Positions 1 to 64,000 of a DNA stretch of 64,000 nt are shown here, in pieces. The stretch lies in the IMG/VR virus record IMGVR_UViG_3300025128_006668, positions 1 to 64,000 of that record; one strand, given 5' to 3'. A program made the position numbers and the translations under genes. Origin of the DNA: a virus. Under the pieces are notes generated by a model. The model did not search any database and was not told the DNA's origin. It worked only from the letters and a program-made list of their open reading frames with translations. Each line of letters begins with the position of its first letter. The stretch's first letter is position 1.

Positions 1-12
1 CACTCTACTTTT

Positions 13-85
13 GCCCCGTTCGTCTAGTGGACTAGGACATCGGCTTTTCACGCCGAAGACAGGAGTTCAATTCTCCTACGGGGTA
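13..85 (+). tRNA. tRNA-Glu (anticodon TTC)
   Basis: Cloverleaf read by eye: 7-bp acceptor GCCCCGT/ACGGGGT (first pair G-U), D-arm, anticodon loop CTTTTCA with TTC, and T-arm with GTTCAA. CCA is not encoded. It is the first of three tandem tRNAs separated by 2-4 nt, so probably one processed transcript. Confidence 0.93.
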
Positions 86-87
86 CT

Positions 88-161
<74 letters not shown>

Positions 162-165
162 CTAT

Positions 166-239
166 GGACTTGTAGCTCAGTTGGTTAGAGCAGGGGACTC
201 ATAATCCCTTTGTCGTAGGTTCGAGTCCTACCAAGTCTA
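166..239 (+). tRNA. tRNA with CAT anticodon (Met or Ile2)
   Basis: Acceptor GGACTTG/CAAGTCT, anticodon stem GGGGA/TCCCT around loop CTCATAA, T-loop GTTCGAG. A CAT anticodon can be elongator Met, initiator, or lysidine-modified Ile(AUA). The G-T first pair is not the unpaired end of a bacterial initiator. ATA codons are common in the neighbouring genes, so Ile2 is a real alternative. Confidence 0.9.
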
Positions 240-269
240 CTTACTAAACTTTTTATAAGGAACTAACGA

Positions 270-422
270 ATGGACACGATAGCAATTATTTTATGGACGA
301 TAACAGGGACATCGGCGGCTTGGGCATTGTACTTAGGTTACAATATTAACAAAGCTATGAAATGTCTAAGCAGAAATTTAGATCAGCTAAAAGACGATTA
401 CTATGAGCATAGCCATGACTAG
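270..422 (+). CDS. Small single-pass membrane protein
   Basis: 50 residues. An N-terminal hydrophobic segment (about residues 3-24, rich in Ile, Leu, Trp and Ala) is followed by a charged tail ending DDYYEHSHD, so it is a one-pass membrane peptide with a short soluble tail. A TAAGGA ribosome site lies about 8 nt upstream of the ATG. It overlaps the next small gene by 20 nt. No family recognised. Confidence 0.6.
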   Translation: MDTIAIILWTITGTSAAWALYLGYNINKAMKCLSRNLDQLKDDYYEHSHD

Positions 423-543
423 TTCAGAACGAATGGTCTTTCTGTTTGAGCATAAGCATTTGATAGATCAGGTGACAGACTCATATGTTCTTGGGCTTGT
501 GATTAGCTTTCTTATTTACAGCTTTTTTTGTAAGGATCATTAA
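403..543 (+). CDS. Small membrane protein
   Basis: 46 residues with a C-terminal hydrophobic stretch (VLGLVISFLIYSFF, about residues 29-42) ending CKDH. It starts inside the preceding gene and its stop abuts the ATG of the next one. The ATG at 415 is an alternative start. No family recognised. Its tight packing between two small genes supports it as coding. Confidence 0.5.
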   Translation: MSIAMTSSERMVFLFEHKHLIDQVTDSYVLGLVISFLIYSFFCKDH

Positions 544-735
544 ATGAAATATGTAGTTAATTTAGTTAGCAAGAGAGGGACAAACAAGGTAAAATATGTT
601 GAGGGGACTGACATCAAAGATGCCCAACAAAAAGCGGAAAGTGAGTATCCAGATTGGGAAGTACTTAGGATCACTACTGACCAAAATCAGTTAGATTATT
701 ATTCTCTTGTAAAGGACTTAAGAAAAGATGGCTAA
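544..735 (+). CDS. Hypothetical protein, 63 aa
   Basis: Small soluble protein with an alternating-charge pattern (VEGTDIKDAQQKAESEYPDW) that could form a beta-alpha-beta fold. An AAGGA ribosome site lies 7 nt before the ATG. It overlaps the next gene by 8 nt. No family recognised. Confidence 0.6.
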   Translation: MKYVVNLVSKRGTNKVKYVEGTDIKDAQQKAESEYPDWEVLRITTDQNQLDYYSLVKDLRKDG

Positions 736-901
736 CTTTTGTTATCAATGTACAGCAGAAATGTTTGGCGAAGAAAATGCAATCAAAAATGATTTTGCTG
801 GATCAGTTCGTAAGAAAGAAAGATACTTCTGTCTGTGTGAAGGTTGTGGCTGGATTACTGTCGATGGAGATGGCATAAGGGTTGAAGAAGATGAAGAGTG
901 A
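728..901 (+). CDS. Small zinc-ribbon-like protein
   Basis: 57 residues with paired cysteines, CYQC near the N-terminus and CLCEGC in the middle, as in a one-zinc ribbon, plus an acidic C-terminus (RVEEDEE). It overlaps both neighbours (ATG inside the upstream gene, stop inside the next). Function unknown. Such ribbons are common in phage accessory regions and often bind nucleic acid or protein. Confidence 0.6.
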   Translation: MANFCYQCTAEMFGEENAIKNDFAGSVRKKERYFCLCEGCGWITVDGDGIRVEEDEE

Positions 902-1052
902 TGTTCATATACAATGGCTAGTCGGTAAGGAGTGCTATGTCGTCTGGGATGAAGTAGCAATGCCTTTGGGCTATTACGATACAAAAGAGGAAGCAGAGAT
1001 AGCATTTGAAGAGTATTGTCATGAGCTATTCTCTGAAGAGGAAGAAGGTTAA
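891..1052 (+). CDS. Hypothetical protein, 53 aa
   Basis: The frame opens with MKSDVHIQWLVGKECYVVWD and ends with an acidic run EEEEG. It overlaps the preceding small gene by 11 nt and its stop is 4 nt before the next start, as expected in a compact phage operon. No family recognised. Confidence 0.5.
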   Translation: MKSDVHIQWLVGKECYVVWDEVAMPLGYYDTKEEAEIAFEEYCHELFSEEEEG

Positions 1053-1056
1053 GTAG

Positions 1057-1326
1057 TTGAAATATTTAATTGGATGCTGCAACCGAATTGTTAACACAGA
1101 CAATAAGCCTATATGGTGCATTAAGTGTGGCAAGCATGACATAGATGTTGTTGAATTTACAGAGGATACAATGTTACCATGTCCATTCTGCGGGGGTCAT
1201 CCGCAGGCAGAGGCTATGGAGAGCATAGGTCTTTATTGGTATGAGTGCGATGACTGTGGCGGTGCTAGTGGTTCTGCTGATGATTGGGTCAAAGCTAGAG
1301 CCAAATGGAACACTAGATTAAAGTAG
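1057..1326 (+). CDS. Lar-like restriction-alleviation zinc-ribbon protein
   Basis: 89 residues from a TTG start preceded by GAAGG. The C-terminal half carries the Lar-family signature: LPCPFCGG, then a YECDDCGG-type second knuckle, then a KARAKWNTR tail resembling the family's AWN-R ending. The founding Lar proteins relieve type I restriction, but most homologues are just small phage zinc ribbons, so the function is only suggestive. An extra CIKC pair lies upstream. An internal ATG at 1171 would give a more typical-length Lar protein (about 52 aa). Confidence 0.7.
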   Translation: MKYLIGCCNRIVNTDNKPIWCIKCGKHDIDVVEFTEDTMLPCPFCGGHPQAEAMESIGLYWYECDDCGGASGSADDWVKARAKWNTRLK

Positions 1327-1337
1327 TATAATATTTT

Positions 1338-1409
1338 GGGGCGTTAGTTCAACGGATAGAACAGTGGCCTTCTAAGCCTCTAATGTGGGTTCGATTCCTG
1401 CACGCCCTA
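1338..1409 (+). tRNA. tRNA-Arg (anticodon TCT)
   Basis: Acceptor GGGGCGT/ACGCCCT, U8-A9, anticodon loop CTTCTAA with TCT (decodes AGA/AGG), T-arm GGGTTCGATTC. The anticodon stem has one T-T mismatch. AGA is a dominant arginine codon in this phage. A TATAAT at 1327-1332 sits just upstream and could be its -10 box. Confidence 0.9.
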
Positions 1410-1460
1410 CTTTTGTCTTACCGTAAGTAAGTCGATACATTTTTAGAGATGAGGATAGTT

Positions 1461-1820
1461 ATGAAAGCAATTATAGCAAGAGTTGAACTCGATGTAAATT
1501 ATAAATGCCCTAACTGCTTTTTACATTTTAGACTTAGCAACAAGAAGGTTCCGCAAAATAAACCTATGAACCTTGATTGCCCTGAGTGTATGCAGAGACT
1601 AACTATCCCTCCTCTTTTTAAATTTAATAAAAAACAAAAAACAGCTAAGAAGAATGATCCCGTAATTAAGTCAGCTAAGATGGCTTTAACCGCTATGGGT
1701 TTCAAGAATAACGAAGCCACTACTCTTGTAGTTAATAACTATAATGAAGGTATATCGGTGGCGGATCTAATAAAAGGAGCATTAAAAGATGTCGAATCCC
1801 CTGCGACCGGACAGACTTGA
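1461..1820 (+). CDS. Zinc ribbon fused to RuvA domain III-like module
   Basis: 119 residues. Residues 14-50 form a zinc ribbon (CPNC at 16-19, CPEC at 40-43). After a Lys-rich linker, residues about 68-112 (VIKSAKMALTAMGFKNNEA, then ISVADLIKGALKDV) resemble the C-terminal domain III of RuvA, the flexible three-helix bundle that contacts RuvB. The next gene, overlapping by 32 nt, is RuvB, which strongly supports the match. The Holliday-junction-binding domains I/II of RuvA are absent, so this may be a cut-down RuvB adaptor whose zinc ribbon supplies DNA binding. An upstream ATG at 1449 exists, but GAGGA sits correctly for 1461. Confidence 0.65.
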   Translation: MKAIIARVELDVNYKCPNCFLHFRLSNKKVPQNKPMNLDCPECMQRLTIPPLFKFNKKQKTAKKNDPVIKSAKMALTAMGFKNNEATTLVVNNYNEGISVADLIKGALKDVESPATGQT

Positions 1821-2712
1821 TAGCCTGATTGGGCAAGAGTCGATAATAACTAACCTTAAAGTTTCGATAGCTTCAACAAGGTCAAGAAGCGCAGTCCTTC
1901 AGCACTGTCTCTTCTACGGAGGTGCTGGACTAGGGAAGACAACCCTCGCAAGAGCATTGGCTAATGAGCTTGGAGTCAAGATAGAGATTGCTAACGGGTC
2001 TGCTATATCTAACAACAAAGATATTCTTCCTTATCTAATGAAAATGGAGAGAGGCTCTATCCTCTTTATTGATGAGATTCATCGAATGAACCGCAAGGTA
2101 CAGGAGTATATGCTTACGGTTATCGAGGACTTTAGATTGGACATTGTTGTTCCAGCTACAAAGAATAGTCAAGGTGAGACCGTGAGCATTGATCTCCCTA
2201 AGTTTACCCTTGTTGGAGCTACAACTGAAATGGGGGACTTAGTACAGCCATTCTTAGATAGGTTTAAGCTCAAGCATTTTATGCGGCCATACAGTGTAGA
2301 CGATCTGTCAGAGCTTCTCTCTCTAAACTGCAAGAAACTTGATGTTAATATGTCAGAAGAAGCAATAAGAATAATAGCTAAAGCTAGTAGAGGAACCCCC
2401 AGAATAGCTAATAATTTTCTTGAGTGGGTAAGAGACTATAAAATAGCTTACAATATAAATGGTTTACAAAAGCAAGAGGTCACGCAAGCACTAGAAATGC
2501 AGGGGATTGACGAGAATGGGCTAAATCCCGTAGACAGAGACTACCTAGCCGTACTCGAAAAGCTACCGAAAGGGTCGGCGGTCGGTGTAAATACATTGTG
2601 TAGCGCATTAAATATTGATAGGCAAACAATAGAGCAAAAGATAGAACCGTTCCTTATTAGGCAGGGATATGTAGCTAAAACCTCAAAAGGTAGAATACTA
2701 ACAAGGCAGTAA
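1789..2712 (+). CDS. ruvB: RuvB-like Holliday junction branch-migration ATPase
   Basis: 307 residues against about 330-350 in bacterial RuvB. AAA+ motifs are intact: LRP-R-L--LIGQ N-terminus, Walker A GGAGLGKTT, Walker B LFIDEIHR, sensor 1 VGATTE, arginine-finger region FLDRF, sensor 2 SRGTPRIANN. A C-terminal winged-helix follows (residues about 240-305, ending FLIRQGYV and R-LT). It should drive branch migration during recombination-dependent replication. It overlaps the RuvA-III-like gene, with AAAAGGAG upstream of the ATG, indicating co-translation. No canonical ruvA or ruvC is in the window. Confidence 0.92.
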   Translation: MSNPLRPDRLDSLIGQESIITNLKVSIASTRSRSAVLQHCLFYGGAGLGKTTLARALANELGVKIEIANGSAISNNKDILPYLMKMERGSILFIDEIHRMNRKVQEYMLTVIEDFRLDIVVPATKNSQGETVSIDLPKFTLVGATTEMGDLVQPFLDRFKLKHFMRPYSVDDLSELLSLNCKKLDVNMSEEAIRIIAKASRGTPRIANNFLEWVRDYKIAYNINGLQKQEVTQALEMQGIDENGLNPVDRDYLAVLEKLPKGSAVGVNTLCSALNIDRQTIEQKIEPFLIRQGYVAKTSKGRILTRQ

Positions 2713-2717
2713 CAATC

Positions 2718-3980
2718 ATGACCCCACAAGAACTCCATTCAAACTCAACTGTAGTAGACTTACATTGCCACTCCGCTATCAAGGCATCAATCTTCCACCG
2801 TAACATGGGTTCAGCTAAAGAGAAGTTTCTTATGGGACTTTTCAAAAGGAAGTTTTGGCCTTTGTCAAACAGAACAACGTTTCCAAGACTTATTGAGGGC
2901 GGTCTTGATGTTATGCTATCAACAGCCTTCATTCCTGAAGGTGGATGGTATGAAGACATGTCTCTTGCGAAGTGGCTAATTAAGTTAGCTCCTAATGTCC
3001 GAAAAGAGATTTATGAAGCATCCTATTTTGACGCAACGATGAATGTACTAGATGAGATGGAAGACCAAGCGTCTGAGTGGAATAAAGCACCAAAGGTGGG
3101 TGTAAATATATTTGGAGAGCCACTGGCAAATAGAAAAAAAATTGCTGTCTGCAAGTCTGTTTCCGATTTAGACAAGGCGCTTGAGGATGGTAGCTTGGCA
3201 TTGATTCACTCAGTTGAAGGCGCACACTCGTTGCAAGCCAACTCAGCACAACCAAAACCACACGATGTTGACATTAGTCATGAAGAAAAATTAAATACAG
3301 CACTAACTAACCTAGAGCATTTTTATAATAAGGGCGTTGCATATCTAACCCTAGCTCACTTCTATGAGAACGACTGCGCACCTCCAGTATTTCCGTGGCC
3401 TGAATACGCCCTAAGTCATGGAAACTGGGAAAGCCTTCTCTCGAAATGGGATGAAGACAAAGGCTTGACAGATATTGGAGAAGCCGTTGTTGAAAAGATG
3501 TTTGAGCTAGGGATGCTATTAGATATATCACACTGTACACTCAAAGCTAGGCGAAGAATCTATGACATAGCAGATCATCACCATGCTGAAGAGTGTATTT
3601 TTGCCAGTCATGTTGGAGCCTTTGAGGTAAATAGATTAAGCTATAACTTACAAGACTGGGAACTTAAGTGGCTTGCTGATCATGGAGGAGTTGCTGGTAT
3701 AATCTTTATGAACTATTGGATTTCTCCTGTAGACAGTCAGCTTGGATTAAAATATATAGAACAGACAATAGACCATATTATAAATGTAGCGGGATCAGAT
3801 GTGCCAGCTATAGGGACAGACTTTGATGGCTTCACTGATCCTCCAGATGAGATCATACACATGGGTCAGTTACCCAGAATCACATCTCACCTTAAAGCGG
3901 TTGGATGGGATGATCATACTATACGAAAATTTCTTGGAGACAATTCTTTAAGACTAATCCGAAATGGTTGGAAAAAATGA
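2718..3980 (+). CDS. Peptidase M19 (membrane dipeptidase) family protein
   Basis: 420 residues with the M19 TIM-barrel landmarks: VVDLHCHS near the N-terminus, IHSVEGAH (bridging Glu), LTLAHFYEND, LDISHC and ASHVG (metal His), and GTDFDGF (Asp) near the C-terminus. The N-terminal metal motif is H-x-H rather than the classic H-x-D, as in some bacterial subgroups. Family members cleave dipeptides, often D-amino-acid-containing ones. No signal peptide is visible, so a cytoplasmic role is likely, for example in recycling or remodelling peptides. It is an unusual phage cargo gene, located directly after ruvB. Confidence 0.82.
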   Translation: MTPQELHSNSTVVDLHCHSAIKASIFHRNMGSAKEKFLMGLFKRKFWPLSNRTTFPRLIEGGLDVMLSTAFIPEGGWYEDMSLAKWLIKLAPNVRKEIYEASYFDATMNVLDEMEDQASEWNKAPKVGVNIFGEPLANRKKIAVCKSVSDLDKALEDGSLALIHSVEGAHSLQANSAQPKPHDVDISHEEKLNTALTNLEHFYNKGVAYLTLAHFYENDCAPPVFPWPEYALSHGNWESLLSKWDEDKGLTDIGEAVVEKMFELGMLLDISHCTLKARRRIYDIADHHHAEECIFASHVGAFEVNRLSYNLQDWELKWLADHGGVAGIIFMNYWISPVDSQLGLKYIEQTIDHIINVAGSDVPAIGTDFDGFTDPPDEIIHMGQLPRITSHLKAVGWDDHTIRKFLGDNSLRLIRNGWKK

Positions 3981-4264
3981 ATAAGCTAAACATACTCTGC
4001 TTGGTTACGCTAGCAGTAGGAATAGGATGCTTAGGATATAGTAATTATAAATTAAATAAAGTAGTTAATTCTTTAAATCAGCATATGCAATATAACGCTA
4101 TGTTAAGTAGTGACAATTCTATGAGGATTGAGATGTTTCTTCAAGCTATGTCTAATGAGTTTGAAGATGAAGTAAAGGCTGTTGTTAGACCAATGCTTAA
4201 AGAACAATTAGAAGATATAAAAGTAGAAATAGAAAAATGGAATACAAGTATAGAGCAAGATTAG
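3977..4264 (+). CDS. Single-pass membrane protein with helical tail
   Basis: 95 residues from the ATG that overlaps the preceding stop (ATGA); an in-frame TTG at 3968 would add three residues. One N-terminal transmembrane segment (about residues 4-22, ILCLVTLAVGIGCLGY) is followed by a long, charged, probably helical region to EKWNTSIEQD. No family recognised. Topology is likely N-in with an exported helical tail. Confidence 0.6.
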   Translation: MNKLNILCLVTLAVGIGCLGYSNYKLNKVVNSLNQHMQYNAMLSSDNSMRIEMFLQAMSNEFEDEVKAVVRPMLKEQLEDIKVEIEKWNTSIEQD

Positions 4265-4545
4265 TCAGATGTGTTGATGGAGATACTGCCGATCTTGATG
4301 TCGATTTAGGTTTTTATTTAACTGCTAGAATAAGATGTAGGCTGACAGGTGTTAATACTCCCGAAAGAGGCCAAGCTAATTTCAAAGAAGCAACTAATAT
4401 ACTTGAGGACTTAATAAAACAACAATCAGATGCAAGCGGATATTTTAATATAATAACAGGAAAGACAGGTAAATATGGTAGATGGCTTGTTGTAATAGAT
4501 GGGGTTAACACTGTCTTAGCTAAGAGATGGCCTTATGAAAGATAA
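4237..4545 (+). CDS. SNase-like (thermonuclease fold) nuclease
   Basis: 102 residues. The opening RARLVRCVDGDTADLDVDLGF and the RIRCRLTGVNTPE and GKTGKYGRWL blocks match the staphylococcal nuclease family. The catalytic pattern (Arg in RIR, Asp in DGDT, Glu in TPE, Arg in GRWL) appears present. It lacks a signal peptide, so it probably acts inside the cell on DNA or RNA. It overlaps the upstream gene by 28 nt. Confidence 0.82.
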   Translation: MEYKYRARLVRCVDGDTADLDVDLGFYLTARIRCRLTGVNTPERGQANFKEATNILEDLIKQQSDASGYFNIITGKTGKYGRWLVVIDGVNTVLAKRWPYER

Positions 4546-4696
4546 GTATGATGGAGAGCTATTTTTAAATCTTCAGAGGTTGTCCATAGAGAAGCCTGAT
4601 CTGGTTGAAGTATTTGTAGATGTCAATGGTGAAATAGAATTTGAAGTAGAACTTAACTTCTTTTTTGATAATTTAGAAAAAATTTTTGGATTTTAG
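4535..4696 (+). CDS. Hypothetical acidic protein, 53 aa
   Basis: The frame starts inside the SNase gene (ATGAAAG) and encodes a small acidic protein with beta-prone VEVFVDVNGEIEFEVELNFFF. It overlaps the SNase gene by 11 nt. The next gene has its own promoter, so this is probably the last gene of the transcript. No family recognised. Confidence 0.5.
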   Translation: MKDKYDGELFLNLQRLSIEKPDLVEVFVDVNGEIEFEVELNFFFDNLEKIFGF

Positions 4697-4700
4697 ACTT

Positions 4701-4727
4701 GCAACTAACGAATTGATATGGTATAAT
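4701..4727 (+). promoter_or_regulatory. Sigma70-like promoter
   Basis: TTGCAA at about 4700-4705, a 17-nt spacer and TATAAT at about 4723-4728 form a near-consensus host-type promoter. It lies in the only gap between the 4535-4696 gene and the zinc-ribbon gene at 4777. This is the best-matching promoter I could read by eye in the window. Confidence 0.6.
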
Positions 4728-4776
4728 CTTTTGTATGGGTTTGCTTTTTTATTAGGACACAGGAGATTTGGGATAT

Positions 4777-5202
4777 ATGAAATTAAAAAGAGGACAAAAG
4801 CTTTGTAAGCACTGTGGTGCTGTCAATGCCGCCAGAAGCAGCAGATGTAATACTTGTGAAAAACCATTTATTTCTAAAAATACTCCCATAAAAAATGAGG
4901 TTAAGGACTGGGAAGGTCTTAAAAAAGGAGATTGGTTAAGGGTAATTCAGGGAACCGGCCCATATTTTACATGCAAAAGACAGACAGATGAGGCCAGCGT
5001 TGGTGATAAGATATATATGGGATGCAAGGGCAAGTATGAAGTTATCAGTATTGATCGTAAGGGACTTCTATGTAAGGCCCTAGGCAGGAAAAACTGCGGT
5101 GTGGAATTTGTGTACATGGGAGAGAGAAACTTCTGCGAGTATACTGGTATTACAAAAGAGCCGCACAGGATTGTAAAGTTAAGGACGAGAAAGAGACTTT
5201 AG
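4777..5202 (+). CDS. Zinc-ribbon protein of unknown function
   Basis: 141 residues. The N-terminus carries a zinc ribbon (CKHCG, then CNTC, residues about 9-27). The rest is a soluble, probably beta-rich domain with GDWLRVIQGTGPYF and GDKIYMGCKGKYEVISID, resembling an SH3/KOW-like barrel, and a very basic end (RIVKLRTRKRL). AGGAG lies 11 nt before the ATG; a TTG nine bases upstream is too close to that site. It could bind RNA or DNA, but no family is certain. Confidence 0.6.
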   Translation: MKLKRGQKLCKHCGAVNAARSSRCNTCEKPFISKNTPIKNEVKDWEGLKKGDWLRVIQGTGPYFTCKRQTDEASVGDKIYMGCKGKYEVISIDRKGLLCKALGRKNCGVEFVYMGERNFCEYTGITKEPHRIVKLRTRKRL

Positions 5203-5205
5203 GGG

Positions 5206-5211
5206 TATAAT
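5206..5211 (+). promoter_or_regulatory. -10 element TATAAT in a recurring GGGGTATAATATAGTA context
   Basis: The 16-base block GGGGTATAATATAGTA here is repeated at 31343-31358, where it also precedes a gene. No good -35 box is visible at 17 nt. It lies 36 nt before the 5248 start, leaving room for a leader with ATGGAG as ribosome site. Confidence 0.45.
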
Positions 5212-5247
5212 ATAGTAAGAAAACCGCACAAATGGAGATAATAATAA

Positions 5248-5883
5248 ATGTCTAGTTTAAATACAACTGCAACAACGAAACATGACTTTTCGTTTCAGCA
5301 GCTAGGAACCGATGCAAATGCTGTTGTCAATAGGCAGGGCACTTTAGGCCAATCGGTAAGCTTCACATCTGGCACCGGATTTCAGCAAATAAATGCAGTG
5401 CTAGACCTTCAGAACATCCCTTTAGTAACAGGGAGTACATACACAATAAACTTTAGTAGATCAGAACAGCCCGCTGTCGATGGTAAGTATATTATACCCT
5501 TCAGTAATATAAAAAGCTTGGCTATATCTAACAATACCACAGGAACAGCATCTGAAATGCAACTGTCCGCTGGTACATCAAACGGTCAAAGCTCTGCGTT
5601 TCAAGAACCGTTTGCATACAAAACAGGCGGCGTAACATTAAAGGGAGAATCTTCTTGGTCTTACACAAGTCCTTATCTAGGAACTACTGTGCCGACAGGC
5701 GGGTTCACATTTACAATAAGAAATACAAGTGTAGAGCATGTGACGGGCGCTGGTGCAACTACAGGATTAGCTCCCACTCCTGTAACTTTCAATCTCATGG
5801 CTGCGGGGGTTAGCGGTTCTCAAGAGCCGGGCGGTACGTTAACAACATTCACTTATGATTATGAGCTAACTTATAGGGTATAG
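5248..5883 (+). CDS. Probable structural (beta-rich) virion protein
   Basis: 211 residues, rich in Thr, Ser, Gly and Asn and poor in charge. Regular beta-strand patterns (TYTINFSRSE, TFTIRNTSVEH, TTFTYDYELTYRV) are typical of phage decoration, fibre or tail-tube-like proteins. There is no signal peptide and no cysteine. It has its own TATAAT element and stands at the head of the glycan operon. A structural role is inferred from composition only. Confidence 0.5.
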   Translation: MSSLNTTATTKHDFSFQQLGTDANAVVNRQGTLGQSVSFTSGTGFQQINAVLDLQNIPLVTGSTYTINFSRSEQPAVDGKYIIPFSNIKSLAISNNTTGTASEMQLSAGTSNGQSSAFQEPFAYKTGGVTLKGESSWSYTSPYLGTTVPTGGFTFTIRNTSVEHVTGAGATTGLAPTPVTFNLMAAGVSGSQEPGGTLTTFTYDYELTYRV

Positions 5884-5891
5884 GATATTAA

Positions 5892-6251
5892 ATGACAGAG
5901 GAAAGAGTATATGTCCCTAAAGGATGGGGATATGAGGATTGGATTGTAAACAAAAAAGAATACTGCGGTAAACTACTCTTCTTTAAAAAAGGTAAGAGGT
6001 GCAGTTGGCATTATCATAAGCTAAAAGACGAAACCTTCTATGTTCACAAAGGAGAGCTAGAGGTTAGATTCGGATGGGGTGACGAAAAGTCAAGCCTAAA
6101 CACTACTGTCAAAGTTCTTAAAGCCGGAGACACCTTTCATGTACCGGTAGGCATGAGACATCAAATGACGGGATTGACGGATGTTGAGATGTTTGAGTTT
6201 TCTACCCAACACTTTGATGAGGATTCGATAAGGATTGAGAAAGGAAACTGA
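5892..6251 (+). CDS. Cupin domain protein (sugar isomerase-like)
   Basis: 119 residues forming one cupin. Motif 1 is WHYHKLKDETFYVHKGELEV (metal His-x-His and Glu); motif 2 is AGDTFHVPVGMRHQM. This spacing resembles the type II mannose-6-phosphate isomerase and lyxose isomerase cupins, so sugar-phosphate isomerisation or epimerisation is plausible. It resembles the C-terminal cupin of the NeuB fusion at 16757-18298 (QYHLKKEETFVVLHGKLEL), suggesting a shared substrate class. Its last bases overlap the ribosome site of the next gene. Confidence 0.75.
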   Translation: MTEERVYVPKGWGYEDWIVNKKEYCGKLLFFKKGKRCSWHYHKLKDETFYVHKGELEVRFGWGDEKSSLNTTVKVLKAGDTFHVPVGMRHQMTGLTDVEMFEFSTQHFDEDSIRIEKGN

Positions 6252-6252
6252 C

Positions 6253-6435
6253 TTGAATAAAAGGCAACCTATAAAGGGTACTAAACAAATATATCAGGAC
6301 GTGGCTGATCTGTATGCTAACAAGAAGTGTAAGATATGCTATGGAAGAGGGCTAATAACAATAACCCCTCCTAAACAACAGAAACAGGTAACATACTGTC
6401 AATGTGTTGAGAGGAATTTGAATAAGTATGGGTAA
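6253..6435 (+). CDS. Small DnaJ-type zinc-finger protein
   Basis: 60 residues from a TTG start that has AAGGA seven nucleotides upstream; a TTG at 6235 would extend it. It carries CKICYGRG, the CxxCxGxG zinc-binding repeat of DnaJ, and CQC further on, enough for one zinc site. Small proteins of this kind occur widely in phages, with unknown roles. It overlaps the methyltransferase gene by 8 nt. Confidence 0.55.
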   Translation: MNKRQPIKGTKQIYQDVADLYANKKCKICYGRGLITITPPKQQKQVTYCQCVERNLNKYG

Positions 6436-7165
6436 CGTAGATCACGCACAGATAATATCAAACATTTTTATTAGTAAGTTCTACAAAGACTTTGGAAAAG
6501 GCAGATACTTTCACCCGTGGATGTACTACCCAGAGTTTTCCGAGTTGACTGCCCTTACAAGATGGGCTACGGAAAATGATAAAGGAACCGGCTCTACTCT
6601 GCTGACCCATTCTAAGCTATACAATCTTATTAAATGTGCAAAGACATGCCTTAGAATTGAAGGCTCTTTCTGGGAGTGTGGAGTTTATGAAGGAGGAAGC
6701 GCCTCGGTTCTGGCTGGAGTATTATCAGATACTAATAAGACTCTTAATTTGTTTGATACTTTTCAAGGTATGCCAGTTTCAGAGCCAGAGAATAACGACT
6801 ATCATCCTTTAGGAAAGTATGCAACTTCTTCTGTTTCAAAATTGAAGTCAATGTTTAAGTATAATTACCCAGATGTTTATGAAAGAATCAATTTAGTAGA
6901 AGGGACTATTCCAGAGACATTTGAATCGTTTGACAGTGAAGAAATAGCGTTCGCACATTTAGATGTAGATCAATATGCCTCAATAAAGAGTTGTTTAGAG
7001 TTCATTTGGCCTCGCATGTCTGTAGGCGGAATAATAGTCTTAGATGACTATGGGGATAAGGATTGTAGAGGAGCATTATCTGCGACAGAGGAATTCTGTA
7101 ACGCTAACGATACACATGTTGTCTATTGCCTAGAAGGTCAGGGTCTCCTAATAAAAAATAGTTGA
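6428..7165 (+). CDS. TylF/MycF-type O-methyltransferase
   Basis: 245 residues, SAM-dependent. GSFWECGVYEGGSASVLAG is the SAM loop, LFDTFQGMPVSEPEN is the TylF family signature, and IAFAHLDVDQYASIKSCLEF followed by GGIIVLDDYG form the metal-dependent acidic core. TylF-family enzymes methylate sugar hydroxyls on macrolides and glycans. It leads the glycan island and its stop overlaps the kinase start (TGATG). Confidence 0.85.
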   Translation: MGNVDHAQIISNIFISKFYKDFGKGRYFHPWMYYPEFSELTALTRWATENDKGTGSTLLTHSKLYNLIKCAKTCLRIEGSFWECGVYEGGSASVLAGVLSDTNKTLNLFDTFQGMPVSEPENNDYHPLGKYATSSVSKLKSMFKYNYPDVYERINLVEGTIPETFESFDSEEIAFAHLDVDQYASIKSCLEFIWPRMSVGGIIVLDDYGDKDCRGALSATEEFCNANDTHVVYCLEGQGLLIKNS

Positions 7166-8037
7166 TGAAATTCTTAGACCCAAACACAGAAAACGCAGTA
7201 AAGGATAGGCGTAGGATTATGAAAGACATACTTGTTATAGGAGAGACATGCACCGATGAATTCGTCTATGGAATAATAGATAGGATATCTCAAGAGTCCC
7301 CATCTCCTATCTTCTTAAGTAGCGGCAAAAAAATATCGTATCAAGGAATGTGTTCTAATGTTGCTGCAAATATAAGGTCTATCTCTACAAGCTCTAATGT
7401 TTCTGTTGTCACCAACAAAGAGCCTATTATAAAGAGAAGATTCATAGACTCAAGGCATAATGTCATGACTTATAGAGTTGATGAAAACGACTCTACTCCT
7501 AGAATAGATATGAGCAGTCTAATTCCTCACTTGAAGGCAGATGCTGTTATTGTCTCAGACTACGACAAAGGATTCATGAACCATGAGGATCTAGAATATT
7601 TAGTTAAACTTTTTGATTGCCCTAAGTTTATTGATACAAAGAAGATAATATCCAGTAGATGGGCTAACGGGTTTGATTTTATAAAGATAAACTCAGAAGA
7701 GCTGTTTGCAAATTTGGCAAGCCACGGGACAATCGAAAGACTCTTAGATGCTTGTAATGACCTAATAGTCACATCTGGAGCAGAGGGAGCGACTCTATAC
7801 TCTGGAAGCAACAAAAAGACATTCAACGGACACAAGGTAAAAGTTTCTCAAGTCAGCGGTGCTGGCGATACATTTCTATCAGGACTTGCAACGAGATTCA
7901 TGGAAACTAAAGATATAGAAGATGCTATAAGCTTTGCAAACACTTGCTCAGCAATAGCAGTTTCAAAGGAGAACATAAGTGTCGTCAATAGAAGAGAAGT
8001 TGATAACTTTGGACGAGGCTGTTGCTCTATCGGCTAG
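7165..8037 (+). CDS. PfkB/HldE-type sugar (heptose) kinase
   Basis: 290 residues. ILVIGETCTDEFVYG opens a ribokinase fold. The middle matches the RfaE/HldE kinase domain (ADAVIVSDYDKGFM), and the C-terminus has the catalytic block VSGAGDTFLSGLA with the Asp base. The family phosphorylates D-glycero-D-manno-heptose-7-phosphate at C1. The partner nucleotidyltransferase begins 59 nt before this stop, so the two HldE domains occur as separate, translationally coupled proteins. The true start may be the ATG at 7219 (MKDILVIGE). Confidence 0.82.
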   Translation: MKFLDPNTENAVKDRRRIMKDILVIGETCTDEFVYGIIDRISQESPSPIFLSSGKKISYQGMCSNVAANIRSISTSSNVSVVTNKEPIIKRRFIDSRHNVMTYRVDENDSTPRIDMSSLIPHLKADAVIVSDYDKGFMNHEDLEYLVKLFDCPKFIDTKKIISSRWANGFDFIKINSEELFANLASHGTIERLLDACNDLIVTSGAEGATLYSGSNKKTFNGHKVKVSQVSGAGDTFLSGLATRFMETKDIEDAISFANTCSAIAVSKENISVVNRREVDNFGRGCCSIG

Positions 8038-8452
8038 TAGCTCTACAAGAGTCGGTCTAACAAACGGTTGCTTCGATATATTTCATGGAGGACACTGTGA
8101 CTTGCTTGAGTTCTCGCGAGAAAATTGTGATATCCTGTTAGTAGGTTTAAATACTGATAGTATAATTAAGAGAAGGAAGGGAAAAGACAGACCTATAAAC
8201 TGCTTATATGAGAGAATGAAAGTAGTTGCTTCCAATAAGGATGTTGACTTTGTCTTTTCTTTTGACTTTGAAAATGCTTTACACATAGTAGAGAAGATAG
8301 TTCCGGACGCATATTTTCAGGGAGACGAATACAGGGGTCTTCTAAGCGCCGAAGAAGAGATTACTAATGTCATGTATATAGAAAAAAATAAGAGTAGTAG
8401 CAGTAATACTATAGACAGGATACTAAGTGGATACGAAAAAGAAAATAAATAA
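7979..8452 (+). CDS. HldE/TagD-type sugar-phosphate nucleotidyltransferase
   Basis: 157 residues from a GTG with AAAGGAG upstream. VGLTNGCFDIFHGGHCDLLE is the cytidylyltransferase signature (GxFDxxHxGH), followed by LLVGLNTDSIIKRRKGKDRP and YERMKVVASNKDVD. It matches the second domain of HldE (ADP-heptose synthase), though CDP-glycerol and CDP-ribitol enzymes share the fold, so the activated sugar is not certain. The usual C-terminal T-IIDRI motif appears as SNTIDRIL. Confidence 0.85.
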   Translation: MSSIEEKLITLDEAVALSASSSTRVGLTNGCFDIFHGGHCDLLEFSRENCDILLVGLNTDSIIKRRKGKDRPINCLYERMKVVASNKDVDFVFSFDFENALHIVEKIVPDAYFQGDEYRGLLSAEEEITNVMYIEKNKSSSSNTIDRILSGYEKENK

Positions 8453-8897
8453 TATCCAGTCAGAATGGATTTCCAATAACAAATCATATGACCAAAGAGA
8501 CAGGGCAAGAAAGTTTTTAGCAGGCTGCGTAAGTATCGCTTCTATGCTGTCCGATGATGATGAGGGTAGAAGGTTGCTTTTTGCAATGCCTGAGTCTGCG
8601 GGGGATATACTATTAGCAACTTCATTGCTCCGCAGCATTAAGGAACAGTATCCAGAATATAATATATATTTTTCGTGCAAGCCGAAGTTCTTTGATCTAT
8701 TAGAAGGAAACCCATATATACATAAGTTAGTGCCTTACCATGAGGTGATAGATAACTTTACTTGGATGGAAGGTGCGGCGTATACGGAGAAGATCTTTGA
8801 TATATCTCTAACGCCATACTTTTTTACACAAAGGTCACCCATGTACATCCATAATGGCAATAGTAATATAGCATACAATATAAGGTACGAACAATAA
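8427..8897 (+). CDS. GT9 heptosyltransferase-like protein, N-terminal half
   Basis: 156 residues from GTG. LLFAMPESAGDILLATSLLRSIKEQYP is the family 9 (ADP-heptose:LPS heptosyltransferase) N-domain opening, and YNIYFSCKPKFFDLLEGNPYIHKLVPY follows the expected Rossmann pattern. It stops at TAA in a TAATG junction, and the C-terminal half is the next gene, so the usual ~340-residue enzyme is split in two. This could be a fixed split or a recent frameshift. Confidence 0.75.
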   Translation: MDTKKKINNIQSEWISNNKSYDQRDRARKFLAGCVSIASMLSDDDEGRRLLFAMPESAGDILLATSLLRSIKEQYPEYNIYFSCKPKFFDLLEGNPYIHKLVPYHEVIDNFTWMEGAAYTEKIFDISLTPYFFTQRSPMYIHNGNSNIAYNIRYEQ

Positions 8898-9442
8898 TGC
8901 ATATCGTCGAGTGCTATGCTCTTAGCTGCGGGCTAAAAATAGATAAGCCATATATCCCTCAGGAAGAGATTGATCTTCCTTCAGGTAAATACATAACCTT
9001 TCATCCCGATTGCGCAAAAGGAAATACAAGGTCATATATCTATTGGGAAAAAGTATTAGAAAAAATTTCGGATCTAGGATACGAGATAGTAAGAGTAGGT
9101 ACCGATGAACCTCAGCAAGATTTTGAGGGTATAAATATTGAGTATTTTCACTCCCTAAACACAAGGCAATTAACATATCTTATTGATAATGCTTCGTTGC
9201 ACTTAGGCTACGACAGTTTGCCGGTGCACATTGCTTCGGCCTTGGGTAAAAAGATAGTATGTGTATACTCAGTTTACTCTTCTCATAGTTACCCTTTTTG
9301 GTCTAAAAAGGAAGACATTAGACTTCACGAGCCTGACTGGAGTGAACACAGACCTTCCTTTAACTACTTTGAACAAAATCCAATCATAAATACAATAGAC
9401 CATAATGAAATATCGTCTTCAGTAATAGAGCTTTTAACATAG
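8897..9442 (+). CDS. GT9 heptosyltransferase-like protein, C-terminal half
   Basis: 181 residues: YITFHPDCAKGNTRSYIYWEKVLEKI, a YEIVRVGTDEP strand, and the donor-site block LHLGYDSLPVHIASALGKKIVCVYS typical of GT9 C-domains (the family usually has GxDSgxxHxAaAl). Its ATG overlaps the stop of the N-terminal half. Its own stop TAG touches the first base of the tmRNA. Confidence 0.75.
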   Translation: MHIVECYALSCGLKIDKPYIPQEEIDLPSGKYITFHPDCAKGNTRSYIYWEKVLEKISDLGYEIVRVGTDEPQQDFEGINIEYFHSLNTRQLTYLIDNASLHLGYDSLPVHIASALGKKIVCVYSVYSSHSYPFWSKKEDIRLHEPDWSEHRPSFNYFEQNPIINTIDHNEISSSVIELLT

Positions 9443-9779
9443 GGGGGTGAAGAGGATTCGACTGTTAGTTGAAACAATAGTTGCATGTAGTAGTTGAACG
9501 AATGGCTACTATAAAAATCGTTCATACTTTTAAGTGCAGAAAAGAATTTCTCACTAGCCGCTTAGTGCGGCAGGGGTATCACAGCCCTGTAAACCAAATA
9601 GTGATGACGCAGATAAATCTGATAGAGGCTGTACACTTGAGTCATCGTGCATGATGGTAATAATTTACCTGACTCCGATAATCGGATAGCTTTGTCTGCT
9701 GTGCGACTACAACAGACTAAACATGTAGGGATTATTGCAGAGGCTAGTCAGGACGCGGGTTCAACTCCCGCCACCTCCA
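9443..9779 (+). ncRNA. ssrA: tmRNA (transfer-messenger RNA)
   Basis: The 5' end GGGGGTGAAGAGGATTCGAC pairs with the 3' end ...CACCTCC plus discriminator A. The 3' arm GACGCGGGTTCAACTCCCGCC is the canonical tmRNA T-arm. The tag frame starts at GCA 9536 and reads AEKNFSLAA then TAG (9563-9565), ending in the protease-recognised LAA. The 337-nt length fits. It rescues stalled ribosomes and tags nascent chains. It sits inside the glycan operon, directly after a stop codon, on the coding strand. Confidence 0.95.
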
Positions 9780-9789
9780 CTAAAGCTTA

Positions 9790-10491
9790 ATGAAGGCAAT
9801 AAGATCTTTTTACATGAATCTCGACATGGGCGATCTAGTCTATTCGCTACTGTTCTGTAAGATTCTTGGTACAGAGAGGGTGTATGTGGATGGGGGCGAA
9901 GGGACAGTAAAGTTTAATTGGAACTCTGCTGATTTCATCTTGCCTTTACTTCAGAGTCAAAATTATGTAGAGATATTACCGTATGACAATCAAGAATTTG
10001 ATATTGATTATGGAATACATCCAGAAAATATTAGAGTAGAGGCTGGCTACAATCTTGTTAGTTACCACGCATCTAAGTTTGATATAAGTTTTGATGACTA
10101 TGGCGTAAACAAACCTTGGCTTTCTCTAGACACAGTGGATGACTCATATATTAAGTCTAAAAAAGTTCTTATAAACAGGACACACAGGTATAGAGGTAAT
10201 GATACCTTTTACTATGATTTTCTTAAATATTACAAACCAAGCGAACTTGTATTCTGTGGAATAGATGAAGAGTATGACTCGTTTTGTTCTGACTTCAACG
10301 CAAACATTGATTTTTTAAAGACAGAGAACTCTTTAGAGTTAGCAACTTTGATAAACTCAGTTCCTGTTTTTGTTGGAAATCAATCTCTTATATGTGCAAT
10401 CGCTCAAGGTTTAGGAAAAACTTGCTATATAGAGACAGGAAGATTAGCCGCCAACTATCTTTTTAACAGACAGAATATACTATACTTCTAG
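9790..10491 (+). CDS. Glycosyltransferase-like protein (GT9-related fold)
   Basis: 233 residues. MGDLVYSLLFCKIL near the N-terminus recalls the GDxIxxxP start of GT9 and GT-B enzymes, and VPVFVGNQSLICAIAQGLGKTCYIE resembles the GT9 donor-site helix. It is short for a full GT-B enzyme, and the central part is not recognisable. Position between the tmRNA and a GT17 gene supports a role in glycan assembly. Confidence 0.55.
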   Translation: MKAIRSFYMNLDMGDLVYSLLFCKILGTERVYVDGGEGTVKFNWNSADFILPLLQSQNYVEILPYDNQEFDIDYGIHPENIRVEAGYNLVSYHASKFDISFDDYGVNKPWLSLDTVDDSYIKSKKVLINRTHRYRGNDTFYYDFLKYYKPSELVFCGIDEEYDSFCSDFNANIDFLKTENSLELATLINSVPVFVGNQSLICAIAQGLGKTCYIETGRLAANYLFNRQNILYF

Positions 10492-10504
10492 AAGGAAGAT
10501 TAAA

Positions 10505-11407
10505 ATGAAAAGGAAAGTGTTTGGGTGCGGGTCTTTTTTCAATGAGAATGATTTATTTGAGATAAAACTAAATCAACAACAAAGCTTCATAGACACTTTT
10601 ATAGTATTAGAAGTAGGCGAAACCCATACTGGCGACAAAAAAGGTTTTAATTTTGATCAGAAAAGATTTGCAGATTACTCATCAAAAATAATGTATAAGA
10701 CATTTGATAGCTTCGATGAAGAGATCAATAACAATCCTGAATTGCTTGATGGCTTCTCTACTAGAGATAAGTCATCGGAGGGTAGAAATACAAAGGACTG
10801 GATAAGGGAAAGATTCCAAGGTAACTACCAAGTAAAACTCCTCAAGGAAGCCGGCGCAAAACCTACGGACTTAGTACTGATAAGCTCCGCAGATGAGATA
10901 GTTAGTGAAGACGCTTTTAATAGAGCTTTAGAGAGATTTGAGAATACAAGTCAGTTTGAGATAAGATCTCCATCTAGTGGAATTATAGGTATTGGCAGGC
11001 CCATATTTGGGTTTATGCTAGACCTATACGTTTACAAGTTTAATCTCTTTTGCAAAAATGAGGCTACTGCGGTTATTACAGAGTTTGGAACATTACAAAA
11101 TATACTTCCAACAACTATTCAAGGGCTGTCTATGGCTACGCATGACGCAATACCTCAAGGAGGTTGGCACTTTGCTTGGCTAGACAAGTCAGGAGGTCTG
11201 GAAGTTTTGCAAAAACAAAAAAGCTGGGCACACTCCAGAGATAGGGTAAACGGACACAAGACTAAGTACGAGAACAATAATAGAGAGGAAGCCCTAGAAA
11301 GGCTATTCGCAGATTATAAAGTTACTAAGAGAGATATCTCTGCAGATACCCATCCTAGCTATTTAATAAATAATATTGAAAAGTATAAGGCATATATACA
11401 AAAGTGA
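10505..11407 (+). CDS. Family 17 glycosyltransferase
   Basis: 300 residues. NENDLFEIKLNQQQSFIDTF followed by LEVGETHTG matches GT17 (beta-1,4-mannosyl-glycoprotein GlcNAc-transferase family). VLISSADEIV supplies an acidic DxD-like site, and QGGWHFAWL is the conserved C-terminal motif. Bacterial and phage members presumably add a sugar to surface glycans; donor and acceptor are unknown. GAAGGA lies upstream, and the TGA overlaps the next GTG start. Confidence 0.82.
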   Translation: MKRKVFGCGSFFNENDLFEIKLNQQQSFIDTFIVLEVGETHTGDKKGFNFDQKRFADYSSKIMYKTFDSFDEEINNNPELLDGFSTRDKSSEGRNTKDWIRERFQGNYQVKLLKEAGAKPTDLVLISSADEIVSEDAFNRALERFENTSQFEIRSPSSGIIGIGRPIFGFMLDLYVYKFNLFCKNEATAVITEFGTLQNILPTTIQGLSMATHDAIPQGGWHFAWLDKSGGLEVLQKQKSWAHSRDRVNGHKTKYENNNREEALERLFADYKVTKRDISADTHPSYLINNIEKYKAYIQK

Positions 11408-12417
11408 ACAGAATAGTTTTAGAAGATCTGCAGTCTATAGCAGAACATGCGTTGCCTTGGGAGAATATTTTTGGAAAGACAATCCTTGTTACAGGCTCAA
11501 ATGGATTCCTCGGTAGGCATATAGTAAAAGTATTAGAGTTCTTTAATACTACAAGATCTGCAGATATAGATATTATATGTCTTTCAAAAAGTAATGGAAC
11601 AACGCCGAAAGGAGTCACTTCAATAGTACAAGATGTGTGTTCTCCAATCTCTATAAACAAATGGGTGGATTTTGTATTCCACGCTGCTAGTCCTGCTAAA
11701 CCATCCCTGTATAGTAAAAGACCGGTCGATACTATAAACGCAAATGTTTTAGGAACGATAAATTTGCTTAATGAGTTTCCAGATGCGACCATGCTATATT
11801 TTAGTAGCGGAGGAGTCTATGGATGTATGGATAAAGAAAATATTCCAATATCAGAGACTTGTTATGGTTATGTAGATCCTACTGATTTTAAAGCCTGCTA
11901 CAATGAGAGTAAGAGAATGGCAGAGAACATATGTGCTAGCTATTTTTATCAATTCGCAACACCTACAATTATTGTTAGGCCATCATATGTATACGGGCCT
12001 CTAATGGCAAGCAACGATGAAAGGGCGTGTTCTACATTTGTACACAATGCAATAAGCAGAAAGCCTATAACACTTACATCCGGAGCTAGTGCTACGAGAT
12101 CTTTTTGTTATATAACAGATGCAATAACAGGCTTTTTCTCAGCATTATTTTTTGGTGAATACGGACAAGCCTATAATATAGGAGCCATTGAAGAGACAAG
12201 CATATCTGATCTAGCGAAAGTTGTTTCTGATTGCTTCCCTGCGGGGCAGGTGAAAATAAGCAAGTCTGAAAATAGATCAACTAAAAATACTGTTAATAGA
12301 AGCTGCTTGAGTATTGAAAAAATTAAAAAACTAGGATGGATTCCTAAGATCGGTCTTAAAAAAGGAATAGAAAGAACAATATCTAGCTATAAAAAGGAGC
12401 TATCAAATGGCATATAG
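11404..12417 (+). CDS. NAD-dependent nucleotide-sugar epimerase/dehydratase (extended SDR)
   Basis: 337 residues from GTG. TILVTGSNGFLGRHIVKVLE is the NAD-binding Rossmann motif. VDFVFHAASPAKPS and MLYFSSGGVYG with CYNESKRMAE give the catalytic Ser/Tyr-x3-Lys, and PTIIVRPSYVYGP and RSFCYITDAI are typical of the UDP-glucuronate decarboxylase/epimerase branch. The first ~25 residues precede the usual start. The specific reaction cannot be read from sequence. The next ATG overlaps its stop region. Confidence 0.82.
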   Translation: MNRIVLEDLQSIAEHALPWENIFGKTILVTGSNGFLGRHIVKVLEFFNTTRSADIDIICLSKSNGTTPKGVTSIVQDVCSPISINKWVDFVFHAASPAKPSLYSKRPVDTINANVLGTINLLNEFPDATMLYFSSGGVYGCMDKENIPISETCYGYVDPTDFKACYNESKRMAENICASYFYQFATPTIIVRPSYVYGPLMASNDERACSTFVHNAISRKPITLTSGASATRSFCYITDAITGFFSALFFGEYGQAYNIGAIEETSISDLAKVVSDCFPAGQVKISKSENRSTKNTVNRSCLSIEKIKKLGWIPKIGLKKGIERTISSYKKELSNGI

Positions 12418-13099
12418 TAGAAAGTATTTAGAGGATTTTCCAGACTTCAAGAGTATATATTTTGTAAACGATGATATGTGGTGGAGTGAGGAAGACTCAA
12501 GAGGTTATGGAGATCAGTTCGAAAGCAACAAAGACCCAATAGGGCCAGTATTGCCTCTACTCAAAGGTAATTCTGTAGCAGTTCAGGCAGGAGCTAACTG
12601 TGGGTGGGTGACAAGAGAAGTGGCAAAGCATTTCTCTGATGTGTATACTTTTGAACCAGATGCCTTAAGCTTCCTCTGTGTTTGTATGAACTTACCACAA
12701 GATAATGTTCATAAGTTTCAAGCCTGTCTTGGCAGTACGCATGAAACGGTCAAGATTAATACAGACTGCCGATCTGACTGGGGATCTGGAGCTGACCATG
12801 TTGAGCCGAATCCCCAAGGTGAAGCAGGATCGGTTCCGACAATTTTGATAGACGATCTGAATCTAAATGCCTGTGATTTTATACAGCTAGATCTAGAGGG
12901 ATATGAATATTTTGCTCTCGAAGGAGCTAAAAATACGATTGCTAAATTCAAGCCTGTGCTACAGATAGAAGTAGCGCACCATGCAAGATACGGCGTATCT
13001 CTGGATCAAATAAAAGAGTTTATGAAACAATACGGCTATGAAAACTTCCGTCCTATAGGGGTTGGTGGAGTTGGCGGTAATGACTGGATTGCTTACTAA
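12407..13099 (+). CDS. FkbM-family SAM methyltransferase
   Basis: 230 residues. AVQAGANCGWVTREVAKHF is the SAM loop, DVYTFEPDALSFLCVCMNL the acidic strand, and CDFIQLDLEGYEYFALEGAK is the FkbM signature. FkbM enzymes are mostly O-methyltransferases acting on glycans or polyketides. AAAAGGAG precedes the ATG, which overlaps the upstream gene by 11 nt. Confidence 0.82.
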   Translation: MAYSRKYLEDFPDFKSIYFVNDDMWWSEEDSRGYGDQFESNKDPIGPVLPLLKGNSVAVQAGANCGWVTREVAKHFSDVYTFEPDALSFLCVCMNLPQDNVHKFQACLGSTHETVKINTDCRSDWGSGADHVEPNPQGEAGSVPTILIDDLNLNACDFIQLDLEGYEYFALEGAKNTIAKFKPVLQIEVAHHARYGVSLDQIKEFMKQYGYENFRPIGVGGVGGNDWIAY

Positions 13100-13109
13100 G
13101 GATACTCAA

Positions 13110-13850
13110 ATGAACTTCTGTGTTTTTAATATATATTCCGAAAATATAAAACAGGTAGCAGAGCTAACAATAGAGCAAAACAAAAGAGCCTATTGTAACA
13201 AGCATGGCTATGACCACATAATTGTAAAAGATAACCAAGAAAAATTTCATACAAATAGAGATTATGGAATCCCTCATTATGGATATGAAAAAATTGGTAT
13301 GGCACTAGAGCTGATATCTTCAGGCAAATACGACTGGATTTTTTGGTGCGGTAGCGATACCATGATAACTAACTTCAATATATCTTTAGACGACCTCATT
13401 GACAATAATTACGAAATGGTAGTAGCAAACGACCTATGGGGAATAAATGCCGACTCAATACTCTTTAGAGCTTCGGATAAATCTGTAGAGTTTCTCACAG
13501 AAGTCTATGAGAGCTTTCCTGACTATGTAGATGATAATGGTATAAACTACGATCATGGTATAAAACTTCCTGATGGTTCTATGAGAGGGTGGGCTGAGCA
13601 GGGTGCGATAACAGACTTACTAAAGCACGGCGAGTGGGCAACCACTGTTAAACGAGTGCCACAAAAAGTAATGAACTCTTATCTTTATCACATGTATCCA
13701 AGCCAGTGGCACTCTAAAGGAGTTGACTGTGATGGAAATGATGGTAGATGGTCTAAGGGAGACTTTCTTCTCCATCTTCCGGGAATGATAGATAGTACAA
13801 GAATAAGAATAATCAACGATGTAATGAAAGAGGTAGTAGGTAATGACTGA
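13110..13850 (+). CDS. GT34-like (galactosyltransferase GMA12/MNN10) glycosyltransferase
   Basis: 246 residues from the ATG with TAAGGA upstream. Features of GT-A family 34 are present: NKRAYCNKHGYDHIIVKDN (conserved Y--HGY), YEKIGMALELISSGKYDWIFW leading to a GSDTMI metal site (DxD variant), and AEQGAITDLL followed by HLPGM near the C-terminus. The family transfers galactose or xylose. The acceptor here is unknown but probably the glycan made by the neighbouring genes. Confidence 0.72.
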   Translation: MNFCVFNIYSENIKQVAELTIEQNKRAYCNKHGYDHIIVKDNQEKFHTNRDYGIPHYGYEKIGMALELISSGKYDWIFWCGSDTMITNFNISLDDLIDNNYEMVVANDLWGINADSILFRASDKSVEFLTEVYESFPDYVDDNGINYDHGIKLPDGSMRGWAEQGAITDLLKHGEWATTVKRVPQKVMNSYLYHMYPSQWHSKGVDCDGNDGRWSKGDFLLHLPGMIDSTRIRIINDVMKEVVGND

Positions 13851-14358
13851 TTTTGTGATACTGTGCGCGCTAGAAGATGAGCTCCCTCCAGAAAGCAACC
13901 CTTACCGAGAGGTCACATTCTATACTGGCGTAGGAAAGGTGAACGCAGCATTAGCGGCAGCACATATAATACTATTTAAGAAGCCTAAGTATGTAATCAA
14001 TTTTGGTACGGCGGGCTCCTGCGACAAAGAGCTAGAAGGTCTCGTTGAATGTGGAACTTTTTTTGACAGAGATGAGTCGTCAAACTTTAATTCTCAAGGT
14101 ACAATTATATTAGATGAGGCTCTCGCCACTGTATCAACTGGCGATACCTTTGTCAAGGAGTCTACGGGAGACTGCGATCTTGTTGACATGGAATCATTTG
14201 CTATTGCTGAGGCTTGTAGAAGATATAAGACAAGCTTTAAGTGCTTCAAGTATGTAACTGATTATGTGGATGAGAATTCAGAGGAAGATTGGGCGAACAA
14301 TATATCCGATGGATATGGTTTATTTTTAGAGGAACTTGGTAAGCTATATGAAGAATAA
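13843..14358 (+). CDS. MTA/SAH nucleosidase-like nucleoside phosphorylase family protein
   Basis: 171 residues, short for the usual ~230. FYTGVGKVNAALAAAHI, YVINFGTAGSCDKE and LVDMESFAIAEACRRY with YVTDYVDE match the PNP/MTA-SAH nucleosidase fold, including the purine-site VDMES block and late Asp. The N-terminal portion is trimmed. If active it would remove S-adenosylhomocysteine made by the four methyltransferases of the island, relieving product inhibition. Confidence 0.72.
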   Translation: MTDFVILCALEDELPPESNPYREVTFYTGVGKVNAALAAAHIILFKKPKYVINFGTAGSCDKELEGLVECGTFFDRDESSNFNSQGTIILDEALATVSTGDTFVKESTGDCDLVDMESFAIAEACRRYKTSFKCFKYVTDYVDENSEEDWANNISDGYGLFLEELGKLYEE

Positions 14359-15496
14359 AAAGGTTTGGTATGCTCCTAATGGTTTTGAAGCCTATGGAGA
14401 AGAGGAAATAAAAGCGGTAGAAGATTGCCTTAGGGATGGTTGGCTTGCAGGATTTGGCGAAAGGTCTATCCAATTCGAACAGCAAGTATCATCTATGTTT
14501 GGAAAGAAGTCTGGAGTCTTTGTAAACTCCGGATCTTCCGCATGTTTATTGGCTATAGCATCTCTAGACCTGCCTAAAGGAAGTGAAATAGTGACACCGG
14601 CGTGCACATTTTCTACTACTGTTGCACCTATGATTCAGCTTGGCTACAAACCGGTCTTCTGCGATATAGATCTCACATCCTATGTCCCTACTGTTGACGC
14701 TGTTATAAATAAAATTACAGATAAAACAAAAGCTATAATGATACCTAATCTGATTGGGAATAAGCCTGACTGGGCTAGCTTGAGGGAAAAGCTATCTGAG
14801 ATCGGAAGAGATGACATCTATTTGATAGAGGACTCCGCAGATACAATAACCTTTACAAAAGAAACTGATGTATCGACAACCAGCTTTTACGCCAGTCATA
14901 TAATAACTGCCGGAGGGACTGGTGGTATGGTTATGTTTAATGATCAATCGCATGTTGATTTATGTCTGCAATACAGAGACTGGGGTAGGATAGGCAATAA
15001 CTCAGAAGAGATTGATGATAGATTCAATTATAGTATAGATGGTATACCCTATGACTTTAAATTCTTATACGGAGTATTAGGATATAATTTTAAATGCTGC
15101 GAGATGAATGCGGCATTCGGCTTAGTGCAACTCAAAAGATTTGACGAACTTCGTAGAATAAGAAGAGAAAATGTAGAAAGGTACCTAGAAAACCTAAAGG
15201 ATGTTTCTGAAGTATTGCTTCCAGATGACAGTATACAACCTAACTGGCTCGCTATTCCTCTTCAGACTGATGATAGATTAGGCTTATTAACTTTCTTAGA
15301 AAACAATAATATTCAGACAAGAGTAACATTTGCGGGCAACATAACTCGCCATCCAGTCTATAGAGATTATTTAGAGGACTTTAAAAATGCAGATATAGTT
15401 ATGAGAAATGGATTCTTGCTCGGGGCGCATCATGGAATGACTATAGAAGATGTAGACTATGTTTGCAATAAAATAAAAGAGTATTTTAGTAACTAG
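14348..15496 (+). CDS. ColD-like PLP-dependent nucleotide-sugar 3-dehydratase (DegT/DnrJ fold)
   Basis: 382 residues. The fold is clear: SGSSACLLAI (PLP phosphate), PACTFSTTV, LIEDSAD (pyridine Asp162), and a C-terminal small domain with AGNITRHPVY. The usual Schiff-base lysine position (SFxxxK) reads SFYASH, so His184 replaces Lys. That is the hallmark of GDP-4-keto-6-deoxymannose 3-dehydratase ColD and the related RfbH, and the length (~388 in ColD) and the LCLQYRDWGR and NGFLLGAHH regions also fit. It probably makes a 3,6-dideoxy-4-ketosugar rather than an amino sugar. An upstream in-frame TTG (14336) exists. Confidence 0.8.
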   Translation: MKNKKVWYAPNGFEAYGEEEIKAVEDCLRDGWLAGFGERSIQFEQQVSSMFGKKSGVFVNSGSSACLLAIASLDLPKGSEIVTPACTFSTTVAPMIQLGYKPVFCDIDLTSYVPTVDAVINKITDKTKAIMIPNLIGNKPDWASLREKLSEIGRDDIYLIEDSADTITFTKETDVSTTSFYASHIITAGGTGGMVMFNDQSHVDLCLQYRDWGRIGNNSEEIDDRFNYSIDGIPYDFKFLYGVLGYNFKCCEMNAAFGLVQLKRFDELRRIRRENVERYLENLKDVSEVLLPDDSIQPNWLAIPLQTDDRLGLLTFLENNNIQTRVTFAGNITRHPVYRDYLEDFKNADIVMRNGFLLGAHHGMTIEDVDYVCNKIKEYFSN

Positions 15497-15507
15497 GATT
15501 TTGATAC

Positions 15508-16449
15508 ATGAAGATAGTATACGTTACAGGATGTTTAGGATTTATAGGATCTTACGTCACCAGAAGATGCCTAGAGCTTGGTTGGTATGTCAGGGGTGTT
15601 GATAGCTGTACGTATGCTTCAAACACTAGGCTGCTAGATGAATTCTTCTCTTACGCTAATTTCTCGTTTGAAAAGAAGGATATAAATGATATTGACTTTC
15701 TCTATGACTGTGATTATGTTATTAATACAGCCGCTGAGACACATGTCGGAAATTCAATAGTTAGTAGCGAAGAGTTTGTGGATTCAAACATACAGGGAGT
15801 CCACCACCTCCTTCAGCTTATAAGAAACTTTAGACAAGAAGGCAAGGATGTGCCGGTACTATTTCATTTCAGCACTGATGAAGTTTACGGAGACATAAAC
15901 AACGGAGAACATACAGAAGATGATCTACTGAAACCATCAAATCCTTATTCGGCAACAAAAGCTTCGGCTGATATGCTTGTTTTAGCATGGTCTAGAACAT
16001 ATGGCATTCCATATGTCATTCTAAGACCAACTAACAACTACGGAGAGGGACAGTATGTAGAGAAACTTATTCCTAAGTGCTGCAAGTACATAGAGCTGGG
16101 CAAAAAGATTCCACTCCACAATAACGGAGAACCTATTAGAAACTGGTTACACGCAGACGATACAGCTGCATCTGTAATTACGATCATAGAGTCGGGAAAA
16201 ACAAATGAGATATACAATGTCTGTGGAGGTTTTGAACAAAAGAATATTGATACAGTCTCTAAAATATTAGAACAGTATGGCAAGACGATAGAGGAAAATG
16301 TAGACCTATCCATTACTCGACCGGGACAAGATGTCAGATACGCACTAAACGACGACAAGTTACGATCTCTAGGCTGGGAGCCTAAAAGAAACTTTGACGA
16401 AGAGATAAAAGACATAGTAGAATATTACAAAGGAAGATTCATATGGTAA
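15508..16449 (+). CDS. dTDP-glucose 4,6-dehydratase-like SDR (RmlB family)
   Basis: 313 residues. VYVTGCLGFIGSYVTRR binds NAD. FHFSTDEVYGDI is the RmlB-type catalytic block, with Asp-Glu after Thr, and NPYSATKASADM gives Tyr-x3-Lys. ILRPTNNYGEGQ and VEKLIPKC then the RNWLHADD substrate loop follow. It should produce a 4-keto-6-deoxy nucleotide sugar, the substrate type needed by the adjacent ColD-like enzyme. Which nucleotide it uses (dTDP, CDP, GDP) is not settled. Confidence 0.85.
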   Translation: MKIVYVTGCLGFIGSYVTRRCLELGWYVRGVDSCTYASNTRLLDEFFSYANFSFEKKDINDIDFLYDCDYVINTAAETHVGNSIVSSEEFVDSNIQGVHHLLQLIRNFRQEGKDVPVLFHFSTDEVYGDINNGEHTEDDLLKPSNPYSATKASADMLVLAWSRTYGIPYVILRPTNNYGEGQYVEKLIPKCCKYIELGKKIPLHNNGEPIRNWLHADDTAASVITIIESGKTNEIYNVCGGFEQKNIDTVSKILEQYGKTIEENVDLSITRPGQDVRYALNDDKLRSLGWEPKRNFDEEIKDIVEYYKGRFIW

Positions 16450-16760
16450 TCTATGTAGACATTGACAACACTATATGCAGCACTTTAGACGTATCGGATT
16501 ACTCATCGAGCAAGCCTATAATGGAAAATATTGCTAAAGTTAACTCGCTTTATGATCAAGGTCACACGATAGTATATTGGACAGCCAGAGGGTCTGTTTC
16601 TGGGAAGGACTTTACAGAACTTACCGAGCAACAGCTCAAACAGTGGGGCGTAAAATACCACGAGGTTAAACTAGGAAAACCCGCATACGACATGTTTGTA
16701 GATGACAAAGCTATAAATTCAGATAACTTCTTTGGCTTTTTTAACAAGGAACTAATATGA
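16443..16760 (+). CDS. Small HAD-superfamily phosphatase (capsule-type)
   Basis: 105 residues. YVDIDNTICSTL is HAD motif I (DxDxT), HTIVYWTARGSVSGKD motif II, and GKPAYDMFVDDKAI motifs III/IV. This compact cap-less type recurs in capsule and LPS loci and is thought to act on sugar phosphates. It overlaps the dehydratase stop by 7 nt, and its stop overlaps the NeuB start (ATGA). Confidence 0.8.
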   Translation: MVIYVDIDNTICSTLDVSDYSSSKPIMENIAKVNSLYDQGHTIVYWTARGSVSGKDFTELTEQQLKQWGVKYHEVKLGKPAYDMFVDDKAINSDNFFGFFNKELI

Positions 16761-18298
16761 GAAAAACAAGTACACTAGTAATATATGAGATGGCTAACAA
16801 TCACATGGGTGATGTGGATCATGCTAAACGTATGATAGATAGATATGCAGATATTTCATGCTTATATGGAGATGTCTTCGACTTCGCGTGGAAGTTTCAA
16901 TTTAGAGACTTAGAAACATTCATCCACAAAGATTATGTCGGCAAGGATGACCATAAATATGTAAAGAGGTTTTCTGAGACAAGGCTTTCTGCTGAGCAAT
17001 TTCAAGAACTAAAAGAGTATGCTGAGAACAGGAACTTCTTGACTATGTGTACGGGCTTTGATGAGCCTTCGGTTGACTTAATAGAATCTATGGGGTTTGA
17101 TATACTTAAGGTAGCTAGTTGCTCTTTTACTGACTGGCCTCTGCTAAATAGAATTGCAAATTCAGATAAGCCAATTATTCTTTCTACTGCAGGATCAACA
17201 TTTGATGACATTGACAGAGTCGTAAGCTTTCTAGAGCATAGAGAAAAGAGCTTCTCATTAATGCATTGCGTTGGAGAATATCCTACCAAGCACTCAAACT
17301 TACAACTAAATCAAATTACGGCGTTAAAAAATAGATATCCGTCTATTGAGGTTGGCTACTCTACACATGAGAGCCCAACGGAGGTAAGAGCAATCCAGCT
17401 GGCTATAGCCAAGGGCGCTACAATAGTCGAAAAGCATGTAGCTTTAGAAACTTCTGAGTATAAACCAAATGCATATTCAGTAACGCCAGAACAAATGGCA
17501 GACTGGCTAGCTTCGGCCTACGCTGCTATTGAAATGTGTGGGGAGACAGAGTTTAGATTAGAGGCGTCAGAAAAAGAATTATCCGACCTTAGACAATTTA
17601 AGAGAGGGGTTTTCCTAAAGAGAGACATCTCTCAAGGAGAAAGCATCTCTCCAGATGATGTTTACTGCGCTTGGCCAAATGAAGATGGTCAACTACTTGC
17701 ATCAGACCTGTCTAAGTACAACGAGTTTGTTTCTACACGTAACCTATCTGCTGACTCGGCTCTACATTCTGACGGTCTTGAGATTAATAACACAAGAGGC
17801 AAGGTCTGGGATATAGTTCAAGAGGTCAAGGAATTTTTGAATAGTTCAAATGTTATATTCCCTAAGCATGCAGATCTAGAGATATCTCACCATTATGGTT
17901 TAGAAAATTTCAAGGACACTGGTATAAGTATGATAACTGTGGTGAACAGAGAATATTGCAAAAAGTTGATTATAGTCTTAGCAAATCAGACTCATCCTGA
18001 GCAATATCACTTAAAGAAAGAAGAAACCTTTGTTGTGTTGCATGGAAAGCTAGAGTTAAAGTTATCAAAATTGAATCATGTGCCTAACAGTTGGGATGAG
18101 ATTGAAACTACAACACACTCAATGACGGCTGGAGATATAATTACTATAGAACCAGAGGTTAGACATGAATTCTTTAGCGAGGAAGGATGTATTTTAGAAG
18201 AGGTTTCCTCTACTCACTATGTAGATGATTCGTATTACACCGACCCTGCTATTGCGGAAAACAAAAACAGAAAGACATTCGTATCGTATTGGAACTAA
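16757..18298 (+). CDS. NeuB-type nonulosonate synthase with SAF and cupin domains
   Basis: 513 residues. Residues 1-270 are the NeuB barrel: YEMANNHMGD, FLTMCTGFDEPS, VASCSFTDWPLL, HCVGEYPT, VGYSTHE and EKHVAL. Residues about 290-345 are the SAF/antifreeze-like domain (GVFLKRDISQGESISPDDV). The last ~150 residues add a cupin (QYHLKKEETFVVLHGKLEL, AGDIITIEPEVRHEF). The core condenses phosphoenolpyruvate with a hexosamine-type sugar to give sialic-, legionaminic- or pseudaminic-acid-like products. The extra cupin resembles the free cupin at 5892. No CMP-transferase of NeuA type was seen nearby. Confidence 0.85.
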   Translation: MRKTSTLVIYEMANNHMGDVDHAKRMIDRYADISCLYGDVFDFAWKFQFRDLETFIHKDYVGKDDHKYVKRFSETRLSAEQFQELKEYAENRNFLTMCTGFDEPSVDLIESMGFDILKVASCSFTDWPLLNRIANSDKPIILSTAGSTFDDIDRVVSFLEHREKSFSLMHCVGEYPTKHSNLQLNQITALKNRYPSIEVGYSTHESPTEVRAIQLAIAKGATIVEKHVALETSEYKPNAYSVTPEQMADWLASAYAAIEMCGETEFRLEASEKELSDLRQFKRGVFLKRDISQGESISPDDVYCAWPNEDGQLLASDLSKYNEFVSTRNLSADSALHSDGLEINNTRGKVWDIVQEVKEFLNSSNVIFPKHADLEISHHYGLENFKDTGISMITVVNREYCKKLIIVLANQTHPEQYHLKKEETFVVLHGKLELKLSKLNHVPNSWDEIETTTHSMTAGDIITIEPEVRHEFFSEEGCILEEVSSTHYVDDSYYTDPAIAENKNRKTFVSYWN

Positions 18299-18299
18299 G

Positions 18300-20111
18300 A
18301 TGAAAGTATCTGATTATATTGCTAGAACAGTATCCGAGTATGCCAAACACCTTTTCCTAATTCCCGGAGGAGGATGTATACATCTAGTCGATTCATTTTC
18401 TAAAACCGACATGGACTTGATTGCAAATCTGCATGAACAGGGTGCTTCAATATGTGCTGAGTCATACGGTCAGTACACAAACCAGCTAGGAGTTGCTCTT
18501 GTGACAACAGGCCCCGGAGCAACCAATGCAGTGACTGGTATTGCTTCAGCTTGGCTAGATTCTATACCTGTACTCTTAATAACTGGTCAGGTACAAAACA
18601 AAGACCGTGTGGGAGATAGAGGTACTAGACAGATAGGTTTTCAGGAGATAAATTCTGTATCAATATACGATGGTATTACAAAATATGCTGTGACAGTTGA
18701 CGATGCCAGTCTTGTTAGGTATCATCTTGAAAAGGCGATCTGGGAAGCCACCAATGGCAGAAAGGGGCCAGTACTAATAGATGTTCCTCTAGACATACAA
18801 GCCGCTGAAATAAACCCTGATGAGCTAGTCGGCTTCAATCCAAAAACCAAGAGTGACATAAGGCCAATTACAGAGTACGCAATGCTTAAGGAAGCAGACG
18901 AATCCATAAAAGCATTGTTTGAGGCCAAACGTCCGATGATACTTGTAGGGAATGGGGTGCGTCTCTCTGGTGCAGAGGAAGAGTTTTTAAAGTTTGCTAA
19001 GTTAGCAGACGTGCCAGTTTTAACAAGCTGGAAAGCACTTGACTTTTTTGACGAGTCTGATTGTCAGTATGTGGGAAGACCGGGAGGAGTAGGTCAGAGG
19101 GGAGCGAACTTCAATCAGCAGAATGCAGACTTCATATTAGTTATTGGAGCAAGACTCGATCATGGACAGCTGGCATATCAACCTCAATACTTTGCCAGAG
19201 AAGCAACAAAATGTATAGTGGATATAGATTATAGCGAGATCAACAAGTTAGGTATACATCTTGAGTATGCGCTTCCTATGGACGCAAAGGAGTATCTACA
19301 AAGAGGTTGCGCGTTGATCGAAAAAGAATCCTTAAGGTCACAGCAAAAAGATTTATGGTCAGAGTTTTGTCGAGGACTGTATGATAAGTATCCTGTTATT
19401 CTTCCGGAACATCTAGAAGATTCAGAGTTCATAAATAACTATGCCTTTATGTCTCATCTCTCAGATCTTTTACCTAGCAACTCATTAGTTATCCCCGGAA
19501 GCTCTGGTGCTTGCAGTGAGGTAACGATGCAGGCTTTTAAGTGCAAGAAAGGCACTCGTGTATACAATAGCGAGGGGCTTGGCTCTATGGGCTTTGGAAT
19601 TCCTTCTGCGATTGGTGGGTGTCTAGCTAGTGACAGAAGGGAAACAATATGCATAGATGGTGACGGCGGCTTTGTCATGAATGTACAAGAGCTAGAGGTT
19701 GTAAAAAGATATAACTTGCCAATTAAATTCTTCATACTGAATAATGATGGATACGGCTCTATCAAAACAACTCAGAACACTCACTTCAATGGCGATCTTG
19801 TGGCAAGCGACCCTTCTAGTGGACTAACCCTCCCTCCAATAGAACTTAATGCTCAAGCATATGGAATACCCTTCGTAAGGATAGAAGACCAAAAAGAACT
19901 AAGGGAAAGAATTCAAGAGGTGCTAGAAACTTCGGGGCCGGTTGTCTGTGAGCTCATGGTTGATCCGAATCATATGACATTACCTAAGGCATCTGTCTAT
20001 AAAAAATCGGACGGAAGCTTTGCGACTAGACCTATGGAAGACCTGTTCCCATTCTTAGAAAGGGAAGAATTTTTATCGAACCTTCTTGTAGAGGAAGTTA
20101 CTTTTGACTAA
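18300..20111 (+). CDS. Acetolactate synthase-like ThDP-dependent enzyme
   Basis: 603 residues, full ALS length. IPGGGCIHLVDSF then HEQGASICAESYGQYT places the catalytic Glu (about residue 46). GVALVTTGPGATNAVTGIASAW is the family signature, the middle domain has GVRLSGAEEEFLKFA, and CIDGDGGFVMN with LNNDGYGSIKTTQ binds ThDP-Mg. In this context a housekeeping ALS role is less likely than two-carbon transfer onto a ketosugar, as by YerE in yersiniose synthesis, or decarboxylation. The start is the ATG at 18300 just after the NeuB stop. Confidence 0.85.
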   Translation: MKVSDYIARTVSEYAKHLFLIPGGGCIHLVDSFSKTDMDLIANLHEQGASICAESYGQYTNQLGVALVTTGPGATNAVTGIASAWLDSIPVLLITGQVQNKDRVGDRGTRQIGFQEINSVSIYDGITKYAVTVDDASLVRYHLEKAIWEATNGRKGPVLIDVPLDIQAAEINPDELVGFNPKTKSDIRPITEYAMLKEADESIKALFEAKRPMILVGNGVRLSGAEEEFLKFAKLADVPVLTSWKALDFFDESDCQYVGRPGGVGQRGANFNQQNADFILVIGARLDHGQLAYQPQYFAREATKCIVDIDYSEINKLGIHLEYALPMDAKEYLQRGCALIEKESLRSQQKDLWSEFCRGLYDKYPVILPEHLEDSEFINNYAFMSHLSDLLPSNSLVIPGSSGACSEVTMQAFKCKKGTRVYNSEGLGSMGFGIPSAIGGCLASDRRETICIDGDGGFVMNVQELEVVKRYNLPIKFFILNNDGYGSIKTTQNTHFNGDLVASDPSSGLTLPPIELNAQAYGIPFVRIEDQKELRERIQEVLETSGPVVCELMVDPNHMTLPKASVYKKSDGSFATRPMEDLFPFLEREEFLSNLLVEEVTFD

Positions 20112-20982
20112 GACTGTTTTGTTGACAGGCGGTAATGGTTTCATAGCTAGAAGCCTAAATGAAAGCCTGCTAGAATACAATGTTCTTTGCCTTAGCAAGG
20201 AGCAACTAAATCTTCTAGACGCAGAGTCTGTCCAAAAGTCAATACAAGCCAATTCTGTAGACGTAGTGATTCATTGTGCTACATATGATGCAGCTCCAGA
20301 GTTTTCGACTAAAGACCCGAATAAAGTCTTAGAAAAAAATACAAGGATGTTTCATAATCTGGCAAGGTGCAGTGACAAGTTTGAAAAGATGATTTACTTT
20401 GGTTCCGGTGCGGAATTTAGCAGGCCGCACTGGAAGCCTTACATGTCAGAAGAATACTTCGATAAGCATGTACCTGACGACCAATACGGCTACTCAAAGT
20501 ACCTGATGAACAAGCATACCATAAGTTCCAATAATATATATAATCTCAGAGTCTTTGGTTTGTTTGGATTTTATGATGACTGGAGATATAGGTTCATTCC
20601 GAACGCATGCTGTAAAGCCTTATTAGATATGCCAATCAAGATGAGGCACAATGCAATATTTGATTACACTTATATTGATGACTTGGTCAGAGTCGTAAGG
20701 TGGGCAATAGATGGAAGACCAAAACACAAGGACTACAATGTTTGTACATCAAATCCACAGACCTATCAATATCTAGCATCTAGTATTTTAAAACAAGCTG
20801 GAAAAGATCTAGATGTAATAATTGAAAATAAGTCTCCGGCATACGAGTATAGTGGAGATAACTCAAGGATTATCAAAGAAACAGGTATGTCATTTATGAG
20901 CGTAGAAGAGTCTATCGAAAAGATATACACTCTATATAAAAAAAATAAGAGTATAATTAACAAAGAGCTTTTTGTATACTAG
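20104..20982 (+). CDS. NAD(P)-dependent sugar reductase/epimerase (SDR)
   Basis: 292 residues from TTG. TVLLTGGNGFIARSLNES binds the cofactor, VDVVIHCATYDA follows, and MIYFGSGAEFSR with YGYSKYLMNKH supplies Ser and Tyr-x3-Lys. RVFGLFGFYDDWRYRFIP is reminiscent of GDP-fucose synthase-like reductases. In a yersiniose-type pathway a reductase follows the ThDP enzyme, and this gene overlaps it by 8 nt. That assignment is inferred from context. Confidence 0.78.
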   Translation: MTKTVLLTGGNGFIARSLNESLLEYNVLCLSKEQLNLLDAESVQKSIQANSVDVVIHCATYDAAPEFSTKDPNKVLEKNTRMFHNLARCSDKFEKMIYFGSGAEFSRPHWKPYMSEEYFDKHVPDDQYGYSKYLMNKHTISSNNIYNLRVFGLFGFYDDWRYRFIPNACCKALLDMPIKMRHNAIFDYTYIDDLVRVVRWAIDGRPKHKDYNVCTSNPQTYQYLASSILKQAGKDLDVIIENKSPAYEYSGDNSRIIKETGMSFMSVEESIEKIYTLYKKNKSIINKELFVY

Positions 20983-20993
20983 AGGTTATAATC

Positions 20994-21602
20994 ATGAAAA
21001 ACTTTATAGAAGAGTTAGACACGATCAAAGATTACTACAGGGCGGGAAATCCGAGCCAAGGGCTTCCGGAAGAGCTATTCTTGTTTGTAAGTAGATGCAC
21101 TCCTATTGTGAATGTAGATACGCTTGCTTACGATAAAGAGAAGGGATTCTTACTTTCTTGGAGAGATGATGAATATGCTGGGAAGGGATGGCATGTTCCC
21201 GGAGGTATAGTTAGATTTAAAGAGAAGGTTGAAGACAGATTGCAAAAAACAGTTATTTCTGAACTAAAATGCACTAGAAACTTTACGTTTACAGCCTCTC
21301 CTGTTACAGTTCAGGAAGTCTTCCCAGACCATGAGACTAGAGGTCACTTCGTATCTTTCTTGTATACTGTTAGACTTCCAGAATATTATGAAATAGATAA
21401 TGGTAGCCTTTCTGCTACTGATGCTGGCTTCTTACAATGGCATAAAGAATGCCCAGATAACTTGGTTGAGTGTCAAGATATGTATATCCCTTTTATAGAT
21501 CACCAGTTCTATGATATAAATACACACTTGTCTCCAGATCCTCTACCCTCAGAAAGTCAACAGTCACAACAAGACGAAGAAGACTGCGGCTGTGGTAGCT
21601 AA
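20994..21602 (+). CDS. Nudix hydrolase, GDP-mannose mannosyl hydrolase-like
   Basis: 202 residues. LLSWRDDEYAGKGWHVPGG opens the domain. The Nudix box GGIVRFKEKVEDRLQKTVIS lacks the canonical REUxEE, as in the GDP-mannose mannosyl hydrolase family, which hydrolyses GDP-hexoses with inversion. The C-terminus is low-complexity and acidic, ending DEEDCGCGS, an odd Cys-Gly tail. It probably adjusts nucleotide-sugar pools or is a regulator of the island. Confidence 0.75.
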   Translation: MKNFIEELDTIKDYYRAGNPSQGLPEELFLFVSRCTPIVNVDTLAYDKEKGFLLSWRDDEYAGKGWHVPGGIVRFKEKVEDRLQKTVISELKCTRNFTFTASPVTVQEVFPDHETRGHFVSFLYTVRLPEYYEIDNGSLSATDAGFLQWHKECPDNLVECQDMYIPFIDHQFYDINTHLSPDPLPSESQQSQQDEEDCGCGS

Positions 21603-21631
21603 ATAAGCGGCTAAATTGTAAGGATAAAACA

Positions 21632-22312
21632 ATGACGGCAGTGAGAAAGATTACGCCGGACACATACCCTCCGGAGCCAGATGATGTTTTTTCTTTAGAA
21701 CGACAAGATGAATTTGTTTACCATCTACTAGTTAAGCACATGTCTTCCAAAGGTACATTTCTAGACGTAGGGTGTGCGGCACCGGTAGGAGCTAACAATA
21801 CTTATGTATTGGAAAAGTACTTTGGCTGGGATGGGTTTGCTTTTGATATAGGTAATGTAGAAGAAGATAAAAACTGGAGCAAGTTCAGATGCACTCCATT
21901 TTATCAAGTAGATGCAACATCAGATAAGTTCTCTCGGTTATTGCAAGATTTGCTAGATGATAGGGTCGTAGAATATATATCGCTAGACATAGACATGGAT
22001 AATACATCTTTCGCTCTTGATGGGCTAAGAAGGATAATTGATGCCGGAGTAACCTTTAAGTCAATGAGTTTAGAACATGAGTCATTTAAGTACGGCGACA
22101 AGATCGCAACACCAACAAGAAAACTTCTTAGACTTCATGGGTATGAGACTCTCTTTGAGGATGTGTCATTTGAAAATGGAAATCCTTGGGAAGATTGGTG
22201 GATTAAGCCAGATCTGATTCCAATAAAAAATATAATGGACATAAGGAAGGTTGGTGCTACCTTCAATGAGTGCATAGAAGCCTTAATGGAATTTACAAGT
22301 TATGAAATGTAG
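21632..22312 (+). CDS. SAM-dependent methyltransferase-like protein
   Basis: 226 residues. GTFLDVGCAAPVGANNTYVLE is a SAM-binding loop, WDGFAFDIGNVEED the acidic strand, and EYISLDIDMDNTSFALDG resembles the FkbM-type core, followed by LLRLHGYETLFEDV. It probably methylates a sugar or lipid intermediate. AAGGA precedes the ATG. It overlaps the next methyltransferase gene by 11 nt. Confidence 0.65.
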   Translation: MTAVRKITPDTYPPEPDDVFSLERQDEFVYHLLVKHMSSKGTFLDVGCAAPVGANNTYVLEKYFGWDGFAFDIGNVEEDKNWSKFRCTPFYQVDATSDKFSRLLQDLLDDRVVEYISLDIDMDNTSFALDGLRRIIDAGVTFKSMSLEHESFKYGDKIATPTRKLLRLHGYETLFEDVSFENGNPWEDWWIKPDLIPIKNIMDIRKVGATFNECIEALMEFTSYEM

Positions 22313-23444
22313 AGTATGTTGTGCTCCTCTGTTTGAGCACCCAATTTTTATACTAGAAGATATGCCAAAGGCAGCACAAGGCTTACCTAGCAGCTTAGAC
22401 ATAGCTATGAGAGAGTATCAAGGCATAACCCTTAAAGTATGCCAATGCTCCTCCTGCGGTTTAGTACAGCTAGACAACGAACTCGTACCCTACTACAAAG
22501 ATGTGATAAGGGCAACATCCGTTTCCGAGGAAATGAAATTCTTTAGGCTCGACCAGTTTCACAGGTTCATTTTGGAAAACGAACTATGGTCTAAAAAAGT
22601 TTTAGAGGTTGGATGTGGTAAGGGAGATTACCTCTCTATAATGAAGGAAGCCGGAGCTGATGCGTATGGAATAGAACACTGCCCTACGTCAGCTTTTTGT
22701 TGCAACGATAAGGGTCTTAATGTACAGTCCGGTTATATAGATAAGGCATCTTATAAACTTAATGAAGCTCCATTTGATGCGTTTTTTATAATGAACTTCT
22801 TTGAGCACCTACCAAATCCAAATGCTACATTGGAGTGCCTCAGTAATAATATTACAGAAGAGGCTGTTGGAATAATAGAAGTTCCCAACTTTGACATGAT
22901 GCTGTCTAATAATTTATTTTCAGAGTTCATACCAGATCACATATTTTATTTTACAGAGAAGACGCTTAGGTCAACTGTTGAAAGGGCCGGTTTTGAAGTG
23001 ATCTCGTGCGATAGCATATGGAACGATTATATTCTGTCAGTAACTGTAAAGAAGAAGAAAAAAATAGAGCGCTTAGACTTGTCCGAGTTTTATAAAAAAT
23101 TCTATACCGTTAAGGATGAGATACATTCGTATATAAGCTTATTTAGCGACGGTTCGGTTTCTGTATTTGGCGCTGGCCATCAGGCTTTAACTGTGGTGGC
23201 TATCTGCGACTTAAAACATAGAATTAAATATATAGTAGATGATGCTGTCTTTAAGCAACAAAAGTTTGCTCCATCAACATTTTTACCTATAGTTTCTAGA
23301 AAAAGTTTACATGAAGACCCTGTTGAAGGTATAATAATTATGGGAGCATCATATTCAGATGAAATATGTAAAAGCATTTTAGTAGAGTTCCCAGATTTGA
23401 GTGTAGCTATTTTAAGAGAAAATGGAATAGAGGTTATTAAATAA
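22302..23444 (+). CDS. Sugar C-methyltransferase (NovU/TylC3-like)
   Basis: 380 residues in the three-part layout of nucleotide-sugar C-methyltransferases. There is an N-terminal zinc-binding domain (CRVCCAPL, then CQCSSCGLVQL), a central SAM domain (VLEVGCGKGDYLSIM, FFEHLPNP, GIIEVPNF), and a C-terminal domain (SVFGAGHQALTVV, then IIIMGASYSDEI). The family adds a branching methyl to 4-ketosugars at C3. This supports branched-deoxysugar synthesis by the island. Confidence 0.85.
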   Translation: MKCRVCCAPLFEHPIFILEDMPKAAQGLPSSLDIAMREYQGITLKVCQCSSCGLVQLDNELVPYYKDVIRATSVSEEMKFFRLDQFHRFILENELWSKKVLEVGCGKGDYLSIMKEAGADAYGIEHCPTSAFCCNDKGLNVQSGYIDKASYKLNEAPFDAFFIMNFFEHLPNPNATLECLSNNITEEAVGIIEVPNFDMMLSNNLFSEFIPDHIFYFTEKTLRSTVERAGFEVISCDSIWNDYILSVTVKKKKKIERLDLSEFYKKFYTVKDEIHSYISLFSDGSVSVFGAGHQALTVVAICDLKHRIKYIVDDAVFKQQKFAPSTFLPIVSRKSLHEDPVEGIIIMGASYSDEICKSILVEFPDLSVAILRENGIEVIK

Positions 23445-23445
23445 C

Positions 23446-23889
23446 ATGGCAGAGCTATCAATAGATGTTACAGAACAAGGAGATGGTGAGAGGCCAAAGG
23501 TAGGAGACACTGTGATGATGCATTACATACTCTGGGCCAACCAAGGAGTCACTAGTTCAGAATATGACTATGACAAAGAAGAATATGTAGACGAAATCTG
23601 CTACAGTACATATGACGAGTCAATACCTTTATCAGGTCCAGTGCCTATAAAAATAGGTTCTACAACCCCAAAAGATGAGATATATACAAAAGGGCAGTCG
23701 ATTGAAGGAATAGACAAGGCTCTCTTATCCCTTAATGTAGGTGGTAAGGCGACTTTAGATATACCTTACGAGCTGGGATACGGAGAAGAAGGAGCTAGCA
23801 GTTTCCATACCTTTCACGGGTACAGAACGCCTCCTTATCAGTCTATACGGTGTAATATAGAAGTAGTGTCAATAATTGAGGAAGCTTAA
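23446..23889 (+). CDS. FKBP-type peptidyl-prolyl isomerase
   Basis: 147 residues forming one FKBP domain: GDTVMMHYILWANQG, then a longer-than-usual insertion (residues about 32-60), SIEGIDKALLSLNVGGKATLDIP and ELGYGEEGAS with the final RCNIEVVSII strand. It should catalyse proline isomerisation or act as a chaperone, perhaps for virion or Fe-S proteins. It begins 1 nt after the C-methyltransferase stop and is followed immediately by the next gene. Confidence 0.88.
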   Translation: MAELSIDVTEQGDGERPKVGDTVMMHYILWANQGVTSSEYDYDKEEYVDEICYSTYDESIPLSGPVPIKIGSTTPKDEIYTKGQSIEGIDKALLSLNVGGKATLDIPYELGYGEEGASSFHTFHGYRTPPYQSIRCNIEVVSIIEEA

Positions 23890-24327
23890 ATGGCTAAGAA
23901 AAAAGAGTTTGAGTCTAATGTAACTGGAGAAAAGTGGTTTAAGCATAACTCCAAAAGATGGTCTACTGTTATTAATCAAGTAGGAACTATCATGGAGGAC
24001 GAGATCCATGACGGTAAGCATGGGGAAAAGATCACGCTAAAAGCTGGCAGCAAGGTAATAATAGACGATATCCGAGGCAGAATTAAGCCTCAGTACAGAG
24101 TCATTGACTCTGATGGTAAGGTTTGGTTCGTGTCAGCTCTAAATGTCGAATTTAGCGAAGAGCAAAGAGAAGCTACAACTGATCATTACCAGTATCGAGG
24201 AGGTGTCAGAGTAGACAAAGGCTCAAGGCATGACGGAACACCATTAAATCCTCGCTATGAGGTAGACACTACAACAGAAGAAGAGTACAAAGCAGCAAGA
24301 AAATCAAGGAGTTCACAGAATGGCTAA
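23890..24327 (+). CDS. Hypothetical protein, 145 aa
   Basis: A basic, soluble protein with an SH3-like run (GEKITLKAGSKVIIDDIRGR, then YRVIDSDGKVWFVSALNVEF) and a disordered charged end. It begins right after the FKBP stop and overlaps the radical SAM gene by 8 nt. A partner or substrate role for that enzyme is possible but not shown by the sequence. Confidence 0.6.
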   Translation: MAKKKEFESNVTGEKWFKHNSKRWSTVINQVGTIMEDEIHDGKHGEKITLKAGSKVIIDDIRGRIKPQYRVIDSDGKVWFVSALNVEFSEEQREATTDHYQYRGGVRVDKGSRHDGTPLNPRYEVDTTTEEEYKAARKSRSSQNG

Positions 24328-25708
24328 TTCCCATAACCACATGTTTCACAATCCTTTAGAAGGAAATGTTCATGACCCAGCACCCATCTGGTCGGATGAC
24401 GAGCTGAGAGATTTTACTGAACAGTTGGCAAACGGCAAAAAGTTTACCCAAGAAGAGCTTGAAAAAATGAAGCAGGGTAAAGTTATGCAAGCTACAGAGG
24501 TTGGAGACGAAAATCTTAGACAAAACTGGCTAAAGAACTACAAGCCACATGTATATGACAAGATGATGAAGTTCCCTGAGAAGATTGCCAATGGAGAAAG
24601 TATTGCTATCATCCAATTTCAATATGACTATCTGTGTAATTTCGACTGTGAGCACTGTTGCATAGACAAGTTCTATGTCCCTAAAGACTGGGAAAAGGCC
24701 AGTGGGAGACGTAAGTTTGAACTAGAAGATGTGCGCCGTCTCTCAAAAGAATGTGATGAGATGGGTCTAGCAAACTTTGTTATCACTGGTGGAGAGCCGT
24801 TGATTATTAAAGAATATGACCAGCTTGTAGAAGCTATTGATCCATCAAAGTTTTATCTTGTTACTGACTCAAACGGCTGGTTCTTAGACTACGAAAAAGC
24901 AAAACACTTGAAAAAGATTGGGGTTGACAAGGTACAGCTCAGCCTAGACGGTGCATCTGCCGAAGACCACGATACATTTCGCAGGGCTCCCGGATCTTGG
25001 GATCGCGTCATGAGAGCTATTGACGCTTGTAAGGAAGCAGACTTGCATGTCATTCTTTCTACAGTTATCTGGAAAGACAGAATATATACAGAAGAATGGA
25101 AAAAATTCTTAGACTTTGCTGCTTCTAAGAAGGTCGGAACATACGTTGTTTATGCAAAGCCTGTAGGAGCATTTGAGAACGTAACTGATCAAATGATGAC
25201 AGAGACCGAAGGTAAAATTCTTCAGCAGTTTGAAGAAGAGTATGATATCTTTACACATATGACACCATCTTATGGGCGTGACATTGGCTGTATTGCTGTC
25301 AAGCGTATCCTGCCTGTTTCTAGATATGGAGATATTATGCCATGTCCGTACCAGCATATATCTTTAGGTAACTTCTTTGAAGAACCATTAAAAGATATAG
25401 TAGGAAGAGCTCTGAATATGAAATGGTTTGATCCTAGAAAGAACATGCCTTGTATCTGCGGCGTAGACAAAGGGTTCATTCAAAATGTCATTTCTGAATC
25501 ATATGGAGACTCTGAAGTTCCTGTTAGGTATGACAAGGTTTTAAACTCAGACGACTTCCTAGACAAAGGAAATATGGGAGACGTTGAGAAAGACAGTGGC
25601 TCCGGCAAAGAAAATGAGACTTGGAAGAATGCTCCTCTCATCACTGTCAAAGGGGCAAAGATCAGGCCTTTCAATCCAGTTACAGATTCTATCAATAGAG
25701 CTACATAA
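24320..25708 (+). CDS. Radical SAM enzyme with SPASM-like C-terminus
   Basis: 462 residues. CNFDCEHC (Cx3Cx2C) coordinates the [4Fe-4S]-SAM cluster. FVITGGEPLI, VQLSLDGASAEDHD and an elongator-like stretch follow, and later cysteines (DIGCIAV, DIMPCPY, MPCICG) suggest an auxiliary cluster. The N-terminal ~95 residues and the acidic C-terminal ~80 residues are extensions. The substrate is unknown; peptide or protein modification is typical of SPASM enzymes. It stands directly upstream of the Fe-S carrier and SufB genes, which could mature its clusters. Confidence 0.85.
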   Translation: MANSHNHMFHNPLEGNVHDPAPIWSDDELRDFTEQLANGKKFTQEELEKMKQGKVMQATEVGDENLRQNWLKNYKPHVYDKMMKFPEKIANGESIAIIQFQYDYLCNFDCEHCCIDKFYVPKDWEKASGRRKFELEDVRRLSKECDEMGLANFVITGGEPLIIKEYDQLVEAIDPSKFYLVTDSNGWFLDYEKAKHLKKIGVDKVQLSLDGASAEDHDTFRRAPGSWDRVMRAIDACKEADLHVILSTVIWKDRIYTEEWKKFLDFAASKKVGTYVVYAKPVGAFENVTDQMMTETEGKILQQFEEEYDIFTHMTPSYGRDIGCIAVKRILPVSRYGDIMPCPYQHISLGNFFEEPLKDIVGRALNMKWFDPRKNMPCICGVDKGFIQNVISESYGDSEVPVRYDKVLNSDDFLDKGNMGDVEKDSGSGKENETWKNAPLITVKGAKIRPFNPVTDSINRAT

Positions 25709-25717
25709 GGAGTAAGC

Positions 25718-26041
25718 ATGATTTCTTTTACCGAAAAAGCACTTGAGGTTATGGCTGACGCTGTAACAGATGAGTCACAAATGATAAGAGTATCCGTCAC
25801 AGGAGGAGGATGTTCTGGTTTCATGTATGGCGTTACAGTTGAAGACACTCCAAGAGAGGACGATCTTGTAATTGAGTTTGATGGTGTCAATCTTAAAATA
25901 TGTATAGACCCTAAAAGCTCTTTTATGCTAGACAAAACGATAGTAGACTATGAGTCCACTCTCGCCCAGTCGGGATTCAAATTTGTAAACGAAAACGCTA
26001 CTAAAACTTGTGGGTGCGGTCAATCTTTTGGCTGCGGTTAG
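25718..26041 (+). CDS. A-type iron-sulfur carrier (IscA/ErpA/HesB family)
   Basis: 107 residues. ISFTEKALEVMADAV, VTGGGCSGFMYGV and TCGCGQSF place the three conserved cysteines, with an extra GCG tail. The family receives and hands over Fe-S clusters. AAGGAG precedes the ATG. It lies between the radical SAM enzyme and SufB. A-type carriers are known in marine phages. Confidence 0.92.
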   Translation: MISFTEKALEVMADAVTDESQMIRVSVTGGGCSGFMYGVTVEDTPREDDLVIEFDGVNLKICIDPKSSFMLDKTIVDYESTLAQSGFKFVNENATKTCGCGQSFGCG

Positions 26042-26044
26042 AAA

Positions 26045-27448
26045 ATGTCTTCTACTATAGAGCAGCCCTCTAAAGAAGAATATCAGTATGGCTTTAAAGA
26101 CAACCATGCTAATATAGAAACCTTTGAGAAGGGCTTAACTTCAAAAACTGTAAAAAAAATATCTAGCATCAAGAAAGAGCCCAAGTGGATGCTTGAGCGA
26201 AGACTTGAGGCTTTGGATATATTCCATAGCAAGCCGATGCCTGAATGGGGCGGTAATATGGATGGTATAGACTTTGACAATATTGTATACTATGTCAGAC
26301 CATCAGAGAAGCAAGAGAAGGACTGGGATAGTGTACCCGAAGAGATCAGGGACACATACGATAAGCTAGGGATACCAGAAGCAGAAAAAAAATACTTAGC
26401 TGGCGTCAAAGCGCAGTATGAGAGCGAAGTTATATATGGTAGCTTAGATAAAGACCTGCAGGATATGGGCGTTCTTTTTCTCAGCACAGACGAAGCTCTG
26501 AAGAACCATGAGGAGTTGTTCCACGAATACTTCGGAAAAATCATACCTTCTAGAGATAATAAGTTTGCTGCCCTTAATACCGCCGTATGGTCTGGTGGGA
26601 GCTTTATTTACTTGCCTAAAGGCGTAAGTATAGATTTTCCTCTTCAAGCGTACTTCAGAATCAATCTGGAAAATATGGGACAGTTTGAGAGAACGTTAAT
26701 CATATGCGACGAAGACTCGCAGGCCCATTATGTAGAAGGCTGCACAGCCCCTGTTTATTCCACAGATTCCCTGCACTCGGCAGTTGTTGAAATAATAACA
26801 AAGAAGAACTCTAGATTCAGGTATAGCACAATACAAAACTGGTCTAACAATGTCTACAATCTAGTTACAAAAAGAGCTTATGCCTACGAAAATAGCGTCA
26901 TGGAGTGGATAGACGGAAATTTAGGATCTAAGCTGACGATGAAATATCCTGCTATATATCTAATGGGAGAAGGGGCTCACGGAGAAGTTCTTAGTGTTGC
27001 TTTCGCCTGCAAAGGTCAACATCAAGATGCGGGGGCAAAAGTTGTTCATGTTGCTCCAAATACATCGAGCAATATACTTTCTAAATCAATATCAAAGGAC
27101 GGCGGAAGATCTTCTTATAGAGGTCTTTGTCGAGTAGAGAAAGGCGCAGTAAACAGTAAATCGAATGTAGTATGTGATGCTCTGATACTTGACGAGGAAA
27201 GCAAGAGCGATACATACCCATACATAGAAATAATGGAACAGAGCTCCTCGGTAGGCCATGAGGCTAGCGTATCCAGAATAGGCGAGGAACAGTTATTTTA
27301 CCTAAAATCTAGAGGCTTGACTGAAGAAGAGGCTTCTAGTATGATTGTAGGAGGTTTTGTAGAGCCCTTAACGAAGGTTCTTCCTATGGAGTATAGTGTC
27401 GAACTTAACAAGTTGATACAGCTTCAAATGGAAGGGTCTATAGGCTAA
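26045..27448 (+). CDS. sufB: SufB Fe-S cluster assembly scaffold
   Basis: 467 residues, full SufB length. The N-terminal [11 protein letters not shown] and [12 protein letters not shown], the core [39 protein letters not shown] and [13 protein letters not shown], and the C-terminal [17 protein letters not shown] and [16 protein letters not shown] all match SufB, not SufD. SufB normally works as SufBC2D. No sufC, sufD or sufS is in the window, so it may use host partners. Viral sufB is uncommon. Confidence 0.93.
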
Positions 27449-27471
27449 GTTTATTAAAGAAAGGTGATACG

Positions 27472-27666
27472 ATGCCATTAAAAAGATGCTCAGAAAATAA
27501 TAAGTCCGGATGGAAATGGGGAGACCAAGGTAAATGTTATACAGGAGAAGACGCTAAGAAAAAAGCGTTGAAGCAAGGAGTTGCTATAGAAGGCCCCAAA
27601 AAATTCAGTGAGATGGCAAAGCAAAAGATCCAAGACATCAAGGAGTCGATTAAAAAGGAGCAGTAG
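27472..27666 (+). CDS. Conserved small phage protein
   Basis: 64 residues: PLKRCSENNKSGWKWGDQGKC followed by YTGEDAKKKALKQGVAIEG and a lysine-rich helix. The motif (KRC-ENGKPG-KWG--GKCYTG--A) recurs in many tailed phages as a stand-alone small protein of unknown role; I recognise it from memory, not by search. AAAGGTG precedes the ATG. Confidence 0.65.
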   Translation: MPLKRCSENNKSGWKWGDQGKCYTGEDAKKKALKQGVAIEGPKKFSEMAKQKIQDIKESIKKEQ

Positions 27667-27978
27667 ATGAGTTCTAGCAGTAGAAATATTTTAGGAACAC
27701 TTACAGTACTAATTTTATTTTATTCGTTAACATACAAAGGAGAAAGTGACATGACGACAGAACCCGCAGCAGCAACAGAGGCTGAAGAAAAGGATTGTGG
27801 ATGTCAGCCACAACGCACCAGCGACACTGCCGAGTCTATAGTCTCTAACTTAGACCTAAGAACAAAGACTAAGATGCTCTCTTCGTCACACACCCCAAAG
27901 GACGTTCTTGTTCGCGCTTTACAAATGCAAATTGTAGAAGGCGCATGGCTAGAAAAAGCAAAGCAAGCTGGCTATTAA
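27667..27978 (+). CDS. Small membrane protein with Cys-rich linker
   Basis: 103 residues. One transmembrane helix near the N-terminus (ILGTLTVLILFYSLTY) precedes an Ala/Glu-rich segment with DCGCQ, then a helical C-terminal domain (KTKMLSSSHTPKDVLVRALQ). It starts directly at the stop of the previous gene; the internal ATG at 27751 (MTTEPAAA), preceded by AAAGGAGAAAG, could initiate a soluble form. No family recognised. Confidence 0.6.
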   Translation: MSSSSRNILGTLTVLILFYSLTYKGESDMTTEPAAATEAEEKDCGCQPQRTSDTAESIVSNLDLRTKTKMLSSSHTPKDVLVRALQMQIVEGAWLEKAKQAGY

Positions 27979-28025
27979 ATATGTAGAATTTTACATTTTT
28001 ATTTTCTTTCTCGCCATTTTTGATT

Positions 28026-28031
28026 TATAAT
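28026..28031 (+). promoter_or_regulatory. -10-like element (TATAATATATTGG)
   Basis: TATAAT followed by ATATTGGA, immediately before GGAGG and the ATG at 28047. A very similar TTTAATATATTGGA lies at about 35987-36000 before another gene. The -35 region is AT-rich without a clear box. Confidence 0.4.
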
Positions 28032-28046
28032 ATATTGGAGGACGAT

Positions 28047-28283
28047 ATGTCATATGCACTTTTAACCTCTACCTATTTCCCACTGAAGAAGGGTTGCTCA
28101 TACAGAATACTAGATGAGGGACTTGACTGGGTTAGCATCAAATACAAAGGATCGGGGATTGTAGTCCCAAGATGCTTGATACACCCAGACCCAATGGGAG
28201 AACTTTTTAAAATTACGGATTACATCGAAGAAGAAGAGTGTCTTCTTGATGATTTACTAGTAGAGAGTGTTATCTTTATTTAA
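28047..28283 (+). CDS. Hypothetical protein, 78 aa
   Basis: The start is the ATG after TTGGAGGACGAT, a strong ribosome site. It is a soluble, SH3-like small protein (YFPLKKGCSYRILDEGLDWVS, then GIVVPRCLIHPDPMG) with an acidic, hydrophobic end. No family recognised. Confidence 0.6.
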   Translation: MSYALLTSTYFPLKKGCSYRILDEGLDWVSIKYKGSGIVVPRCLIHPDPMGELFKITDYIEEEECLLDDLLVESVIFI

Positions 28284-28296
28284 CTAAGGAACTACA

Positions 28297-28533
28297 ATGA
28301 AGAACAATGAAACTACAAACTGGGATTTACTTCTTTCCCGCCGCCAAAATCAAGCTACGATGAAGCGTTTTGCTACTGGCCAGTTAACAACGACTGCTGT
28401 GACAAAGCGATTTCAGAATACTGAGTATGCTGGAGAATTCAGACGCTTGATTCGTAACAATGGGACTACCTATGCCAGACGACTAGCTCGAAAGGCTTTG
28501 CGGTACCGAGGAATCCTTCAACCTTCATCTTAA
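28297..28533 (+). CDS. Hypothetical basic protein, 78 aa
   Basis: Basic and Thr/Arg-rich, probably helical (KRFATGQLTTTAVTKRF, then YARRLARKALRYRG), so nucleic-acid binding is plausible. AAGGA precedes the ATG. It lies 19 nt upstream of the SSB gene. No family recognised. Confidence 0.55.
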   Translation: MKNNETTNWDLLLSRRQNQATMKRFATGQLTTTAVTKRFQNTEYAGEFRRLIRNNGTTYARRLARKALRYRGILQPSS

Positions 28534-28552
28534 AATTAAAAGGAGAACTTAG

Positions 28553-28948
28553 ATGAGCGATATTAATAAAGTTATTATTACAGGACGAGTTACTAGAGAT
28601 AGCGAACTCAGAACAACACCTAACGGCACGGCTGTTTCAGATGTAAGTGTTGTTTCAAACAGAGTATGGAGTAAGGCCGGTGATCGTCAAGAGGAATCTA
28701 CTTTTGTAGATGTAACCCTCTGGGGAAAGCAGGCAGAGTCCCTGACACCCTACCTAACTAAAGGACGACATGTTATGGTAGAAGCACGGCTAAAGCTTAA
28801 CAGCTGGGAAACCGACGAGGGTGTCAAGCGTAACAAGTTGACTCTTGTCGCTGAGAATGTCAACCTTACGCCAAACAATGCCAATCCTAGCCAATCAAAG
28901 CAGGAAACGGTTAGTGCATCCTCTAAGGACGACGATGCCCCGTTCTAA
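28553..28948 (+). CDS. ssb: Single-stranded DNA-binding protein
   Basis: 131 residues. The OB-fold opens NKVIITGRVTRDSELRTTPNG, with VSVVSNRVW and STFVDVTLWGKQAES, YLTKGRHVMVEARLK and KLTLVAENV typical of bacterial SSB. A Ser/Gln-rich tail ends in DDDAPF, the acidic tip that recruits partners. It should coat replication forks. AAAAGGAG precedes the ATG, and a strong terminator follows. Confidence 0.93.
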   Translation: MSDINKVIITGRVTRDSELRTTPNGTAVSDVSVVSNRVWSKAGDRQEESTFVDVTLWGKQAESLTPYLTKGRHVMVEARLKLNSWETDEGVKRNKLTLVAENVNLTPNNANPSQSKQETVSASSKDDDAPF

Positions 28949-28968
28949 TGCTTAGGTCTTAGGTATCA

Positions 28969-28999
28969 AAAGGGTTGCATATTGCAGCCCTTTATTTTT
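28969..28999 (+). terminator. Rho-independent terminator after ssb
   Basis: An 11-bp stem, AAAGGGTTGCA/TGCAGCCCTTT (one G-U pair), with a TAT loop, is followed by ATTTTTG. It ends the transcript that includes ssb. Confidence 0.8.
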
Positions 29000-29013
29000 G
29001 TAAGGATATAATA

Positions 29014-29109
29014 ATGGAAAGTATTTTGTTTGACCCTCTTTTTTGGTGGTGCGCTATTGAAACAGAATATGAGATAGAGGAAGAAGAGTACTGCTATGAA
29101 GAAAATTAA
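29014..29109 (+). CDS. Very small acidic protein, 31 aa
   Basis: ATG preceded by TAAGGA; the product opens MESILFDPLFWWC and ends in an acidic run (EIEEEEYCYEEN). It overlaps the glycosyltransferase start by 14 nt and may serve mainly for translational coupling. No family recognised. Confidence 0.4.
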   Translation: MESILFDPLFWWCAIETEYEIEEEEYCYEEN

Positions 29110-30205
29110 CTTAATGGCTCCCGTAAATAAACTAGGGTATGGAGTCGCCGGAGCAAACATTGCTCATGAGCTCAACAAAATTTGCCAAGTCTCTCTCTTC
29201 CCAATAGGAAATGCGATAGATCCTCCTAGTCAAGGTGTATCGTCGAAACTCCAAGTGATGCTAGATAGGAAGTCAAGCTTTGACAAAGATGCTACGTGTA
29301 TTAAAATCTGGCATGAATTTTCTTTAGCCGAGAGAATAGGTGCTGGAAAGTTCATAGCGTTCCCATTCTTTGAAGTTAATAAGTTTGATAAAGTAAGAAA
29401 GCACCATATAGAGTCTTGTGATAAAGTAGTAGCGTCATGCGGATGGGCAAAGGACATCATTCTTTCTGAGACAGAGCAGAAGAACGTATCTGTTGTACCC
29501 CTAGGAGTAGACACGTCAGTTTTTTCTTTCATAGAAGAAGAGCAATATCCCCAAGAAAAATGTGTGTTCTTTAACTGTGGCAAGTGGGAGAAAAGAAAAG
29601 GTCATGATATACTCCTTGAGCTGTTCAAGCAAGCATTCCCAAACAATAATGATGTTGAGCTCTGGATGATGACTCAGAACCCTCTCTTTGACCAAAGGTC
29701 AAATGATAATTGGAACAACTATTACAAGTCAGATCCAAGAGTTGTCCTTGTAGGGAGAACTGAAACCCAAGAAGAGCTCGCTAAAATTATGAGACATACA
29801 ACTTGTGGTGTCTTTCCAAGTAGAGCAGAGGGATGGAATTTAGAAGCGCTGGAAATGATGGCGCTTGGCAAAGACATAATTATAACAAATTATTCTGCAC
29901 ATACAGAATTCTGCAACAGTGATAACTCACACCTCATAGAACCAATAGGCTTAGAGCCGGCTGTCGATGGAGTGTTTTTCAACGGGGACTTCGATGCAGA
30001 GTGGATGTCTTTAGACGGACTAGAAAAACAAATAATTTCAGAGATGAGATCTGTTTATGAGACATGGAAAAAGTCCAAAGGAATATTAGAGCCTAACTAT
30101 GCCGGAATAGAAACTGCAAACAAGTTTTCTTGGTCAGAGACCGCTAAAAAGTTACTTAAGGAATCATATGAAGATTCCAAGAATCAGGAGACTGTAGATG
30201 TATGA
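29096..30205 (+). CDS. GT4-family glycosyltransferase (GT-B)
   Basis: 369 residues. The N-domain has MAPVNKLGYGVAGANIAHEL. The C-domain has VVPLGVDTSVFSF, FNCGKWEKRKGHDILLE, VVLVGRTETQEELAKIM and the donor-site block VFPSRAEGWNLEALEMMALGK (E-x7-E). Retaining hexosyltransferases of this type build surface glycans or glucosylate DNA bases. It is separate from the main glycan island and next to nucleotide-metabolism genes. Confidence 0.85.
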   Translation: MKKINLMAPVNKLGYGVAGANIAHELNKICQVSLFPIGNAIDPPSQGVSSKLQVMLDRKSSFDKDATCIKIWHEFSLAERIGAGKFIAFPFFEVNKFDKVRKHHIESCDKVVASCGWAKDIILSETEQKNVSVVPLGVDTSVFSFIEEEQYPQEKCVFFNCGKWEKRKGHDILLELFKQAFPNNNDVELWMMTQNPLFDQRSNDNWNNYYKSDPRVVLVGRTETQEELAKIMRHTTCGVFPSRAEGWNLEALEMMALGKDIIITNYSAHTEFCNSDNSHLIEPIGLEPAVDGVFFNGDFDAEWMSLDGLEKQIISEMRSVYETWKKSKGILEPNYAGIETANKFSWSETAKKLLKESYEDSKNQETVDV

Positions 30206-30623
30206 CTTCTTTGAGGCGAAGAAACTCCACAAGTCTGCCCATTGGCCGACAAAAGGCCATGTTGATGATGCAGGATGGGATCTATACTCCTTTGAAACAA
30301 TCGCTATACCTGCTGGGGCCACTGTGATTGTTCCTACGGGCATCGCCATGGCAATCCCTAAAGGTTATGCTGGTCTTATATGGGACAGGTCTTCTATGGG
30401 TGTTAAAGGTATACATAGGCATGCAGGAGTTATTGACTGTGGATACAGGGGAGAGATCAGGGTCTGCTTGCACAATGCAACAAAAGAAACCTATCACATT
30501 AAAAAAGGAGATAGGATTGCACAGATGTTAATACAACAAGTCCCAAACTTTATAATGCATACAGTAGAGAATCTTGACTCGACAGATAGAGGTGACGGTG
30601 GATTTGGGAGTACAGGAAAATGA
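30198..30623 (+). CDS. dut: dUTP diphosphatase
   Basis: 141 residues with all five trimeric dUTPase motifs: DAGWDLYS, WDRSSMGVKG, GVIDCGYRGEI, KGDRIAQMLI and RGDGGFGSTG. It cleaves dUTP to dUMP, keeping uracil out of DNA and feeding thymidylate synthesis. It overlaps both neighbours by a few bases. Confidence 0.94.
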   Translation: MYDFFEAKKLHKSAHWPTKGHVDDAGWDLYSFETIAIPAGATVIVPTGIAMAIPKGYAGLIWDRSSMGVKGIHRHAGVIDCGYRGEIRVCLHNATKETYHIKKGDRIAQMLIQQVPNFIMHTVENLDSTDRGDGGFGSTGK

Positions 30624-31156
30624 AACTCGGTGGAATGAGAACCTATCTTGCCGGTGCAATGGATCGTGTAGACGATGGAGGTGTCGGCTGGCGAAATGAA
30701 ATAACTCCGGAGCTGGAGGCCTTGGGTGTCACCGTTCTCAACCCATGCGACAAGCCTATTGAGATCGCAATAGAAGATGACAAGACAAGAAGAGATATAG
30801 AATTCTTAAAAGACACCGAGGACTACTCTTCTATAAGAGAGCGATACAGAGTAATTAGAACATTAGACCTAAGATGTGTTGATGTTTCTGATTTCATTAT
30901 TGCCTCTATAGATATTGATGTTCATGCTTGTGGGACGTATGAGGAAATAGTAGTAGCTAACAGTCAAAAGAAACCTGTCTTAATATGGTGCCAGCAGGGC
31001 AAAAAATATGCTCCAAACTGGCTTTTCTTTATGCTTCCTCATCAGCATATATTCGGTTCTCTTCAGGAACTTACTAATTATCTACACAATGTATCTTCAG
31101 GGATTGATCGTAAACATTATAAGAGATGGTTCTTTTTTGATCAAGAAAGAATGTAA
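30620..31156 (+). CDS. Nucleoside 2-deoxyribosyltransferase-like protein
   Basis: 178 residues. MRTYLAGAMDRVDDGGVGWR, the VSDFIIASIDIDVHACGTYEE acidic/Glu motif and KKPVLIWCQQG match the nucleoside deoxyribosyltransferase/MazG-like Rossmann family. It may exchange or hydrolyse the base of (deoxy)nucleosides or nucleotides. The start could be the ATG at 30635. It lies between dUTPase and a small membrane protein. Confidence 0.7.
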   Translation: MKLGGMRTYLAGAMDRVDDGGVGWRNEITPELEALGVTVLNPCDKPIEIAIEDDKTRRDIEFLKDTEDYSSIRERYRVIRTLDLRCVDVSDFIIASIDIDVHACGTYEEIVVANSQKKPVLIWCQQGKKYAPNWLFFMLPHQHIFGSLQELTNYLHNVSSGIDRKHYKRWFFFDQERM

Positions 31157-31317
31157 TGTATTCTATATGGGCAATATCTATAACTTCTGTATGCTATACA
31201 GTAACCTCTATAGGATGCATAAAAGACCGTGACTATCCCCATGCTTTAATGTGGTTTGCTTATGCCTTAGCTAATATAGGTCTTCTTTGGTATGAGATAC
31301 AGAAACAAAAACCATAA
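31156..31317 (+). CDS. Small membrane protein, two predicted helices
   Basis: 53 residues. Hydrophobic segments at about residues 3-21 (IWAISITSVCYTVTSIG) and 30-46 (ALMWFAYALANIGLLWY) flank a charged loop CIKDRDYPH; the C-terminus is basic. It overlaps the previous stop (TAATG). A holin-like role is possible but unsupported. Confidence 0.5.
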   Translation: MYSIWAISITSVCYTVTSIGCIKDRDYPHALMWFAYALANIGLLWYEIQKQKP

Positions 31318-31346
31318 TTCCACTTTTAATACGCTGTTTTGTGGGG

Positions 31347-31352
31347 TATAAT
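31347..31352 (+). promoter_or_regulatory. -10 element in GGGGTATAATATAGTA repeat
   Basis: The 16-base block is identical to that at 5202-5217. Here the ATG of the next gene begins only five bases after TATAAT, so a transcript from this element would be leaderless or would miss that ATG. Confidence 0.45.
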
Positions 31353-31357
31353 ATAGT

Positions 31358-31762
31358 ATGAGGAAGTGTTTTACCATATTGAAATCTTTTTTTTCAAAAG
31401 ATAAAAACGTCGAAGAGCCTGAAGAAGTTTCGGAGCTATACATCAATGATGAAGATGTAGGTTGCGAAATTGTTTTTAGGATAGATACTGCCACTGGAGA
31501 CTTTAATGTAGTAGTAGAACCAAAAGACACATCAGAAGATTCTGCTGCAGTTATTGGTCTATTACTATATTACGTAAACTCTGGTCACATGGAAGATTAC
31601 TTTGTTCAAGCTTTCAATAATTGGAGTGGGCTCAATGCGGAAAGGCAAGCATTCTGCAAAACCCTACTTCAAGAATGGGTAATAAATACCACCACTTACA
31701 AAGACCTAGTCGATCAGGATAAGCTTGCTGTTAACCCTAGGGATGTTTTTAGAGATGGTTAA
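31358..31762 (+). CDS. Hypothetical protein, 134 aa
   Basis: A soluble acidic protein with VGCEIVFRIDTATGDFNVVVE and SAAVIGLLLYYVNSGHMEDY, ending in a Tyr/Asp-rich helix. Genes of similar character occur in T4-like cyanophages, but I cannot name the family with certainty. The start has no ribosome site and sits just below a TATAAT element. Confidence 0.6.
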   Translation: MRKCFTILKSFFSKDKNVEEPEEVSELYINDEDVGCEIVFRIDTATGDFNVVVEPKDTSEDSAAVIGLLLYYVNSGHMEDYFVQAFNNWSGLNAERQAFCKTLLQEWVINTTTYKDLVDQDKLAVNPRDVFRDG

Positions 31763-32225
31763 TGTTACAAAGAGAGACAGCGTTATGAGCGAGTATAATA
31801 AGTTCCCAGAGTCTGCAGAGGTCTATTGGGAAAAGTGGGTAGATGTTTATGAACAGGAAATGGATGCTCTTGAAGAAGAAATTTTAAGACAAGAGCTTCT
31901 GCAACAAGAGCTTGAAGAATTGGACGACGGATATGCCGGCTATGGAGATGAGCCAGAATTGGCCCCGTTCAGTAAGATCAAAACAATACTTACTCCTTTT
32001 GGGGTTCTTCCTCTAACTGAGCAAAGTCTTGCAAGCACGCATTTTAAATTTTGGGTAGGTCACACAAACTTTAAGATACTTAAAAAGCACGTCTTAATGA
32101 TAGAAAATGTAATGGGCGTAGAGACTGTAGATGTCATGACACCATATAGGTTTAGAATATCTGTGGCAAAACTTTTTAAAGATAGAGATGTTATGTCCTT
32201 GGTGAGGACGACTCTAATAAACTAA
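31755..32225 (+). CDS. Conserved phage protein of unknown function
   Basis: 156 residues from the ATG overlapping the previous stop; ATG 31785 (MSEYNKFPESAE) is an alternative. An acidic coiled-coil-like segment (EMDALEEEILRQELLQQELE) leads to a compact domain: ILTPFGVLPLTEQSLAS, KFWVGHTNFKI, then VETVDVMTPYRFRISVAKLF. The latter looks like a conserved T4-like phage domain of unknown role. Confidence 0.65.
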   Translation: MVNVTKRDSVMSEYNKFPESAEVYWEKWVDVYEQEMDALEEEILRQELLQQELEELDDGYAGYGDEPELAPFSKIKTILTPFGVLPLTEQSLASTHFKFWVGHTNFKILKKHVLMIENVMGVETVDVMTPYRFRISVAKLFKDRDVMSLVRTTLIN

Positions 32226-32924
32226 ATGGTAAATGATAAAAAAAATAGCTCAGGAAACGACATATTAGATGAGTTGCACAGCTACAGCGTCTTGCCTAGT
32301 ACTAGAGAGCTACTGCTTCACAGCACTATGGAGTCCGAAGACAATGGTATAGATTTTAGAGTAGCTACGAAATTCATAAAGAACCTAAGGTTACTTGAAT
32401 CAGATTCTAATAAGCCAATTATTCTACACCTTCTTTCTACTGGTGGTAGCTGGAATGATGGCATGGCTATATACGATGCAATAAAAGACAGCAGCTGTGA
32501 GTTCGTAGTAATAACTCATGGGATAGCTGCATCTATGGGAAGTTTAATCCCTCAGGCTGTTCATAGGAAGGGCCTTAGGATTACTATGCCAAACTGCGAA
32601 TGGATGGTTCACGAAGGCTTCAGTGAGATCTATGGTACTTACAGACAAGTCATATCTAGTGCTCAGTGGGATGCTGTTGTAAGAAAAAAGTGCTATGAGC
32701 TATATGCTGATGTCTGCCATAGCACAGGTGAATTTTTTCATAAGAAAAGTAATTCTCAGGTTAAGAATTATATAAAAAGAAAACTAGAAGCAAAGGAAGA
32801 CTGGTGGCTTTCAGCTGAAGACTCAGTTCGTTTTGGGTTATGTGATTATGTTGCTGGGGATGAAAAAGTAGGGAATATACAAAATATAGTATCAAATGTT
32901 TCTAGAATTCTGCAACTACAATAA
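32226..32924 (+). CDS. ClpP-like serine protease (S14)
   Basis: 232 residues. PIILHLLSTGGSWNDGMAIYD gives the oxyanion region, THGIAASMGSLIPQA the nucleophile Ser, and NCEWMVHEGF the His. The C-terminal part (WWLSAEDSVRFGLCDYV) matches the ClpP end. It may process phage proteins, such as a prohead protease, or tune host proteolysis; with tmRNA also present, degradation of tagged proteins is a tempting link. No ClpX/A is in the window. Confidence 0.85.
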   Translation: MVNDKKNSSGNDILDELHSYSVLPSTRELLLHSTMESEDNGIDFRVATKFIKNLRLLESDSNKPIILHLLSTGGSWNDGMAIYDAIKDSSCEFVVITHGIAASMGSLIPQAVHRKGLRITMPNCEWMVHEGFSEIYGTYRQVISSAQWDAVVRKKCYELYADVCHSTGEFFHKKSNSQVKNYIKRKLEAKEDWWLSAEDSVRFGLCDYVAGDEKVGNIQNIVSNVSRILQLQ

Positions 32925-33528
32925 GACATACTCAGATACCCATAAAGAGCAAATAGCTGAGGTTTTTTCTGCTATAGATGCTAACTTTGACGGGATTGCC
33001 GTAAGCCTAAATATACTTAGGCAAATATCTGACCTTTTAAGAGATATTCCAATCTCTATCTCGACCACTACGGACTTTCCTCAGGGAAGAGCTGATAAGA
33101 AGCTCAGGATGCACGAGACTATCATAGGGTTAAAGTCTGGAGCAAATAAGATAGACCTTGTAGCCAATCCATTTCTAATAGATGACGCAAGGTTCTATGA
33201 CTTCTGCAAAGATATAAAGTCTCACAAAAGAGCCTGTGATGACTATGGAGCTGATTTAAGAGTTATAATAAACCACAACTTATATTCGCTTAGAAAAAAT
33301 ATATCAATCGCCAGAATGGTTGAAGATGCAGGAGCATTGTTCATTATACCCGCAGCAGGGTTTCATAACGATGATATATATGACAATATACTCACCTGCA
33401 ATGCTATAGAATCACACACAAGTATAAAAACAGTGTGCAATGGCTATATATGGCTAGAAAAACAGTATTTAGCCGCCATAAACGCAGATATTTTTGGACT
33501 AAGGTTATATAATCTACACAGATTTTAG
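32896..33528 (+). CDS. DeoC-like TIM-barrel protein lacking the Schiff-base lysine
   Basis: 210 residues. GIAVSLNILRQI, ISTTTDFPQGRADKKLRMHE, LKSGANKIDLVANPF and FIIPAAGFHND follow the deoxyribose-phosphate aldolase fold. At the strand where DeoC has FIKTSTGF, Ile151 replaces the catalytic Lys, and the second Lys region reads KTVCNGY. The aldolase reaction is therefore doubtful; it may be a diverged barrel with a new function. It overlaps the ClpP-like gene by 29 nt. Confidence 0.68.
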   Translation: MFLEFCNYNKTYSDTHKEQIAEVFSAIDANFDGIAVSLNILRQISDLLRDIPISISTTTDFPQGRADKKLRMHETIIGLKSGANKIDLVANPFLIDDARFYDFCKDIKSHKRACDDYGADLRVIINHNLYSLRKNISIARMVEDAGALFIIPAAGFHNDDIYDNILTCNAIESHTSIKTVCNGYIWLEKQYLAAINADIFGLRLYNLHRF

Positions 33529-33616
33529 CTTTTAGTGTACTTATAATTTAGGGTAGGATTTTATATTATAGGATTATCAGGATTATAAGCATTCTTTTTA
33601 TTAAGAAAGAAAACAA

Positions 33617-34210
33617 ATGCCTAGTTCAAATTATTTTCAAACATCAGATGGCTCCTCCACAGGAGTTTGGCAAAACGGACTTGTATATAACTCCGATAAT
33701 GACGGAGGACGTATAACTAATGCAGGGACAGTATCTAGTATTCGCTTCACAAACATTGATGCGACTACTGATGAGCCTGTGACTATTGTGTCTGGAGTAA
33801 ATGTCAAAGATGCTGGTGTAGGAACGTTCAACAAAAACAACACGACCATTATGAGAGCAACGACAGCTCTTGCAGGTCAATCAACCACAGCAATTAGCTC
33901 TGCTTCGAACAGTGAAGGTGGAAGAGATTCCATTCATCAGCTAGACGTTATGAGAGTGAGACTATACAAAACAGCCGTTAGAGCAGGCTTCTGGAATGAG
34001 TATACAGGAGCATGGTCTTCAACACCTGAAGTTGTTGTGTCTGGTGCTTGGGATACAATCGCTGGAGACGACGACTCAGCGAATCTAAAAGGTCTCAAAA
34101 CAGATGTTGCTGCGAACCCAACAAACTTGCAGCCCGGTTTGCTATCATTCACTGCCGGCTCTGGAAACCAAGCCAGTACGCAAGGTTACGGGGCTAGATA
34201 CCTCTGGTAA
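33617..34210 (+). CDS. Structural/adhesion-like protein sharing N-terminal module
   Basis: 197 residues: NYFQTSDGSSTGVWQNGLVY, DEPVTIVSGVNVKDAGVGTFN, then LYKTAVRAGFWNEYTGAWSS. The same order (DGSSTG, V-GVN---AG-GTYN, K-xx-RAG-x-N-Y) recurs in the proteins at 34246 and 47946. It has no cysteine, no signal peptide and is Thr/Ser/Ala-rich, like virion fibre or spike proteins. AAGAAAG lies upstream of the ATG. A structural role is an inference. Confidence 0.6.
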   Translation: MPSSNYFQTSDGSSTGVWQNGLVYNSDNDGGRITNAGTVSSIRFTNIDATTDEPVTIVSGVNVKDAGVGTFNKNNTTIMRATTALAGQSTTAISSASNSEGGRDSIHQLDVMRVRLYKTAVRAGFWNEYTGAWSSTPEVVVSGAWDTIAGDDDSANLKGLKTDVAANPTNLQPGLLSFTAGSGNQASTQGYGARYLW

Positions 34211-34245
34211 ACAATACTTAACTTTTTATTTAAAGAGGTACTATC

Positions 34246-35361
34246 ATGGCATATCAAAATGCAGACGGTACTTTAACAGGAACAAATGCTGCCGATCCGC
34301 AATTTGGCGTCTACAAAGGCGCCATCTCTGCGGGGCAGAACTCTTCTGTTGATGGAACCGTATTCGATTTTAAAGCCGTCGTTACAGACCCCGACTTACC
34401 GTTAGTCGTATCGGGTTTGAATAACGAGGCGGCTGGCGCAGGAACTTACAATAAAGAAATTGGCGGTTCAGTAGCAAACCTAGGGGACAACGACAGTGTT
34501 TTTGATGCTGTTTCTCCCGGAGCAGACTCATCTAATGACGACGTGTCCGAAATTAAAGCTATTAGCGTTAGAAATTATAAAACTTTAGTCAGGGCTGGAG
34601 TTCTTAACAGTTATTCAGCAGCCCCAACAGCTTCATTTACTGGAATTAACTCTGGGATTTATGACCAGAATGTAGCAGGAGATGTTTCAACTAACATTAC
34701 TGCGATTGACTCAGCGACTCTAAACAATGTCTTTTATGATGTCACATACGTTTATGGAGGAATAACAACTCAGTTTGTTGCTCAAGACATACAAGTAGGT
34801 GGAATGAGTCCCGGAAGCAACACTAGATGTAGTTGCACTAGCGCTCCTACATACAACGATGCGATTAACCCATTTTCTGCCTGCGGTAGTGGTTTAATCA
34901 CAAATCCTAACAGGTGGGTAAGCTGCACTACCAAAGGAAATGTTGATGGTAAGTTCTACTTTGCCTGTGTTGAAAAGGTTGCTTGGTGTGCTAGAGGCGA
35001 TGCTACTAATCCTGCTTCTTCAGGCTATGTTGTTATAACTGATGTAGACAACTACTCTACTACGGCTGGATTTAGATCAAGCGGACCTAATAGTGGACAG
35101 TTTCGGTGCGATTGGGTTTATAACATTGTCCCAATTAACCCAACGGGAAATTGCGATGACGGTGTTGGTGGCGTCGTAGCCCCTACGCTGTGTTCAGATG
35201 CCCCTATGTCCATGCATCGGGCCTATGAAGACCAGCTTGAGAATGTAAGTTCTTTTGGTCCAGAAGGTCATGCAATTTGCGGTACTTGGATTGGAAAAGA
35301 CAGTCTTTGTCAGTATGATCCTAGATCACATGGAACAACTTGTTCTTGGGCATGGCAATAA
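34246..35361 (+). CDS. Structural-like protein with Cys-rich C-terminal domain
   Basis: 371 residues. The N-terminal ~180 residues repeat the module of 33617 (LVVSGLNNEAAGAGTYNKEI, SVRNYKTLVRAGVLNSYSA). From residue about 191 the protein becomes Cys-rich (12 Cys: RCSCTSA, CSAWAW-like end, CDWVYNIVPI), a mix suggestive of disulfide-stabilised extracellular domains. The large protein at 47946 has the same layout. AAAGAGG precedes the ATG. A tail or fibre role is inferred. Confidence 0.62.
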   Translation: MAYQNADGTLTGTNAADPQFGVYKGAISAGQNSSVDGTVFDFKAVVTDPDLPLVVSGLNNEAAGAGTYNKEIGGSVANLGDNDSVFDAVSPGADSSNDDVSEIKAISVRNYKTLVRAGVLNSYSAAPTASFTGINSGIYDQNVAGDVSTNITAIDSATLNNVFYDVTYVYGGITTQFVAQDIQVGGMSPGSNTRCSCTSAPTYNDAINPFSACGSGLITNPNRWVSCTTKGNVDGKFYFACVEKVAWCARGDATNPASSGYVVITDVDNYSTTAGFRSSGPNSGQFRCDWVYNIVPINPTGNCDDGVGGVVAPTLCSDAPMSMHRAYEDQLENVSSFGPEGHAICGTWIGKDSLCQYDPRSHGTTCSWAWQ

Positions 35362-35363
35362 TA

Positions 35364-35705
35364 ATGAAGAGTTTATTAATCGCAGTATTACCCCCGTTCT
35401 TAGTCGCTGCCGGAGACACAATCACCGGCTTCGACTGGGGGACTATTTCCGCCACAGGTTTACTTGGCTGGTACTTGTGGTATACAACTAAGATAGTTTT
35501 TCCTAGCCATCAAAAACAGGTCTCTGAAATGCAAGACAGTTTCAACGATCAGTTTGTTAACCAAAGAGATCACTATGAAAAAATATTGACCGAGATACAA
35601 AACCGTCAAGACAAGAGACACTCTATAGATGTTCAAAAAATGGACAAAATGGTAGAGACTCTTGAAAAAATGAGTGAGAATCTTGAGCCAATAGAGAACT
35701 CATAG
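35364..35705 (+). CDS. Membrane-anchored coiled-coil protein
   Basis: 113 residues from ATG 35364. The N-terminal hydrophobic stretch (LLIAVLPPFLVAAG, then LLGWYLWYTTKIVF) gives one or two transmembrane helices. A long charged helix (QKQVSEMQDSFNDQF to EKMSENLEP) follows, likely a coiled coil. Such layouts occur in phage spanin or membrane-scaffold proteins, but none can be named. Confidence 0.55.
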   Translation: MKSLLIAVLPPFLVAAGDTITGFDWGTISATGLLGWYLWYTTKIVFPSHQKQVSEMQDSFNDQFVNQRDHYEKILTEIQNRQDKRHSIDVQKMDKMVETLEKMSENLEPIENS

Positions 35706-35711
35706 TATAAT
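35683..35711 (+). promoter_or_regulatory. Sigma70-like promoter
   Basis: TTGAGC, a 17-nt spacer and TATAAT, upstream of the 35755 gene and overlapping the end of the coiled-coil gene. The spacing is ideal and the -35 matches the first four consensus positions. Confidence 0.5.
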
Positions 35712-35754
35712 TATTGTAAGAAGACTTTTAATTTCTTAATAAGGAGAATCATAG

Positions 35755-35928
35755 ATGGTAGACAAGCTTAAAGTGCTGGTCAAGTCACGTAGATTTTGGA
35801 CTGCCGTAGGTAGTGTTATTGTAGTGATCCTGCATGATACTCTTGGTATTCCTGAGGATACGGCAAACACTATTGCCGCCATCGGCGTCAGTTGGATTGT
35901 CGGAGACTCTCTAAGACCTACAGAATAA
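35755..35928 (+). CDS. Conserved small phage membrane protein
   Basis: 57 residues. KSRRFWTAVGSVIVVILHDTL forms one hydrophobic helix and NTIAAIGVSWIVGDSLR a second. This small type with its SRRFW start and WIVGDSLR end is familiar from T4-like phages as a holin-like hypothetical (memory, no search). AAGGAG precedes the ATG, and a terminator follows. Confidence 0.65.
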   Translation: MVDKLKVLVKSRRFWTAVGSVIVVILHDTLGIPEDTANTIAAIGVSWIVGDSLRPTE

Positions 35929-35945
35929 AATGGATTTTATTTTAG

Positions 35946-35978
35946 AAAAGGGGCGATTTTTCGTCCCTTTTTTTTATG
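35946..35978 (+). terminator. Rho-independent terminator
   Basis: The stem AAAAGGGGCGA/TCGTCCCTTTT (11 bp, one G-U) encloses a short T-rich loop and runs into eight Ts. It separates the small membrane-protein gene from the secreted proline-rich protein gene. Confidence 0.8.
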
Positions 35979-36026
35979 CATGACGTTTAATATATTGGAT
36001 ATATCTAACCTTATAAGGAGAAAAAA

Positions 36027-36518
36027 ATGAAAAAGCTTATCTTATTTATGTCAATGTTTGCTTTTACTGTGCCGTCAGCGTTTGCAGAGCCACCGCAAAG
36101 AAAAGTAATCCAAGCACCTCAAAAACCTCAAGTTGTTCGCAGTCAGCCAAGACAGTTCACGAGACCGACACCTCAGAGACCACAAAGGCCACAACCGCCG
36201 AATACGGCAAAGCCTGCACCAGAAGCGAAACCGTTGCCAAAAGGATTCGGAGTGCCTATCCAGCGCCCTCAAGGATTTGGTAAACAGGACTGGCAAAGGC
36301 CTCAGCCTAAACCTGAAGTCCAGCGACCAAAAGTTGAGACTAGACATAGCTTTGGCTGGTATAATTACTATCGTCCAGTGAACCCCCACTTTAGGTACTA
36401 CAGGGTTCCGTCCTATTACCCTCCTGTGATTGTTCAACCTCCCGTTGTAATTCAGCCGCAACCATTTCCTGTTTATCCGGGTCCGTTTCACGGATTCTTT
36501 TTTCAGTTCAGATTTTAA
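36027..36518 (+). CDS. Secreted proline/glutamine/arginine-rich protein
   Basis: 163 residues. A clear Sec signal peptide (KKLILFMSMFAFTVPSAFA, cleavage after AFA) is followed by Pro/Gln/Arg-rich low-complexity sequence with repeated QRPQ and PQRPQRPQP units, then a Tyr/Pro/Phe-rich end (NPHFRYYRVPSYYPP, then HGFFFQFRF). It is likely exported and disordered; binding to cell wall or a polyanion is conceivable. AAGGAG precedes the ATG. Confidence 0.7.
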   Translation: MKKLILFMSMFAFTVPSAFAEPPQRKVIQAPQKPQVVRSQPRQFTRPTPQRPQRPQPPNTAKPAPEAKPLPKGFGVPIQRPQGFGKQDWQRPQPKPEVQRPKVETRHSFGWYNYYRPVNPHFRYYRVPSYYPPVIVQPPVVIQPQPFPVYPGPFHGFFFQFRF

Positions 36519-36569
36519 GAGGCAAAAAAAATATTTTTTATTTAGCACATTGTTTCAGGGTGTATAATA

Positions 36570-36779
36570 TGATAAGCTAGGAGAAACAAGAGCGAGGCTG
36601 TTCAAGAAACACGTCCGCTAAAGCAGCACATCTCCAGCCTTTCAAGCGATTAGCGTTGGTCGCACCTTATTTTATACTAACTTTTTAACAAAACCACGAC
36701 CAAGCTATGTGTCTTACTTAATGTGTTGCTTTTTTAAAAATCACAACTCGCTACCTTAGACAGGTGGCGAGTTTTTTTT
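36570..36779 (+). ncRNA. Structured non-coding RNA candidate upstream of nrdA
   Basis: The 298-nt gap before nrdA holds no convincing frame. A TATAAT at 36563-36568 would start a transcript near 36575. Stems are visible: AGGCTG 36595-36600 with CAGCCT 36635-36640, and AGC(g)TTGGTCG 36652-36662 with CGACCAAGCT 36697-36706. A terminator ends it at 36746-36779. The layout fits a ~200-nt small RNA or a leader that terminates before nrdA. I do not recognise the family. Confidence 0.55.
36746..36779 (+). terminator. Strong rho-independent terminator before nrdA
   Basis: The stem ACTCGCTACC/GGTGGCGAGT (10 bp) with a 7-nt loop is followed by eight Ts. It either ends the small RNA described above or acts as an attenuator of the nrd genes. 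Confidence 0.85.
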
Positions 36780-36816
36780 CTGCATCTTAGGATAATCTAT
36801 ACAATGAGGAATGCCA

Positions 36817-39249
36817 ATGTCTAAAAGAGTCAAGAAACGTAACGGAAGATTAGAAGATCTGAATCTTGATAAGATTAACAAGTGTGCTGAAATTGCTTGT
36901 AGAGATTTAGAAGACGTTTCGGTAAGCGAAGTAGTCCTTGATGCTAGTATACAGCTGTATGACAAAATAAGTACTAAAGAGATAGACAAGGCTCTCATTA
37001 TGTCGGCTCGGTCTAAGATAGAAAAAGAGCCTAACTATGGGTATGTTGCTGCAAGACTTCTTTTGCATAACTTGTACAAAGAAGTATTTGGAGAAGCTTT
37101 TGACACAGAGGATTTTCAGGTTAAATATAAGAAACATTTTTCTTCTAATATAAAAAGGATGGTTAAAGAAGATAGACTTAGTAAAAAGTTATTATCATAT
37201 GATCTTGATTTTTTGGCAGAAAACATAAAGCCGGATAGGGACAAGCTATTTAAATACCTAGGGATTCAAACTCTATATGACAGATATTTTGTTCATCTGA
37301 AAGGCAGAAGAATGGAGAGTCCTCAAGCCTTCTACATGAGAGTTGCCATGGGGTTGTGCCTTAATGAGGAGAATAAAGAAGAGAAAGCACTTGAAATATA
37401 TGACATGATGTCAGAGTTCAGATATTCTCCTTCTACTCCCACATTATTTAACAGCGGCACCAACAGGTCTCAACTTTCTTCATGTTATTTAAGTACTGTG
37501 CATGACTCAATAGACGGCATCTTCGGCACTATACACGGACAGGCAAGGTTATCTAAATATGCTGGAGGGTTAGGGGTTGATTGGTCTTCAATCAGAGCAT
37601 CTGGCTCTTACATAAAAGGCACGAATGGGAACTCTTCTGGTCTTGTTCCTTGGCTTAAAATATTCAATGATACTCTTGTAGCTGTGAACCAAGGAGGCAA
37701 ACGTAAGGGTGCTGGCTGTGCCTACCTAGAGGTCTGGCACTATGATATAGAAGACTTCTTAGAGCTTAGGAAAAACACTGGAGACGATAGAAGAAGATGT
37801 CATGACATGAATACTGCTTTGTGGACATGTGATGAGTTTATACAAAGGGTAAAAGACGAAAGAGATTGGTATTTATTTGATCCGGCAGAGTGTTCTAGTT
37901 TGCATGAGCTATATGGTGAACAATTTTCAGAAGCATATAATAAATATATTGAGCTTGCTGATCAGGGAGAAATTAAAGTATTCAGAAAAATGCCGGCAAA
38001 AGACCTTTGGAAAAAATGTCTTAAGGCACTGTTTGAAACGGGTCATCCTTGGATTACTTTCAAAGATCCTTCTAATATCAGATATAGCAACAAGCACGTC
38101 GGAGTTGTCCATTCATCTAACTTATGCACCGAAATACTCCTACATACAAAGCCGAGTGTTTATAACGAAGGAGAGCTATCTGAACTTGGAGAAACCGCTG
38201 TCTGTAATCTAGCTAGTATAAACCTTTCAAATCATGTCAAGGTCAGAACTATAGACTGGAAAAAACTTCAAAAAACAGTAGAGGTAGCTGTCAAAGGTTT
38301 AGACAATGTTATTGATCTTAATTTTTATCCTACCGACGAGGCTAGAGAATCGAACCTAAAGAATAGGCCTGTAGGATTAGGGGTCATGGGAACGCACGAT
38401 GTACTACACAAGCTAGGTATTGACTACGATAGTCCAGAAGCCGTGTCCCTATGTGATAGAGTACAAGAATTTATCTCACTTCATGCCATTAAGACATCTG
38501 CTATGATCGCTAAGGAGAAGGGTACGTACCCGACCTTCGGTGGTTCAGAATGGGATAAAGGAAATTTTCCTATCGACACGTATTGTGAGATGAAAAATCA
38601 GAGAGTCAAAACGCCTTGTGTGCTAGAGGACTATACTCTTTATGAGACACTAGACGAGTGGAAGTCAGTAAGAGATTTAGTATCTGAATATGGTATGAGA
38701 AATAGTAATGTGATGGCTATAGCTCCAACAGCTACTATATCTTACATACAAGGTTGTTCGCAGTCTATTGAGCCAGACTACTCTGTACTTTATGTTTACT
38801 CCACCCTTAGTGGTGAATTCACTATGGTCAATGAGCACTTCGTGAAATTAGCTAAAAAGAATGGCCTATGGTCACAGGCTTTGGTCGATGCTCTAAAGAG
38901 TGTAGATGGAGACGTGACTGCGCTTGTAGACTTGCCGGACGCATTTAAAAATGAATTTAAAAATGCATTTGATGTTAGTTATGAAACACTTATTAAGGCA
39001 GCAGCAGCAAGGCAAAAGTGGATTGATATGGGGCAGTCTCTAAACCTGTATAACAAGCATGAGAGTCTAAAATATCTTAATGATATGTATATGCTTGCGT
39101 GGGAAGAAGGGCTAAAAACAACTTATTATCTAAGAAGCAAGGCTGCAACCAGACTAGAGAAGTCTACAATATCTGAAAAAAGTCAAGGTATAATTAATCA
39201 GCCAAAGGCATGTTCTGTTTTAGACCCAGACTGTGAGAGTTGCCAATGA
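36817..39249 (+). CDS. nrdA: Class I ribonucleotide reductase large subunit
   Basis: 810 residues. An ATP-cone opens the protein (RVKKRNGRLEDLNLDKINK). SQLSSCYLSTVHDSIDGI holds the first active-site cysteine. LCTEI and ETAVCNLASINLS follow with further active-site residues, then APTATISYIQGCSQSIEPDY and a C-terminal DPDCESCQ redox pair. It reduces ribonucleotides for phage DNA synthesis. GAGGA is six nucleotides upstream of ATG 36817; ATG 36811 would be too close. nrdB follows, separated by a 50-aa gene. Confidence 0.95.
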   Translation: MSKRVKKRNGRLEDLNLDKINKCAEIACRDLEDVSVSEVVLDASIQLYDKISTKEIDKALIMSARSKIEKEPNYGYVAARLLLHNLYKEVFGEAFDTEDFQVKYKKHFSSNIKRMVKEDRLSKKLLSYDLDFLAENIKPDRDKLFKYLGIQTLYDRYFVHLKGRRMESPQAFYMRVAMGLCLNEENKEEKALEIYDMMSEFRYSPSTPTLFNSGTNRSQLSSCYLSTVHDSIDGIFGTIHGQARLSKYAGGLGVDWSSIRASGSYIKGTNGNSSGLVPWLKIFNDTLVAVNQGGKRKGAGCAYLEVWHYDIEDFLELRKNTGDDRRRCHDMNTALWTCDEFIQRVKDERDWYLFDPAECSSLHELYGEQFSEAYNKYIELADQGEIKVFRKMPAKDLWKKCLKALFETGHPWITFKDPSNIRYSNKHVGVVHSSNLCTEILLHTKPSVYNEGELSELGETAVCNLASINLSNHVKVRTIDWKKLQKTVEVAVKGLDNVIDLNFYPTDEARESNLKNRPVGLGVMGTHDVLHKLGIDYDSPEAVSLCDRVQEFISLHAIKTSAMIAKEKGTYPTFGGSEWDKGNFPIDTYCEMKNQRVKTPCVLEDYTLYETLDEWKSVRDLVSEYGMRNSNVMAIAPTATISYIQGCSQSIEPDYSVLYVYSTLSGEFTMVNEHFVKLAKKNGLWSQALVDALKSVDGDVTALVDLPDAFKNEFKNAFDVSYETLIKAAAARQKWIDMGQSLNLYNKHESLKYLNDMYMLAWEEGLKTTYYLRSKAATRLEKSTISEKSQGIINQPKACSVLDPDCESCQ

Positions 39250-39398
39250 GATTTGAAGAATATAGACAGTCACAAACCTCACCTCTTAAGTATAGATTAG
39301 AGCTGAGAGAGACAGAGCTGGAAAAAGTAAAAGATTTAATTATGCAGATCATAGAAAGAATTAAGCAAGATGAAAAAGAGCAAGGAAATAATATCTGA
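39246..39398 (+). CDS. Small helical protein between nrdA and nrdB
   Basis: 50 residues from the ATG overlapping the nrdA stop (ATGA). The product is a charged amphipathic helix (LELRETELEKVKDLIMQIIE), and it overlaps the nrdB start by 29 nt. It may be a true peptide or simply couple nrdB translation. No family recognised. Confidence 0.5.
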   Translation: MRFEEYRQSQTSPLKYRLELRETELEKVKDLIMQIIERIKQDEKEQGNNI

Positions 39399-40377
39399 TA
39401 AAGTTGCAGTAGTTAATCAAATACTTCCCCACACAAACAAATGGGCATGGGATCTGTTTATCGACGGTGCAGCTAATAACTGGATGCCAACTGAAATCTC
39501 AATGGCCAAGGATATTGAGCAATGGAAGTCTAACCTGCTATCGGAAGACGAAAAGCTAGTCGTAAAAAGGTGTCTTGGTTTTTTTGCTGGTTCAGAGTCT
39601 TTAGTAGCAAACAACTTATTGCTTAGTATCTTTAAGTATGTCACCGACCCTGAGTGTCGCCAATATATACTAAGGCAAGCATATGAGGAAAGTTTACATA
39701 ATCTCACAGTTGTCTATGTATGTGACTCTCTAAACTTAAAAATAGGAGAGGTCTACCAAGCCTACAATTCTATACCTAGTATTAAAGCTAAGGATGACTT
39801 TTTAATGAACATCACAAGTGACATTAATAGGCCAGACTTTAATATCAATACAATAGAAGGTAAGAGAGAATTTCTTAGAAATATTATTACATACTATGTG
39901 ATCTGTGAGGGAATCTTTTTCTTCTCTGGTTTTGCTATGCTTCTTTCTTTTAATAGACAAAATAAACTTCCGGGAATTGGTGAGCAGATCCAATACACTC
40001 TTAGAGATGAGAGTTTACACATAAAATTTGGAACTACTCTAATAAACAGACTTAGGGAAGATAGCCCAAAGATATGGACAAAGACGTTTGAAAAAGAAAC
40101 GCTTGAGCACATAGACACAGCAATAGAGCTAGAGCTAGCTTACGCTAGAGAAGTTCTTCCCACAGGGATATTAGGGCTAAATTCAGACATGTTTATTGAT
40201 TATGTACAATATATAGCGAACAGAAGGTTAGAAAACCTTAATCTACCAAGTCCTTATGAAGACACAAAAAACCCGTTCCCTTGGATGAGCGAGATAATCG
40301 ACCTAGAAAAGTGCAAAAACTTTTTTGAAACAAGGGTTACTGAATACTCAGTTGGGACACTAGTAGACGACTTTTAG
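39370..40377 (+). CDS. nrdB: Ribonucleotide reductase small subunit, class Ic-like (Tyr replaced by Val)
   Basis: 335 residues. Metal ligands appear as GSESL (Glu76), EESLH (Glu107, His110), ICEG and RDESLH. The radical tyrosine normally lies four residues after the first His, but here HNLTV gives Val114. The surrounding sequence (RCLGFFAGSESLV, LRQAYEES) resembles chlamydial R2, where that position is Phe. This points to a tyrosine-free R2c-type enzyme, in which a Mn/Fe site substitutes for the radical. Confidence 0.9.
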   Translation: MKKSKEIISDKVAVVNQILPHTNKWAWDLFIDGAANNWMPTEISMAKDIEQWKSNLLSEDEKLVVKRCLGFFAGSESLVANNLLLSIFKYVTDPECRQYILRQAYEESLHNLTVVYVCDSLNLKIGEVYQAYNSIPSIKAKDDFLMNITSDINRPDFNINTIEGKREFLRNIITYYVICEGIFFFSGFAMLLSFNRQNKLPGIGEQIQYTLRDESLHIKFGTTLINRLREDSPKIWTKTFEKETLEHIDTAIELELAYAREVLPTGILGLNSDMFIDYVQYIANRRLENLNLPSPYEDTKNPFPWMSEIIDLEKCKNFFETRVTEYSVGTLVDDF

Positions 40378-40417
40378 TGTATATTTATGTAGACTTTCAC
40401 ATTTTTCGGAGTTTGCT

Positions 40418-41674
40418 ATGATTGATTTTATATTTGACAGAAGGAATTTTTTAAGAATAGGTTCTATTGGAGCAGGCATGTCGGCAGTGGGACTGTCTGA
40501 CTTTGCTCTAGGATCGCAGGATTTTACTAGTTATAAAGATAAAACCGTAGTCTGGGTATGGCTAGGAGGTGGCCCAACGCAATTTGAAACCTTCCACGCC
40601 CCTAACGACACTGTCCCTTCAGAATGGCAGCCTGTAAATGGCGCTATACATGACGCCAAGACCAACATCACTTTAGGCGCAGACTGGGTAGAACTTGCAA
40701 AACATACTTCAAAGTTAAGTATAGTCAATTCTTTCAGTCATAAAGACTCGTCTCACAGACAGGGGACGCACTTTATGATGACAGGACATTACAATCCCGA
40801 AAGAAGTACAACATCTATTGCTAAATACCCCTCTTTTGGGTCTATAGTCTCAGCCATTTATGGTGCAAATCACTCTAGTAATGGAGTGCCTACTTATGTT
40901 AAGCAAGGTAAGATTGAAGGAGATGAGGGCGCTTGGTTGGGTGGAGCATTTAAACCATTTGATCCTTCCAATAAAGATAACCTCACACCAAGAGTTGAAC
41001 TCGATAGGTTCTCAACAAGAAAAGAACTACTCGCAGGATTAGATGCTGCAAGAGTTTCCAGCAAAGGAGCTGAGTCAGTACAGTTTTACAAAGGTCAGGC
41101 TTATGATGTTATCCTAGGTTCCGCTAAAGAGGCTTTTGCTGTAGAAAAAGAAAGCGAAGCAACGAAAGCTCTTTATGGGTCTACAAAAGCTAAGGATATT
41201 GGCGAACAGCTTATCTTGGCTCGAAGACTTGCAGAAAATGGAACACGATTCATAACCCTTCATTATGGTGGATGGGATATGCATAGCAATATATCTAAGG
41301 CAATGCAAGGAAAAGTCCCTCCTTTGGATAAGGCTCTAGCAGGCTTCTTGCAAGATATACAAGACAGAGGGATGAGTGAGAAGGTTCTTCTGGTTGTAAC
41401 CGGAGAGTTTGGTAGAACTAAGTTTAATGCAAATGCAGGTAGAGACCATTGGCCTGCAATTACCCCTATGCTTATGGCAGGTGGAGAATATGAGTCCGGA
41501 AGAACGATTGGTGCTGCTGACAGATCCTATAATCCAATTGAAAAACCTGTAGGGCCTCTCGATTTACAGGCAACTTTATTTGACCACTTTGGTATTGACA
41601 CAGCAATTCAGCGTGTTGATAATGGCGGTCGTCCAAGATATTTACTAGAAGGTGAAGCTAAGGTAATTTTATAA
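40418..41674 (+). CDS. Tat-exported DUF1501 protein (copy 1)
   Basis: 418 residues. The N-terminal RRNFLRIGSIGAGMSAVGL is a twin-arginine signal. TVVWVWLGGGPTQFETF opens the alkaline-phosphatase/sulfatase-like fold, and DSSHRQGTHFMMTGHYNPE, HYGGWDMHSNI, VTGEFGRTKFNANAGRDHWP are DUF1501 landmarks. The family is exported, often with sulfatase-like or c-type cytochrome partners in Planctomycetes; biochemical role unproven. Its stop overlaps the next gene. Confidence 0.88.
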   Translation: MIDFIFDRRNFLRIGSIGAGMSAVGLSDFALGSQDFTSYKDKTVVWVWLGGGPTQFETFHAPNDTVPSEWQPVNGAIHDAKTNITLGADWVELAKHTSKLSIVNSFSHKDSSHRQGTHFMMTGHYNPERSTTSIAKYPSFGSIVSAIYGANHSSNGVPTYVKQGKIEGDEGAWLGGAFKPFDPSNKDNLTPRVELDRFSTRKELLAGLDAARVSSKGAESVQFYKGQAYDVILGSAKEAFAVEKESEATKALYGSTKAKDIGEQLILARRLAENGTRFITLHYGGWDMHSNISKAMQGKVPPLDKALAGFLQDIQDRGMSEKVLLVVTGEFGRTKFNANAGRDHWPAITPMLMAGGEYESGRTIGAADRSYNPIEKPVGPLDLQATLFDHFGIDTAIQRVDNGGRPRYLLEGEAKVIL

Positions 41675-43092
41675 TGAAAGATAATAAGTATTTACAAGCT
41701 GTAGGAGATCACTTAAACGAGGAAGGGTTTACAGAGGAGCTTACTGAGGCTAACTTTGTTATCCCTGAGGAATCTGACTACATTGACTTTGGAGAAGAAA
41801 CCGAAGAGTGGGACGTTGCCGCAAACCGTCCCGGCTTGTGGGAGAATATAAGAAGGAAGAAGCTTAGAGAGGGCAAGAATTATAAACCTGCTAAGACGGA
41901 GAAAGAAGGGCGTCCAAGCCAAAAGGAGCTCAAAAAAGCTCAGAGCGCACCTAGAGACCCTAGAAGAACTCCTGCTCCTAAAAAAGACCAAAAGAAAGGC
42001 TCTAAAAAGAATAAGCCCGATAGCGCTAAGAAGCCAAACAAAAGTATCAAGTTCAGCAAAGAGGTAACACAGCAGCTGTCTAATAAAGTCAAAGAACATA
42101 ATGCTAAAGACAAAGGTTCTAAGGCAACGCTCGGAGCGCTAAAAGCAGTTTATAGAAGAGGCGCTGGCGCTTACTCAACTAGCCATGCGCCAAAGATGAG
42201 TCGTCATGGATGGGCCATAGCAAGAGTCAATGCTTTCTTGTACCTATTAAGAAATGGAAGGCCTAAAAACTCTGGCTACAAACAAGACAATGACCTTCTC
42301 CCAAAAGGACATCCTAGAAAAAGCTCTGCCGGTATGAAAAAGAAGTACTCAATGGGCGAAGGCAATGAGGATGTGTTCACGAACCCCGGAGAAGCAATGA
42401 AAAGAGCCAAAGAGCTCGGGCTAGACGACATTCATACACATAAGACTGATGACGGTAAGACTATCTATATGCCGGGTAAAAATCACGAAGAGTATATGAA
42501 GACTGTAACCACAAAAGGGCCCAATTATAAAAAGGTATATGCTGGTTATAAATATCAAGATCCCAAGACAGGTGAAATGTACACCTTCAGAAGAAGAGGC
42601 GTTTACAGAAAAGATGGTCGAATACTAATTCCTGTAAGAGGATCTAAGGCTCATAAGGCAGGACCAATGGAAGACCATGTGTTCACAAGCAAAGAAGCCG
42701 CCATGAAGTTTGCGAAAAAGTTCGACGACTTGAGTGACAATGTCCATACTAAAAAGACCGGAGACGGAACTGTTCTTTATATTCCCGGAAAGAATGAAGA
42801 AGAGTTTAGAAAATGGTACAAGTCGCATAAAGGGGAAGATGCTAAAGGGGCTGAGTATCAAGGTAGAAAAGTTACTCTCAATAAACCGTTTAGAACACCA
42901 GACGGGCCAAAGAAAAGATCTGTCTATGTTAAGAATGAAAAAGGTAATGTAGTTAAGGTCAACTTTGGTGATCCTAATATGAAAATCAAAAAGAACATAC
43001 CGGAGAGAAGGAAGAGTTTTAGAGCTAGACACAACTGTGATAACCCCGGTCCAAAATGGAAGGCAAGATACTGGTCTTGTAAGGCATGGTAA
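41674..43092 (+). CDS. Multi-domain phage protein with DUF5872- and DUF5824-like modules
   Basis: 472 residues. After an acidic N-terminus and Lys/Pro-rich linker, AVYRRGAGAYSTSHAPKMSR and NAFLYLLRNGRPKNSGY form a module known from phages and giant viruses. Two related segments follow (VFTNPGEAMKRAKEL ... IYMPGKNHEEYMK and VFTSKEAAMKFAKKF ... LYIPGKNEEEFRK), and the end RKSFRARHNCDNPGPKWKAR is the DUF5824-like motif. Names are from memory. It is probably a virion or prohead protein. The N-terminal peptide (NKYLQAVGDHL) resembles the next gene's. Confidence 0.7.
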   Translation: MKDNKYLQAVGDHLNEEGFTEELTEANFVIPEESDYIDFGEETEEWDVAANRPGLWENIRRKKLREGKNYKPAKTEKEGRPSQKELKKAQSAPRDPRRTPAPKKDQKKGSKKNKPDSAKKPNKSIKFSKEVTQQLSNKVKEHNAKDKGSKATLGALKAVYRRGAGAYSTSHAPKMSRHGWAIARVNAFLYLLRNGRPKNSGYKQDNDLLPKGHPRKSSAGMKKKYSMGEGNEDVFTNPGEAMKRAKELGLDDIHTHKTDDGKTIYMPGKNHEEYMKTVTTKGPNYKKVYAGYKYQDPKTGEMYTFRRRGVYRKDGRILIPVRGSKAHKAGPMEDHVFTSKEAAMKFAKKFDDLSDNVHTKKTGDGTVLYIPGKNEEEFRKWYKSHKGEDAKGAEYQGRKVTLNKPFRTPDGPKKRSVYVKNEKGNVVKVNFGDPNMKIKKNIPERRKSFRARHNCDNPGPKWKARYWSCKAW

Positions 43093-43096
43093 GAAT

Positions 43097-43276
43097 ATGA
43101 ATAAAAATGAATTCCTAAAAGCAGTGGATGATTATCTCACAAAAGATGTGCGTAAAGAACAAAAGAAAAAGAAGAAGCACACTGTATATAAGCCTCCAAG
43201 CTGGAAAAAAGACAACCCCGGAAAATACCAAGTATTAGAAGCTCCAGAGCCAGATGAAGATCAAGGCCCTAGTTAA
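43097..43276 (+). CDS. Small charged protein sharing an N-terminal motif with its neighbour
   Basis: 59 residues from ATG 43097: MNKNEFLKAVDDYLTKD, then Lys-rich, then Pro/Glu/Asp-rich. The opening matches MKDNKYLQAVGDHL of the protein just upstream, which suggests a shared targeting or capture peptide. It is mostly disordered. No family recognised. Confidence 0.55.
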   Translation: MNKNEFLKAVDDYLTKDVRKEQKKKKKHTVYKPPSWKKDNPGKYQVLEAPEPDEDQGPS

Positions 43277-43288
43277 AGGAAAATTGAA

Positions 43289-44596
43289 ATGAAATGTAGA
43301 GGAAACAATATTGCTCGCCGTTCTTTTATACATGTCGGAATGGCAGGAGGAATAGGATTAGGTTTATCAGATTTTTTTAGAATCAGAAAAGCCCAAGCAG
43401 ACCAAAAGTTTTACGAGAGCGTAGAGGGGCCAGCAAAGTCTGTTATCTATATTTATCTGCCCGGCGGTTCTGCGCATCAGGAAACATTTGATCCTAAACC
43501 GCTGTCTCCGTTAGAGTATAGAGGCCCAATGGCTAGCATTGAGACAAATGTTCCCGGAATCAGACTTAATGAGATGATGAAAAACACTGCTAAGCTAATG
43601 GATAAGATTTCCATCATTCGCAGTATGACACATGGAGAGGCAGCGCATGAACGAGGCACACATAATATGTTTACTGGCTATAGACCTAGTCCAGCACTCC
43701 AATATCCTTCCATTGGTTCAGTGGTTGCACATGAGTTTGGCCCACGTCATAACTTACCACCTTACGTCTGTATCCCCAATCAGCCTAATGAGTTCGCAGG
43801 TACTGGATATCTAAGTAGCTCATTCTCAGGCTTTAGTCTAGGTTCTGACCCTGCGAGTGACGGGTTTCAAGTTAGAGACTTGAAGCTTCCTAATGGTGTT
43901 AATGATGGTCGCTTTGGAACACGTCGCAAAATGCTGGGTGCTGTCAATGACTATTTTGCAACTAAAGAAAAATCAGACTCTCTGGATGCCGTAGATTCTT
44001 TTTATGATCGTGCTTACAGCTTGATTAGCAGCGAAAAAGCCAGAGATGCTTTTGATATAAACAAAGAGGATGCTGTAACTAGAGACAGGTATGGTAGAAA
44101 TACCGCTGGAGCCAGAATGCTTTTGGCTCGTCGGTTAGTCGAAGCAGGGACGAGGTTTGTAACGCTAACTTATGGTGGCTGGGATATGCATGATAATATC
44201 GAAGCCGGAATACGAAGACAAGTCCCAGCTCTAGACCAAGGACTAGCGGCATTGATAGAAGACTTAGACCAAAGAGGTCTTCTTGAATCAACCTTGGTAT
44301 GTGTGGCTTCTGAGTTTGGCAGAACCCCAAAAATAAACGCCAATTCAGGAAGAGACCACTGGCCTAAAGTGTTTAGCACCCTAATGGCAGGAGGTGGAAT
44401 CAAGGGCGGTTTAGTATATGGAAAATCCGATGCGACCGCTAGTGAGCCAGAAGAAAATGCTGTAGGAGTGGAAGACTGGGCATCTACGATTTATAATAGG
44501 ATAGGGATCGTCCCCGATAAAGAGCTTATGGCTCCCGGAGATAGACCTATTGAAATTGTAGATGGTGGTAAAGTTATTCAAGATTTAATTATTTAG
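43289..44596 (+). CDS. Tat-exported DUF1501 protein (copy 2)
   Basis: 435 residues. ARRSFIHVGMAGGIGLGLSDF is the Tat signal. SVIYIYLPGGSAHQETFDPKP, HGEAAHERGTHNMFTGY, LTYGGWDMHDNI and ASEFGRTPKINANSGRDHWP are DUF1501 landmarks, and the C-terminal residues EDWASTIYNRIGI are typical. It shares the domain with copies 1, 3 and 4 but is clearly diverged, so these are old paralogues. AAGGA precedes the ATG. Confidence 0.88.
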   Translation: MKCRGNNIARRSFIHVGMAGGIGLGLSDFFRIRKAQADQKFYESVEGPAKSVIYIYLPGGSAHQETFDPKPLSPLEYRGPMASIETNVPGIRLNEMMKNTAKLMDKISIIRSMTHGEAAHERGTHNMFTGYRPSPALQYPSIGSVVAHEFGPRHNLPPYVCIPNQPNEFAGTGYLSSSFSGFSLGSDPASDGFQVRDLKLPNGVNDGRFGTRRKMLGAVNDYFATKEKSDSLDAVDSFYDRAYSLISSEKARDAFDINKEDAVTRDRYGRNTAGARMLLARRLVEAGTRFVTLTYGGWDMHDNIEAGIRRQVPALDQGLAALIEDLDQRGLLESTLVCVASEFGRTPKINANSGRDHWPKVFSTLMAGGGIKGGLVYGKSDATASEPEENAVGVEDWASTIYNRIGIVPDKELMAPGDRPIEIVDGGKVIQDLII

Positions 44597-44609
44597 TCTG
44601 GAGATAGAT

Positions 44610-44807
44610 ATGAAAAAAAGAATTCCAATTATAGCTATTATTATAGTAGTTGCGATATGTATCGCAAACAAAGATGAAATTAAACAAATGTTTAACAAAG
44701 GAGAAGATAAAGTGGTAAATTGTTCAATCTGTGTAGAAGAATGCCCATGCGTAGAAGCTGAATGCGTCTGCAAGGCAACTTGCAAATGTGATAATTGTGT
44801 TAGCTAA
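44610..44807 (+). CDS. Membrane-anchored Cys-rich (metallothionein-like) peptide
   Basis: 65 residues. An N-terminal hydrophobic helix (IPIIAIIIVVAICIA) anchors a tail with nine cysteines in CxC and CxxC spacing (CSICVEECPCVEAEC, then CVCKATCKCDNC). It lies between two DUF1501 genes. The tail could bind metal or form disulfides with exported neighbours. GGAG precedes the ATG. Confidence 0.65.
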   Translation: MKKRIPIIAIIIVVAICIANKDEIKQMFNKGEDKVVNCSICVEECPCVEAECVCKATCKCDNCVS

Positions 44808-44824
44808 TTAACTAGAGGTGCAAA

Positions 44825-46108
44825 ATGTTAAGTTTATCAAGAAGAAGTTTTCTGTCAGTAGGAGGTTTAGGCCTTCTTACTATGCCGCAGGTATTACGCG
44901 CTCAAAATAATAATGGGACATCCCACAAGGCTGTGATTAACATCTTCCTTGGTGGTGGCCCTCCGCATCAAGATATGTGGGATATAAAGACAGAAGCTCC
45001 ATCGGAGATTCGAGGACCATTTAAGCCGATCCCGACCAATGTGGCGGGAGTGCACATCGGGGAATGTTTCCCTGAAATTGCTTCAATGTTTGATAAATTT
45101 ACAGCTATTCGTTCTGTAGTAGGATCTGATGGATCACATGATGGATACCAGTGCGTTACTGGATGGAGTCGTAAAGACATGGTGTCCGGATCTAGCTATC
45201 CAGCTATTGGGGCGTGCGCCTCTAAAATATTAGGCCCTGTTGACCCTGCTGTACCGGTTGCAGTAGGGTTAGCGGAGGCTACTCAGCATATGCCTTGGTC
45301 AGAAGCAGGAGGAGCTGGTTATCTTGGAGATACCCATAAGCCTTTCAAGCCAAATGGCCAAATGATGAAAGACCTTAAACTCAATATGGAAGTAGAAAGG
45401 TTTAAGAATAGAAAAGCCCTTCTTAATGGTTTTGCAAATATCAATAAGCAGATAGACAAGGCTGTTAATGTTGATACGTTTACTGAAGAGGCGTTTGGAG
45501 TTCTTACTTCAAGCTCTTTAGTTGATGCTTTAGACTTGTCAAAAGAAGACGCAAAGATTAGAGAAATGTATGGAGATGGTAAGCCGTTTAAATTCCAATA
45601 CGACGGAGCGCCCACAGTTAATGAGCATGTGCTTATGGCTCGCCGCTTAGTATCTGCTGGGGCACGCTCTGTCACACTATCATACGGAAGGTGGGATAGC
45701 CACGGATCTAACTTTGATCTAGTCAGAGATCATGGAGCCAAGCTAGACCAATGCGTATCGGCTCTTGTTAAAGATCTTGATCAACGAGGTATGCTTGACG
45801 ACACACTTGTTGTAGTATGGGGAGAATTTGGCAGAACCCCTAAGATCAACCCAAAGGGTGGTCGTGACCACTGGCCGCAAGTTTCTGCAGCACTACTAGC
45901 AGGAGGAGGATTCAATCACGGGCAAACCATCGGAGAAACCAATAGGCTTGGGGAAGTTCCAGAGTCCAGACCTGTGCACATACAGGAAATCTGTGCAACA
46001 ATGTATAGAGGTCTAGGTATCGACACGATGTCCACAACTTTATTAGACAATACTGGAAGACCTCAATATCTTCTAGATCACAGAGAGCCTCTAAAGGAGT
46101 TAATTTAA
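44825..46108 (+). CDS. Tat-exported DUF1501 protein (copy 3)
   Basis: 427 residues. SRRSFLSVGGLGLLTMPQVLRA is the Tat signal with a likely cleavage after LRA. AVINIFLGGGPPHQDMWDIK, VGSDGSHDGYQCVTGW, LSYGRWDSHGSNF and WGEFGRTPKINPKGGRDHWP are the family landmarks. It differs from copy 2 in the first half but shares the second. The stop overlaps the next ATG by one base. Confidence 0.88.
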   Translation: MLSLSRRSFLSVGGLGLLTMPQVLRAQNNNGTSHKAVINIFLGGGPPHQDMWDIKTEAPSEIRGPFKPIPTNVAGVHIGECFPEIASMFDKFTAIRSVVGSDGSHDGYQCVTGWSRKDMVSGSSYPAIGACASKILGPVDPAVPVAVGLAEATQHMPWSEAGGAGYLGDTHKPFKPNGQMMKDLKLNMEVERFKNRKALLNGFANINKQIDKAVNVDTFTEEAFGVLTSSSLVDALDLSKEDAKIREMYGDGKPFKFQYDGAPTVNEHVLMARRLVSAGARSVTLSYGRWDSHGSNFDLVRDHGAKLDQCVSALVKDLDQRGMLDDTLVVVWGEFGRTPKINPKGGRDHWPQVSAALLAGGGFNHGQTIGETNRLGEVPESRPVHIQEICATMYRGLGIDTMSTTLLDNTGRPQYLLDHREPLKELI

Positions 46109-46392
46109 TGGTTAAACTAAATGATTGGGTTCAAAGAACTAAGTTTCCCCTTGAAGGAAACGCAGCATTTGACTGACATGAGTACTCTATCGCACAGGTT
46201 GTGCGTATTGATGAAGAGTGTGTGGAAGTAGACTTTGCATGTAGCTGTATGACTTTTGATGGAAGCAGCAAAAAGCTTTGGGCTCATGGAGAATATCTTC
46301 CTCTTGATGATGAGTCTTATGCGAAACATAAAAAGGCACATGACGCCTGTTGTCTTTTTGGAGAAGAACTGGAAGTAGATTATGCAACGTAG
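46108..46392 (+). pseudogene. Small gene with in-frame TGA (broken, or readthrough/Sec candidate)
   Basis: One frame runs from ATG 46108 to TAG 46390-46392 (94 sense codons) but is interrupted by TGA at 46174-46176, after MVKLNDWVQRTKFPLEGNAAFD. After it the frame continues with HEYSIAQVVRIDEEC and a Cys-containing part. A hairpin CGCAC-AGGTT-GTGCG begins 14 nt after TGA. Explanations: a nonsense mutation of a Trp codon, sequencing error, or programmed readthrough. The later half alone (GTG 46201) has no good start. Confidence 0.5.
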
Positions 46393-47599
46393 AAATTTTT
46401 TGAAACATTTATCAGTATTCCCTACCTTATCTTTAATAGAATCTCTTAGAGCTAATGAAGAGGAGCTAAAGAAGAATGGTAAGTCAGCTATCTTATTATG
46501 GATGGGCGGTGGTCCTTCAACAATGGATATTTGGGACTTGAAACCGGGTGCTCCTACAGGAGGCCCATTCAAACCTATCGGTACATCTGGAGATGTTCAG
46601 ATCTGCGAACATATGCCCCTCATGGCAAAGCAGATGCATAATGCTGCGATTATTAGAAGTATGAGTACGAGAGAAGCGGATCATATGCGTGGAAGATATT
46701 ACATGCATACGGGCTATGTTCCCAACCCAAGCATGACTCATCCTAGTTATGGATCTGTCATATCGCATCAGCTCCAAAGACCAGAAGTTTCTATCCCTAA
46801 ATTTATCTCCGTTGGAGGAGGCAGTATGGGAGCTGGTTTTTTGGGCGCTAAATATTCGCCGTTCGTTGTTAACAGCGATGGTAGAATAAGAAACCTAAAT
46901 ATGAAAGTAGACCAAAGATTCTACCAAAGAGCATATGCCTTGGACGCTATAGAAACAAGCTTTATAAATCAAAGAAGAGGTTCTGCTGCAAAAGAACATC
47001 AAGCTATACTGAAAGAAGCTTTTGGAGTACTCACAAGTTCCCAGATGGATGCTCTCAAGGTAGCTGGTGAGCCAGAGAATGTAAAAGAGAGATATGGAGA
47101 TAATGGTTTTGGTAAAGGATGCTTAATGGCTAGGCGACTAGTCGAAGCAGGAGTTCCATTTATTGAAGTCAATCTTGGGGGATGGGATAATCACCAGAAC
47201 ATTCATCCTATGTTAAGAGATACTAAGTTGCCTATGCTTGACCAAGGCATGAGTGCGTTGTTTGAAGATTTAGAACAAAGAGGGATAATTGATGACACTG
47301 TAGTTATTTGGATGGGAGAGTTTAGCAGAACTCCCCGTATCAACCAGAACGCTGGACGTGACCATTGGGCGCGTAGCTGGAGCGTTGTTGTTGGAGGAGG
47401 CGGAATGAACGGAGGCATATCTATTGGAGAAACAAGCTCCGATGGGACTAGAGTTGAGACAGAACCACATACATCGCAAGATGTTATGGCATCTGTGTGT
47501 AAAGCCTTAGGCATTTCGCTTGGCACAACATTTACTAGTAATAACGGCAGACCTATGAAAATTGCCAATTCTGGTAAGATTATTAAAGAATTATTCTAA
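46382..47599 (+). CDS. Tat-exported DUF1501 protein (copy 4)
   Basis: 405 residues. QRRNFLKHLSVFPTLSLIESL is the Tat-like signal. ILLWMGGGPSTMDIWDLKP, MSTREADHMRGRYYMHTGY, VNLGGWDNHQNI and WMGEFSRTPRINQNAGRDHW follow, and GDLV-like end motifs are replaced by DVMASVCKALGI. Cytosolic residues are short. It overlaps the interrupted gene by 11 nt and abuts the next gene. Confidence 0.86.
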   Translation: MQRRNFLKHLSVFPTLSLIESLRANEEELKKNGKSAILLWMGGGPSTMDIWDLKPGAPTGGPFKPIGTSGDVQICEHMPLMAKQMHNAAIIRSMSTREADHMRGRYYMHTGYVPNPSMTHPSYGSVISHQLQRPEVSIPKFISVGGGSMGAGFLGAKYSPFVVNSDGRIRNLNMKVDQRFYQRAYALDAIETSFINQRRGSAAKEHQAILKEAFGVLTSSQMDALKVAGEPENVKERYGDNGFGKGCLMARRLVEAGVPFIEVNLGGWDNHQNIHPMLRDTKLPMLDQGMSALFEDLEQRGIIDDTVVIWMGEFSRTPRINQNAGRDHWARSWSVVVGGGGMNGGISIGETSSDGTRVETEPHTSQDVMASVCKALGISLGTTFTSNNGRPMKIANSGKIIKELF

Positions 47600-47895
47600 T
47601 GAAATTTTATCGAAACGCAGTCTATGTTCTTGCAACCCTTTGTTTCTTTAATATGTTACAAAGTGCTTATGTCTACAAAAAACTTGTACAAATAGAAGAG
47701 AAGCAAAATAAAATAGAGGTTAAAATACCCATTTCAGAGGATCTGAAGGAATTGCCCTTACATACTAGACTTAGAGACTCCCAGATAATGCAGGCAATCC
47801 TTATGACGCATCACCAATTAGGGGTACATGATCCGGGCTCTCAGCCTATGTGCCCTATGTGTCAACAACAGGGATTAAAAACAGTATCAGATTAA
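47599..47895 (+). CDS. Single-pass membrane protein with C-terminal CPMC
   Basis: 98 residues. One transmembrane segment near the N-terminus (AVYVLATLCFFNMLQSAYVY) precedes a charged helical region and a tail QPMCPMCQQQG, which could hold metal or a thiol pair. It is the last small gene before the large structural protein. No family recognised. Confidence 0.55.
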   Translation: MKFYRNAVYVLATLCFFNMLQSAYVYKKLVQIEEKQNKIEVKIPISEDLKELPLHTRLRDSQIMQAILMTHHQLGVHDPGSQPMCPMCQQQGLKTVSD

Positions 47896-47945
47896 GCTTT
47901 TTGGGGTATTTACTCTTAGATCTACAATTTTCCTAGGAGTAAAAA

Positions 47946-50900
47946 ATGGCATTTCAAACATCTGATGGCTCATCTACGGGCCTCTTTTCACCAGACGGGT
48001 CGCCTGCAGGTTCAAATCAAAATGCAGGGGTCTCACAAGGTATCAATACAGACTTAGGTGATGGCGCAGTAGAAGGTGCATCTTCAGTCAAGGGCGTTAA
48101 CAACGACAGCGCAGGAGCAGGGTCATACAACAATTCTGATGGTGGTAGTATAACGAATGCCGGAGAAGGCAATACTAAGATAGATAGAGTAGATCCGGGT
48201 AGTGATAGCCAAAGTTCTCCAGAAAATTTTGTAGAAACTATAAGTGTATCAAAAAGAAACACATATTTTAGAGATGGGATGCCATTCTACAACAGTTATT
48301 TGGGTGAGTTTGCGCAAACCCCAGAAACAAAAAACCAAGGTGTCTTTGATCAAGACTCCCAAACAGATGTCTCAGACGGAATTAGAAGTAATAATGTAGA
48401 CGCTACCGCAGGTGATACGGTAAGTAATCAAATAACTAGTTCCTTTGGTGCTGGTGCCGAGACAAAGACATATTTTGTAAATGCAAATACAGCCTATGCA
48501 GAAAATTACAACGTCGATAATAAAAATGACAAGAATAGTGAATTCGTAAGCGACCCATGTAATAGCTGCTTTGGGGAGAGAGATAACGGTATGGGGCCGG
48601 TTCAAACCGGTAGCCACCCTTGCGTGACTGTTGAAACGGAATGCCTGTCCTGTCTAGAAGGATTAGGAGCTAAGCAAACAAATGTATTACTTCCTGTGTT
48701 TCAGGGCACAGTTGGAGTTCGAGGTGTAAATGAGGCCGGCCTAAATGACGGAACTGTTGATCTAAAGACAGGCTATTGGGCATTAAATCCAAACACGACC
48801 GTATCAGCTGCAGGCTACGAAGAAGGTCAAGATGTTGAAAATGGGGACATCTTTAGAGGTCAGACAAATGGCCAGTGCGACCCGACAAGATCAGGCCCTA
48901 GAGGACCAGTCAATGTAGCAAAAAGGCAGTTTAGAGGAGGAGTGGATGCCGGAGCCGATGAGTGTCAAGCTGGAGCAACCCATATGGTTAAAGGTATCGC
49001 TACTGCCCCGTCTCAAAACACTCTACCAGTATCAGACAGAAACAAGAGAGTTGCTAGTTTAGCATCTGTTGTAGGTAACTGTACGTTCAGCTATACTCTT
49101 CGATATCTAGGAGAAACTTGGAATGCTAACCAGCATGGAAATAAAGTTTTCTGTATCGACGGAATAGGCGAATCTGGAATCCAGATAACTGCTTATGAAA
49201 AGCGGCTCAAGGACGACGGTACTCCCGCCGGGGAAGAGGGAGGTAGTAACAGAAGTGGCCCAATGAGCGAGAGAGGTAACAACTGTGCAAATAGCGGATA
49301 CTACGATCTCTATGCTTGTGGTTTTGGAACAGGTGCTGCCGACATACTTGGAAATGTCGATGGAGGAGGAGAGGTTTATGGCCCACTTGTGCGAGTCGGC
49401 ACATTAAACAAAGGTGAATTCCAAGATCCCTGTACCTGCCAATACAGATACCTAAGAGGATCTAAATACTCAGACTTAGTTGATCTCGCATACGGAGGAG
49501 CGATAGGTAATATACAAGACGAGTTCCTTCCTGTATTTGCTACCGGAGCATGTAGCGATCCTAATATCTTATCGAATAATTGGCACATGGGTCACCTTCC
49601 AGCGGAGGGCAGTCCTGTTACAAGTCATGGAGATGATCTAGTCAGCTGTGGATCTGACATCTTTGTACTATCTTCAGGTGCTGGTGGAACAGGAGTCTAC
49701 TGGTCGGATGAAAAATGCGATTGGATGATTCCTCTCCAAGTAGGAAGCACTGTGGAACCATATGACCCTACAGGTGTTTGCATGCTGGTATCTGGAGAGA
49801 TGGATGGTGTCTTTGGGCAACCTTTAGGTGGAGAAATGGCCTTTGATCCAGTTAATGGATTTACTGAAAACTCAAGAAGTGGAGCATGCGGCTCTGGCCC
49901 AGTCCTGTGGCATGAAGAAACAAAGCTTTATAAGACTACTAAGTTTGTAAATAGTCCATATTGTTGTAACGCTCCTTATCCGGTTGGTAATTGTGATGCT
50001 GAGGGTAACATTCCTGACTTCTGGGCTTACGATATTGTTAAAATTGATGATTTCAGCTCTGCTGCTGAAAGATCGGTTGGTTGCGTAGCCGGTAAATTCC
50101 CAAGTGGAACTCAAGGTATTATCAATGAAGTTGTATTTGCGCGCAGCGATTCTGTCGGTTTTACTGCAACAGTGTACCCGTGGGTGGCAACGATGGAAAA
50201 ACCAATGCCTCATTTTACTGGTGGAACTCTTGGCCCTAATGGAACTAGTATATTCTATCCACCGGGACTAAATAACACAGAGTTCGGTCTTCCATCCTGC
50301 GATTCTTGGGACGATGCCGGACAGACTTGCCAATGGCTAGCGGGTGTTGACTTATACAGCTGCTTTGCAAACTCAGGAACTGGTTGTCACTCTGAGTTAT
50401 TTGGAGAAAGCCAAGTATATCTAGGATATGCATATGTCCCTGTAGATGACATCACAAAGATAAGTAGGCCTACATGGAGAAGTAATGGCTGCTTTATTAC
50501 TGACCTTGCTCAACGCACCGACGGGCCTGTAACAATTGGCACAACTTGTCCACGAGATAACTGCGGATTGTATTACGGAGCTGAGAGTGCAGTTAAGGCC
50601 TGTGACGATAGTGAGTGTGATACATACTTTAGAAATCCTCCTTTTGCACTCGGTGAATTTGTCAAGGCTAAAGCAACAACAGGTGTAGACAACATCCTAT
50701 ATAACGCGGCTGTTTTTATAGCAGAGCTTAGTGAAGAGATAGGAGACGCCGAACAATGGGCGAAGGATAATCCTTATATATGGCAGGTTTCGAGTTACGT
50801 GTTCAACCATTCTCCGGGTAATCCAGCCGCTGAGTCAGGAGTTGACTGTTTCTACCAGTATACTTTAATTGGATCAACTTGCTGGGTTAGCGGAGACGGA

Positions 50901-51344
50901 GTCGGCATTCACGGTACAGACTGGCGTGAAGGAATCCCGACTGCTCCAGAGCATGCTGTGGGTACTTTTGTCGTTACCAATCCTGTCGACCAGATCCACG
51001 ATGCCGCCTCGGGCGCCCCTAGTGTTCAAAACTGTGCTAATACTTTTTGTGAGGAAGTATTCACGAGTGGCCTTAGATTCTGCAATGGAACGGGAACAGT
51101 GGTTGAAGCAAACGACCTTGTCAAGTACCCCGCTGGCACACTTATAGATCCTTCTGCTGGGGATTGCTCATGGTTAATAACGCATCAACCTGCATTCTAC
51201 GGAAGCCGTGCAAGCGGTAGCGATTGCGGATGGCAAATTAAGATTAGGGATTATTCTCAGGCCTTCCCTCAAGGTCCGACTATAACTCTCAGAGGCGAAG
51301 GAACAACTCTACCTAGCGGTATTTCCGGCTGCGACCCATGCTAA
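47946..51344 (+). CDS. Large Cys-rich structural/adhesin-like protein
   Basis: 1132 residues. The N-terminal ~200 residues repeat the module of 33617 and 34246 (FQTSDGSSTGLFSPDGS, VKGVNNDSAGAGSYNNSDGG) and are Cys-free. The remainder has about 40 cysteines in short loops (DPCNSCFGERDNG, ECLSCLEG, EKCDWMIPLQV, SGCDPC end). It is likely a virion fibre or tail protein with a disulfide-rich receptor-binding part. There is no signal peptide. TAGGAG precedes the ATG. Its function is inferred from size and context. Confidence 0.65.
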   Translation: MAFQTSDGSSTGLFSPDGSPAGSNQNAGVSQGINTDLGDGAVEGASSVKGVNNDSAGAGSYNNSDGGSITNAGEGNTKIDRVDPGSDSQSSPENFVETISVSKRNTYFRDGMPFYNSYLGEFAQTPETKNQGVFDQDSQTDVSDGIRSNNVDATAGDTVSNQITSSFGAGAETKTYFVNANTAYAENYNVDNKNDKNSEFVSDPCNSCFGERDNGMGPVQTGSHPCVTVETECLSCLEGLGAKQTNVLLPVFQGTVGVRGVNEAGLNDGTVDLKTGYWALNPNTTVSAAGYEEGQDVENGDIFRGQTNGQCDPTRSGPRGPVNVAKRQFRGGVDAGADECQAGATHMVKGIATAPSQNTLPVSDRNKRVASLASVVGNCTFSYTLRYLGETWNANQHGNKVFCIDGIGESGIQITAYEKRLKDDGTPAGEEGGSNRSGPMSERGNNCANSGYYDLYACGFGTGAADILGNVDGGGEVYGPLVRVGTLNKGEFQDPCTCQYRYLRGSKYSDLVDLAYGGAIGNIQDEFLPVFATGACSDPNILSNNWHMGHLPAEGSPVTSHGDDLVSCGSDIFVLSSGAGGTGVYWSDEKCDWMIPLQVGSTVEPYDPTGVCMLVSGEMDGVFGQPLGGEMAFDPVNGFTENSRSGACGSGPVLWHEETKLYKTTKFVNSPYCCNAPYPVGNCDAEGNIPDFWAYDIVKIDDFSSAAERSVGCVAGKFPSGTQGIINEVVFARSDSVGFTATVYPWVATMEKPMPHFTGGTLGPNGTSIFYPPGLNNTEFGLPSCDSWDDAGQTCQWLAGVDLYSCFANSGTGCHSELFGESQVYLGYAYVPVDDITKISRPTWRSNGCFITDLAQRTDGPVTIGTTCPRDNCGLYYGAESAVKACDDSECDTYFRNPPFALGEFVKAKATTGVDNILYNAAVFIAELSEEIGDAEQWAKDNPYIWQVSSYVFNHSPGNPAAESGVDCFYQYTLIGSTCWVSGDGVGIHGTDWREGIPTAPEHAVGTFVVTNPVDQIHDAASGAPSVQNCANTFCEEVFTSGLRFCNGTGTVVEANDLVKYPAGTLIDPSAGDCSWLITHQPAFYGSRASGSDCGWQIKIRDYSQAFPQGPTITLRGEGTTLPSGISGCDPC

Positions 51345-51368
51345 TTCGTTAGTTTTTAATTTAATTAT

Positions 51369-51395
51369 GCCCTTGCGCGATAGTGCGTAGGGGCA
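51369..51395 (+). other. Hairpin upstream of phoH
   Basis: GCCCTTGCGC pairs with GTGCGTAGGGGC-type sequence (about 10 bp including G-U pairs) around a GATA-like loop, in the 69-nt gap before phoH. It lacks a following T-tract, so it is more likely a regulatory or processing hairpin than a terminator. Confidence 0.4.
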
Positions 51396-51413
51396 GCTAC
51401 TCAAGGAATCAAT

Positions 51414-52088
51414 GTGGCAAGAAGAAGAAAAAAAGAAAACCAAGAAACTCATAGACAGAGAAGAAAAACTCTTAAAGCAAAAACTGAAAATCAAGAAATC
51501 TATATAGAAGCGATGGAAGACTCTTCTGTCACTTTCTGCTCTGGGCCTGCTGGCTCAGGAAAAACAAGCGTTGCTGTTGGTTTAGCTTGTGAATATTTAG
51601 CACAAGAAAAAGTAAAAAAGATTGTTATAACAAGACCTGTTGTTCAATCAGGTAGAGGGCTAGGACATCTGCCGGGAACATTAATAGAAAAAATTAATCC
51701 ATATCTTGTTCCTATTTTAGAAGAAATGAACATGTATCTTCTGAAAAGCAATGTAGAATTGTATAGAGATCAGGAAATAATAGAGCTTTGTCCGCTAGAA
51801 TATATGAGAGGGCGAAACTTCCATAATTGTTTCATGATTTTAGATGAAGCTCAAAATGCTACCTTTGAACAGATAAAAATGTTTGTAACTAGATTAGGAA
51901 GGAATTCCAAAGCTGTTATAAACGGAGACTTAAAACAGTCAGACTTAGGTTTTGAAGGTGGAGGCTTACTGACTTGCATGGATGAGCTTGATGGAGTAGA
52001 AGGTGTGTCGATATGCGAACTTGACTACTCGGATATTATTAGGAGTGATGTTGTAGCTAGAATACTAAGAAGGCTACACGGAGTTTAG
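51414..52088 (+). CDS. phoH: PhoH-like ATPase
   Basis: 224 residues from GTG. After a basic N-terminus, VTFCSGPAGSGKTSVAVGLA is Walker A, IVITRPVVQSGRGLGHLPG the PhoH motif, CFMILDEAQNATFEQIKMF Walker B, and AVINGDLKQSDL the C-terminal motif. PhoH-family ATPases are very common in phages with an unclear RNA-linked role. AAGGAATCAAT precedes the GTG. Confidence 0.92.
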   Translation: MARRRKKENQETHRQRRKTLKAKTENQEIYIEAMEDSSVTFCSGPAGSGKTSVAVGLACEYLAQEKVKKIVITRPVVQSGRGLGHLPGTLIEKINPYLVPILEEMNMYLLKSNVELYRDQEIIELCPLEYMRGRNFHNCFMILDEAQNATFEQIKMFVTRLGRNSKAVINGDLKQSDLGFEGGGLLTCMDELDGVEGVSICELDYSDIIRSDVVARILRRLHGV

Positions 52089-52102
52089 ACTTAGGACTAA
52101 AG

Positions 52103-52450
52103 ATGCCAGAATACAGCTATATGTGCGACAGCTGTCAGCACAAATGGAGTGTCTACTGCTCTATTAAAGAGTACAAAGAAAAGGTTCCATGTCCAGAATG
52201 TGCAAATGTGGAATCAGTCTACCGGGACTACGAAGAGGATAATATCTATGGCGCTTATAGCTACTCTGTATCTGAGGCTAAAACCTTAGGGCACTATGCT
52301 GACAAACAGAGTAAGAAATATGGTAAAGCTAAAGTAGAAGATATGATCAGAGGCCAGAAAACAAAGAAGACCCAAGGTGGTGGAGATCTGCCGACAGGTA
52401 TGAGTAGAATAGATAAACCAAAAGAAAAAACGGCTTGGATTAAGGAATAA
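52103..52450 (+). CDS. FmdB-like zinc-ribbon protein
   Basis: 115 residues. MPEYSYMCDSCQHKWSVYCS and VPCPECANVESVYRDY form the FmdB-type CxxC/CxxC zinc ribbon. The rest is a Lys/Glu-rich, probably disordered tail. The family is named as a putative regulator, but phage members are uncharacterised. Confidence 0.78.
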   Translation: MPEYSYMCDSCQHKWSVYCSIKEYKEKVPCPECANVESVYRDYEEDNIYGAYSYSVSEAKTLGHYADKQSKKYGKAKVEDMIRGQKTKKTQGGGDLPTGMSRIDKPKEKTAWIKE

Positions 52451-52452
52451 TA

Positions 52453-52836
52453 ATGACTATACATAGAATGGATGAAGCTGGAGATCCTAATGGAGATTCA
52501 ACAGATGTCGAGGTATATACTGTACCATCAGCAGAGGACTTCAGGGACAATGAAGGATTTCCTAGGCTAAGTGACGATAAGGCGGCAAGCTCTCACGCTT
52601 ATGCTAAAAAAGTTACTTTTGATACAGGTAATATTAGATTCTATGCTAAAACAGGAAAGCACGGAAAGTTCTTTAACCCTGTAGGGCTTTACTCAGAGGG
52701 TAATATGTCTAGAAGAATGAAAGGAATTTCAGAATGGATCTTTAGACCCGTCAGCGAAAAGGCCTTTCATCACTATATTAATTTTTTGAAAACAAACAAT
52801 ACAGCTTGGCTTAGTAATGCAGAAAGGGAAGTATAA
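52453..52836 (+). CDS. Hypothetical protein, 127 aa
   Basis: A soluble protein: an acidic N-terminus (DEAGDPNGDSTDVEVYTVPSA) then a basic, aromatic C-terminal part (AYAKKVTFDTGNIRFYAKTG, KHGKFFNPVGLYSE). It is probably conserved in related phages given its position in the replication block. No family recognised; the stop overlaps the next ATG. Confidence 0.6.
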   Translation: MTIHRMDEAGDPNGDSTDVEVYTVPSAEDFRDNEGFPRLSDDKAASSHAYAKKVTFDTGNIRFYAKTGKHGKFFNPVGLYSEGNMSRRMKGISEWIFRPVSEKAFHHYINFLKTNNTAWLSNAEREV

Positions 52837-53147
52837 TGGGTAAACTATCTAAAGCAAAAAACCTTACTAATGTAGAAAAATTTTCTATCGACGGAATGGA
52901 ACAGAATGGAATGAGTGTCGCTGACATTGCCAAGGCGATTGATAGAAGCATCGAAAAGGTATCGGAGTATATCGACACCAGAGATGTTAGTATCAAGGCA
53001 AGGGATCTAATCAACAACAGGACTCTTAGCGGAAAAGAAGGTGTGGCTATTATGACAGAAGCAGCATCTCAAAAATCTGATGAGTCTAACAAGGAAGTAG
53101 CGACACCTGAAACAACAGGAAAGTCAGACTATATCCATTACGGCTAA
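52836..53147 (+). CDS. Helix-turn-helix-like small protein
   Basis: 103 residues. Residues about 10-45 (VEKFSIDGMEQNGMSVADIAKAIDR) look like a homeodomain-like/terminase-small-subunit helix-turn-helix (GMSVADIAKAIDRSIEKV). A disordered Ser/Glu/Thr tail follows. It could bind DNA as a regulator or recognition factor. One-base overlap with the upstream gene. Confidence 0.6.
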   Translation: MGKLSKAKNLTNVEKFSIDGMEQNGMSVADIAKAIDRSIEKVSEYIDTRDVSIKARDLINNRTLSGKEGVAIMTEAASQKSDESNKEVATPETTGKSDYIHYG

Positions 53148-53157
53148 AGGACAAGCC

Positions 53158-53592
53158 ATGGCAAATAGTAGGACGGAGAAGAGCCCATATCCTTCCAGAT
53201 ATTCTCCGGGAGGATGGGTCTCTGGCTCTCAGTATATAACAGAGCTGATCTGCGAAAAAAAGGCTCGCAGAGAAAATAAGGATCTTCCTAGAAAGTTCTG
53301 GGAGGACAAGGACTGGGAAAAATATTTTAAATACCAGATAACTCTTGCAAGCCAACTTATTAAAAAGTTTGGTGAAGAAGCAGTCATAGCAGCACTAAAG
53401 GACAACAGGTGCTGGTCTACGTACTCTTTAAGGTCTCCCTTTCTAGTTCCTGTAATTGAGGAAAAGAAAAAGGAAATATCTGACAACCGGCCAGAAGCCG
53501 AGTATAATATTAAAGACGAAGAAGAAGTTACTCATAGAAGTAGCAATAACAAGAAGTCAATAATTTCTAAGTTAAGGGATTTAGATGAATAA
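53158..53592 (+). CDS. Hypothetical protein, 144 aa
   Basis: Basic, soluble, with a probable helical core (YITELICEKKARRENKDLPR, then YQITLASQLIKKFGEEAVIAAL) and disordered charged C-terminus. It overlaps the recA-like gene by 8 nt. A recombination-accessory role is suggested only by position. Confidence 0.55.
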   Translation: MANSRTEKSPYPSRYSPGGWVSGSQYITELICEKKARRENKDLPRKFWEDKDWEKYFKYQITLASQLIKKFGEEAVIAALKDNRCWSTYSLRSPFLVPVIEEKKKEISDNRPEAEYNIKDEEEVTHRSSNNKKSIISKLRDLDE

Positions 53593-54562
53593 AGACATTA
53601 TCAAAGAATATGGTAATGTCCTTCACGATCCCGCCTCAATAACAGAAAGACCTTTAGAAGTCTTGTCTGTAGGCCCAAAGCTAGACATAGCTCTCGGAGG
53701 AGGCGTGCCTGAAGGTTCATTATTTATTATGACTGGCCCAGAGAAGGTCGGCAAGACAGTAACAGCTCTGACTTTCTGTGCCAATGCGCAGAAGCATTAT
53801 GAGAGGAAGATTTACTACGCGAACATAGAGGGAAGACTTAAGAAAAGAGACTTAGAAGGAATAACAGACCTTACATTAGACTCAGAAAAGATGCAAATTA
53901 TTGGCTCAACAGAAGGAAACATTCTGTCTGCCGAAAAGTATCTGAGCATTATTGACAACATTGTTCATACTCAGCCGGGATCTCTAGCTATTGTGGACTC
54001 ATTTTCTGCATTGTCAAGCGAATCTGAACTTACAGGAAACCTAGAAGATGTTCAAGTTATGAGCGTGCAAAAAGTTCTGGCTAAGTTCTGTAGAAGGATT
54101 TCTAACGTACTGCCCATCAATAGAGTCACTGTTGTTGGAATTACCCACCTGATGGCTAATATGAATAGGTTTGGGAGGGGGAAGACTAAAGTCGAAAAGT
54201 CAGGAAGCGCATTAAAATATCAGGTTGATGTAAAGCTTCATGCGAGCCACTCAACGGCTTTGATGCAAGGAGATACTCAGATAGGCCAGACTGTGCACTG
54301 GCAGATTACGACCTCAGCTATCGGGCCTCCGGGGCAGAAGGTAGAGAGCCATATTAGATATGGTAAAGGCATTTGGAAAGAAATGGAACTGACAGACTTG
54401 CTTATCGACTTCGGGCTCATCAGCAAAGCTGGAGCTTGGCTAAAGCTCCCTAATGGAGAAAAGATTCAAGGTAAAGTCAACTTGGCCAAATACTTAGAAG
54501 AGAACCCTGAGCAGTATGAGACATTTAGAAAAGAAGTGTTTGAAATGGTTGGTATGGAATGA
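53585..54562 (+). CDS. recA: RecA/UvsX-like recombinase
   Basis: 325 residues. LSVGPKLDIALGGGVPEGSLFIMTGPEKVGKTV contains Walker A (GPEKVGKT). SLAIVDSFSALSSESE is the Walker B/L1 region, VVGITHLMANMNRFGRGKT the L2 loop, and GSALKYQVDVKLHASHST follows the family. The N-terminus is short and the usual RecA C-terminal domain is replaced by a compact one. It promotes strand exchange in recombination-dependent replication. It overlaps both neighbours. Confidence 0.88.
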   Translation: MNKDIIKEYGNVLHDPASITERPLEVLSVGPKLDIALGGGVPEGSLFIMTGPEKVGKTVTALTFCANAQKHYERKIYYANIEGRLKKRDLEGITDLTLDSEKMQIIGSTEGNILSAEKYLSIIDNIVHTQPGSLAIVDSFSALSSESELTGNLEDVQVMSVQKVLAKFCRRISNVLPINRVTVVGITHLMANMNRFGRGKTKVEKSGSALKYQVDVKLHASHSTALMQGDTQIGQTVHWQITTSAIGPPGQKVESHIRYGKGIWKEMELTDLLIDFGLISKAGAWLKLPNGEKIQGKVNLAKYLEENPEQYETFRKEVFEMVGME

Positions 54563-54957
54563 TGGATACAAAGTGCTCCCAAGCCTACGAATGCAAGATA
54601 TTCATAGGTTCAAAAAACGAATACTTAAAACAATATTTCGATAGAAGCATATTGCTAGAATATATACAAGGCTTTCAGGACAACTACCATAAACTTATAC
54701 CAGTGCGAGTAACAGGGACGGAATTTGTATGTGGGAGCAAGTATCAGGAGTCAGGTTGGGAAATAGCTGTTATAAACTACCCTAAGCTAGACCTTTGCAT
54801 AGAAGAAATCGAATATTTCTGCGAACAACTAACGGAGTATCTTACAGACCGTCTAAGGCAAAAGAGAGTCACCCTCATGACTCCAAGCATTAGCACTATG
54901 TATTACACTCCGTTATGCTTTCCACAGTCGGCAAGTAGTAAGGCTGCCTCGCCTTAA
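54559..54957 (+). CDS. Hypothetical protein, 132 aa
   Basis: The soluble core (YECKIFIGSKNEYLKQYFDR, then GWEIAVINYPKLDLCIEEIE) has no recognised family. The C-terminal part (MTPSISTMYYTPLCFPQSAS) is lower in complexity. The stop is followed within one base by the 34-nt motif shared with 62218-62250. Overlaps the recA-like stop (ATGATG). Confidence 0.55.
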   Translation: MMDTKCSQAYECKIFIGSKNEYLKQYFDRSILLEYIQGFQDNYHKLIPVRVTGTEFVCGSKYQESGWEIAVINYPKLDLCIEEIEYFCEQLTEYLTDRLRQKRVTLMTPSISTMYYTPLCFPQSASSKAASP

Positions 54958-54991
54958 CTAAGGCTGTGCGACAACTTAATGAGGTACTTAG
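54958..54991 (+). repeat. Short motif shared with the region after the TnpB-like gene
   Basis: CTAAGGCTGTGCGACAACTT plus 14 more bases can be aligned with 62218-62250: the conserved pattern is TAAGGCT-T-CGA-AAC-TAA---AG--TACT-AG, about 25 of 33 positions. Both copies begin at or next to a stop codon. GCCTT 54951-54955 can also fold onto AAGGC 54959-54963. It sits directly before the endonuclease ATG. Confidence 0.5.
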
Positions 54992-55408
54992 ATGAAGATA
55001 CGTGATCTGAATAATGATATTCACAAATGGAATCTGCAGGGGTATGTTGTTCGTGCAAATGAACAGCGTCCCCGATCTAAGTTACATCTTGCCGCAAGAA
55101 ACATATTGATAGAAATGTTTCCCACTGTTCAGATATTAGAAGAGGTTCTAATTCCAATAACTCGCAACGAAAGAGGTTATCTGGATTTTTACATCAATAC
55201 GCTTAAGCTTGCTGTAGAGGTTCATGGGCAGCAGCACTATAAATTCAATTCACTATTCCATACATCTGCCCAAGATTTTGCAAATCAACGAAAAAAAGAC
55301 CGGCGAAAGCAGGAGTGGTGTGAGTATAATAATATAACGTATCTTGAGTTACCTTATAATGAAGGCATTGAGGAATGGAAAACGCGAATAGTCCAAAGGA
55401 ACGACTAG
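54992..55408 (+). CDS. Vsr/DUF559-like endonuclease (possible homing endonuclease)
   Basis: 138 residues. SKLHLAARNILIEMFPTVQI, then GYLDFYINTLKLAVEVHGQQHY and QRKKDRRKQEWCEYNNITYLEL match the PD-(D/E)XK Vsr-like fold (LDFYI Asp, AVEVHGxQH). Such enzymes nick or cut DNA, either in mismatch repair or as free-standing homing enzymes (EDxHD-type). It may act as a homing element tied to the motif in front of it. It overlaps the next gene by 34 nt. Confidence 0.72.
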   Translation: MKIRDLNNDIHKWNLQGYVVRANEQRPRSKLHLAARNILIEMFPTVQILEEVLIPITRNERGYLDFYINTLKLAVEVHGQQHYKFNSLFHTSAQDFANQRKKDRRKQEWCEYNNITYLELPYNEGIEEWKTRIVQRND

Positions 55409-55863
55409 AGCAAGTAGATAAAGTCTTAGACGAATATGAGTCAGGGCTTGGACTTGTGGGCTACGCCGGAGACTTTCACGACCAGACTGTGAAGTCATAC
55501 ATGAAAATGGAGAGAGTGCAAATGGAAAAGCTTACGGTAGAGGAATGCGCTGAAGCAGCACTTCTACTGGGTGGGTTTTCATTCTATCTTCAAAGGTCTT
55601 ACAATAGAGAAATTGCTAGAGTTAATTGGGCCTCCTCCAACTTAAAAAAAATGATAGCCGGAAGAGAGCGCCAGTACAATGGATCATGGGACAGTCAATA
55701 CTACCAAGCGGTAAAAGACGACAGCTATGCGATTAAGCTAGAAAGCATAAAGACATACGCTCAACAAAGGGCTGATAGGCTTACCTACCTAGCAAGCTCC
55801 ATCAAAAATCTAAGTGACCTATATATAAACTTACAGAGAGCAAAGATAAATAAACATGGTTGA
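55375..55863 (+). CDS. Hypothetical helical protein (UvsY-like position)
   Basis: 162 residues, all-helical by pattern, with LTVEECAEAALLLGGFSFYL, ARVNWASSNLKKMIAGRERQ and IKTYAQQRADRLTYLASSIK. Small helical proteins of this size next to a RecA/UvsX-like gene and a helicase recall recombination mediators such as UvsY. That is context only; no motif proves it. Confidence 0.6.
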   Translation: MENANSPKERLEQVDKVLDEYESGLGLVGYAGDFHDQTVKSYMKMERVQMEKLTVEECAEAALLLGGFSFYLQRSYNREIARVNWASSNLKKMIAGRERQYNGSWDSQYYQAVKDDSYAIKLESIKTYAQQRADRLTYLASSIKNLSDLYINLQRAKINKHG

Positions 55864-56239
55864 TAAAAAAGAATTACTCAAACTTCTTTCTGAGCTTTCT
55901 CCTGAGGAACTTGAGTCCATAATGCCTAAGAAAAAACGTAGGCGGGGCAAGGGTAAGAGAAAAAAGAACCGATCTGCGAATAAGCCCAGTGCTTCTGAAG
56001 AGAATAAATTTGACGACATGCTGTCTAGCATACGATTTACAGATGAGGAGAAAAGAGAGCTTGAAGAAGCTACTAAGGTAGATGATGAGGCTGATCAAAC
56101 GAAATCAGTCTCTGCTCGTCCTGCTGCCTCTACGGTAGAAGTTACTTGCTGCGCCTGTAATAAAAAGTTTATCGTATCGCCATCTGTGGTATTTTCTGTA
56201 GACAGATGGAAATGTAACGCTTGTATAACAGGGAGATAA
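55856..56239 (+). CDS. Basic protein with C-terminal zinc ribbon
   Basis: 127 residues. A helical start (LLKLLSELSPEELESIM) precedes a very basic stretch (KKKRRRGKGKRKKNR), then an acidic helix and a zinc ribbon (CCACNKKF ... WKCNACITGR). It may bind DNA and a partner, for example as a helicase loader or transcription factor. It lies directly before the helicase gene. No family named. Confidence 0.6.
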   Translation: MVDKKELLKLLSELSPEELESIMPKKKRRRGKGKRKKNRSANKPSASEENKFDDMLSSIRFTDEEKRELEEATKVDDEADQTKSVSARPAASTVEVTCCACNKKFIVSPSVVFSVDRWKCNACITGR

Positions 56240-56240
56240 T

Positions 56241-57686
56241 ATGCTTAACGATCTACCAGCAGAAAGAGCTGTCCTAGCAGGAATATACCGATATGGGGCA
56301 GAGACATATTATGATGTCGCAGACATAATAGATGAGTCCTCTTTTACAGACGATTCAAATGCTGTAATATTTTCCTGTATGAAGCGTGTCCTAGAAACAG
56401 ATGACACTGTCTCCCTAGATATCCCTACGATGCTTTCCGCAGCAAAGGAAATGGGTTTAGAGACTTTCTTCAACACTCAGGAAGTGCAGCACTTATCTTC
56501 TATTACTAAGTATCCAGTCTTAGCAACTAACGTCAGGAAGTTTGCTGCTAAGGTCAAGAAGCTTGAGATAGCAAGGATGATGTATGACCAGCTTGAGCTA
56601 ACAAAAGAGAAGTATCTCGAAATAAAAGGAGACGAGCCCATAGCAAAAATACTTGGGCTAGCTGAAGACTCAATTATGGAAGTCACAGGTATGGTCTCAG
56701 GAACAGATGAAGCTCCAACGCAGATGTTTGACAACATTGTTGAATATTTAGAAGAGCTCTCTGAGGAGCCTGTTGATCAGATAGGGATCTCTACTGGATT
56801 CCCAAGGTATGACTTTGCTATCGGAGGAGGTCTTAGACGCGGCACGGTCAATGTGATTGGAGCTCGACCTAAAACCGGTAAGACATTGCTAGCAGACAAC
56901 ATGGGGGTACATATAGCTAAGCAAGGTGTTCCTGTGCTGAATCTTGATACTGAAATGAGGAAAGAAGACCATCAGCACAGACTGATGGCTATGCTAACAG
57001 ACGTTCCTATCAGCGAGATAGAAACAGGTGCTTTTTCTCGAAGTCCTATAGCTAAGAGGAAGGTAGAACAAGCTGCGAAAGAAATAACAGATATACCGTA
57101 TTACTACAAATCTATTGGAGGCTGCTCATTTGAAGAGCAACTATCAATCGTAAGAAGATGGCTGAACAGAGTTGTAGGTCTTAACGACAAGGGAAAGGCT
57201 AACGACTGTGTGATTATATATGATTATCTGAAGCTTATGGACTCCGCTGAGATTAAAGGAGATATGAAAGAATTTCAGGTTCTTGGCTTTATGATGACAG
57301 CTCTCCATAATCTATCATTAAAATATGAGATACCTATACTTTCCTTTGTACAATTAAACAGAGACGGCATAAACAAGGAGTCAACAGATACTGCCTCTGG
57401 CTCAGATAGAATCATATGGCTGTGTTCTAACTTTACGATATATAAGAGTAAGTCAGATGAAGAAGTAGCTAAGGACGGTCTTGAGAACGGAAATAGGAAG
57501 CTTGTCCCCGTAATCGCTAGACATGGACAAGGACTTGAAGACAGAGATTATATTAACATAATGCTTAAAGGAAACTGCGGTAAGATAACAGAAGGCAAAA
57601 CTGCTTTTGAACTTGATAGTGCCGTAAGTGCTGTAGAAGAAGGTGATTTCTTTGATGAACCAGAAGACGACATCCCGTTCAAGTAG
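56241..57686 (+). CDS. dnaB: DnaB-type replicative helicase
   Basis: 481 residues. The N-terminal ~160 residues form the DnaB/primase-interaction domain (LPAERAVLAGIYRYGAETYY). IGISTGFPRYDFAIGGGLRRG opens the RecA-like core, Walker A is IGARPKTGKTLLADN, NDCVIIYDYLKLM is Walker B, and ILSFVQLNRDG then SDRIIWLCSNF give the later motifs. It unwinds DNA at the fork. The primase gene overlaps its end. Confidence 0.9.
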   Translation: MLNDLPAERAVLAGIYRYGAETYYDVADIIDESSFTDDSNAVIFSCMKRVLETDDTVSLDIPTMLSAAKEMGLETFFNTQEVQHLSSITKYPVLATNVRKFAAKVKKLEIARMMYDQLELTKEKYLEIKGDEPIAKILGLAEDSIMEVTGMVSGTDEAPTQMFDNIVEYLEELSEEPVDQIGISTGFPRYDFAIGGGLRRGTVNVIGARPKTGKTLLADNMGVHIAKQGVPVLNLDTEMRKEDHQHRLMAMLTDVPISEIETGAFSRSPIAKRKVEQAAKEITDIPYYYKSIGGCSFEEQLSIVRRWLNRVVGLNDKGKANDCVIIYDYLKLMDSAEIKGDMKEFQVLGFMMTALHNLSLKYEIPILSFVQLNRDGINKESTDTASGSDRIIWLCSNFTIYKSKSDEEVAKDGLENGNRKLVPVIARHGQGLEDRDYINIMLKGNCGKITEGKTAFELDSAVSAVEEGDFFDEPEDDIPFK

Positions 57687-58812
57687 TGGATATGATTATT
57701 CTAAGATTAATGCTCTTTGCAAATATGCAATGCAATATCTAGATGAGATATACTCGTACTTTGGAATATCCGCTGCCTACAAAAATGAGGTGCTGGTTAA
57801 GTCTGTTTGCCCTATTCATGGTGGAGACAATGATACCGCCCTTAACATGTACTACAATGGGGATTATAAAATACACTACAAGTGCAGAACCCACCAGTGC
57901 GAAGAGATTTTTGGGAACGGATTCATAGGCTTTATAAAGGGCTGTATATCTAGAACTAAATATGGCTGGGAAAAAGAAGGCGACAAGGAGGCGACATTTA
58001 AAGAAGCTGTAAATTTTTTAACAGGCTTCCTAAATCAAGACCTAAGCAAGTTTGAATCCTCTAGTAAGAGTGTAGAGAAGATGAAGTTTGGAGCTATGGT
58101 CAATGCCATTTCTTCAGATGCCCCAAAAAAGAGTGGGATTACTAGAGAGCTGTACCGATCTAGGGTTCAAGTGCCTTGTGAGTATTATGTCAAGAGAGGG
58201 TTCTCGTCACAAGTGCTCGACGAGTATGATGTTGGCTATTGTGATAATCCAAATAAACCTATGTTCGGAAGAGCAGTGGTTCCTATATATGACAACAACC
58301 ATGAGTTTATCGTAGGATGCACAGGTAGGAGCGTGTTTGAGAAGTGTCCAAAGTGTTCAGGCTATCATGATCCTACTAAAAAATGTCATCATTCTCCGAA
58401 ATGGCTTCACAGCAAAGGATTTCAGAAGCAAAAATGGCTGTATAATTATTGGACAGCTAAGGAGCATATATCCAAAACGGGCGTTGCGATTCTAGTTGAA
58501 TCTCCCGGAAATGTTTGGAGACTTGCTGAAGCTGGCATAAGGAATGTAGTTGCGATTTTTGGAACAGCATTTAACAACGACCAAAAGAACTTACTAGATG
58601 AATCTGGAGCGCTGTCTCTGATATGCCTTATGGATAACGATGAGGCTGGCAAGAAGGCAGCAAAGAAGATTGAAGAGCAATGCTCTAGGCTCTATAGAAT
58701 ATATTTCCCTAGCTTTGATGCTTCGGATATTGCAGAACTTAATGTTGACAAGGTTACGTCTGACATTAAACCTTTTATTGAAAACGCCATGAATATTTAT
58801 AAGGAGATCTAA
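57655..58812 (+). CDS. dnaG: DnaG-like primase
   Basis: 385 residues. The N-terminal zinc finger (VCPIHGGDNDTALNMY, then YKCRTHQCEE) and catalytic TOPRIM domain (VAILVESPGNVWRLAEAGI, then LICLMDNDEAGKKAAKK) match DnaG-type primases. Additional cysteines occur (EKCPKCSGYH, KKCHHS). It makes RNA primers with the overlapping helicase. ATG 57655 is preferred, but a GTG at 57643 is possible. Confidence 0.88.
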   Translation: MNQKTTSRSSSGYDYSKINALCKYAMQYLDEIYSYFGISAAYKNEVLVKSVCPIHGGDNDTALNMYYNGDYKIHYKCRTHQCEEIFGNGFIGFIKGCISRTKYGWEKEGDKEATFKEAVNFLTGFLNQDLSKFESSSKSVEKMKFGAMVNAISSDAPKKSGITRELYRSRVQVPCEYYVKRGFSSQVLDEYDVGYCDNPNKPMFGRAVVPIYDNNHEFIVGCTGRSVFEKCPKCSGYHDPTKKCHHSPKWLHSKGFQKQKWLYNYWTAKEHISKTGVAILVESPGNVWRLAEAGIRNVVAIFGTAFNNDQKNLLDESGALSLICLMDNDEAGKKAAKKIEEQCSRLYRIYFPSFDASDIAELNVDKVTSDIKPFIENAMNIYKEI

Positions 58813-59061
58813 ATGACTTACAGAGAAAGTGCTATTGAGTTTCTATGGAGAAGCGCACTAACTGACCAATCAAAAGCACTCGCATCGCTACAGCTTCTGC
58901 TGGATCACGGTACAGGTATCGGAGACCATTCAACAGAAGACCTGCACTCAAATCTTGAGGATGCGTTATCTACGCTTGCTGACGCTGAGGATAGACTTGA
59001 GACTTTAAATAAATACTTCCGTCCGCCAGAGGGCGAAGAGCAACAGTCAGAGGAGGTATAA
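58813..59061 (+). CDS. Conserved small phage protein
   Basis: 82 residues. The motif LLLDHGTGIGDHSTEDLHSN and ALSTLADAEDRLETLNKYF look conserved in T4-like phages (memory). Function unknown. It begins right after the primase stop, with AAGGAG before its ATG. Confidence 0.65.
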   Translation: MTYRESAIEFLWRSALTDQSKALASLQLLLDHGTGIGDHSTEDLHSNLEDALSTLADAEDRLETLNKYFRPPEGEEQQSEEV

Positions 59062-59063
59062 CT

Positions 59064-59837
59064 ATGACTCAAATTCTAGGCTTTGCCGGCAAAAAACAAA
59101 GCGGCAAAAATACTTTATGTAACTATATAGTAGCTATGAAGCTGGCTGAGCTTGGAATATGCTCTGAGTCTAGACTGTCAACTTCCGGAGACATAGAGAT
59201 TACAGATGTATTCGGGGAGAAAAAGAAAGGTGTAGAGTGGATTCCGTTTTCTCAGGAAAACATGAATGTAGAACTACTAAGGACAGAGCATCTGGATAAG
59301 TATGTGAAAATTTATGGCCTTGCAGATACACTCAAGGATATGTGTGTTAATATTTTAGGGCTCTCTCACGATCAAGCATACGGTACAGATGAGGATAAAA
59401 ACTCAAACTCTACCATCAAATGGGAGGATATTCCTACTTGGGAAAACAGCAGCCTAAATAAAAACAGGGGCTTTATGACCGCTAGGGAAGTGCTCCAGTA
59501 TGTGGGTACGGATATATTTAGAAAGCTAGATCCAGACGTGTGGATAAAAAGTCTATTGAGAAAAATAGAAAAAGACTCTCCTGAGCTTGCTCTTATATGC
59601 GATGTTAGATTTGAGAATGAAGTCTTGCACCTTAAAGATGCTGGGGCTACTGTAATTGGTCTCACAAAAGATAAGTTCAAGGGTCAGGATGTACACTCTA
59701 GTGAAGCGTTAGTGCAGGATGCTCTTGATAATTGCTCCTTCCTTATTCAGAACGAAGATATGACAATACAGCAGCAGTGCCTCAAGCTTTATGAGATACT
59801 ATCTGACAGAACCAATCTCCTTCCGAAGGTCTTATAA
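59064..59837 (+). CDS. Deoxynucleoside monophosphate kinase (T4 gp1-like)
   Basis: 257 residues. ILGFAGKKQSGKNTLCNYI is the P-loop, YVKIYGLADTLKDMCVNILG the LID/NMP region, and GFMTAREVLQYVGTDIFRK with ICDVRFENEV follow the phage dNMP kinase family. It phosphorylates dNMPs for DNA synthesis. One base gap to the next gene. Confidence 0.85.
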   Translation: MTQILGFAGKKQSGKNTLCNYIVAMKLAELGICSESRLSTSGDIEITDVFGEKKKGVEWIPFSQENMNVELLRTEHLDKYVKIYGLADTLKDMCVNILGLSHDQAYGTDEDKNSNSTIKWEDIPTWENSSLNKNRGFMTAREVLQYVGTDIFRKLDPDVWIKSLLRKIEKDSPELALICDVRFENEVLHLKDAGATVIGLTKDKFKGQDVHSSEALVQDALDNCSFLIQNEDMTIQQQCLKLYEILSDRTNLLPKVL

Positions 59838-60875
59838 ATGTCAATACCTATAGTCTACTTTAGAAGTAGCTCTTTCAACTCACACAGAATGTGTCCTATG
59901 CAATATTACATGGAATATACTCTTGGTTGGAGAGGGTCATCTGGAAAGAAAGCTGACAAAGGAACTATTGTTCATAAGGTTCTTGAGTTGTGCGCACTTG
60001 CAAAGAAAGCCTTGCAAGATGGTCATGAAATTTTTAAAGATAATGAGATTGGTGAGATAGAAACTGCTAACTATGATACAGAATATCTAGATGAAATTAT
60101 TGATAGGGTATACGAATATTATACATCTAGAACTACACATCATGACTGGAAGCCATTAGACCTAAAGCATTGCCGAAAATGGGTTTGGAAAATATTCAAT
60201 GACGACGACGGATTCTTTGATCCTAAGAACAGAACAGTTGTAGAAGCAGAACCACACTTTGACTTTGAAGTAGATGAAGAATGGGCAGAATATAGTTATA
60301 CCTTAGATGATGGTACCGTCTTGGAGGGGAAGCTAGCGCTAAAGGGAACAATAGACCTTATAACAGATGTGGGAGACGGAGTCTATGAGATAATAGACTG
60401 GAAGACTGGCCGCAGACTTGACTGGGCTACAGGAAAAGAAAAGACGATGGCAAAGTTGCAGAAAGATCCACAGCTAAGGATGTATCATCTAGCATGCAAA
60501 AAGCTTTACCCAGATGTAGAAACATTTTTAGTAACTATCCACTTCATGAATGACGGCGGTCCTTTTACACTCCATTTTCAAGATAGCGATATACCTGAGA
60601 CATTAGAGATGATAAGGGCAAAATTTGAGACAATTAAAGACACTAACTTTCCTCAACAAATAAAGTCATGGAAATGCAGCAAGCTTTGTTCTGCGGGAAA
60701 AACCACATACGAAGGAACAGATGTCAAAGTCATGGGCAACATGTTTGGAGCTCCGCTAACAAAGTGCCAGCAGACAGAAGCTATGATAAAAGAGAACGGA
60801 ATAGAGTGGGTGACAAGTAACTGTATGTCCCCAGAACATGAAATAGGTAAGTATAAAGCTCCCGGAGAAGTATGA
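59838..60875 (+). CDS. RecB/Cas4-like PD-(D/E)XK nuclease
   Basis: 345 residues. FNSHRMCPMQYYMEYTLGWRG has an N-terminal Cys (Cys19). KGTIVHKVLEL, the active site KGTIDLI and YEIIDWKTGRRLDW (Asp and Glu-x-Lys equivalents IDWK), and a C-terminal Cys set (KSWKCSKLCSAG, KCQQ, NCMS) fit RecB-like/Cas4 nucleases with a possible [4Fe-4S] cluster. It may resect DNA ends for recombination. Its stop overlaps the TnpB-like start (ATGA). Confidence 0.82.
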   Translation: MSIPIVYFRSSSFNSHRMCPMQYYMEYTLGWRGSSGKKADKGTIVHKVLELCALAKKALQDGHEIFKDNEIGEIETANYDTEYLDEIIDRVYEYYTSRTTHHDWKPLDLKHCRKWVWKIFNDDDGFFDPKNRTVVEAEPHFDFEVDEEWAEYSYTLDDGTVLEGKLALKGTIDLITDVGDGVYEIIDWKTGRRLDWATGKEKTMAKLQKDPQLRMYHLACKKLYPDVETFLVTIHFMNDGGPFTLHFQDSDIPETLEMIRAKFETIKDTNFPQQIKSWKCSKLCSAGKTTYEGTDVKVMGNMFGAPLTKCQQTEAMIKENGIEWVTSNCMSPEHEIGKYKAPGEV

Positions 60876-62221
60876 TGTACGCAACAGAGATTAGTCGAGG
60901 AAGGAAGCTGCTAATACCTAAAAGCAACATACAGGCAGAACAGTTTATTCAGAAGGAAGCAGCGTTCTTTATGTCCTGTGTTAATGCTTATATAAGGGAG
61001 CTACTAGAGTGGATAAACATATCTGACTTTGAAGTTACTGGCATAACTGATCATGGAGAAGTGTACCTAAGAGAAGAAGATAACGGTTTCTTTGTTGGGC
61101 CAAACGGAGGGTTCTTCGCACCAATAACAAAGAGAAAGAATGGAGAGCCGTTTGCGAAACCAAAGTGGAGTGATACACAGCTAAAGGCGATGTTTTGTAA
61201 TGTATTTAATGAGACGCATACTCATGATTCTTGCGCGTCTTGGAAATTAAATATTATTGCTAACGGTGCTAATAAGATAAAGTCCTCTATAAAGCGATTC
61301 AAAAAGAGGGGCGACTCATATGCTGATTATATCAAAGACATGAAACCGCCTGTTATAACCAACCCTACTATCTGCCACAAAAAGGCTTTAGCAAAGATTA
61401 AAGATGATGCCTTAGTAATAAGAGGGGCTAACAAACAGGAGGTCAAGATAAAAGACTTTTTTATACCCTACAAAAAGTATACAAAAGTTCATAAGAAGAC
61501 ATTTGGAGGAAACTTAGTTTTATCGAAAAAGAAAAATAGTAAGCATAACGAATACACTATAATGATCAAGTGCAAAAAGCATTTCTATTCTCCTTTAGGA
61601 TGGATAGGTATGGACATAAACAAATACAACCCTGAGTGGCTTGCCATAGCGGAAGATGCCAAAGATGGTTTCTACAACATACTTCCTAAGCCTGATAATA
61701 TTGATAAGATAGAAAAGATTAGAGATGACATAGACAAGATGATCGACAACAAGGAAAGATCATCAGGATCGACTAAGAGAAGAGCAAGATTAAGAAAAGC
61801 AAAAGATAGGGCTGTATCAGCGTATAGAAGAGAAATCAAAAAGTTTTTACTCCCGATGTTAGACTTCGTACAGTTATGTCGATTTGGACTTTGCTTAGAC
61901 GGTGTTGCTACAAAAGGAAGAAGCTTTGGTCAGCAAGAAATAAATTCTATACTTGAGAAAGAATGTATAAAGAGAAACATTCCCTTTGCTATGACAAATC
62001 CTAGAATGACTACTAGGTCTTGTTATTATTGCGAAGAGAATAATCCTAGGCCTAAAACCTCTGGGCCAGATGCGGGAGTCTACATTTGTGGAAACCCTCT
62101 TTGTCCTAAGTTTGAGTCTAGGGAAATTCCCCATGTAAATGCCGCTAGAAACATAGCAAGGCAGGGTAAGAAACGCTTTCTAGAGTCGGCGGTAGAAGAG
62201 GGTATAGCTAGCCCTGCTTAA
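60872..62221 (+). CDS. TnpB/Cas12-like RNA-guided protein with altered RuvC triad
   Basis: 449 residues. The C-terminal RuvC-like part is typical: motif I GWIGMDINKYNPEWLAI (Asp248), motif II region LCLDGVATKGRSFGQQ (Asp343 where Glu is usual), zinc knuckle CYYC (384-387) with CGNPLC (406-411), and motif III HVNAARNIA (His421 where Asp is usual). N-terminally a basic helical region resembles the TnpB WED/REC part. It is ATGA-coupled to the RecB-like nuclease, not flanked by an IS200/IS605 tnpA, and has no visible terminal repeats. This looks domesticated. Nuclease activity may be weakened, so binding or repression is possible. Confidence 0.78.
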   Translation: MMYATEISRGRKLLIPKSNIQAEQFIQKEAAFFMSCVNAYIRELLEWINISDFEVTGITDHGEVYLREEDNGFFVGPNGGFFAPITKRKNGEPFAKPKWSDTQLKAMFCNVFNETHTHDSCASWKLNIIANGANKIKSSIKRFKKRGDSYADYIKDMKPPVITNPTICHKKALAKIKDDALVIRGANKQEVKIKDFFIPYKKYTKVHKKTFGGNLVLSKKKNSKHNEYTIMIKCKKHFYSPLGWIGMDINKYNPEWLAIAEDAKDGFYNILPKPDNIDKIEKIRDDIDKMIDNKERSSGSTKRRARLRKAKDRAVSAYRREIKKFLLPMLDFVQLCRFGLCLDGVATKGRSFGQQEINSILEKECIKRNIPFAMTNPRMTTRSCYYCEENNPRPKTSGPDAGVYICGNPLCPKFESREIPHVNAARNIARQGKKRFLESAVEEGIASPA

Positions 62222-62325
62222 GGCTCTACGATAACATAAATAGCTACTAGCCTTTCTACTGTCGGGCATATAGTTAAGTGGGCGACCAGCTTAAACTGAG
62301 GCAGTACGTAATTCTTATTGGTCGC
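62218..62325 (+). ncRNA. Structured RNA candidate downstream of TnpB-like gene (reRNA-like)
   Basis: The region from the stop codon to the next gene is non-coding. AAGGCT 62220-62225 can pair with AGCCTT 62249-62254. AGTTAAGTGG 62272-62281 folds on CCAGCTTAAACT 62286-62297 with two bulges around a GCGA (GNRA) tetraloop. GCGACC 62282-62287 alternatively pairs with GGTCGC 62320-62325, followed by TTTT. The first 33 nt also align with 54958-54991. This is where a TnpB guide RNA (omega-RNA) would lie. It is a hypothesis. Confidence 0.5.
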
Positions 62326-62342
62326 TTTTAAAAGGATGTATA

Positions 62343-62888
62343 ATGATAAAGCTAGACTTCACAGAAGAGATGGTGAAAAGTGCTAGAGAAAAAGCACAAT
62401 CTCTCGGGGCCATAAATAACTCTATACTCAAGGGCGGTGGAAATGTTGCCGGATACCTTGGAGAGGAGGCTCTTGCTCCGTTTATCGGCGCTGAAATAGT
62501 CAGTAACAATAGAGGTCTAGATAAGTACAATCATGACCTACTCCTACAAGATGGTCACAGAATAGAGGTTAAAACAAAAAGGAGGACTGTCGCGCCAAAA
62601 CCTTACTACGACGTATCTGTTGCCAAAACAAGCAAGCACCAACAGCCAGACATATATGCTTTTATTAGTATAGAATTTCAAAGGGCTAGCTCAGGGCATC
62701 CTAAACAATATTTCGGACTAAAGAACATCTGGCTATGTGGATTTATGGGCGCACACGACTACTGGGATATGGCAAAACTGTGGAAAAGTGGACAAATTGA
62801 CAAAAGAAATAACTTCAAAACTCATGTTGACATGTATAATTTAGAGATAGCGGATTTACACAAAGACTTGTCAGGAATACTTGTATGA
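62343..62888 (+). CDS. PD-(D/E)XK-like nuclease candidate
   Basis: 181 residues. GYLGEEALAPFIGAEIVSNN, NHDLLLQDGHRIEVKTKRR follow the E ... D ... E-x-K layout of restriction-endonuclease-like folds (Asp in HDLLL, Glu and Lys in IEVKTK). It may be a resolvase-like, restriction-like or repair nuclease. AAAAGGATG precedes its ATG; it overlaps dnaE by 4 nt. Confidence 0.6.
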   Translation: MIKLDFTEEMVKSAREKAQSLGAINNSILKGGGNVAGYLGEEALAPFIGAEIVSNNRGLDKYNHDLLLQDGHRIEVKTKRRTVAPKPYYDVSVAKTSKHQQPDIYAFISIEFQRASSGHPKQYFGLKNIWLCGFMGAHDYWDMAKLWKSGQIDKRNNFKTHVDMYNLEIADLHKDLSGILV

Positions 62889-64000
62889 AATACGTACCTT
62901 TACACGTGCATAGCGAATACTCATTACTAGACGGATTATCTAAAACATCAGATATTTACAGTCGTCTAGAACAAATAGAAACAGATGCATGTGCCCTAAC
63001 CGATCATGGAAGCGTCAGTGGCGCTGTTGATTTTCATAAGACTATATCCAAGGGATACAAACCTATTCTTGGGTGTGAGCTTTATCTTTCCACGCAGAGT
63101 GCAAAAATAAAAGAGCCCGACAATTCTAAGCTTATGCATCAAGTTGTTCTTGCTAAAGACCTAGAAGGATGGAAAAAGCTTCTAGCTCTTGTTTCTCAAA
63201 GTAATCGACCAGATAATTTCTACTACAAACCTAGAATAGGTCTCGATGAGTTCTTGCAGAGCTGCGCATCTGATTACTCCTTAGTATCATTCAGTGGTCA
63301 TTTGGGATCTAGACTTGGGAATTTATGCTTGAACAATGCTGACTGGAGAAGAGATGCCGCAAGAGAGGCAGAGAGGATGCAGGAGTCTTTTGGCAAGGGA
63401 AACTTTTTTATAGAGATCCAGCTTATAGACTCGCTAATAAATAAAGAAGCAAAAGAAGTTGCAGAGAAGTTAAGAGAGATAGCTAATATAACTAGGATAC
63501 CTACTGTTGCCACCCCCGATGCACACTATTGCAGAAGAGAAGATGCTCATGACCAAAGGGTCCTTTTGTGTACTGCCCTTAGGAAAAGCATAGGTGAGAT
63601 ACAGAGGGAAATAAAGCAGGGCAAGTCAGCAGCTATGGAAACCTTCTTTAAGTCTGACAACTACCATATTCCTACATATGAAGAAATGAAAGAGCACCAT
63701 ACAGATGAAGAGTTAGATAATACTCTAGCTATAGCCGATATGTGTTCTAGCTATGAAATATTAGGGCCTCCTAACCCTCCTGAATTTAAATGCCCTGACG
63801 GAATGTCTCCTAATGATTATCTCCGGGCCTTATGCAGAGATGGTTGGCGCACAAAAATGGCTCATGTAACAAAAGGTGATGAGCTTTTCTTAGGCTATGG
63901 GCAGCGGGTAGATAAAGAGATAGATATTTTTACTGAGACCAATCTCTCTAGCTACTTCTTGATAGTGCGAGATATCGTCGAAGAAGCTACAAAAAGGGGA
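62885..64000 (+). CDS. dnaE: DNA polymerase III alpha subunit-like, N-terminal part (runs off window)
   Basis: 372 residues visible, open at the window edge. The PHP domain opens YVPLHVHSEYSLLDGLSKTS, then CALTDHGSVSGAVDFHK, KPILGCELYLS, SGHLGSRLGN and TPDAHYC, with metal-binding His/Asp typical of C-family polymerase PHP domains; TNLSSYFLIVRDIV starts the polymerase core. The phage replicates with a C-family polymerase rather than the T4-like B family. The start overlaps the preceding stop (ATGA). Confidence 0.92.
   Translation, partial: MKYVPLHVHSEYSLLDGLSKTSDIYSRLEQIETDACALTDHGSVSGAVDFHKTISKGYKPILGCELYLSTQSAKIKEPDNSKLMHQVVLAKDLEGWKKLLALVSQSNRPDNFYYKPRIGLDEFLQSCASDYSLVSFSGHLGSRLGNLCLNNADWRRDAAREAERMQESFGKGNFFIEIQLIDSLINKEAKEVAEKLREIANITRIPTVATPDAHYCRREDAHDQRVLLCTALRKSIGEIQREIKQGKSAAMETFFKSDNYHIPTYEEMKEHHTDEELDNTLAIADMCSSYEILGPPNPPEFKCPDGMSPNDYLRALCRDGWRTKMAHVTKGDELFLGYGQRVDKEIDIFTETNLSSYFLIVRDIVEEATKRG

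Follow-up and report, generated by a model that had tools for sequence, protein, structure and literature searches.

We found that the ruvB gene of an uncultured phage is preceded and overlapped by a small gene, here called Zn-D3, whose product joins a predicted zinc ribbon to a region resembling the RuvB-binding third domain of RuvA (domain III, D3), and we consider it probable that this protein is a reduced RuvA working with the phage's own RuvB. In RuvAB, the textbook machine of branch migration, the tetrameric core of RuvA is considered necessary for holding and opening the junction. The presence of a ribbon-D3 partner beside RuvB in a large group of uncultured phages suggests that the standard RuvAB recipe is not the only one. 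The stretch of DNA analysed here (the window, 64,000 nt) is the beginning of a virus record of 125,401 bases, which encodes tRNA genes, a tmRNA, a RecA-like protein and a DnaB-like ORF. The TerL of the window phage showed a similarity of about 25% to GenBank phages, therefore no lineage name was given.

Based on the ORF, its translation and the family alignment, the Zn-D3 gene (zinc ribbon, linker and RuvA domain III) occupies positions 1461–1820 on the plus strand and encodes 119 aa. A further in-frame ATG at 1449, which would make the product 4 aa longer, was set aside since an AGGA-like site lies at the usual spacing upstream of 1461 and close relatives begin at 1461, the likely start codon. 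An earlier note on this DNA had described a gene overlapping ruvB with two CxxC knuckles. This is what the ORF contains, with CPNC at residues 16–19, CPEC at residues 40–43 and an overlap of 32 nt with ruvB in a different frame. Directly upstream is a tRNA-Arg gene (1338–1410) that ends 50 nt before the start codon, leaving no space there for RuvA domains I and II. A Lar-like restriction-alleviation protein (1057–1326; PHROG 599, E=3.4e-10) is encoded just 5' of this tRNA gene.

The ruvB gene (1789–2712, plus strand) encodes a 307-aa AAA+ branch-migration motor with P-loop, lid and winged helix, and judged by its sequence it is genuine. The protein scored 337 bits against NCBIfam PRK00080 (cut-off 282), exceeded the Pfam cut-offs for all three domains (AAA+ P-loop, RuvB lid and RuvB_C winged helix) and matched P. 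aeruginosa RuvB with E=5e-65. PHROG matches to clamp loaders were rejected as an identity for this protein, because they reflect shared AAA+ homology and the RuvB equivalog scores far higher. The presensor-1 β-hairpin of RuvB is the docking site of RuvA domain III (PMC9477746, PMC2628435). Alignment showed that this hairpin is retained in the window RuvB (2137–2199, plus strand, residues 117–137), and it was present in all 28 partner-bearing RuvBs compared with it. The hairpin is also kept in RuvBs of the same viral clade without an adjacent partner, whereas some distant viral RuvBs have a reduced one.

Sequence searches and structure prediction together give good support for homology between the C-terminal half of Zn-D3 and RuvA domain III. 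This region (1659–1796, plus strand, residues 67–112) forms three helices and follows a Lys-rich stretch, after which the protein reads DPVIKSAKMALTAMGFKNNEATTLVVNNYNEGISVADLIKGALKDV. Pfam RuvA_C (PF07499), the RuvA domain III binding module, matched residues 72–109 with E=1.3e-4 and 22.8 bits in a single-protein search (cut-off 24), and in the family search of the genome the score was 24.3 bits, above the cut-off. The RuvA equivalog aligned to residues 59–109 by its last 53 positions only (150–202), which correspond to its last domain. When a profile of 45 family members was compared with the PDB, the best match was the RuvA domain III chain in the RuvA-III/RuvB crystal structure (E=1.5e-6), and RuvA D3 chains also ranked first for a profile of five members (E=0.0015). 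In the AlphaFold model (mean pLDDT 77), the helices span residues 67–78, 83–93 and 100–112. The three best PDB matches of this model in Foldseek were 7pbm_H, 7pbl_G and 7x7p_A, all of them D3 chains bound to RuvB, with rmsd 0.7–1.2 Å, probability 1.00 and E-values of 0.06–0.2, which are explained by the small size of the domain. The assignment made in the earlier note, which hinged on a structural match of residues 68–112 to RuvA domain III, survived this comparison. RuvA chains were likewise on top for the model of a group-2 relative (L036). E. coli RuvA residues L167/L170/G171/Y172 align with L76/M79/G80/F81 of the window Zn-D3, and replacement of L167 or L170 in E. coli abolished RuvB activity in vivo, as cited in PMC2628435. 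Among the 45 aligned members, the position of L76 is Leu in 38 and hydrophobic in the remainder, that of M79 is mostly Tyr, Leu or Phe, and the four Cys and the D3 Gly corresponding to G171 are invariant. A PHROGs search of Zn-D3 returned no useful family, and a BFVD fold search gave no credible match.

The N-terminal part carries the putative zinc ribbon (1491–1607, plus strand, residues 11–49), assigned from the sequence, the predicted strands and the family Cys residues. Its two CxxC knuckles (1506–1517 and 1578–1589, plus strand) have the spacing C-x2-C-x20-C-x2-C and sit on a β ribbon with modelled strands at residues 11–15, 22–26, 36–39 and 46–49, and zinc binding is predicted; the four Cys are present in all 45 aligned members. 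The ribbon resembles MJ0042 and Zn_ribbon_4 ribbons in its CxxC...CxxC pattern, but these matches were weak and below the curated cut-offs (Zn_ribbon_4, E=4.9e-4), and no function can be transferred from either family. A Lys-rich linker (1608–1658, plus strand, residues 50–66) follows, with pLDDT <50 at residues 55–61, and linker length varies from 8 to 72 aa across the family, so that by sequence Zn-D3 looks like two folded ends joined by a tether. Mean pairwise identity was 41% in the ribbon half versus 29% in D3. The net charge of the ribbon is positive (median +5), and this charge and the strong conservation would fit a binding role without naming the target. To our knowledge, no junction-binding activity has been described for such a ribbon.

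The remaining parts of RuvA were then sought in the same genomes. RuvA_N (PF01330, the domain I OB fold) was found neither in the 125-kb record nor in any of 15 partner-bearing records, while control genomes were positive. Domain II, the helix-hairpin-helix and tetramer region, is likewise absent from the 119-aa ORF, which consists of ribbon, linker and D3 only. Because it lacks these two defining features of RuvA, Zn-D3 was not filed as RuvA. Sequence, fold and comparative genomics thus agree with the earlier description of a zinc ribbon plus RuvA domain III lacking domains I and II. Compared with bacterial RuvA (PF01330, domain II and PF07499), Zn-D3 shares the D3 fold and sequence, the hydrophobic RuvB-contact positions, the location directly before ruvB and a RuvB with the hairpin retained, whereas a four-Cys ribbon replaces the two domains that hold the Holliday junction (I and II) and RuvC is missing. 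RuvC had no match in the window phage's record and none over the cut-off in the 15 partner-bearing records; one sub-threshold match, within a 5392-aa frame, was dismissed. Isolated D3 binds RuvB in 1ixs and 7x7p (dsDNA-RuvB-RuvA domain 3), the arrangement proposed here for Zn-D3, but those are laboratory fragments, in contrast to a natural conserved truncated gene.

To gather relatives, IMG/VR was scanned with both the partner and RuvB. The window-type group comprises six relatives at 25–56% identity, or seven members counting the window gene, and a second group (group 2) is a larger set with a slightly different ribbon; about 89 distinct partner genes were recovered from viral contigs in total. 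The median dN/dS was 0.16 (18 close pairs, every pair from group 2), and by this measure these relatives are under purifying selection. The partner stop codon lies -32 to +17 nt from the ruvB start in 135 of 137 loci carrying both genes, a figure that includes some contigs counted twice. The two exceptions are a true bacterial ruvA-ruvB pair (L081) and a D3 protein on another anchor (L007, see below). The pair that the earlier note had suggested looking for in other phages is therefore widespread and tightly coupled, and the comparative data provide good support for Zn-D3 as the dedicated partner of the adjoining RuvB.

By tblastn of the window and group-2 partners against 50,697 GenBank phages, no homologue was detected at the limits used, and the L027 partner gave no credible match in GenBank phages either. 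RuvB matches in six inspected GenBank phage records, which served as positive controls, were rejected as phage genes: they have bacterial neighbours where annotated and a full-length ruvA in the place of Zn-D3 upstream in five of the six, so these bacterial-type loci appear to be flanking host DNA or host contamination. The family profile weakly recognised the bacterial full-length RuvAs of the control loci. A scan of genome contigs yielded one locus, on an 11.4-kb contig with phage-like gene order in a Chitinophagia MAG, and a host cannot be named from one contig.

In a tree of 73 RuvBs, 66 viral sequences formed one clade (99/97) containing all Zn-D3 genes, with a bootstrap that was not fully settled and some long branches. 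At least eight RuvB rows of this clade have no adjacent Zn-D3 and are scattered within it, implying several losses or replacements; Zn-D3 was not found elsewhere in the three largest records of such RuvBs. From this distribution Zn-D3 looks ancestral in the viral clade, and it probably descends from ruvA. The simplest history suggested by the sequences is that an ancestral phage gained ruvA-ruvB and that the front of ruvA was then swapped for a zinc ribbon.

Two separately placed RuvBs of the clade, without adjacent Zn-D3, have a different D3 protein elsewhere on their contigs. The protein on the L008 contig (148 aa) has a hydrophobic segment at its N-terminus, then a Pro-rich linker, and matches RuvA_C with 29.5 bits, over the Pfam cut-off; that of L007 is similar (E=1.6e-5 to the family profile). 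Proteins of the L008 type also occur in L195 and L196 beside rIIA/rIIB-like genes. These TM-D3 proteins (L189:1498–1944, minus strand; L007:5931–6350, plus strand; L195:7995–8357, plus strand) have an apparent N-terminal membrane helix, judged by eye, followed by a linker and D3, and the genes of L189 and L195 lie directly after rIIB-like genes. The contigs are fragments, so a Zn-D3 could be encoded elsewhere in these genomes. From its sequence TM-D3 is possibly a membrane-anchored RuvB partner, and since the anchor differs in two RuvB lineages while D3 is kept, D3 appears to be the constant part.

A conserved protein of about 135–140 aa (MNEEWYVIKNIGEFVDKTRAMVFNNFG...) of no known family is encoded before ruvB where Zn-D3 is lacking and before Zn-D3 where it is present. 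It lies just 5' of ruvB in L047, L048, L053, L059, L061, L072, L076, L078 and L080, occurs also at L036:3197–3619, and may be another part of the module. Most of the loci L036, L035, L041, L053, L060, L068 and L108 have the order rIIA-like GHKL ATPase, rIIB-like gene, small ORF, 140-aa protein, (Zn-D3) and ruvB, often followed by actin-like and protease-like genes. This shared order, with families assigned by eye, links the module to rII-like genes.

Published RuvA structures suggest how such a partner might work. RuvA D3 binds the presensor-1 hairpin and α-3 of RuvB, tethers the motor to the junction core and acts as a nucleotide-exchange factor for RuvB (PMC9477746; also PMC10272136). By analogy, the D3 of Zn-D3 would dock on the hairpin of the phage RuvB and regulate its ATPase, while the ribbon, standing in for the tetramer of RuvA domains I and II, would anchor the other end of the tether and bring RuvB to branched phage DNA, either directly or via another phage recombination protein. 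RuvB would then pump duplex and migrate junctions made by the phage RecA, before a nuclease other than RuvC cuts them. The suggestion in the earlier note of a reduced loader, with a ribbon that reaches DNA or a second protein, is plausible in this light. RecA was found in 13 and endonuclease VII in 8 of the 15 partner-bearing records. The window phage encodes a RecA-like recombinase (53585–54562, plus strand; Pfam RecA 6.8e-25, RecA_C 6.9e-9), the likely source of junctions for RuvB, and no endonuclease VII was found in its record. The candidate junction-cutting nucleases of this phage are an ERCC4 nuclease (112284–112757 of the record) and an HNH protein (112747–113091) with a weak NinG/Rap match, in place of the endonuclease VII that many relatives could use. 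A phage recombinase and, in 8 of 15 relatives, endonuclease VII are shared with T4-type recombination (UvsX, UvsW, endonuclease VII). In T4, branch migration is driven by a superfamily 2 helicase, not by a RuvB ring with a D3 partner. Shortly after recA, a 138-aa protein (54992–55408) has a C-terminal region like homing or intron endonucleases (PHROG 9084, E=3.3e-15).

Several considerations speak against a reduced RuvA: so small a partner cannot obviously match the strand-separating geometry of the RuvA tetramer, the hairpin persists in clade members that have no adjacent Zn-D3, such a ribbon has no known junction-binding activity, and host RuvA could serve the phage RuvB, as RuvA and RuvB from different species can complement each other (PMC9477746). 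A contribution from host RuvA remains conceivable. Such complementation would also fit a phage RuvB that uses host RuvA, with Zn-D3 as an accessory that adds a second partner (polymerase, SSB or nuclease) to RuvA-RuvB. D3 occupies only some subunits of the RuvB hexamer in RuvAB structures, leaving free sites (PMC9477746, PMC10272136), and some relatives lack Zn-D3. Nevertheless, the partner sits in exactly the place of ruvA, from which it probably derives, and its D3 and host RuvA would be rivals for one hairpin, which makes an accessory role very doubtful. In another reading Zn-D3 is a blocker or selector: bound to the hairpin, D3 may keep host RuvA off the phage RuvB, or shut down host RuvAB via host RuvB. 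Zn-D3 has kept the D3 surface on which host RuvA would rely, and isolated D3 does bind RuvB in 1ixs and 7x7p. We regard a blocker or selector as quite unlikely, however, because the gene is so firmly tied to the ruvB of the phage itself and its more conserved half is the ribbon, which would be superfluous for pure blocking.

Alternatively, RuvB and Zn-D3 might have been turned to replication or packaging, as a loader or dsDNA translocase that works at forks or DNA ends and has given up Holliday junctions. The absence of both the RuvA core and RuvC, the neighbourhood of the pair in relatives, where rIIA/rIIB-like genes and not a resolvase lie next to it, and a RuvB with all motor domains are compatible with this use. 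We find it unlikely, given that many of these genomes also encode RecA and endonuclease VII, which would make junctions and cut them, and that RuvB scores above the RuvB equivalog cut-off. A chance resemblance, in which the C-terminal helices would be an ordinary UBA-like bundle of three helices with no relation to RuvB, is scarcely credible and has been largely refuted. UBA domains do appear lower in the Foldseek list, and Pfam RuvA_C on its own matched only 13 of the 45 members, most of group 2 being missed, but the family profile matched RuvA D3, the best fold matches were RuvA chains, and ruvB coupling recurs in dozens of phages.

In the open full-text literature (PMC), no description was found of a phage-encoded RuvB with its own partner or of a ribbon-D3 combination; in a survey of jumbo phages, their RuvC was not coupled to a RuvB-like ATPase (PMC7824862). 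Our data suggest that a RuvB-based recombination step is carried by many uncultured phages. Since the Zn-D3 family keeps D3 and discards the core, the roles of the two can be tested apart, and the Zn-D3/RuvB pair is small enough for easy expression. A bolder generalization, which we offer tentatively and think possible rather than probable, is that the junction-holding core of RuvA is dispensable in nature and that RuvBs of this clade run via a portable D3 clutch on interchangeable anchors, mostly a zinc ribbon but in two or more lineages a protein with an apparent membrane helix; RuvB would then serve as a general translocase on double-strand DNA, able to be directed beyond RuvA-bound junctions.

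Several other features of the window phage were recorded. Its DNA polymerase III alpha-like gene appears, from the ORF sequences alone, to be split into pieces at 62885–64003 and, in record positions, 64040–64744 and 65849–67483, with an exonuclease-like and a nucleotidyltransferase-like ORF between the pieces. Between nuclease and polymerase genes, a 449-aa ORF (60872–62221) has a weak Cas12f/TnpB-type TNB domain (E=7.6e-4, below the cut-off). Four proteins with Tat-like signals resemble DUF1501 by eye (40418–41674, 43289–44596, 44825–46108 and 46382–47599); L068 and L195 encode similar proteins close to their D3 or ruvB genes, and such proteins may point to the host group. The phage tmRNA (9443–9780) encodes the tag AEKNFSLAA.
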